Source of the DNA: Bacteroidales bacterium
GTDB taxonomy: Bacteria; Bacteroidota; Bacteroidia; Bacteroidales; PUMT01
Reading direction: 5' to 3'
Length of the DNA stretch: 32,130 nucleotides
Assembly: GCA_007123885.1 (NCBI GenBank)
Contig: SLGC01000155.1
Location: 1 to 32,130, forward strand
The translations under genes were made by a program, and so were the position numbers. The notes below the pieces were generated by a model. It did not search any database and was not told the DNA's origin. It saw only the letters and a list, made by a program, of their open reading frames with translations. This document shows positions 1 through 32,130 of the stretch, one piece after another; within the stretch, counting starts at the first letter, position 1; each line of letters begins with the position of its first letter.

Positions 1-173
1 AAGTTAAGGCAGATTGCTATGCAAAAATAGAAAATCTCCTTAGATCCAAAGGTCTTTGTCTGCCCGGATTTTATTTATAGTAAGTTATGCCGGAATTAAA
101 GTACCCCCTTTTACTAAAAAAACATAAAAATCTGAACATATAAAGATATTTTCATGTTATAAAGGCATAACCA

Positions 174-860
174 ATGATTCATCTTAAATATCATCAAACA
201 TTATTTGACATGAGAATTATTTCAGCCATTTTGATCCTTTCGGTATGGGCATGCCAGAGCCCTTCCGGGGAAAGAGCCGTTACAGGAGAAGCCGAAAACC
301 CGCAATTGACAACCGGCGAATATGTTACATATTCGGTCGATTTGGAAAACAGCAACATTGAGTGGATAGGAGCAAGGCCCGCTTCACAACACAATGGCAT
401 AGTCAGTATAAAGGAAGGTCATTTGAATATAAATGATGGTGAAATTGCCGGAGGGGAATTTGTAATTGACCTGACCGACATTACCGTTCTCGATATTACC
501 GATCCGGCCCGCAATGCAAGACTTAAAAGGCATCTTGAATCGGATGATTTTTTTGATGTTGAGAACCATCCCGAGGCAAGATTTGTAATAACCAGCGTTG
601 AGGAACTGCAGAATGCAGCATCCGGCCTGACTCACCGTATCACCGGGAACCTGCTTATGAGGGGAAGAGACAGGGCCGTTACATTCGATGCTGCAGTTGA
701 CATAAATGATGAGAATATAGGAGCCCGGTCGGTACAGTTTCTGATCAACAGGACAGAGTGGGGGGTCAATTACCAGTCCCGGACTATTTTCGGGAGTGTT
801 TTAGACAATTTTATCCTTGATGATATTGCTCTTGTAGTAAATCTTACAGCATCCAGGTAA
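174..860 (+). CDS. YceI-like domain protein, secreted/lipoprotein-like
   Basis: 228-aa ORF; hydrophobic N-terminus with a Cys (ILILSVWACQS); YceI-like pattern 'SNIEWIGARPASQHNGIVSIKEGHLNINDGEIAGGEFVIDLTDITVLD...HLESDDFFDVENHPEARFVITSV'. The likely start is the internal MRIISAILIL. Confidence 0.88.
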   Translation: MIHLKYHQTLFDMRIISAILILSVWACQSPSGERAVTGEAENPQLTTGEYVTYSVDLENSNIEWIGARPASQHNGIVSIKEGHLNINDGEIAGGEFVIDLTDITVLDITDPARNARLKRHLESDDFFDVENHPEARFVITSVEELQNAASGLTHRITGNLLMRGRDRAVTFDAAVDINDENIGARSVQFLINRTEWGVNYQSRTIFGSVLDNFILDDIALVVNLTASR

Positions 861-910
861 TACTGCTTCAGTTTGCAATAGCGGTTTTTTCCGTGAGAGA
901 ATGGCATGGG

Positions 911-1783
911 TCAGAGCCTGATCCTCCGGGCAACAGCACTTATATGTTCCGGAGTTGTTCCGCAACATCCACCTATGAGTGTTGCACCATTGTCTATACA
1001 TCTCATCAGCAGGTCAGAAAATTCTTGCGGCTTCATGTTGAAAACCGTCGTCCCGTCCTCTTGCAATGACGGTTTCCCTGCATTAGGTTGAATAATTACA
1101 GGAAGTGATGTCCATCTTCTAAAAAGTTTTACCAGCTCAGCCATTTCTAGCGGGTCAAGTTCACCGCAATTGGCACCGACTGCCGAGGCGCCGTTTTCTT
1201 CAGCCATTTTGGCTATTTCCTCTATGGTATTTCCCATCATTGTATGTCCGCCATTGGCCGATGAAGAAAATGACATGCTTACAATAACAGGAAGAAAGGC
1301 TGCATCCCTGCAGGCTTTAAGAGCACATGCTGCTTCCCGTATATCGGTTACTGTTTCTATTATAAATCCGTCGACCATTCCCCTTGCCAGTATATCTGCC
1401 TGTTCCCTGAAATTATCATAAAACTGCTCCTCAGTATGATCACCATATGGCTCCAGGAATTGACCTGTGGAACTTATATCTCCAAAAACAAGCTGGCTGC
1501 CGTTAATTGCCTCTCTTGCCAGTCGTGCTCCCTCCAGATTAACTTTTTCAATATCTGTCCCCTGCCCATGGGACTCCAAATTTATGCGGCTCATAGTCAG
1601 GGTATTGGTTATCAGGATATCAGAACCGGCTTTGATGTAGTCCCGGTGAACTGCAAGCACATGGCCAGGATCGGTAAGGTTTGTCCTGCCTCCCATCTCC
1701 GATCCGCGTTTAGCCAGTTCGGTGCCCATAGCCCCATCCAGTAAAACAACTTGCCTGTTTAAAATTTTTTCAATTATTCCCAT
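911..1783 (-). CDS. Homocysteine S-methyltransferase family protein
   Basis: ORF track 911..1843; the likely start is internal 'MGIIEKILNRQVVLLDGAMGTELAKRG' at 1783. Zn-ligand motifs 'GANCGE' and 'GGCCGTTPEHI' are present. Confidence 0.88.
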   Translation of the reverse strand: MGIIEKILNRQVVLLDGAMGTELAKRGSEMGGRTNLTDPGHVLAVHRDYIKAGSDILITNTLTMSRINLESHGQGTDIEKVNLEGARLAREAINGSQLVFGDISSTGQFLEPYGDHTEEQFYDNFREQADILARGMVDGFIIETVTDIREAACALKACRDAAFLPVIVSMSFSSSANGGHTMMGNTIEEIAKMAEENGASAVGANCGELDPLEMAELVKLFRRWTSLPVIIQPNAGKPSLQEDGTTVFNMKPQEFSDLLMRCIDNGATLIGGCCGTTPEHISAVARRIRL

Positions 1784-2122
1784 ATTTTCTGGTAAGTAAA
1801 AAATAATTCCTATCCGGATTTTCCTGTCGAAAAGGATAAACAAAATGAAAATTCTTCACATTTCCTAAATATATGCTTTTCAAAATGCAAGAAAAATAAA
1901 TCCAATCTTTTATTTAGTGTGTTTCACCGCTATTGGCCGGCTAATATATGTCAATGATCCCCGCGTTCAATACCGGCAATAAATAGACGGGGGCGTTGAT
2001 GTGCCGTAAGGCTATATATATTGCTATAATTTCTCATTATATTTACACTTAAAGATGATTCCATACGTTTTATCCGAAACTTATAAAGATGCACCCGTTC
2101 TGCAGAATTTCAAAATATAATA

Positions 2123-3046
2123 ATGGAACTACGTAAAGAAATAGACAGGCTCAAGAGAGAAAAAAACGCAGTTATTCTGGCTCATTATTACCAGATCCCC
2201 GAAATCCAGGATATAGCCGATTTTGTTGGTGATAGTCTTGATCTGTCCCGTAAATCGGCAAATACTGATGCCGATGTCATCGTTTTTGCCGGTGTAAATT
2301 TTATGGCTGAAACTGCGAAAATACTTTCCCCTGAAAAGAAAGTGCTTATTCCCGATCCGGAGGCAGGCTGTTCTCTTGCCGATTCATGTCCGCCAGCCGG
2401 TTTCAGTGAGTTCAGGGAGAAATATCCCGACCATATTGTTGTCTCTTATGTTAATACCACTGCAGAGATCAAGGCGATGACTGATATCTGCTGCACATCG
2501 ACCAATGCGGTTAAGGTAATTGAAAGTATCCCCGCAGACCAGAAAATCATTTTTGCCCCTGACCGCAACCTTGGCAATTACCTCAATAGCCTTACCGGAA
2601 GGGATATGGTTATATGGGATGGTGCATGTCATGTTCATGAGGAATTCTCCCTGGAAAAGATCCTTGTAATAAAGGACCAGCATCCGGAAGCAAAACTGAT
2701 ATCCCATCCTGAATGCCAAAAGCCCATACAGATTGTCTCTGATTTTATCGGATCAACATCTGCACTTTTGAAATTTGCTTCGGAGGACAATGGTAGCGAA
2801 TTTATAGTAGCAACCGAATCCGGAATTCTTCATCAGATGAAAAAGAGAAATCCTGAAAAGCTTTTTATCCCGGCCCCACCGCTGGATTCAACCTGCGCTT
2901 GCAATGACTGCAAATTCATGAAACTGCACACCATAAAAAAAATCTACAACAGTCTGGCCGAAGATAAATTCGAAGTGACTGTAGATCCTGAAATAATAGA
3001 GAAAGCAGTGATCCCTATAAGAAGGATGCTGGAAATATCAGGATAA
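2123..3046 (+). CDS. nadA: Quinolinate synthase
   Basis: 307 aa; 'NAVILAHYYQIPEIQDIADFVGDSLDLS', 'AGVNFMAETAKILSPEKKVLIPD', 'HPEC' and 'CACNDCKFMKLHT', typical of NadA and its Fe-S cluster Cys ligands. Confidence 0.96.
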   Translation: MELRKEIDRLKREKNAVILAHYYQIPEIQDIADFVGDSLDLSRKSANTDADVIVFAGVNFMAETAKILSPEKKVLIPDPEAGCSLADSCPPAGFSEFREKYPDHIVVSYVNTTAEIKAMTDICCTSTNAVKVIESIPADQKIIFAPDRNLGNYLNSLTGRDMVIWDGACHVHEEFSLEKILVIKDQHPEAKLISHPECQKPIQIVSDFIGSTSALLKFASEDNGSEFIVATESGILHQMKKRNPEKLFIPAPPLDSTCACNDCKFMKLHTIKKIYNSLAEDKFEVTVDPEIIEKAVIPIRRMLEISG

Positions 3047-3052
3047 GGCGGC

Positions 3053-3232
3053 ATGACAGCACTGCATGACAGGATCCCGCTACGCCACTACCTGGACAAT
3101 CTCAGAAAAGTAATTCATTGGTGCCAAAGTGTACATGCTATTAACATCCAGGATGAAGAAAAAGTACAGAAATGCTTGATATATAATGATACATGGGTTA
3201 TTAAAGATCCCGAAACAACCACATCTGCTTGA
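3053..3232 (+). CDS. Small hypothetical protein (59 aa), possibly coupled to nadA
   Basis: Manual translation of ATG at 3053 to TGA at 3232: MTALHDRIPLRHYLDNLRKVIHWCQSVHAINIQDEEKVQKCLIYNDTWVIKDPETTTSA. It begins 6 nt after the nadA stop, with AGGATAAGG just upstream. It is below the length cutoff of the supplied track. Confidence 0.35.
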   Translation: MTALHDRIPLRHYLDNLRKVIHWCQSVHAINIQDEEKVQKCLIYNDTWVIKDPETTTSA

Positions 3233-3269
3233 AAATCGATAGCACTCCATAATATGCTTTTACTGTATT

Positions 3270-3710
3270 CTAATAGCGGTGGAAAATTTTGCTCACTATC
3301 TTCCATCCATCATCAAATTTGTAAAGCTGGAAGTAATCGGTGAACATCAAATGATCTCCGCGCCAAAGCTCAAGCGCCACGGAGGCTGCGGTTCCTGCTA
3401 CATCTATATCCAGGTAATCGGCCCTCACGGGCTCATCCGGCCAATCTGGGTCTGCCTTCCTTTCATCAACCATTGCGATCCAATCCTCAAGCGGTAATTT
3501 TCGGATCTGATTATCTACAAGCATAAACATTTCAAAACCGTCCCAGAATCCCGGTCGTATCAGTTCAGCCCCTCCAAGGTTTTGAATGCCGTGAACATAC
3601 GAATGCTCCATGACTTCCCGGATAGCTTCAACTTCAACCTGTTCAGGATTTGCACAAGAGGAGAGGAACAACATAAATGGTATGATAAACGTGACCAATA
3701 CTTTTTTCAT
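3270..3710 (-). CDS. Putative lipoprotein, NTF2-like/lumazine-binding-like fold
   Basis: Start at internal 'MKKVLVTFIIPFMLFLSSCANPEQ' (lipobox LSSC). Body 'EAIREVMEHSYVHGIQNLGG...AGTAASVALELWRGDHLMFTDYFQLYKFDDGWKIVSKIFHRY' resembles NTF2-like proteins. Confidence 0.75.
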   Translation of the reverse strand: MKKVLVTFIIPFMLFLSSCANPEQVEVEAIREVMEHSYVHGIQNLGGAELIRPGFWDGFEMFMLVDNQIRKLPLEDWIAMVDERKADPDWPDEPVRADYLDIDVAGTAASVALELWRGDHLMFTDYFQLYKFDDGWKIVSKIFHRY

Positions 3711-3813
3711 AGCTTGTTGATTTATGATTTTATTTGACATGGACTGACAAAGATATAAAAAAATCAATTTTTGAAATCAATTTAATTGCCGCTGAATGCC
3801 CGCAACTACCCGT

Positions 3814-5253
3814 TTAACCTTCCTCATTCAATAGTTCATCCAACATATTGAGTATATCGGGCCGGTCACCGAATAACCCGGGCATATCATCTTTTAATTC
3901 TGAAAGAATTTCAGAACCACCAGGGATGGTGGATATTTTCTTTAGCAGATGGATCAGGATGTGAATATCGCCAGGGCCCGACATGGATTCCGTAAAACTT
4001 CGTACCGCACGTTCATAGAATCTTAGAAGATCTGTTGAATAATCATCTTTCAGGTGCTCTGAATAACTCAGAAGGATATTGACATCCGGTTTTTGTTTAA
4101 CCATTTCAAACAGCCGTTCTGTCTGCCTCTCCTCGATAAAGATCTTTGCCAGAGAATGCGGGAAAGTGCCGTCACCCTTATCTGCTGAAGGCTCAGGTAT
4201 GAATTTGTCCCTTTCCTTCAGCCATTCTTCATCTGTAAATGTCGATTTCAGCTTTCTGAAATAAACTATATCGTATCCGTTGGTAATAAAAAGGTCTAGA
4301 ATTATTTTCCTGGAGCTCTCAACATCTTCCTGCTGTTCATATAAAGCATTTAAACGTTCTTTCCAATACCTGACCTTACCTGTCATTTTACCTTCATCTG
4401 CAGTTTTTATTGCTTCCTCAATTAACCTGACGGCCTCCGCTGTATCACCTTCGGCAATATACTCGTTGATGCGGATCTCCCTGAATTCATCGATTTCCAG
4501 GTTATCATCGATTATTTTGCCGGCCTCTTCCAGTTTGTCTTCTTTGATCAGAAGGTGGACTTTATATTTCATGAACTTTTTTATCCTGTATTCCTTTGAC
4601 AGGCCATCCAGTTGTTCCGCTTTTTTAATTTGATTATCGATATACCGGTGGGCTTTGGAAATTTCTTCAGCAGTTTCGGAAAGATTGAAAATTATACCCT
4701 CCAGTATTTCTTCATTTGAAGAATTTTCATGACCGGGATCATCCATCTGGTGGTAGAGCCAATTGAAGATTTTTTGCCTTAGCTGGTCATCCTTTGATTG
4801 TTCAAGAATTTTAATAATGATCCGGAAAGAATCATTTATCAATGAACCAACCTCGCCACCGGAATCATCCATTAATGGAGCAGCCTTCAGACATTCAGAA
4901 ATAACAGCAGCGGCAATTTCAAAGGCCTCTTCAGGAATACCCTTCTGCAAAAATGTCCATGCCTTTGCCAGGAGTTCGTTTATCGAATCAATTGCCCTGG
5001 AATCATCATGAAGATCAATATAATCATCTCTTCCGGAAGAGGGATTTAAGCATTCCGAAACGATTGTCCTGTATTTTTCAGCACTGCCGGTTTTGTCATA
5101 TTCGGTAAAATGAAGCAATATCCGGTTACGGAATTCAGGATCACGAGATGCATACTCTTCAATAAATTCACGTAACTGTTCTTCAGGTATCGTGTATATG
5201 ATTCCTCTCCAGCTTGCATTTTGTTTTCCGGCTGATGAGTTATTATCTGTCAT
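3814..5253 (-). CDS. Hypothetical helical-repeat protein, resembling the C-terminal part of SWIM-zinc-finger proteins
   Basis: 479-aa ORF, helix-rich; 'IPEEQLREFIEEYASRDPEFRNRILLHF' start and TPR-like stretches such as 'KYKVHLLIKEDKLEEAGKIIDDNLEIDEFREIRINEYIAEGDTAEAVRLIEEAIK'. Family assignment is tentative. Confidence 0.7.
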   Translation of the reverse strand: MTDNNSSAGKQNASWRGIIYTIPEEQLREFIEEYASRDPEFRNRILLHFTEYDKTGSAEKYRTIVSECLNPSSGRDDYIDLHDDSRAIDSINELLAKAWTFLQKGIPEEAFEIAAAVISECLKAAPLMDDSGGEVGSLINDSFRIIIKILEQSKDDQLRQKIFNWLYHQMDDPGHENSSNEEILEGIIFNLSETAEEISKAHRYIDNQIKKAEQLDGLSKEYRIKKFMKYKVHLLIKEDKLEEAGKIIDDNLEIDEFREIRINEYIAEGDTAEAVRLIEEAIKTADEGKMTGKVRYWKERLNALYEQQEDVESSRKIILDLFITNGYDIVYFRKLKSTFTDEEWLKERDKFIPEPSADKGDGTFPHSLAKIFIEERQTERLFEMVKQKPDVNILLSYSEHLKDDYSTDLLRFYERAVRSFTESMSGPGDIHILIHLLKKISTIPGGSEILSELKDDMPGLFGDRPDILNMLDELLNEEG

Positions 5254-5390
5254 GATATCGAATTTTAAAGGAAAGTTATATCATAAAACCGGGCCGGTGA
5301 TCCGGGGTTATGCTGTCGATTCTTTTTAGCAGGTGTAAATATAAAGAATGTTTTGATCCTTGTCGCTTCCGCGGATCACCATGTATCAGT

Positions 5391-6686
5391 TCAATGGCCG
5401 GAAAGATCCATAAGCAGGAATGTATCATAGGTAGCCCAATGCTGGTACATTCTGTTGGCCATCCAGAACAGTCTGGGATAGTTGCCACTCCGGCTGTACC
5501 TTGCAACAAAAGGTCTTACATTATCAAATTCGGATCCCTGGGTTATTGGGGTTTCTTCCCATTTGCCGTCTGACAATTCTCCCTTGAATATTTCAAAACG
5601 GTCGCCAACAGGTCTTGAATAGTATACTATACCTTCTTTTTCAGGGTCAAGAACAACTCCTCCCGAATAAAAAGGCTCCCTGTTCCTCTGTTCCTTTGTC
5701 CTTTCCTCCCTGGGGAAATCCTGACCTGCAGGTGTTATCCTGGTTTGTTGCCAGGAAACACCGTTCCAGGAAGCGTAATAATAGAGGTGCATTGTTTCTT
5801 CCCTCAGGCTGGCGTATGTTATTCTTGGAAACCCTCTGTCATCAACAGCCAGATCCCATATCCAGCAACGGGCTTTATTCTGTTCTCCATCATAGGCTTT
5901 CATAATGGAGGATTGTAAAATCGGACAATCGTCAATATGTCCCAGTAATGTTCCATCCACCTGGTATAAATGATTGTCTTCATAATAAAACACATAAATC
6001 GAATTCAGGGGCTCAACATTGGGATGACCATCGGTAATTGCAAACCAGACCTTGCTTCTACCATCACTGACAACTTTTGTATATGGCCGGTTGCTGTCAG
6101 GCGCACCTTCATGTGCTACCATGGTAAGCGGTTTGCTCCAGGTTTCACCCAGATCGTCTGAATATATCATTGTGGGTTTCCAGTCATAACCTCCGCGAAG
6201 GTAAACGTATATACGGTTATCTTCCGCAGAAAGCATTGCCGGATTAGTATAGCATAACCGGGGTCCAAGATCAAGATATCCGACATCTTCCCATTCTGTT
6301 ATATCTTCAGATGATTTGGTGCGTGTGAAGTAGAAGCCGCCATTGTGCCTGGTAAAAAATGCCATTAATCTGCCGTCAGGTAAAAAAAGCAGTGAAGGAT
6401 TTACATGGTCATCGCGCTGCAACTCAGGGTAAATGACAACTTCTTTCTTTTCCCCGGTCTGATGATCGTAATATGAGATTGTAATATCCCCTGTTGAGGT
6501 AACATATCCGGCATAGGTCCTTTCATGGTCACCTTTATGATATACGGCGCGCGGATCTGAAAACCAGCACCATGCACCGTCTTCTGAAAATATTTGTATA
6601 GTGTTCCCTTCCGGGGAATTGCTATTAAATGAGAAATTTACTGCCGCCAGCAGGATCAGTAATAGAAACAGGATTTTTTTGACCAT
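5391..6686 (-). CDS. Secreted BNR-repeat-containing protein
   Basis: 431 aa; signal peptide 'MVKKILFLLLILLAAVNFSF'; 'DGAWCWFSDPRAVYHKGDHERTYAGYVTSTGDI' and Asp-box-like 'IYSDDLGETWSKPL'. Confidence 0.8.
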   Translation of the reverse strand: MVKKILFLLLILLAAVNFSFNSNSPEGNTIQIFSEDGAWCWFSDPRAVYHKGDHERTYAGYVTSTGDITISYYDHQTGEKKEVVIYPELQRDDHVNPSLLFLPDGRLMAFFTRHNGGFYFTRTKSSEDITEWEDVGYLDLGPRLCYTNPAMLSAEDNRIYVYLRGGYDWKPTMIYSDDLGETWSKPLTMVAHEGAPDSNRPYTKVVSDGRSKVWFAITDGHPNVEPLNSIYVFYYEDNHLYQVDGTLLGHIDDCPILQSSIMKAYDGEQNKARCWIWDLAVDDRGFPRITYASLREETMHLYYYASWNGVSWQQTRITPAGQDFPREERTKEQRNREPFYSGGVVLDPEKEGIVYYSRPVGDRFEIFKGELSDGKWEETPITQGSEFDNVRPFVARYSRSGNYPRLFWMANRMYQHWATYDTFLLMDLSGH

Positions 6687-6880
6687 CGGATGCTATTTTA
6701 GAATGCTCAGGTTTTCGATTCTGCAAAATACTTAAAAATACTCAAAATGCCATTTTTTCTATACTTTGATCTGTCTGTAAATGATGAGGATTTCCCGTAA
6801 AATTTTTTCATCTTGCCTGTGTATAATATTAAGATAAAATTTTTTATGTTCATTTGTAAGGTAAGGTTAACTAATAAAGC

Positions 6881-8242
6881 ATGGCCACAGGAAAAAAAAC
6901 ATCCATCCGTCATCTTGCTTCAACAGTTGCTGTTATTTCCATAATACTTCTCGGAATTGCACTGGCAGGAATGTCGTCCTATCGTCCGGGACTTTTCGGA
7001 CTCTTGTGTGCCGGAGCCCTCTTCATAATGAACCACGACAAGCTGCGAGGCTTTTCATTTACTGCATGGGTCCTGGTTTGTGTAGGCTTTGCCCTTGCCT
7101 GGCCCCAATACCTGCACAGTTGGGGTGGCTTCGAACTTCCACTGCTGATAGTGCCGCTCACACAACTGATAATGTTCGGTATGGGTACCACCCTCAGCCT
7201 GAAAGATTTTTCCGGTATTATTGTGGCTCCCTGGCCGGTACTGCTTGGCGTAGTACTTCAGTTCGGGATCATGCCGGTCATAGGTTTTGCCGTGGCACTG
7301 TCACTGGGCTTTGAGGGTGAGCTGGCAGCTGGTATTGTGCTTATCGGCTCGGTTTCGGGAGGGGTCGCTTCAAACCTGATGGCATTCATTGCCGGGGCCA
7401 ATGTAGCGTTATCTGTTACCATGACAGTTGTTTCAACTTTTGTGGCACCGCTGATGACACCATTGCTCATGAGCTTCTTTGCCGGACGGTTTATCCCGAT
7501 CGATACCCTGGCCATGATGATAGGGGTGGTAAATATTATCGTGATACCGGTTGTTGCCGGACTGCTTGCACATGCGGTGCTTTACAGCAGAAGGCCGTGG
7601 GCTGTGTCAGCCGGCTATCTTTTACTTGTGGCGCTTGTTTCTGCCCTTGTTGCAGCCTCATCTTTTGCAGCAGATCCGGAAGTTTTCGGAATTTTTGCCC
7701 CGCTGCGGAACGGAATTGTGCTGGGTGGTTCGCTTTTATCGGTTGTGGCTCTGGCAAAGATCATTGTCAGCGTATGGCTCGGGAGGCCGAATACCTGGAT
7801 AGACAAAACGTTGCCTATGGTATCGATGACCGGTATATGTGCAATACTTGCCATTATAATTGCACAGACCCACGATGTGCTTATGGAGGCGGGACTTCTG
7901 CTGGTTCTTGCCGCTGTCGTGCACAACCTTTCAGGATACGGTCTGGGTTACTGGGGAGCAAGAGGGTTCGGTTCATTGCTTGGCAGATTGGGGTACATGG
8001 CTGGTTTAAGGGAAACCGCAGCTCCGCTTATTGATGAGGCCGGCTGCCGCACAGTGGCCTTTGAGGTAGGCATGCAGAACGGGGGAATGGCAACGGGACT
8101 GGCAATGGATGTGCTCAGAAGCCATGTGGCTGCCCTGCCGCCAAACCTGTTTGGCACATGGATGAACATTTCGGGTTCGGTGCTGGCAAACTGGTGGAAA
8201 CGAAAACAAAATAATAATAACAGAATATCAGGAAGTTATTGA
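6881..8242 (+). CDS. Bile acid:sodium symporter (BASS) family transporter
   Basis: 453 aa, many TM segments; 'MFGMGTTLSLKDF', 'GIVLIGSVSGGVASNLMAFIAGANVALSVTMT', 'RTVAFEVGMQNGGMATGLAMD' are typical of BASS proteins. Confidence 0.88.
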   Translation: MATGKKTSIRHLASTVAVISIILLGIALAGMSSYRPGLFGLLCAGALFIMNHDKLRGFSFTAWVLVCVGFALAWPQYLHSWGGFELPLLIVPLTQLIMFGMGTTLSLKDFSGIIVAPWPVLLGVVLQFGIMPVIGFAVALSLGFEGELAAGIVLIGSVSGGVASNLMAFIAGANVALSVTMTVVSTFVAPLMTPLLMSFFAGRFIPIDTLAMMIGVVNIIVIPVVAGLLAHAVLYSRRPWAVSAGYLLLVALVSALVAASSFAADPEVFGIFAPLRNGIVLGGSLLSVVALAKIIVSVWLGRPNTWIDKTLPMVSMTGICAILAIIIAQTHDVLMEAGLLLVLAAVVHNLSGYGLGYWGARGFGSLLGRLGYMAGLRETAAPLIDEAGCRTVAFEVGMQNGGMATGLAMDVLRSHVAALPPNLFGTWMNISGSVLANWWKRKQNNNNRISGSY

Positions 8243-8372
8243 CATACCCGGAGTCTGCCTGCATGCAAAAATAAAAATTTACCGTTTTTAAACTTTCAGG
8301 CTTCTTACTTGTTAACTGATTATAACATAAAAGAGTAATAAGCTGTTTTCAAACATGTTAAAGTGAAAACTC

Positions 8373-8621
8373 ATGGGAAAAAAAGATAATCCCCGGATCA
8401 AAGACCAGGAGCAGTATGAAACCTTAAGAGAAAAGGGTGAGAGCAAGGAAAAGGCCGCGAGGATCGCAAATACACCTGATTCCGGGAAAAAGGGTGGGAA
8501 AGCCGGTAAATATGAGGAACGATCAAGAAATGACCTTTTGAAAAAGGCAGAAGAGGTAGGGATCAAAGGCAGATCCAAAATGTCCAAAAAGGAGTTGATC
8601 GAAGCCCTGAGAAATCATTAG
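8373..8621 (+). CDS. Small basic protein with Rho termination factor N-terminal-like domain
   Basis: 82 aa; C-terminal 'SRNDLLKKAEEVGIKGRSKMSKKELIEALRNH' resembles a Rho_N/SAP-like helix-extended-loop-helix. N-terminal half is Lys/Gly rich. Confidence 0.8.
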   Translation: MGKKDNPRIKDQEQYETLREKGESKEKAARIANTPDSGKKGGKAGKYEERSRNDLLKKAEEVGIKGRSKMSKKELIEALRNH

Positions 8622-8701
8622 AACCCGGATCATTCCCCGGCCGGGCGGTACAGGAAGTGAAAGAGTGATCTTTATCAGATATAGCAAAATATCAAACTAA
8701 G

Positions 8702-9475
8702 GTGAAGAACAGAAAAAAGATCAGACGATACCGCCTTATAGCCAGAATAAACAGGTTTACCGAGATCCCTCTTATCATTCTGGGTTTCGGATGGTTGATA
8801 CTTCTCGTTGTGGAATTGATCTGGCAACTGACTCCATTTTTGCGGAATCTTGTTACTGTTATATGGATAATCTTTATTGCTGATTTTATAATCAAGCTTA
8901 TTCTGACACCCGAAAGATGGCAATTTCTTGGAAAAAACACACTCACAATTATCTCACTTTTTATTCCTGCATTCAGGATTTTCAGGATTTTCTCAGGCTT
9001 AAGGCTACTCAGATCGTTCGGCTTCATAAGGAGTGTCCGTGTTATAAGAGTAGTAGGTTCTGTTAACCGGGGGATGCGGGTTCTGGGAAGAACCCTGGAA
9101 AGACGGGCTTTCGGATACGTGTTCCTGTTGACACTCCTCATTTGTTTTGTTGGTGCTGCTGCCATGTATGCTTTTGAAGATCCCGGTGCTTTCGCAAATT
9201 ATGCTGATGCCTTATATTGGACAGCGATGCTATTAACTACAATCGCCAGTGATTACTGGCCTCAAACGCCCGAAGGAAAAACCATCGGTTTTCTTTTGGC
9301 AGTATACAGTCTCGGCGTACTTGGATATTTTACAGCTACACTTGCCTCATTTTTTATCGGGCAGGATGCAACAAGTAAAAAGGCGGAAGTAGCCGGATCA
9401 AAACAAATAGAAGAGATGGCCAGAGATCTCAAACTTTTAAGTGATGAAATCAGGAACAGGAAGAATGAAAATTAG
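8702..9475 (+). CDS. Voltage-gated-channel-superfamily ion transporter
   Basis: 257 aa, GTG start at 8702. S4-like Arg-rich helix 'RIFRIFSGLRLLRSFGFIRSVRVIRVVGSVNRG', then pore helix 'ADALYWTAMLLTTIASDYWPQTPEGKTIGFLLAVYSLGVLGYFTATLASFFIG'. Confidence 0.85.
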   Translation: MKNRKKIRRYRLIARINRFTEIPLIILGFGWLILLVVELIWQLTPFLRNLVTVIWIIFIADFIIKLILTPERWQFLGKNTLTIISLFIPAFRIFRIFSGLRLLRSFGFIRSVRVIRVVGSVNRGMRVLGRTLERRAFGYVFLLTLLICFVGAAAMYAFEDPGAFANYADALYWTAMLLTTIASDYWPQTPEGKTIGFLLAVYSLGVLGYFTATLASFFIGQDATSKKAEVAGSKQIEEMARDLKLLSDEIRNRKNEN

Positions 9476-9574
9476 ATACAGGTGCACGGATAACTCTTAT
9501 TAAGAATGTTTCCACATAATTAAACAAACAGGGCATAAAAATTGTTACTGTATAGACAGGCAATAAATAACCCA

Positions 9575-9934
9575 ATGAAAAGACTGCTTTCATACTTATT
9601 GATCGTATCCGTGCTGGCATTGTTCCACAATAACATTGCCAACTGGCATTACCACAAACTGCCCAACGGGATTGTAGTTGAGCATGCCCATCCCTTTAAC
9701 AAAGCAGCTTCAGACCCATCCAATCCATTTGAAAGACATCAACATAGTGATATAGAATACCTGATCCTGGATCTTGTATATTCAATTGGTTATATTATAA
9801 TACTGCTGTTCCCCGGATTACTGATTTTTTTGAACCGGCAAGAAATTAAACGGATTTTGCTGCCCGTTCCGGTATTTTCCGGTAATAACCAGACACTGCC
9901 CCTTCTGCGTGCTCCCCCCATCAATCCTGCATGA
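9575..9934 (+). CDS. Small His-rich membrane protein (copy 1) upstream of a TonB receptor
   Basis: Start at internal MKRLLSYLLIV. Two hydrophobic segments; 'NWHYHKLPNGIVVEHAHPF...ERHQHSDIEYL' and C-terminal 'LLRAPP', paralogous to 14805-15158. Confidence 0.75.
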   Translation: MKRLLSYLLIVSVLALFHNNIANWHYHKLPNGIVVEHAHPFNKAASDPSNPFERHQHSDIEYLILDLVYSIGYIIILLFPGLLIFLNRQEIKRILLPVPVFSGNNQTLPLLRAPPINPA

Positions 9935-10078
9935 CCACAGATGACGGTATCTGAGGTCGATGCCGCATCTGATCAATACCTGATAACTGAAACAGTATCT
10001 TAAATACCGGGACTGAATAAGAAAAACGGGTTCATTAATGAGCTGTTTCAAAGAAATTAACAAAATACATAATTAACA

Positions 10079-12307
10079 ATGACACAGATAGTTATACTGC
10101 TAGCCCTGCTTTCTTCTCCTTTGACAGTTTTTGACGGAGGAGATGTACAGGGGACTGACGCAAATGTTTTCGGACATGTTGTGAGTGCCGAAGACGGGGA
10201 GCATATTCCTTTTATCAATGTAATTATTGAAGGAACAAGGATCGGGACAATTACTGATGCCTCCGGGCATTACATGCTTACCAACCTTCCGGTTGGAAAA
10301 CATACCCTGGTGGTAAAGGGCATGGGCTATGAACCGGAGTCGGTTGAGTTTGAGATCTCAGCCAATCAGACAATAGAGATCGACATCGAGATATCCTATA
10401 CAGGAGTGGATATGGATGAGGTTATAATAACAGCATCACCGACAGCGAGCGGCTTCAGGTACCAGCCTGATATGGCATATATGGGCGAAGATCTGCAGAG
10501 AAGGGCCGAGGTTTCCTTCGGGGAAATGTTAAACGGCGAGCCCGGCGTAGCTATGAGATCGATGGGCTCGGCACCTGCCAGACCTGTTATAAGGGGAATG
10601 GATGGCGACAGGATCCTTGTCCTCGAGAACGGGGAAAGGATGGGCGATATTTCCGAAACATCGGCCGATCACACCATTTCCCTTGATCCGATGGTGGCGA
10701 GCAGGCTTGAGATCGTAAGAGGACCGGCCAGCCTTCTTTATGGTTCCAGTGCGCTGGGCGGGGTTATCAACCTTATGACCACAGACATACCTGACAGGTG
10801 GGACAGAGGCTCTTCAGGAGTTGTATCCCTGCAGGGAGCCTCCATGAACAGCATGGGAGCAGGTTTCGGCCGGTATACATACGGAAATGACAGCTGGGCT
10901 GTATCCGGCAGGTTCGCCCACAGGCAAACGTCAGATATAACCACTCCCGACGGCGTATTGAGTGGTTCATCAATGAATAGTATTGACGGATCTCTTGGAA
11001 TAGGATTTGACACAGGACGCTCAACAGGCGGAATAAGTTATTCACTTTCGGATATGGCGTATGAAATTCCCGAAAACATTCATGACCCTGATGAAGGGGT
11101 GGAGATCAAAATTCAGAGGCAGGCCCTGCAGGGCCGTGTGAATTTCAGGAACGAAGGCTTTTTTGATCGCGGTCAGCTGCGCTTCAATGCAACACATATG
11201 TTCCAGCAGGAAATAGAATACGAACTGGAAGATGGAATAAGAGATGAAGACATTGAGATTGAATATGAAAAATCTGCCTTAAGTTCCACCTATACAATAC
11301 AGCATAAACCTTTTGAATTTTTCGATCGCGGGGCGCTCGGATTTAACCTGCATGGTCACAGGCTTGATGTCGGGGGCCCCGAGGCGTACACTCCCGGTGA
11401 GTTGAGAATGAACCTGGGTGTTTTCACTTTCCAGGAAATCCCGCTTTCGGCAACAGTGAGGCTGCAGGCAGGGTTGCGGTTTGATATCCAGCATACCGGC
11501 GCACTTGCAAATGATGCATTTCCGGATATAACAAGCAGCAGGAACGCTTTTAACTATACCGGATCCATTGGATTTAACCACAGGCCTGTCGAGGGATTGG
11601 AGATTGGCGGACAGTTTGCAAGGTCTCACCGTAACCCCTCAGTGGAAGAGCTGTTTGCCGATGGCGCTCACCTCGGATTGGGAGTTTATGAGATTGGAAG
11701 TCCAAACCTCAGGGATGAAATAGGTCAGGGTGCAGACCTGTTTATGCGGTGGACAAACGGTATCATTGATTTTGAAGTAGCAGGATTTGTCAATTATTTC
11801 AGGAATTACATAATTTTTGAACCCACCGGGGAAGTCGATCCTGTTTCCGGGTATCCTGTTTTCGAGTATCTGGGTGATGAGGCAAGACTTATGGGAGGTG
11901 AATTTTCCGCTCTTTTACGACCTCATGCCAACATGGAAATCACACTTGGAGCTGATTATGTCGACGGTAGGAGGCTGAACAACGGCAGGTTCTACCTGCC
12001 TTTTATCCCGCCTCTGAGACTTATGGCAGATATTGAATACGATTTCGGGCGTGCGTGGGTCGGAGGCAAGGTACATTCTGCCACCAGCCAGCAGCGGGTG
12101 GCACCGGGTGAAGAGACCACCGGTGGCTATACATTGCTCGGTCTTTCAGCCGGTTACAGGCTAAATTCTCCTGCAAGGCAGGTAATAGTTCTGCGGGTGG
12201 ATAATTTACTTGATGAGCGTTACCGTGATCATCTTTCAAGGATAGAGGACAGGAACGTGCTGATGCCAGGGAGGAATTTCACACTTGCCTACCGGTTGTT
12301 TTTCTAA
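10079..12307 (+). CDS. TonB-dependent receptor with N-terminal carboxypeptidase-like regulatory domain (copy 1, ZnuD-like plug)
   Basis: 742 aa; 'VSAEDGEHIPFINVIIEGTRIGTITDASGHYMLTNLPVGKHTLVVKGMGY'; plug 'GEPGVAMRSMGSAPARPVIRGMDGDRILVLENGERMGDISETSADHTISLDPMVASRLEIVRGPASLLYGSSALGGVINLMT'; C-terminal aromatic 'FTLAYRLFF'. Confidence 0.95.
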   Translation: MTQIVILLALLSSPLTVFDGGDVQGTDANVFGHVVSAEDGEHIPFINVIIEGTRIGTITDASGHYMLTNLPVGKHTLVVKGMGYEPESVEFEISANQTIEIDIEISYTGVDMDEVIITASPTASGFRYQPDMAYMGEDLQRRAEVSFGEMLNGEPGVAMRSMGSAPARPVIRGMDGDRILVLENGERMGDISETSADHTISLDPMVASRLEIVRGPASLLYGSSALGGVINLMTTDIPDRWDRGSSGVVSLQGASMNSMGAGFGRYTYGNDSWAVSGRFAHRQTSDITTPDGVLSGSSMNSIDGSLGIGFDTGRSTGGISYSLSDMAYEIPENIHDPDEGVEIKIQRQALQGRVNFRNEGFFDRGQLRFNATHMFQQEIEYELEDGIRDEDIEIEYEKSALSSTYTIQHKPFEFFDRGALGFNLHGHRLDVGGPEAYTPGELRMNLGVFTFQEIPLSATVRLQAGLRFDIQHTGALANDAFPDITSSRNAFNYTGSIGFNHRPVEGLEIGGQFARSHRNPSVEELFADGAHLGLGVYEIGSPNLRDEIGQGADLFMRWTNGIIDFEVAGFVNYFRNYIIFEPTGEVDPVSGYPVFEYLGDEARLMGGEFSALLRPHANMEITLGADYVDGRRLNNGRFYLPFIPPLRLMADIEYDFGRAWVGGKVHSATSQQRVAPGEETTGGYTLLGLSAGYRLNSPARQVIVLRVDNLLDERYRDHLSRIEDRNVLMPGRNFTLAYRLFF

Positions 12308-12650
12308 CACCGGATTTAAGATTCATGTGAATAAACTTTAGTTATAAGATTGTAAATCATGCACATATAGTTTGCATTTAAGTTATTTTGGCATTGCATA
12401 GGGATGTATCCCCTTGTTTATTCATCTCTTTTTGTCTGACGAAGTCTGATGGGGATTCATTCGTATAAAGTATAGTTCTTAAATTGTCTCACAATGTGTT
12501 ACGAATTCATGATTCGGATATTTTGCTTTTCAATCCATGGATCATCCATGCTTTATACATGCCTTTTTGTGTGACCCGGCACATGGATGATTCATAAGGG
12601 GATATCAGAATTTGATTTTGGGTGCAAAATCCCATACACCATGTTGAGAG

Positions 12651-12682
12651 AAACGGGAAGGAGATTGCCCCCTTCCCGTTTT
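12651..12682. terminator. Bidirectional intrinsic-terminator-like hairpin
   Basis: AAACGGGAAGG (12651-12661) / CCTTCCCGTTT (12671-12681): perfect 11-bp stem with a 9-nt loop, between convergent genes ending at 12307 (+) and 12789 (-). Confidence 0.65.
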
Positions 12683-12788
12683 AAATCTGAGGCGCCTGAG
12701 TGGTTTTGGGCCGGTTATCCGGCCGGTCATCCGGACCCTGATACAGGTTACCTGTAAAGGGTTCCCGGAATAACCCGGCATTAACGAT

Positions 12789-14300
12789 TCAATTTCTTTT
12801 TGAAGTAATATTTCCATCAATTAATACCATGCCGGCGGCATTATTGATGATATCCCCTTTTTTGCCGGACATGATGATGTTGTGACGTAAAACGGTCCCC
12901 TCACAGTCACCATTCAGTTCTATGGAATTCATCATCACAGGATCAGGACTGGTTTCATAGATCCTGCAGCCGGATACCAGGATATTTTTGCTGCTGTTGA
13001 TCTGCACGCCTGTATGTTTCGGATTGCTTATATGATTTCCCCTGAGGGAAACGTTCCTGCTTTCATTTATGGTAATTACCCCGCCGGGATCATTATCCAC
13101 TCCATCAATTATATTATCAGTCATAATTATATTATCACAATTTGAGATTGTAATTCCTCCGGGTGCGTATTCGGCCCGCCCTGTGGCATAATCGCGGTTA
13201 TGGTCAAAAACATTTGTGCCCAAAACTATATTACGGCTGTTTTCCATTATTACATTATGTTCGTATCCACGAATGAAGGTATTTCCCGTTATACTGATCC
13301 CATGAGTATTATCCAGGTGGATGTTGATCATCTGGCTGCTGATATGATTTCCGGTAATTGACAATAGTCCGATCTTCTCATTGCTATCACCATATCCTGT
13401 AAACCTGATGTTGGCTCCACCATGGGTCGGCAAAGCCTGAATAGTATTGGAGGTAATGGTTCCTTCCCTTATGCTGCCTCCCATTGAACAATCAAACCAG
13501 ATATCCGCCGATTCAACTTCTTCTGCACTTCCACGCGGCGCACAATTGTATTCTATATCGTTGCCGGTGATCTGGATGTTCCGGATCTCGCTGTTTGTAA
13601 CCTTTATACCCCCGAGAAGATTATAGCTGATATGACTGTTGCTTATTATGATCTGGTGAAGATTGACGGAATCAAGATATATCCCCACTCCATTGCAGTT
13701 GTATATGTGGCTGTCGGTTATTATCACATTCCGGTTGCGGGATCTAAGATGAATGCCATGATGGACGTTTCGTATCAGAACTGAATTTATAATAGCCATA
13801 TGGGTATATTTAATTTCGAGTCCTGCGGCCTCAGGATGTTTGCCAGTTATTTCAAGCGCCTGCACCACCGGCATCCGTTCTTTTTCCCAGACCTGACCGG
13901 TAACTGACGCCGGACTGGCAGTGCCATGATGTGAACCGGTGATCCGGAAGGCCGGTCCCGGTCCTTCCATCATAATTCTTGCGGTTCCGCCATATCCTGA
14001 AATTCCCAAAAGCCCATTTTCAGAAAGATCAACATGTATGGTTGAGGTGATCCGGTATGTGCCTCCGGGAAATACTACCATTCCGTGGGCGCTACCTGCA
14101 ACAGCTGCTCTTATGGCTTCGGTGTCGTCTGCAATACCGTCACCACTGGCGCCAAAATCTCTAACATTTACCGGACTTCCTGCTACATTGTCAATTCCGC
14201 TGCCTGCATTTGCAACTGTTTTTTGAGTGGCAAGTGTTACAATAATAAGCAGAACAAGGTAAAATATCCGTTTTGAATGACGCTTAATTATTTTCTGCAT
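12789..14300 (-). CDS. Secreted right-handed parallel beta-helix protein (pectate-lyase-3-like)
   Basis: Start at internal 'MQKIIKRHSKRIFYLVLLIIVTLATQ'. 'VNVRDFGASGDGIADDTEAIRAAVAGSAHGMVVFPGGTYRIT' is the canonical pectate_lyase_3 N-terminus, followed by many 'ITGN..I' beta-helix coils. Confidence 0.9.
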   Translation of the reverse strand: MQKIIKRHSKRIFYLVLLIIVTLATQKTVANAGSGIDNVAGSPVNVRDFGASGDGIADDTEAIRAAVAGSAHGMVVFPGGTYRITSTIHVDLSENGLLGISGYGGTARIMMEGPGPAFRITGSHHGTASPASVTGQVWEKERMPVVQALEITGKHPEAAGLEIKYTHMAIINSVLIRNVHHGIHLRSRNRNVIITDSHIYNCNGVGIYLDSVNLHQIIISNSHISYNLLGGIKVTNSEIRNIQITGNDIEYNCAPRGSAEEVESADIWFDCSMGGSIREGTITSNTIQALPTHGGANIRFTGYGDSNEKIGLLSITGNHISSQMINIHLDNTHGISITGNTFIRGYEHNVIMENSRNIVLGTNVFDHNRDYATGRAEYAPGGITISNCDNIIMTDNIIDGVDNDPGGVITINESRNVSLRGNHISNPKHTGVQINSSKNILVSGCRIYETSPDPVMMNSIELNGDCEGTVLRHNIIMSGKKGDIINNAAGMVLIDGNITSKRN

Positions 14301-14730
14301 AGATTTGTTATTAATAGTTGATATAAGAAAAATAATCTGCAATAAAAATTGCAGCTCGTGAAAATTAAAATCATGTTTCAGAAAGGGATTCTAATGTTAA
14401 CCTGAATGCAATATCCGGTAATATAAAGTAAAACACAAAAATTATTTGCCTTTTCTTCCCTGTCCATTCTCAACCTGACAAATAGCAGGTTCAATTGGAC
14501 TTTATTCCCGCATTATGACAACAAACCAATTTTTCTGCGATGATAAACAGGTTAAAGAGATATTAATCTATTACCCGGAACAATTTCAGGCAAATGATAC
14601 GGTAAGTATGTCCAGTGCGATTATTTAGAAATATTTCAAATAGAACGTTGAGAGATGTTTTATGTGCCTGATAATTCGGATAATAAGAAAAAATATATTA
14701 ATTTTCGAAACAAATACCCAATTTAAGGTA

Positions 14731-14760
14731 TTGTGGCGTAGTGTTTCCTGTTTATATTTG
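14731..14760 (+). promoter_or_regulatory. Bacteroidetes-type promoter candidate for the second His-rich/TBDR module
   Basis: TTG (14731-14733), 19-nt spacer, TATATTTG (14753-14760), matching the known Bacteroidetes TTTG/TAnnTTTG type consensus, 44 nt before ATG at 14805. Confidence 0.5.
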
Positions 14761-14804
14761 CCATTGTTATTGAGTTAACGATTATAAGGATACGGTACAG
14801 GAAT

Positions 14805-15158
14805 ATGAAAAGAGTGTTATTCATACTGATGATTTTCCCGGTGTGCTTTGTGATGTTTAACAATGCAGCCTACAAACACCAGCATATTCTATCCGACGGC
14901 CAGGTCATCGAGCATGCCCATCCGTTTCAGCCCTGCAGCTCCAATGGAGGCGACGGTTCAGGACACCAGCATACAAAAAGCGAAATTCTTCTTTACAGCA
15001 TTATTTCAGACTCACCGGTTATTGTAATGCTGATGCCGTTATTTCTGGCTGTTTTCCGCTTTAGAGAATCTGACCTTAAGATATCCGTACCCCGAAAGGA
15101 TTTCTCAAACGCTCCCGTACTCTTTAAGCCTCTTAGGGCTCCTCCCTGCATATTTTAA
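14805..15158 (+). CDS. Small His-rich membrane protein (copy 2)
   Basis: 117 aa; 'MKRVLFILMIFPVCFVMFNNAAYKHQHILSDGQVIEHAHPFQPCSSNGGDGSGHQHTKSEILL' and C-terminal 'LRAPPCIF'; same layout as 9575-9934. Confidence 0.75.
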   Translation: MKRVLFILMIFPVCFVMFNNAAYKHQHILSDGQVIEHAHPFQPCSSNGGDGSGHQHTKSEILLYSIISDSPVIVMLMPLFLAVFRFRESDLKISVPRKDFSNAPVLFKPLRAPPCIF

Positions 15159-15301
15159 TGTTACACCTGTTTTTTCAATTCATCTTCCCGAAACATATCC
15201 TGTTTTTCAAAACCGGATGGATTGAAAACAGAAGCTAGGTGTTCCGACCCAATTGACTCCGTACTTATCAAATTCTGATCAACCTGTCAAAAGCTAATAA
15301 A

Positions 15302-15535
15302 ATGATACTGTCACTGGTGAGCCAGGAAAAAAAAGCGAAAGCCGGGTATAATTTTCCGGCACGACAGGATGATCTTTTGAACGAACTTCCGGAGTACAAA
15401 CATCAGGCATTTGAAAAGAAAAATATGCACGTGCATCATGATGAACAAGCAACATGGCAGCATCACTTTGCAGATTTAAATTTAAAAAATGAAGCTTTTA
15501 ATTTTTTGCCTGTTAATTCTCTTCAACAGTGTTAA
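15302..15535 (+). CDS. Small His-containing ORF (77 aa) overlapping the start of the downstream TBDR
   Basis: ORF track; 'YKHQAFEKKNMHVHHDEQATWQHHFADLNLKNEAFNF'. It overlaps the TBDR start at 15489 in a different frame. No counterpart is evident in the first module. Confidence 0.3.
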   Translation: MILSLVSQEKKAKAGYNFPARQDDLLNELPEYKHQAFEKKNMHVHHDEQATWQHHFADLNLKNEAFNFLPVNSLQQC

Positions 15536-17714
15536 ATTATACGGGTCCGATCTGACTGCGGAAACAGGTGCAAGTATTTCCGGGTTTATTATTGAAAGTG
15601 ACAATGGAGAACCTGTTCCCTTTATCAATATTTTAATTGAAGGCACAAAGATAGGAACAATCACCGATGCGGGAGGGCATTACAGTCTGACAAATCTCCC
15701 CGAAGGAAAACAGAACCTGATTGTAACAGGAATGGGTTATGCAGTTACAAGAATTGAACTTGAAGTAAGGTCCGGACAAATCCTGGAACGCAACATTGAG
15801 GTTCAATACCAGGGCATCAACCTTGATGAGATAGTTATCACTTCTTCACCCGTAGCACGCGGGTTCCGTTACCAGCCTGATAATATATATACCGGCGAGG
15901 AGCTGCAAAAGCGGCCCGATATTTCCTTTGGCGAGATGCTTGACGGAGAGCCCGGCATTGCAATGAGATCAATGGGACCAACCCCAAGCCGGCCGGTTAT
16001 AAGGGGGCTCGATGGAGGCCGTATACTGATTCTTCAAAACGGTGAACGGATGGGTGATGTATCGGAAACTTCAGCAGGTCATGCCATATCAATGGATCCC
16101 CTGAGTTCCAGCAGGGTGGAGGTCGTTCGCGGACCGGCCAGCCTCCTTTACGGTTCAAGTGCTATTGGCGGGGTCATAAACCTGATGACTGCAGATATTC
16201 CTGATAACTGGGATAAAGGTCCTTCCGGAGTGGTATCGTTGCAGGGTGCTTCCAACAACAACATGGGAGCGGGTTTCGGCAGGTATACATGGGGAAATGA
16301 AAACCGGGCTGCATCAGGCCGTTTCGGATACCGGAAAGCCGGAGATGTCACGACACCGCTCGGGGTTGTACCCAGTACATATATGGAGAACTATGACGGT
16401 TCACTTGGAATCGGATTTAATAATGACCGGCTCAACGGAGGATTTAATGTGGGACTGGGCAGGCAGCATTACGGGATTCCCGAAGAACTTGACGATCCCG
16501 ATGAAAGTGTGGAAGTGCGTATCCGGCAGCAGCTTATGCAGGGGAGATTGCAGTTCCGGGTAAATGATTTTTTTGACAGGGCCCAGTTCCGGATGCATGC
16601 CTCACGGTTTATCCAGCAGGAAGTAGAGATGGAATTTGAAGATGGCATACTGGAGGAGGATGTGGAAATTGAATTCAATTCCATGAATTTCAGCTCAACG
16701 CTTACCATTCAGCACAAACCGGTTGGGATTTTTGACCGTGGTGCTATCGGCCTGAATATTTATGGGCGAAAACTCGATATATCGGGCGATGATGCCTTCA
16801 CTCCCAATGAGGAACGCATAAATTTAGGGGTTTTCACATTCCAGGAGGTCCCTGTTTCGAGGATCATGCGGTTTCAATTTGGCGGAAGGATCGATTTTTT
16901 GCGGGCAACTGCTCTTCCCAATGAGTTCCTTGATATGAACATAAGCCGCAGTACCTTTGTTTATGCAGGTTCGGCGGGAATTAACCTGCGGCCGGTCGAA
17001 GGCCTGGAGATTGGGGGACAGCTTGCAAGATCGCACCGTTATCCGATGCTTGAAGAACTTTTTGCCTATGGCCCCCATCTTTGTGCCGGACTTTATGAGA
17101 TCGGAAGTATCGATCTGAGAGACGAGATCGGATATGGAGGCGATCTGTTCGTCAGGTTGTCAAAAGGCAGGATCCATATTGAGGCTGCCGGTTTTTACAA
17201 CCACTTCAACAACTATATCATTATGCAGCCTACCGGTGAGATTGATGAGGGCTCAGGGTTGCCCGTGGTTGAATATCAGAGTGACAGGGCAAGGATGTAT
17301 GGCGGGGAGGTTTCTGCCGGAATGGATATATTCAAAGGTCTCAAGGCAGATCTTGGCGTAGATTATGTTTTGGGTCAGCGGCTGGCAGAAGAAAAGGAAT
17401 TTTTACCTTTTATGCCTCCTTTCAGGTTCTCGGCAAAACTCGAATATGACTACGGAAAAGGATGGATCGGTTCCCGTGCCCGTGCAATAAGTGCACAGAA
17501 CCGGGTAGCACCTGAGGAAGATAGTACAGATGGGTATACCCTGCTTGATATTAATGCCGGTTACCGTCTGAACAGTACCGGACAGCATATCCTTATTCTA
17601 AGGGTGCAGAACATTCTTGACATTGTTTACCGTGATCATCTTACCAGGATCGAGGAGAGAAATTTCCCTATGCCTGGCAGGAATTTCAGTCTTGCATACA
17701 GGTGGTTCTTTTAA
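15489..17714 (+). CDS. TonB-dependent receptor with N-terminal carboxypeptidase-like regulatory domain (copy 2)
   Basis: 741 aa, colinear with the 10079-12307 product: 'GTKIGTITDAGGHYSLTNLPEGK', 'GEPGIAMRSMGPTPSRPVIRGLDGGRILILQNGERMGDVSETSAGHAISMDP', 'MPGRNFSLAYRWFF'. Confidence 0.95.
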   Translation: MKLLIFCLLILFNSVKLYGSDLTAETGASISGFIIESDNGEPVPFINILIEGTKIGTITDAGGHYSLTNLPEGKQNLIVTGMGYAVTRIELEVRSGQILERNIEVQYQGINLDEIVITSSPVARGFRYQPDNIYTGEELQKRPDISFGEMLDGEPGIAMRSMGPTPSRPVIRGLDGGRILILQNGERMGDVSETSAGHAISMDPLSSSRVEVVRGPASLLYGSSAIGGVINLMTADIPDNWDKGPSGVVSLQGASNNNMGAGFGRYTWGNENRAASGRFGYRKAGDVTTPLGVVPSTYMENYDGSLGIGFNNDRLNGGFNVGLGRQHYGIPEELDDPDESVEVRIRQQLMQGRLQFRVNDFFDRAQFRMHASRFIQQEVEMEFEDGILEEDVEIEFNSMNFSSTLTIQHKPVGIFDRGAIGLNIYGRKLDISGDDAFTPNEERINLGVFTFQEVPVSRIMRFQFGGRIDFLRATALPNEFLDMNISRSTFVYAGSAGINLRPVEGLEIGGQLARSHRYPMLEELFAYGPHLCAGLYEIGSIDLRDEIGYGGDLFVRLSKGRIHIEAAGFYNHFNNYIIMQPTGEIDEGSGLPVVEYQSDRARMYGGEVSAGMDIFKGLKADLGVDYVLGQRLAEEKEFLPFMPPFRFSAKLEYDYGKGWIGSRARAISAQNRVAPEEDSTDGYTLLDINAGYRLNSTGQHILILRVQNILDIVYRDHLTRIEERNFPMPGRNFSLAYRWFF

Positions 17715-17997
17715 CAGCAATACCCGGTTAAGATTCCCCACGCATCATACCCGCGTATGCTTTGCCAGGCCACCATCGTATGGTTAATTACCTGATACAT
17801 GACTTATTTTCATCAGTGACCGTCAAAATCAAAAACAGATTATCCTAAACAGGAATTTGGGTACCTGAATTAAACAATATAATTACAGGATATTGCAGAA
17901 GCCATACGATACTTGTTAAAAAATTAATAGAAGTATATACATGAGTAGAATAATGAATAATTATAAATTAATTTCCAGTCCAAAAAGCCATAAAACC

Positions 17998-20475
17998 ATG
18001 AAACTTTTCAAATTATTAAACATGTTCATCCTTAGTGTGCAGATTATGAGCATTATGCCAGCCAGTGCAAATTACAGGCAGGATAATAATTCCGGTATTT
18101 ACGGAAGGGTATTACACGATGGGGAAGGTGCCCCCTTTGTAACCGTCCATATAAAGGGAACATCAACCGGCACCTCTACCGATGCCGATGGATACTTCAG
18201 GCTTGATGGCATTCCTTCCGGCAGGCATATCATTATGATTCAGGGCATAGGATACGAAAATAAAGAGTCAACTATGCGTCTGGCACCCGGGAGGATCATG
18301 GAGATTGAATTCAATATTGAACAGGATTTCCTGCTTATGGAACAGGTCGTTGTATCGGGCAGCAGGGTAGGAGCGCTAAGGTATCTGCCCGGATCTGCCG
18401 GGATATTGACAAGCCGTGAATTACGGGCCATAGCACCGTTGAGCGGGAATGAAGTCCTTCGCACCATAACCGGCGTCCATGTTGTGGAGGAGGAGGGTGC
18501 AGGATTGCGCGCCAATATCGGGATCAGGGGTCTGGATCCGGATAAGAGCAGGAATGTCCTGATGCTTGAGGATGGAATTCCTGTAGCACTCGGTCCTTAC
18601 GGTGAGCCGGAAATGTACTTTACACCGGGCATTGACAGGATGAGCGGGATTGAGGTACTTAAAGGCAGCGGTTCAATTCTTTACGGCCCTCAAACCATTG
18701 GCGGTGTGATCAATTACATCACAGCCGATCCCCCGGTGGAGAGCTCCGGGTTTGCGAGATTCAGCGGCGGACAGGGAGGCTATTATACCGGAAACCTGGG
18801 TTACGGCAATACTTTAGGGAATACCGGCTTTACTGTCAACTACCTCAGGAGACAGGCAGAAAACCTGGGCCAGACTCAATTTATTCTTGATGATATAAAT
18901 AGTAAAATCCGTTTTGATGCCTCTCCCCGTTCAGATATCATGGTGAAGCTCGGAATTTACAATGAGAATTCCAATTCCACTTACGTGGGACTGACCCAGT
19001 CCATGTTTGATGCCGACAAATATGACTTTGCCAGGATCGCACCAGACGACAGGCTTGAGGTGCGGCGTTACTCTATCGGTGTCACCCACAATTTCAGGGC
19101 GAATGAAAACCTGCAGCTCAATACTGCCGCCTATGCCTACACAACAACAAGAAACTGGAAAAGGCAGGATTTTACATATGATGCCGGAGCATCAAACCTG
19201 ACCGGAATAAACTGGGGTGACAACGGTTTACGGGATGGTGCAATTTATCTGAGAAACAGTACAGGAAACCGCAACAGGCAGTTCGAGGTTGCTGGGATCG
19301 AGCCCAGGCTTACATACCGGTATAGCTTCGGCGGAAGGGAAAACATTCTGGATGCCGGCACCCGGCTGCTTTATGAACGTGCCTACGAGCAAAGGGTGGA
19401 TGGCACTTCTGCTACAGCCACATCAGGAAACCTTCGTAATGACGAGGTAAGGACAGGACATGCATTGAGCGCTTTTGCGCAGAACAAGATGATTGTCAAT
19501 GACAGGCTCTCCTTAACTGCCGGGATCCGAGCCGAAGCCCTGCAATATGAACGTCGCATTCTCCGGTCAAACCATGCCGATACTGATATCAGGAACACAA
19601 CCAGGGTGGCTGAAATTATACCCGGCGGGGGGTTTAACTTCAACTTCACCGACGGGATCGGGCTGTTTGGCGGTGTGCACAGGGGATTCGCACCTCCCCG
19701 CATAAAGGATGCTATAAGCAATGATGGTACAGATTTGGAACTGGATGCTGAAAAGAGTTGGAACTATGAACTTGGAATGAGGAATGAGTTTTCCAATATC
19801 GCAAAGTTTAATGTTACCCTCTTCCTTATGGAATTCTCAAACCAGGTGATACCGGTTTCCGAATCTTCAGGAGGTGCGGGTGCAGGTCTTATAAACGGTG
19901 GGCGCACTAACCACCGGGGAATAGAAGGGGAGCTGCTTCTTGATATCTCAGTACTTTCAGGTATGCGTGGTAATATGGTGATGGCTGTTAATTCTACTAT
20001 TACCGAATCCAATTTTTCGGGCGACCGGTTTGTTGCACAGTATTACTGCCATCACGTTGATGAGGTTATATACATGAATATTAAAGGCAACCGCACTCCT
20101 TACGCTCCCGCTTTCACTTCATCGGCTTATCTTCAGTATGAGACCGACCGGGGGTTTGGCTTCAGACTGAAAGGGCAATTCACCGGAAGCCAGTATACCG
20201 ATGTTCTTAATACCGGATATGTCAATGAATGGTTTGAAAAATCAGCAGCAGATGACCATAACTATTACCAGGCTACTGCAAATGGCCGCATAGGGATGAT
20301 GCCCTCATATTTTATAATGGATGTATCGGCATGGTACAGCCTCTCATCAGGGATCGCAGTAAACATGCAGGTAAGGAACCTGTTTGATCAAAGATATATC
20401 GTTTCCCGCAGGCCGCAGGGCATAAGGGTCGGGTTGCCCAGGATGGTCAACGCAGGCATAAGCTATAATTTTTAA
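17998..20475 (+). CDS. TonB-dependent receptor, FecA-like
   Basis: Likely start 'MKLFKLLNMFILSVQIMSIMPASA'; regulatory domain 'GIYGRVLHDGEGAPFVTVHIKGTSTGTSTDADGYFRLDGIPSGRH'; 'RANIGIRGLDPDKSRNVLMLEDGIPVALGPYGEPEMYFTPGIDRMSGIEVLKGSGSILYGPQTIGGVINYIT'; C-terminal 'RMVNAGISYNF'. Confidence 0.93.
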   Translation: MKLFKLLNMFILSVQIMSIMPASANYRQDNNSGIYGRVLHDGEGAPFVTVHIKGTSTGTSTDADGYFRLDGIPSGRHIIMIQGIGYENKESTMRLAPGRIMEIEFNIEQDFLLMEQVVVSGSRVGALRYLPGSAGILTSRELRAIAPLSGNEVLRTITGVHVVEEEGAGLRANIGIRGLDPDKSRNVLMLEDGIPVALGPYGEPEMYFTPGIDRMSGIEVLKGSGSILYGPQTIGGVINYITADPPVESSGFARFSGGQGGYYTGNLGYGNTLGNTGFTVNYLRRQAENLGQTQFILDDINSKIRFDASPRSDIMVKLGIYNENSNSTYVGLTQSMFDADKYDFARIAPDDRLEVRRYSIGVTHNFRANENLQLNTAAYAYTTTRNWKRQDFTYDAGASNLTGINWGDNGLRDGAIYLRNSTGNRNRQFEVAGIEPRLTYRYSFGGRENILDAGTRLLYERAYEQRVDGTSATATSGNLRNDEVRTGHALSAFAQNKMIVNDRLSLTAGIRAEALQYERRILRSNHADTDIRNTTRVAEIIPGGGFNFNFTDGIGLFGGVHRGFAPPRIKDAISNDGTDLELDAEKSWNYELGMRNEFSNIAKFNVTLFLMEFSNQVIPVSESSGGAGAGLINGGRTNHRGIEGELLLDISVLSGMRGNMVMAVNSTITESNFSGDRFVAQYYCHHVDEVIYMNIKGNRTPYAPAFTSSAYLQYETDRGFGFRLKGQFTGSQYTDVLNTGYVNEWFEKSAADDHNYYQATANGRIGMMPSYFIMDVSAWYSLSSGIAVNMQVRNLFDQRYIVSRRPQGIRVGLPRMVNAGISYNF

Positions 20476-20542
20476 CTTGCTATCACGGCATCATATCCGA
20501 GATCAAACTGTGGGGAAGGCTTTACGGGAGAAATTCCTGAAA

Positions 20543-20582
20543 AAAAAACATGGGGAGGTCTATGGGCCTTCCCATGTTTTTT
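20543..20582. terminator. Bidirectional intrinsic terminator
   Basis: AAAAAACATGGG...CCCATGTTTTTT inverted repeat with additional inner AGG/CCT pairing and A/T tracts on both sides, between convergent TBDR (ends 20475) and ddl (ends 20606). Confidence 0.85.
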
Positions 20583-20605
20583 GCTGTATTGCATTTCAGG
20601 AGATA

Positions 20606-21598
20606 TTACCGGCCTGTTTTTTTGGAATCAATGGCATCTTCTATGGCCATGGTGAATAGTTCCGGAATATCCAATCCAAGTGCTTCTGCCTGCTGCGGAA
20701 TGATACTGGTGTCGGTCATTCCGGGGACTGTATTTATTTCCAGGAAATAAAACCTGTCATTATCGAGAATATAATCAACCCGCACAATTCCCCGGCAATC
20801 GAGCACATCATAGATCAGTGAAGAAATTTCCTGACACTTCCCGGTAAGGTCCTTTGAAATTCTTGCAGGTGTTATCTCATCCGCCTGCCTGTTGTATTTT
20901 GCATCGAAATCAAAAAACTCATTCTTGCTCACTATCTCGGTCAGCGGAAAAAGTATCTGCCTGTCTGTACTTTTGAAGACCCCGCCTGTAAGTTCGGTGC
21001 CGCTTATATATTCTTCAATTATCACCTCGCTGTCTTCGGCCAGGGCTTTTTCAACGGCATCCTTTACCTGAGATTCACTGGTAATCCTTGATACACCGAA
21101 ACTTGACCCTCCGTTATTTGGTTTTATAAAACAGGGAAGGCCTATTTCTGCCACTATTCTCCGGGGGTCATACCTGTCACCCTTGCGAACCAGCATGGCT
21201 TTTGGTGAGAGTATTCCAAAATTATTGAGAAATCCTTTACATACATACTTATTGAAGGTAAGGGCCGAGGTCAGCACTCCACAGGTAGTATAAGGGATAT
21301 CAAGCAGATCAAAATATGCCTGTAGTTTTCCATCTTCGCCCGGAGTACCATGAATGGCCATAAAGACACAGTCAAAGAGAATCTTTTCCCCGTCACGGGT
21401 AAAGGAAAAATCATTTTTATCAATTTCAGGTCCGGGATCATCTATAGTGCCATTGATCCACCTGTCATCTTTTATCGTTACCATCCAGGGTCTGTATAGC
21501 TTCTTGTTAAGTGCCCCAATGATGTTGGCGGCACTTGCAACGGAAACGATGTATTCCGATGAGTCTCCGCCGGCAACTACGGCAATGTTTTTCTGCAT
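20606..21598 (-). CDS. ddl: D-alanine--D-alanine ligase
   Basis: 330 aa; 'FMAIHGTPGEDGKLQAYFDLLDIPYT', 'CFIKPNNGGSSFGVSRI', 'VIIEEYISGTELTGG', 'FLEINTVPGMTDTSIIPQQAEALG'. Confidence 0.95.
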   Translation of the reverse strand: MQKNIAVVAGGDSSEYIVSVASAANIIGALNKKLYRPWMVTIKDDRWINGTIDDPGPEIDKNDFSFTRDGEKILFDCVFMAIHGTPGEDGKLQAYFDLLDIPYTTCGVLTSALTFNKYVCKGFLNNFGILSPKAMLVRKGDRYDPRRIVAEIGLPCFIKPNNGGSSFGVSRITSESQVKDAVEKALAEDSEVIIEEYISGTELTGGVFKSTDRQILFPLTEIVSKNEFFDFDAKYNRQADEITPARISKDLTGKCQEISSLIYDVLDCRGIVRVDYILDNDRFYFLEINTVPGMTDTSIIPQQAEALGLDIPELFTMAIEDAIDSKKTGR

Positions 21599-21786
21599 TT
21601 TTTATAGGATTAATTACCGGATTATTTAACGCAAAATTAAAAAATCCCTGATTGGATATATAAAAGTATGGTCGTTTATCATCATAAGCTGATCCGGCTC
21701 GGCATAACTTGAACTTGATCGAAATAAAGCACCTTATTATGAAAATTTAGTAGATAATATATTACTATTTGCATGGAGCGGAAAAT

Positions 21787-22842
21787 TTACATGGCAGCTT
21801 CATCTTCCCTTGATCCTGTATATCTCCTCCATTTTTCCAGCAGTTCATTCATGTCACCGGGCAGGGGAGATTCAAAATGGAGCTCTTTTCCTGATACCGG
21901 GTGGGTAAATCCCAGTGTTTTTGCGTGAAGTGCATGCCGGGAAAGTATCTTGAAACAATTCTGGACAAACTGCCTGTACTTTGTAAAGGTGGTCCCCCTT
22001 AAAATGCGGTCGCCCCCGTATCTTTCGTCATTGAACAGCGGATGGCCGATGTGTTCCAGATGAACCCTTATCTGGTGTGTTCTTCCTGTTTCAAGCCGGC
22101 ATTCAACGAGGCAAATGTAACCGAAGTTTTCAATAACCCGGTAATGGGTGACTGCATGCTTGCCTTCCCCGGCTTCCGGAGAAAATACGTCCATTTTCAT
22201 TCTGTCTCTACGGTGGCGCCCGATATTTCCTATTATGGTTCCTTCATCCGGTTCAGGTACACCCCAGACTATTGCAAGGTATTCCCTCCTGGTCTTCCTG
22301 TCGAAGAACTGCTTTGCCAGCCTGTTCATTGCCAGTTCAGATTTGGCAATTACCAGCAGTCCACTGGTGTTTTTATCTATCCTGTGCACCAGTCCGGGTC
22401 TCATCTCTCCCGATTTAAACAAAGGCAGATCCCTGAATCTCCATGCAAGTGCATTTACCAGGGTTCCTGTATAATTGCCATGGCCGGGATGCACAACCAT
22501 ACCTGCTTCCTTATCGACCACCACAAGATGGTCATCTTCATACATGACATTAACCGGAATATCCTCGGGAACAAGTTCAATATCCCTGGGAGGGTAGGCC
22601 ATCACGATGGTGATTATATCTCCTGGCCTGACTTTATAGCTGGGCTTGACAGGGTTGTCGTTTACCAGTATGTTTCCTGCGGCAGCAGCATTTTGGATCC
22701 GGTTTCTTGATATATTTTCGATGCGGTTAACAAGGAACTTATCCACACGAAGAAGTTTCTGGCCCGGGTCGGCCACAAATCTGTAATGTTCATATAAATC
22801 GGCTGATTCTTTCAGGTCATTGCCGGCCGGAACTTTTGACAT
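21787..22842 (-). CDS. rluD: RluD-type pseudouridine synthase with S4 domain
   Basis: 351 aa; S4 'RVDKFLVNRIENISRNRIQNAAAAGNILVNDNPVKPSYKVRPGD'; 'RPGLVHRIDKNTSGLLVIAKS'; 'ETGRTHQIRVHLEHIGHPLFNDERYGG'. Confidence 0.93.
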   Translation of the reverse strand: MSKVPAGNDLKESADLYEHYRFVADPGQKLLRVDKFLVNRIENISRNRIQNAAAAGNILVNDNPVKPSYKVRPGDIITIVMAYPPRDIELVPEDIPVNVMYEDDHLVVVDKEAGMVVHPGHGNYTGTLVNALAWRFRDLPLFKSGEMRPGLVHRIDKNTSGLLVIAKSELAMNRLAKQFFDRKTRREYLAIVWGVPEPDEGTIIGNIGRHRRDRMKMDVFSPEAGEGKHAVTHYRVIENFGYICLVECRLETGRTHQIRVHLEHIGHPLFNDERYGGDRILRGTTFTKYRQFVQNCFKILSRHALHAKTLGFTHPVSGKELHFESPLPGDMNELLEKWRRYTGSREDEAAM

Positions 22843-22854
22843 CGATAGAATGCT

Positions 22855-24699
22855 TTATTTTATGAGGATCTTTTTTGTTTCAACCCTTTTGCCGATTTCC
22901 GCATGAAGGAAGTAAACACCTGGTGGAAATGCGGACAGGATGATACTTTGTTCAAACCCGTTTCCCTGGTATACCACCTGGCCAACAGGATTGAACAGCC
23001 TGTATTTGACAAGGTTCCTTTCAACATCCGCATCAAGGTCTATGTAGAGAATATTGCCTGCCGGATTAGGATAAATTTTGATAACCGAATTTTTCGCCTG
23101 CTCCTTTACCGCAGTTTTGGGCGGGCCGCCTAAAAAAGGTCTGATCATAAGCGAACCTTCGAAGGAAGTGTTTTTCCATTCTCCACTGATGTTGTAAAAA
23201 ATGCGGTTTTTATTATTGTTGTTCACATCCCATCCTATATTCAGGAACTCGGGTGTAGTCTGGATTATTCCTACATAAAATACCCGGGGAACTTCAATCG
23301 GGGAATCCAGATAATAGGTATGGAACCTGTTAAGTTCATTCTCATAAAAAGGTCTTTCGCCTTCCTGAAAATAAAGCAGGTTTCCAGGCCTGCCGTTGTT
23401 ATCATCCCAAATGGCAAGATGAAAATAGTGGCGTGACATATGGTTTAGTGACTGATTAAAGTAAATGTCGACAGCCCGCAGCGTGTCGGTAAGATATGTT
23501 TTGAACCTGTATGCAATCCTCGCGTTTTCAGTCCCTCCCCCATGCAGACCATAGCCATTCTCGGCAGTCCCGTCATCAAGGGCAAAATAGTTGTCGAATA
23601 CCTGGAACAAGGAGATTGTATCATTGCCTTTGAAATCATTATCATCTGTTGATAACCAGGCTTTTATTTTAAATAGAGCAGAATCGCTGGAAGCAGATGC
23701 AAATGTATAGGCAATATCCTGATCGTATTCCAGTACCTGTTGGGGTCCGAGGGAGGCAGAACCCCCGGAAAAAGAATGTACAACCCTGTTCTCATGAACA
23801 TTATATATTGAAAAGTGCCTGTTTGCCGATCGCGGAACAATATCATTATTACGAATTGTAACGGGTACTGTGGATGCCATTTCAGCTGTCCTTCCGGCAT
23901 GAAAATGGGTCCACGGCATTGAGTTATAATTGTTCAGCAGCGAATACAATGTTTTAACAAAGGCAATATCCCTGAAGACTGTGTCTGCATGGCCCCTGTT
24001 TTTGTCGAGGTATACATAGTCGATATGCCAATGGTCGCAGTTGCTGATTGCCCCGGGATTAAAACGATTGTCTGCAACCGAGGCCAGGTTGCTGAACCGG
24101 AACCTGAAACCCTGATCCAGATAATGGGGATCATTGACCGGTATCATAACCAGCCTGAATTCATGGAGACTGTCGCCCGGTACCGACCATACCAGGGTCC
24201 ATGCATCTGATCCAGGTGAATAAAACTCCAGCCTGAGCGAATCATGGGACTGTGGCTTGTCACCTTTACCCTGGGGCTGGTAGAAAAAGCTCAGGTAAAT
24301 GCTGTCTGCGGGATTATAATCAAGATTTACAGGTCTTGATGTCAGGTGGTCAGCTACAAAGGGCCAGGTGGACGCATTCTCATAAAGGGCGCCTGTATGA
24401 TCTATGGCATCAAAGGTTGCAACACCTATTGAAACAGGGTTCACCGGATAATCATTGTTAATGAATACATACCTGTCGGACCATTTGTCCTGGTCAGGGT
24501 AAATGGCCGACCTGGAGAAATCATCAAAAAAAGGAAGCTCCAGCATACCGGTTCCGGTAGATTTCAGCCGGAAGCTCTGCCTGTAGTGTTCACGCACGGA
24601 ATGGTTTACCTCTATACCGGATAAAACTTCCTGTGAATATGAGGGAATTGATCCATATAGAAAAAGAACCAGACTAACGTATGACAATATTTTCATCAT
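22855..24699 (-). CDS. Secreted protein with T9SS type A sorting domain
   Basis: ORF track 22855..24774; likely start 'MMKILSYVSLVLFLYGSIPSYSQ' near 24699. C-terminus 'VIKIYPNPAGNILYIDLDADVERNLVKYRLFNPVGQVVYQGNGFEQSIILSAFPPGVYFLHAEIGKRVETKKILIK' matches the type A sorting signal. Confidence 0.9.
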   Translation of the reverse strand: MMKILSYVSLVLFLYGSIPSYSQEVLSGIEVNHSVREHYRQSFRLKSTGTGMLELPFFDDFSRSAIYPDQDKWSDRYVFINNDYPVNPVSIGVATFDAIDHTGALYENASTWPFVADHLTSRPVNLDYNPADSIYLSFFYQPQGKGDKPQSHDSLRLEFYSPGSDAWTLVWSVPGDSLHEFRLVMIPVNDPHYLDQGFRFRFSNLASVADNRFNPGAISNCDHWHIDYVYLDKNRGHADTVFRDIAFVKTLYSLLNNYNSMPWTHFHAGRTAEMASTVPVTIRNNDIVPRSANRHFSIYNVHENRVVHSFSGGSASLGPQQVLEYDQDIAYTFASASSDSALFKIKAWLSTDDNDFKGNDTISLFQVFDNYFALDDGTAENGYGLHGGGTENARIAYRFKTYLTDTLRAVDIYFNQSLNHMSRHYFHLAIWDDNNGRPGNLLYFQEGERPFYENELNRFHTYYLDSPIEVPRVFYVGIIQTTPEFLNIGWDVNNNNKNRIFYNISGEWKNTSFEGSLMIRPFLGGPPKTAVKEQAKNSVIKIYPNPAGNILYIDLDADVERNLVKYRLFNPVGQVVYQGNGFEQSIILSAFPPGVYFLHAEIGKRVETKKILIK

Positions 24700-25540
24700 C
24701 AGGTTCAGACATAAATAAATCTGTATCCAAAACAGGGAAAAGTGTGTCCGGTACGGGAAGCCTTGTCGAATCAAGGGATAACCAAAGATCCACCATTGAT
24801 CCTAGTCGTATTTGAAGGTCCGGGGTATATTCCGGCCTTTGCCTCCAGACAAATGCATTGAGAGAATCTTCCCTTGTTTTTACGGTACCATCATAAATAG
24901 CAGCACCTACATTCAGGGATGATTCCAGTATCCTGTTTCGTGCTGCTTCGTGATCCAGGTAAACCAGGTCAGGTACAAACGTCGTGCGGGTACCCAGGCC
25001 CTCACCCAAAACGAGGTCGATGCTTTCACCTCTGATAATAAGTTCGCCAGGCCTGATATCTTTACCCTTGTATTGCTGGTTAAGGACATTATTAATGGCC
25101 AGATCGGGGACATATTTAAGTTCTCCCACCTGTAATCCGTGGGTTTCAATGAGGGCTCTTGCCTGGCGGAGTGATATCCCGCGCACATCCGGAACCGGAA
25201 CCCTTTCCGGGTTCATGGCATTGATTGTAAGGAAAATTGTCCTGTTTTCCTTCACCCTGAAATTAGGGGGCGGATTCTGGTCGAAGATCCTTCCCCTGTC
25301 TTCCTGACTTATGAATACCGAATCAGCCACCTGATAATTAAGTCTTCTGGCCCTTACAACCATTTCGGCTTCTTCGACGGTTAATCCGCGCAAATCAGGA
25401 ACCGCGAAGGCCTGGCCATGGTTGGTATAAATTCTTAATCCAATGAATACTGAAATCACTATTATTATTCCGGCACCTGTTATTAAGGCAATATGTTTCC
25501 AGAATGTCCTGCTTGCCAGAAATTTTAAAAAATCATTCAT
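24674..25540 (-). CDS. Membrane-anchored PASTA domain protein
   Basis: 288 aa; one N-terminal TM; repeats 'FAVPDLRGLTVEEAEMVVRARRLNYQV', 'VPVPDVRGISLRQARALIETHGLQVG', 'TFVPDLVYLDHEAARNRILESSLNVG'. Confidence 0.9.
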   Translation of the reverse strand: MNDFLKFLASRTFWKHIALITGAGIIIVISVFIGLRIYTNHGQAFAVPDLRGLTVEEAEMVVRARRLNYQVADSVFISQEDRGRIFDQNPPPNFRVKENRTIFLTINAMNPERVPVPDVRGISLRQARALIETHGLQVGELKYVPDLAINNVLNQQYKGKDIRPGELIIRGESIDLVLGEGLGTRTTFVPDLVYLDHEAARNRILESSLNVGAAIYDGTVKTREDSLNAFVWRQRPEYTPDLQIRLGSMVDLWLSLDSTRLPVPDTLFPVLDTDLFMSEPDDENIVIR

Positions 25541-25631
25541 TTGGTTGAATTAGTATCTTTATTATTACAGGTTTTATACTTGAACGAAAAGGTGTGCCTG
25601 CTATTATGTATAACTCCGGAATTAACTATTA

Positions 25632-27545
25632 TTACCTTTCCGACATCAGGTTATATATAGCCTCCAGATTTTTTTCATTGAGAATATCTTTTGCTTCGGG
25701 GCTGTAAAGATAGTCAATACGGGATTTATATTTTTCGGTTATCTTTCCCCTGACCATCTTCATGGTGCTGTTTAGAAGTTGATTGCCTTCTGTAAAACCT
25801 TCGTCCAGTACACCTATTGAAGCCGGGAGCCATCTTTGAGGAAACATTTTTTCAAATTTCCTGCCTACCCTGTATTCATTCAGTTCCATTTCAATAAGCT
25901 TGAGCATGGCTTCCTGTCCTTCACTGGTTTCGGTTCCAAGGTTTTTTTCAGCGATCCATCTTTTCAGTGCCTCCCTGTTTGGGACTACCAGCGCAATTGT
26001 ATAAGGATTCTGATTGTTATACAGCATGCATTGATCAATATACCGTGATTGCTCCGTAAATGCTTCTTCAATACCCTCCGGACTGTATTTTTCGCCATCA
26101 TCGGAAATCAGCAGACTCTTAAACCTTCCCAGTACATAAAGGAATCCGTCATTGTCCATATATCCCATATCGCCGGTATAAAGCCATCCATCAACAATGG
26201 TCGATTCAGTTGCCTCCAGGTTGTTCCAGTATCCTTTCATGACATTTTCGCCCCTTACTACAATTTCTCCTTTTTCCCCAACGGGAAGTTCTCTTTTGTT
26301 TTCATCAATTATTTTGAGTTCCAGATTGCTGACCAGGTAGCCTGATGAACCAAGCTTGTGCCGTGATTCAGAATTTGATGAAATGATCGGGGAGGCCTCT
26401 GATAAACCGTATCCCTGGAACATCGGTATGCCCAGGGCATAAAAGAACCTTTGCAACTCTATATCCAGCAGTGCACCTCCACCAATAAAAAATCTCAGTC
26501 TGCCGCCAAAATTTTCCCTCACCTTAGTAAATATAATTGTATCAAAAAGCATTACCAGGGGTTTTAGCAGGATCCTGAACCCTTTTCCCCTGTTCCAGCC
26601 AATTCCATTGTATCTGTATGCTGCTGCAAGGCCAAGGTCAAAAAGCTTTTTGACAATCCTGCCTTTCTGCCTGATACCGCTTTCTATGTTTTTTCTGAAA
26701 TTTTTGGCAAGTGCAGGCACACTGAGCAGGAAAACAGGTCTGATCTCCCGGATATTCTGCGGCACGTTCTTCAGCGTTTCAAGAGGGGTTTTCCCCACCT
26801 GTATTGAGGCCATACTTGCACCGCTTGCAATAAGTGTATATATGCCTGCTGTATGGGCAAAGGCATGATCCCAGGGCAGGATGAGCAGGGTTGTATACCA
26901 TTCGGGCACATCCATAAGACTTCTGGCCTGCTCAACATTCGCAGTATAATTACGGTGGGACAGGATAATGCCTTTTGGATCGGCTGTGGTACCTGAAGTA
27001 TAGCATATATTGGCAAAATCATCCCCTGTTATGCCCTTCCAGCGTTCATTGAACTTGCCGGAGGAGGTTTCAAGGAAGTTTCTGCCTTTTTCCCTGACTT
27101 CCCGGTAAAGAATGTCTTTTTCTTCAGGATCACCGCTTTTATCGAGAAGAATGACTTTTTCAAGTTCTTTAAGTTCATGTTTCAATTCTTTTATCTTATG
27201 AGCCTGGCCACCGGAAATGATGATCATTTTTGACCCGGAATGAGCAAGTCTGAACCTGATTTCGGAAGCATCACCAAGTTTGACAGACAGTGGTATATTA
27301 ATTGCACCTGTGTAAAGGACGGCAAGTTCGGATATTACCCAGTCATTCCTTCCCTCGGATAAAAGGGCTATCCTGTCGCCTTTTGAGATCCCCAGGCTCA
27401 TAAGCCCGGCGGCAAATTCAATTACGGCTTTCCTGATATCATTATAGGTTGTACTCTCATAGACTGAACCATTTTTTTCAAGCATTAATGGATTATTACC
27501 GTATTTTTTAACACTTTCTTCAAATAATTCTATGATTGTCTGCAT
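25632..27545 (-). CDS. AMP-dependent long-chain acyl-CoA synthetase
   Basis: 637 aa; 'ICYTSGTTADPKGIILSHRN', 'PMFQGYGLSEASPIISSNS', 'GWLYTGDMGYMDNDGFLYVLGRFKSLLISDDGEKYSPEGIEEAF'. Confidence 0.93.
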   Translation of the reverse strand: MQTIIELFEESVKKYGNNPLMLEKNGSVYESTTYNDIRKAVIEFAAGLMSLGISKGDRIALLSEGRNDWVISELAVLYTGAINIPLSVKLGDASEIRFRLAHSGSKMIIISGGQAHKIKELKHELKELEKVILLDKSGDPEEKDILYREVREKGRNFLETSSGKFNERWKGITGDDFANICYTSGTTADPKGIILSHRNYTANVEQARSLMDVPEWYTTLLILPWDHAFAHTAGIYTLIASGASMASIQVGKTPLETLKNVPQNIREIRPVFLLSVPALAKNFRKNIESGIRQKGRIVKKLFDLGLAAAYRYNGIGWNRGKGFRILLKPLVMLFDTIIFTKVRENFGGRLRFFIGGGALLDIELQRFFYALGIPMFQGYGLSEASPIISSNSESRHKLGSSGYLVSNLELKIIDENKRELPVGEKGEIVVRGENVMKGYWNNLEATESTIVDGWLYTGDMGYMDNDGFLYVLGRFKSLLISDDGEKYSPEGIEEAFTEQSRYIDQCMLYNNQNPYTIALVVPNREALKRWIAEKNLGTETSEGQEAMLKLIEMELNEYRVGRKFEKMFPQRWLPASIGVLDEGFTEGNQLLNSTMKMVRGKITEKYKSRIDYLYSPEAKDILNEKNLEAIYNLMSER

Positions 27546-27608
27546 TATTAATTATTTTGGGAAATTATTTTGAAAATTTTCAGCAAATCTTGCGTAAATG
27601 TCCACAGG

Positions 27609-27637
27609 CAAATATAATGTTTTGGACGGATTGTCAA
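27609..27637 (-). promoter_or_regulatory. Bacteroidetes-type promoter candidate for the acyl-CoA synthetase gene
   Basis: Reverse strand reads TTG-ACAATCCGTCCAAAACAT (18 nt)-TATATTTG, upstream of the start at 27545. Confidence 0.5.
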
Positions 27638-27862
27638 TCCGGTTTTGTTAACAGAAAAAAATATCCCGTGATAATCGGATATTCAGGATGCCGGACTAAA
27701 TGAATATGCTGTGCTGAAAAATATCTGCGTGGCAGGTTTCATGAAGCATATGGAAAATAAAAAACAGTCCGATTATTTTTGCAAGATCAATTTTTAACCT
27801 ACTTTTGGTTATATACGTAGAAAGAATAAGTTCATTATTGTTTAATATTTATTTAAGTACTC

Positions 27863-28327
27863 ATGCAAAAGCTGATTATCATATTTCTCGGAACAATCAT
27901 TCTAATGGCAGGGTGTGATTTTATTGAGAAAATTAATCCTTTCACCGAAAGCATCGATACTCTCGCTATTTACCGGCAGCGGCAGGACAGTATACGGCGC
28001 GCAGAATTGTTGTTAAGACAACAGGAGGCAGAAAGGAGGGATCTGGCAAGAGCTGACACTCTCCGGATATTACCGGAAGAAGCAGCCGGACAGACAGTTA
28101 TGGAAAGATATCACCTGATTGTCGGGGCCTTCAGGACACAGTCCTATGCCAGGGACTATCATGAGAGAATTATCAACCTGGGCCATGAATCAAGGATTTT
28201 GTTGTCCGATAATGACTTCCATCTTGTAACCATAAAGTCACTGAACGATTACAGGAATGCCATTAATGAACTCAGGGCAGTAAGGGATCAGGGAGAGCAT
28301 GAAGTATGGCTTTATATCAGTGATTAA
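27863..28327 (+). CDS. SPOR domain lipoprotein
   Basis: 154 aa; lipobox 'LMAGC'; C-terminal 'YHLIVGAFRTQSYARDYHERIINLGHESRILLSDNDFHLVTIKSLNDYRNAINELRAVRD' is SPOR-like. Confidence 0.87.
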   Translation: MQKLIIIFLGTIILMAGCDFIEKINPFTESIDTLAIYRQRQDSIRRAELLLRQQEAERRDLARADTLRILPEEAAGQTVMERYHLIVGAFRTQSYARDYHERIINLGHESRILLSDNDFHLVTIKSLNDYRNAINELRAVRDQGEHEVWLYISD

Positions 28328-28585
28328 TCAGAATGTTTTTATTATAATTGCAACTTTCCCTCCCGGATGGTTATGCAGGAGGGAGGTTGGACTGTATAAA
28401 TGGCTGCACAATCAGGTGATTTGTGAATGTTACATAGTCACATCCGGTAAATATGAACAATAAAGCTGCATGTGGGTTCGCCGAAGTTCATGTGGTATCC
28501 ATGGATTGAAAATACTTTTGTGAAAGTTAACCGGACCCTGATGCCGTTAGATTATAACTAATTTTGATTAACCTGGTTTATACGA

Positions 28586-30022
28586 ATGAACGATATTAGA
28601 AAAGCCCTGAATGAATCTGCATCCCTGAGATGGGGAATAATGCTGCTGGTGAGCTTCACCATGGCAACCAATTACTATTTTTATGATGCCCTTTCCCCAC
28701 TGAAATTCCTTATGGAACGTGAACTTGGCTTCAGCTCGGCCGATTACGGGTTTTTTCAGGCGGCCTATTCGATTCCAAATGTATTTTTGCTGATGGCCAT
28801 TATCGGCGGTATTATCCTTGACAGGATAGGCATCAGGATTACCGGGGCCGCCTTTATTTTTATCCAGTTCTTTGGAGCTGTTGTTACAGCATACGGAGCA
28901 TCGCCCTATTTTAATGAAGGAGGATGGGGCTATGATTTTATGAATTCTTTTTTAACCCAATACTCGCCTGCACTCAAGATGACCTCGCTCGGTTTTTTCT
29001 TTTTCGGACTGGGGGCTGAAACCACAATCGTTGTAATATCGAAAGTGATTGTAAAATGGTTCAAAGGAAAGGAGATAGCTCTTGCACTTGGAATGAATGT
29101 CGCTATTGCACGCTTGGGTATGGGAGCTGCAATGATCGTTTCACCACGTCTTATTGAAGAGACACCCCAAAATCCATTGTGGCAGAACTGGACACTGCCT
29201 ATCTGGTTTGGCGCCCTTCTCCTGGGTATTGGACTGCTGGCCTTTCTTGTTTACACCATATGGGATGTGAAATTTGACCGGGTGATGAAAATAAGGGATG
29301 AACATGATCCTGCCGAAGAGTTCAGGTTTGCCGATCTCTGGAAGCTTTTGACCAACCGGAGCTTTATATACATTACCATGTTGTGCGTTCTATTTTATTC
29401 TGCCGTCTTTCCCTTCATGAAATATGCTCCCGACCTTATGATAAACAAGTTCGGCGTATCCCCCACGCTGGCAGGGGATATTTCATCAATATTGCCTTTC
29501 GGCACCCTTGTGTTCACACCTGTTTTTGCCTGGGTCTGCGATTATAAAGGCAGGTCTGCATCGCTTATGGTGTTGGGAAGTCTTCTGCTGGTGACGGTGC
29601 ACCTTACATTTGCCTTTACCGCTATCACGCCCTTTCTGCCAATGTTCATACTTGGGATTGGATTTTCGCTGGTTCCCGCCGCCATGTGGCCGGCTGTTAC
29701 AAAAATTGTCGAGACCAGAAGGATAGGAACGGCCTATGGGGCGATGTTTACTGTTCAGGCAATCGGGCTAATGGTTTTCCCCTGGCTTATCGGCATTGTA
29801 CTTGACCACACCAATCCGGGTGTCGCTGAAACCCTTGCAGCCGGGGGTACGGCTTTTTATGATTACACCTGGGCCCTTGCTATGCTTGCGGTTCTTGGCG
29901 TACTGGGACTTTTGTTTGCATGGCTTCTTAAGAGGGAAGATAAAACCTCCGGATATGGCCTGGAAGATCCTAACAAGGTCGGTGAAGTAATTGAAGAGAT
30001 TGGAGAAACAGGGTCGGATTGA
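28586..30022 (+). CDS. Major facilitator superfamily transporter
   Basis: 478 aa, about 12 TM segments; 'GGIILDRIGIRITG', 'FFFGLGAETTIVVISKVIVKWFKGKEIALALGMNVAIARLGMGAAM', 'WVCDYKGRSASLMVLG'. Confidence 0.9.
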   Translation: MNDIRKALNESASLRWGIMLLVSFTMATNYYFYDALSPLKFLMERELGFSSADYGFFQAAYSIPNVFLLMAIIGGIILDRIGIRITGAAFIFIQFFGAVVTAYGASPYFNEGGWGYDFMNSFLTQYSPALKMTSLGFFFFGLGAETTIVVISKVIVKWFKGKEIALALGMNVAIARLGMGAAMIVSPRLIEETPQNPLWQNWTLPIWFGALLLGIGLLAFLVYTIWDVKFDRVMKIRDEHDPAEEFRFADLWKLLTNRSFIYITMLCVLFYSAVFPFMKYAPDLMINKFGVSPTLAGDISSILPFGTLVFTPVFAWVCDYKGRSASLMVLGSLLLVTVHLTFAFTAITPFLPMFILGIGFSLVPAAMWPAVTKIVETRRIGTAYGAMFTVQAIGLMVFPWLIGIVLDHTNPGVAETLAAGGTAFYDYTWALAMLAVLGVLGLLFAWLLKREDKTSGYGLEDPNKVGEVIEEIGETGSD

Positions 30023-30210
30023 ATATCCGGCTTGCTGAAAACATTCTATGGCAGTTCTCACCTTTAAAAAAGGTCAAAAGGAGCTAAGGAAGCGGACCCC
30101 GCACAATGTGTCGGTTATTTCAAATCCCCATTAAGTTTGATTTTATGCGGATAAAAGAGTGATCTCTGCAATTATGGCAGATGGCGTTCCGAAGCAAGTG
30201 AAATGGGGAA

Positions 30211-31482
30211 TCAACGGGGCGGAAAAACAGTTGCAGCCCTGTCGGGCCCAAGCGATATCATTGTTATCGGCACTCCGGTTTCCTGCTCTATGTAGGCTGT
30301 ATATTCCCTGAATTCTTTCGGAAGTCCGGCATAGTCAGTTATTTTTGAGATGTCTGCCTGCCATCCTTTCATTTCCCTGTAAACCGGCTCAAGCGTCTGA
30401 GCTGTATCGAAAGGAAGCTGGTCTGTTATTTCTCCGTTTATCCTGTATCCGGTACACACCTTTATCCTGTCAAAACCCGTCAGTACATCAGATTTTGTTA
30501 TGATAAGCTGTGTCACTCCGTTTATCATTATCGAATATTTCAGTGCCGGCATATCCAGCCATCCGCAACGTCTTGGCCGTCCCGTGGTTGATCCGAATTC
30601 CATGCCCTGCTTTCGTAATTTTTCACCTGTTTCATCCAGCAATTCGGTGGGAAAGGGTCCGCCGCCGACACGGGTGCAATAGGCCTTGAATATGCCGATC
30701 ACATTGCCTATACTCGATGGTGCAATTCCCAGTCCGGTACAGGCTCCGGCGCAGATGGTACTGGATGAGGTTACATAGGGATAAGAACCGAAATCTATAT
30801 CCAGAAGTGTTCCCTGTGCTCCCTCTGCAATAATTGATTTCCCTTCCCTTATCAGCTGGTTTATAAAATGCTCGCTTTCCACAAGTTTGAACGACCTGAT
30901 CAATTCAATTCCTGAAAACCATTCTTCTTCATATTTCTCAGGATCATCATAATAATCATATTGCTTGAGTATCTCACGATGCTTTTTTTTCAGAAAATTG
31001 TATTTATCCTTAAACCCGGGAAGTCCGGTATCACCAATCCTTAATCCGTTACGACCGGTTTTATCCATATAGGTAGGGCCGATACCTTTCAGCGTGGATC
31101 CTATTTTGGTTTCTCCTTTGGATGATTCAGATGCAGCATCAAGAATTTTGTGAGAGGGAAGAATAAGATGTGCCTTTTGGGATATATAAATACTGTCGCG
31201 CGGAGATATACCCATTGATTCAAGGGCTTCTATCTCCTTCCTGAATATAACAGGATCGATAACAACTCCATTGCCGATAAGATTTATCTTTCCGCTGTGA
31301 AAAATGCCTGAAGGAATGGTATGCAAAATGTGCCTGATCTCGTTAAATACCAGGGAATGCCCTGCATTCGGCCCGCCCTGGAAACGTGCGATAACATCAT
31401 AACCGGGTGTAAGCACATCTACAATTTTACCCTTTCCTTCATCGCCCCATTGAAGTCCCAAAAGAACATCTACTTTATGCAT
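30211..31482 (-). CDS. purA: Adenylosuccinate synthase
   Basis: Start at internal 'MHKVDVLLGLQWGDEGKGKIVDVL'; 'RFQGGPNAGHSLV', 'GSTLKGIGPTYMDKTGRNGLRIGD', 'AEGAQGTLLDIDFGSYPYVTSSSTICAGACTGLGI', 'GRPRRCGWLD'. Confidence 0.97.
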   Translation of the reverse strand: MHKVDVLLGLQWGDEGKGKIVDVLTPGYDVIARFQGGPNAGHSLVFNEIRHILHTIPSGIFHSGKINLIGNGVVIDPVIFRKEIEALESMGISPRDSIYISQKAHLILPSHKILDAASESSKGETKIGSTLKGIGPTYMDKTGRNGLRIGDTGLPGFKDKYNFLKKKHREILKQYDYYDDPEKYEEEWFSGIELIRSFKLVESEHFINQLIREGKSIIAEGAQGTLLDIDFGSYPYVTSSSTICAGACTGLGIAPSSIGNVIGIFKAYCTRVGGGPFPTELLDETGEKLRKQGMEFGSTTGRPRRCGWLDMPALKYSIMINGVTQLIITKSDVLTGFDRIKVCTGYRINGEITDQLPFDTAQTLEPVYREMKGWQADISKITDYAGLPKEFREYTAYIEQETGVPITMISLGPDRAATVFPPR

Positions 31483-31587
31483 ATAATCATGGTTTTTAAA
31501 ATGCATGTCAAATTACTAAATATTTTATTAATCCAGTAATATGCCGCAAACAGGGCAGGGGTTTTTTTGAATAGCGGATCAGGGGTT

Positions 31588-32034
31588 TTAATTGCCGGCA
31601 TCTTCTTTTGTGCCGTAAATATAGAGCGAATGATGTGATGGCTTGAAATTTGCAAGTGAACATGCAGTTTTTATGATCTCCTGTATCCTGGGGTCGCAGA
31701 ATTCAATAACTTCACCTGATCTGGTATCAATCAGATGGTCATGTTGCTTGCATTCATGAGCCTTCTCAAACTGGGCGATGTTCCGGCCGAATTGATGTTT
31801 TACTACCAGATTGCATTCCAGTAATAGATCAATTGTATTGTACAGGGTTGCCCTGCTCACCCTGTAATTTTTATTTTTCATTGAGATATACAGCGATTCT
31901 ATGTCAAAGTGACCTTCATGTGTATATATCTCATCAAGAATAGCAAATCTTTCGGGAGTTTTTCTGTGTCCTTTTTTTTCCAGATATTCTGTGAACAGCT
32001 TTCTCACTGTATCTTTTGAATCTATGCAGGCCAT
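31588..32034 (-). CDS. Fur-family transcriptional regulator
   Basis: 148 aa; winged-helix '[60 protein letters not shown]'; metal region '[11 protein letters not shown]...[13 protein letters not shown]'. Confidence 0.92.
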
Positions 32035-32130
32035 ATATAGTCTAATTTAAAATAAGGCTAAAATAGTAAAAATTTAAAAAAGGATTACGGGTTATTGTTC
32101 TTTTTATAAAAACTAATTGACTTTGCCGGC

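Follow-up and report, generated by a model that had tools for sequence, protein, structure and literature searches.

The two metal-responsive arrest leaders that we found studied in the literature, CruR and CutF, both sense copper (PMC9426467, PMC9973294). CruR is the product of bp2923 of Bordetella pertussis, a DUF2946 protein encoded upstream of bfrG; it is exported, carries RAPP three residues before its end and is followed by a long gap before the gene of the TonB-dependent transporter (PMC9426467). Copper relieves the arrest and thereby allows Rho termination, so that the downstream TonB transporter gene is copper-repressed (PMC9426467), and the arrest of CruR was later demonstrated in vitro (PMC12992588). 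For the copper-sensing leader CutF, it has been proposed that the stalled ribosome unmasks a stem-loop holding the RBS of the next gene (PMC9973294). RAPP and RGPP have been described as the two robust, versatile and EF-P-resistant ribosome arrest motifs, and uORFs carrying them are enriched before TonB receptor genes across Gram-negative phyla (Fujiwara et al. 2025, PMC12992588). Moreover, the authors of the CruR study noted that no riboswitch is known for copper or zinc and proposed that protein leaders fill this role (PMC9426467).

The window analysed here, a whole stretch of 32,130 nt from a Bacteroidales bacterium (GCA_007123885.1, contig SLGC01000155.1), contains two pairs of a small His-rich gene and a TonB-dependent receptor gene. 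An ORF check of the window confirmed the coordinates and the shared gene order of this duplicated two-gene module, which the original prediction had described as consisting of paralogous partners. All genes of the two modules lie on the forward strand. In module 1, uORF 1 (9575..9934, 119 aa) is separated by a gap of 144 nt (9935..10078) from receptor 1 (10079..12307, 742 aa), and in module 2 a gap of 330 nt (15159..15488) lies between uORF 2 (14805..15158, 117 aa) and receptor 2 (15489..17714, 741 aa). A beta-helix gene on the opposite strand (12789-14342) lies between the modules, and a third TonB-dependent receptor gene with siderophore/FecA-like scores (17941..20475, forward strand) follows about 230 nt 3′ of receptor 2. 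Since the order of receptor 2 and the third receptor is conserved in at least two related genomes (L090 and L093), the latter is possibly co-transcribed with module 2. The two small proteins are homologous, with 35% identity over 116 aa (E 6e-19), and the receptors share 59% identity over 717 aa. Furthermore, the two receptor copies fall in separate clades of the receptor tree, each together with members from other species, and modules 1 and 2 are directly adjacent in the four related genomes checked (L091-L094). On this evidence, the module duplication is old.

Both receptors comprise CarboxypepD_reg, Plug and TonB barrel domains (Pfam). Their plug pattern had been likened to that of ZnuD-type zinc receptors, a resemblance to be checked by a profile search of both; in this search ZnuD (NF038289) was the best-scoring curated model in NCBIfam, although its 190 and 206 bits stayed far below the 950 required by the curated cut-off. 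ZnuD was also the best sequence match in the PDB, at about 20% identity, and occupied ranks 1-3 in a Foldseek search with the AlphaFold model of the receptor (38 relatives; best E 3e-34, TM 0.71/0.74), with OprC among the next matches. The receptors are thus ZnuD-like by sequence and predicted fold; the kinship stood, whereas the curated cut-off was missed, and they differ from ZnuD also by their additional N-terminal CarboxypepD_reg domain. High-affinity zinc binding in ZnuD involves Asp-99, His-100, Glu-340 and His-499 (PMC4557270). In receptor 1, whose SADH and GAH motifs correspond to those of the ZnuD zinc site, Asp-197, His-198 and His-531 align with Asp-99, His-100 and His-499, while receptor 2 has SAGH in place of SADH and hence Gly at the Asp-99 position. 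The two copies may, as the original prediction suggested, serve two substrates or two conditions. Across 38 related receptors, neither His-198 nor His-531 varies. ZnuD Glu-340 falls outside the local alignments; Glu-378 and Glu-453 of the receptor, both invariant, are candidate counterparts.

The product of uORF 1 is a signal/TM protein with an HxH...HxHP...HxH region, a TM helix and the C-terminal end LRAPP-INPA-stop; uORF 2 has the same architecture and ends in LRAPP-CIF-stop. Apart from the C-terminal motif, three HxH motifs are conserved in the alignment of homologues and little else, namely a Gly between the first and second HxH, the Pro that follows the second and a less strongly conserved Glu. 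H25, H27, H37, H39, H55 and H57 are invariant columns of the family. In uORF 1, the first two motifs (H25-Y-H27 ... H37-A-H39) are encoded at 9647..9691 and the third (H55-Q-H57) at 9737..9745; the alignment places their counterparts in uORF 2 at 14877..14921 (H25-Q-H27 ... H37-A-H39) and 14964..14972 (H54-Q-H56). An AlphaFold model of the small protein (42 sequences; pLDDT 78, pTM only 0.36) predicts an N-terminal helix (residues 2-23), followed by a beta hairpin whose two strands (24-28 and 34-38) carry one HxH each; a long helix spans residues 59-95, and RAPP is part of a disordered tail. The long helix, encoded at 9749..9859 in uORF 1, is hydrophobic. Only some 70% of the family members clearly show this second hydrophobic helix, and in these the Arg of the motif follows its centre at a distance of about 36 residues; the distance from the first HxH to this Arg is 81-91 residues in 90% of the members. 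Family searches against Pfam, NCBIfam, PHROGs and the PDB gave nothing usable for the small proteins, and Foldseek found no relative of the model. A match to the His-rich prefix of HypB was rejected as a mere reflection of His richness.

LRAPP, which the original prediction had not noted, stands four (copy 1) and three (copy 2) codons before the stop in the small proteins of the window, and its RAPP codons form the predicted arrest sites (residues 112-115, 9908..9919, and residues 111-114, 15135..15146, respectively), with the motif function taken from earlier work (PMC12992588). Homologous ORFs from 60 related genomes numbered 30, every one of which has R[AG]PP one to eight codons before the stop. 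In a pooled set of 97 true homologues, from which a 98th sequence was left out as a chance reverse-strand match, 94 carry RAPP (53) or RGPP (41), mostly two to five residues before the stop. The motif is encoded there by 80 distinct 12-nt strings that use all six Arg codons, and such diverse coding of the same motif argues for selection at the peptide level. As a guard against circularity, a search model made from the N-terminal parts only was run on 396 genomes of the phylum. This added 21 homologues; RAPP or RGPP is present in 17 of them, and the remaining four have RDPP, KSPP, RAPS and RASP. An ending of this type was present in 89 of 93 family members, compared to 3 of 666 other genes at the same loci, and each of these three is in turn a His-rich RAPP uORF. 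The Arg is irreplaceable in ApdA and ApdP, whereas an exchange of Ala for Gly is fully permissive and Asp is partly tolerated (PMC12992588); the natural variation of the motif in our family covers the same set. With the motif near the C-terminus of small secretory or membrane proteins, in nearly all homologues as well as both window copies, and with a putative target gene directly downstream, the family fits, as far as sequence tells, the class of RAPP-type arrest leaders and metal-responsive uORFs.

Linkage between the small protein and the receptor had been expected to be conserved in other genomes, and this was borne out. At 28 of the 30 loci from the 60 related genomes, the small ORF is followed by a TonB-dependent receptor gene of the same domain order. 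A search with the receptor only returned 79 loci in named genomes, chiefly Bacteroidales MAGs, many of which come from soda-lake sediment according to our reading of the isolate names; cultured carriers are Alkaliflexus, Natronoflexus, Alkalitalea, Geofilum and Perlabentimonas. After hand checks, a RAPP/RGPP uORF was found just upstream in 59 of the 71 assessable receptor loci. The leader family is not bound to one kind of target: it precedes three distinct receptor types, and in the wider phylum most receptors behind it belong to a TonB-dependent type other than the ZnuD-like one. Among the operon partners there, a thioredoxin-like gene recurs and the others have no family assignment, so that these partners indicate no metal. 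Moreover, in three genomes the small His-rich gene heads an adaptor-RND-outer membrane operon instead, and in both of those tested the RND pump scores above the CusA/CzcA cut-off. Four switches between presence and absence of the uORF are needed on the receptor tree, and the most plausible account is an ancient association with several losses. The gene of one uORF-less receptor, from Balneolales (L194), is divergent to those of an MntR-like regulator and an ABC binding protein of the Zn/Mn type (AztC/MntC-type), both scoring below their curated cut-offs; L196 and L197 have a similar gene layout with the same regulator sequence upstream. Together with the RND pumps, these neighbours bear out the view of a metal-related system. 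The small protein thus tracks varied metal genes, yet a receptor can lack it, which is how a regulatory element behaves. Its proposed role as a dedicated accessory of the receptor does not agree with the arrest motif, the occurrence before CusA/CzcA efflux operons and the receptors that do without it.

Like CruR, the small His-rich proteins are predicted to be exported, have a C-terminal RAPP near the stop with a nearly fixed spacing to the metal motif, and are encoded directly before a TonB-dependent receptor gene with a long gap between (PMC9426467). Unlike CruR, they have HxH/HxHP/HxH in the place of CXXC, often a second membrane helix, and a ZnuD-like receptor behind them, probably for another metal. 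CXXC occurs in neither uORF 1 nor uORF 2, and a CruR-type CXXC about 45 residues before RAPP was rejected for both window proteins. Membership in DUF2946 (PF11162) was likewise rejected: the window copies gave no match, the best of 42 family members (1/42) reached E 3.5e-4 and none of the 60 related genomes had a match. The family belongs to the same class as the uORFs of Fujiwara et al. 2025 by motif, size, position and neighbour; for the Bacteroidota members, the main text of that study specifies neither a family nor a sensor domain or metal, and zinc is not mentioned there (PMC12992588). The His-rich proteins also agree with the definition of CutF-like proteins, being shorter than 150 aa with PP in the last 15 residues, a signal peptide (judged by the N-terminal hydrophobic helix rather than a dedicated predictor) and a downstream gene within 1000 nt. 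In the survey of CutF-like proteins, 40% of the matches (normalised) are from Bacteroidota and TonB-like genes are frequent neighbours, whereas the His-only clusters adjoin HupE/UreJ and not TonB-dependent receptors (PMC9973294). In contrast to CutF, our family has no CxxxC and, over 87 loci, no consistent stem-loop over the start of the next gene. It is best read as a variant of the CruR/CutF class that lies outside DUF2946 and is of a His type. The papers on CruR, CutF and RAPP uORFs consulted here do not describe it, and it may be present unnamed in the lists of CutF-like proteins or RAPP uORFs.

At another place in this genome, an ORF of 190 aa, rich in Cys and His, overlaps a Fur-family gene; the ORF ends in RAPP, has CRLC 44 residues before this motif and precedes a further receptor that matches ZnuD weakly. 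In addition, two Balneolaceae receptors have RAPP leaders of a CALC type. Since such Cys-type leaders precede receptors too, the sensor part appears to be exchangeable while the arrest end is constant.

The conserved C-terminal motif, the linkage to TonB-dependent receptors, the leader-like mobility, the losses, the HxH site and the ZnuD-like receptors lead us to propose, with a probability of about three in four, that the small His-rich protein is a cis-acting nascent-chain sensor of a divalent metal, probably zinc, and the leader of the receptor gene behind it. The arrest, the binding and identity of the metal, the dependence on Rho and the direction of control are what we infer in the following course of events. 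The N-terminal helix would be exported while the small protein is synthesised, and the ribosome would halt at the C-terminal RAPP or RGPP. At this point, the HxH motifs, 55-87 residues upstream, would already have emerged from the ribosome and may have crossed the membrane, while the second helix would be entering the membrane. Membrane insertion exerts force on the nascent chain, and a helix distance of about 36 residues lies within the range of this force (PMC7886326). A divalent metal, most likely zinc, might bind the His hairpin and alter the arrest by folding or a change in pulling force. By analogy to CruR, the ribosome would stay stalled at low metal and shield the mRNA from Rho so that the ZnuD-like receptor is made; with metal present, arrest would be released, translation would end and transcription would stop within the long stretch that precedes the receptor gene. 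Since the export signal of CruR is dispensable (PMC9426467), the membrane part of this model may be wrong, and the limited share of members with a clear second helix may be a further caveat to this step. The old tandem duplication would have provided two sensor-receptor pairs that can be tuned independently.

Zinc is the favoured metal, given that the receptors are kin to ZnuD, that the sensor consists of His only and that one neighbour is of the AztC/MntC type, although most receptors behind the leader in the wider phylum are of another TonB-dependent type. That the leader responds to copper, or to Ni, Co or Mn, instead is less probable, though well conceivable: copper is the metal of both CruR and CutF, the next structural matches of the receptor include OprC, His-only CutF-like clusters adjoin Ni/Co transporters of the HupE/UreJ type (PMC9973294), and an MntR-like regulator is the neighbour of one receptor that has no uORF. 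However, ZnuD is nearest to the receptors in every comparison, the receptors keep His at the positions of ZnuD His-100 and His-499, and the sensor is composed of His without CXXC.

Alternatively, the metal-sensing leader could act in the manner of CutF and SecM by unmasking the RBS of the receptor gene, as proposed for CutF (PMC9973294), rather than by blocking Rho. We consider this unlikely, since folding of 87 loci with and without a stalled ribosome revealed no consistent effect; the 144-nt gap of module 1 likewise had no conserved structure that would mask the RBS. Accessibility of the start region rose only from 0.50 to 0.54 (mean change 0.05), with a gain above +0.15 in 12 loci, and the gaps are long (median 139 nt) and not conserved in sequence. 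The long, unconserved gap and the lack of consistent unmasking at the start site make CruR-like polarity the preferred mode for the receptors. Furthermore, the uORFs contain more C than G, an excess that the receptor genes do not have; this is compatible with a rut site and Rho, and may also stem from His and Pro codons. In front of efflux operons, the leader would have to work with reversed polarity or in a CutF-like mode.

It is improbable that the small protein instead acts as a metal chaperone in the membrane or periplasm, passing metal to the receptor or taking it over from there. Such a function would agree with the conserved HxH motifs, the export signal and the linkage to a metal receptor, but would not account for an arrest motif that is kept at the protein level at the C-terminus while the rest drifts, for the same protein before efflux operons or for receptors without it; a dual role as chaperone and leader is possible. 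A leader that monitors membrane insertion or export rather than metal, like SecM, MifM and ApdP, would make use of the two hydrophobic segments and the helix position within the force range (PMC7886326), but is very improbable given three invariant HxH motifs and downstream genes for metal transport and not Sec or YidC.

As an extension of the metal-sensing leader, we tentatively suggest that Bacteroidota widely possess zinc-responsive nascent-chain sensors in which a four-His hairpin, possibly periplasmic and coupled to insertion of the next helix, tunes RAPP/RGPP arrest and controls zinc-receptor and efflux genes. We know of no earlier zinc-sensing arrest peptide, and the His-rich leaders would be the first if the zinc-responsive reading is true. 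The family adds close to 100 naturally occurring variants whose sensor is of another kind, built of His only. Their natural set of arrest motifs agrees with the mutagenesis of other arrest peptides, and the family offers new targets, three receptor types and efflux pumps, as well as repeated losses. Moreover, it points to likely regulated receptor genes in cultured isolates such as Alkaliflexus imshenetskii, Natronoflexus pectinivorans and Alkalitalea saponilacus, and makes it testable whether zinc can be sensed by a ribosome arrest peptide, and on which side of the membrane this would happen.

In the window, the two leader-receptor modules are separated by a pectate-lyase/NosD-like beta-helix gene on the reverse strand (12789-14342), which was probably inserted there, since the modules are directly adjacent in four related genomes. 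Just upstream of module 1, a small protein with DUF7218 and Rho_N domains is encoded on the forward strand (8373-8621). Module 2 is directly followed on the same strand by a third TonB receptor gene (17941-20475) with siderophore/FecA-like scores and without a RAPP leader of its own; the same order is found in two related loci, L090 and L093. A Fur/PerR-family regulator gene (31588-32034, reverse strand) adjoins purA.

ZnuD-like receptors also occur without a leader. In L194, L196 and L197 they adjoin a divergent DtxR-type regulator gene, whose product is MntR-like in L194 and is followed there by a Zn/Mn ABC binding protein. From this gene arrangement, transcriptional control appears to replace the leader at these three loci. 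Genome G012 holds leader-bearing copies and, in addition, a receptor that shares 85% identity with copy 1 but no longer has a leader; this receptor lies directly 3′ of an unrelated gene (L096/L125, contig C196).

In Balneolaceae, the ZnuD-like receptors of L199 and L200 are preceded by a different, CALC-type leader, which is Asp/His-rich and carries RAPP at its C-terminus. The sensor domain of these leaders seems to have been swapped and the predicted arrest motif RAPP kept.

The source genome of the window encodes a further candidate leader on the minus strand of contig C151 (L206, 857-1830), where a 190-aa Cys/His-rich ORF ending in RAPP overlaps a Fur-family gene and is followed by a further TonB receptor with a GADH motif. 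Its CRLC motif precedes RAPP by 44 residues, resembling the CXXC-45-RAPP of the Bordetella pertussis copper-sensing leader CruR. Pfam DUF2946, the CruR family, had no match in this Bacteroidota genome; judged by its sequence, the ORF represents a putative CruR-like leader in Bacteroidota.

Finally, in L068, L072 and L083 the His/RAPP leader is the first gene of an adaptor-RND-TolC operon, with no receptor in that place, and the pump is of the CusA/CzcA type (tested for L068 and L072). Control of these efflux operons would need a different polarity from that of the receptor genes.
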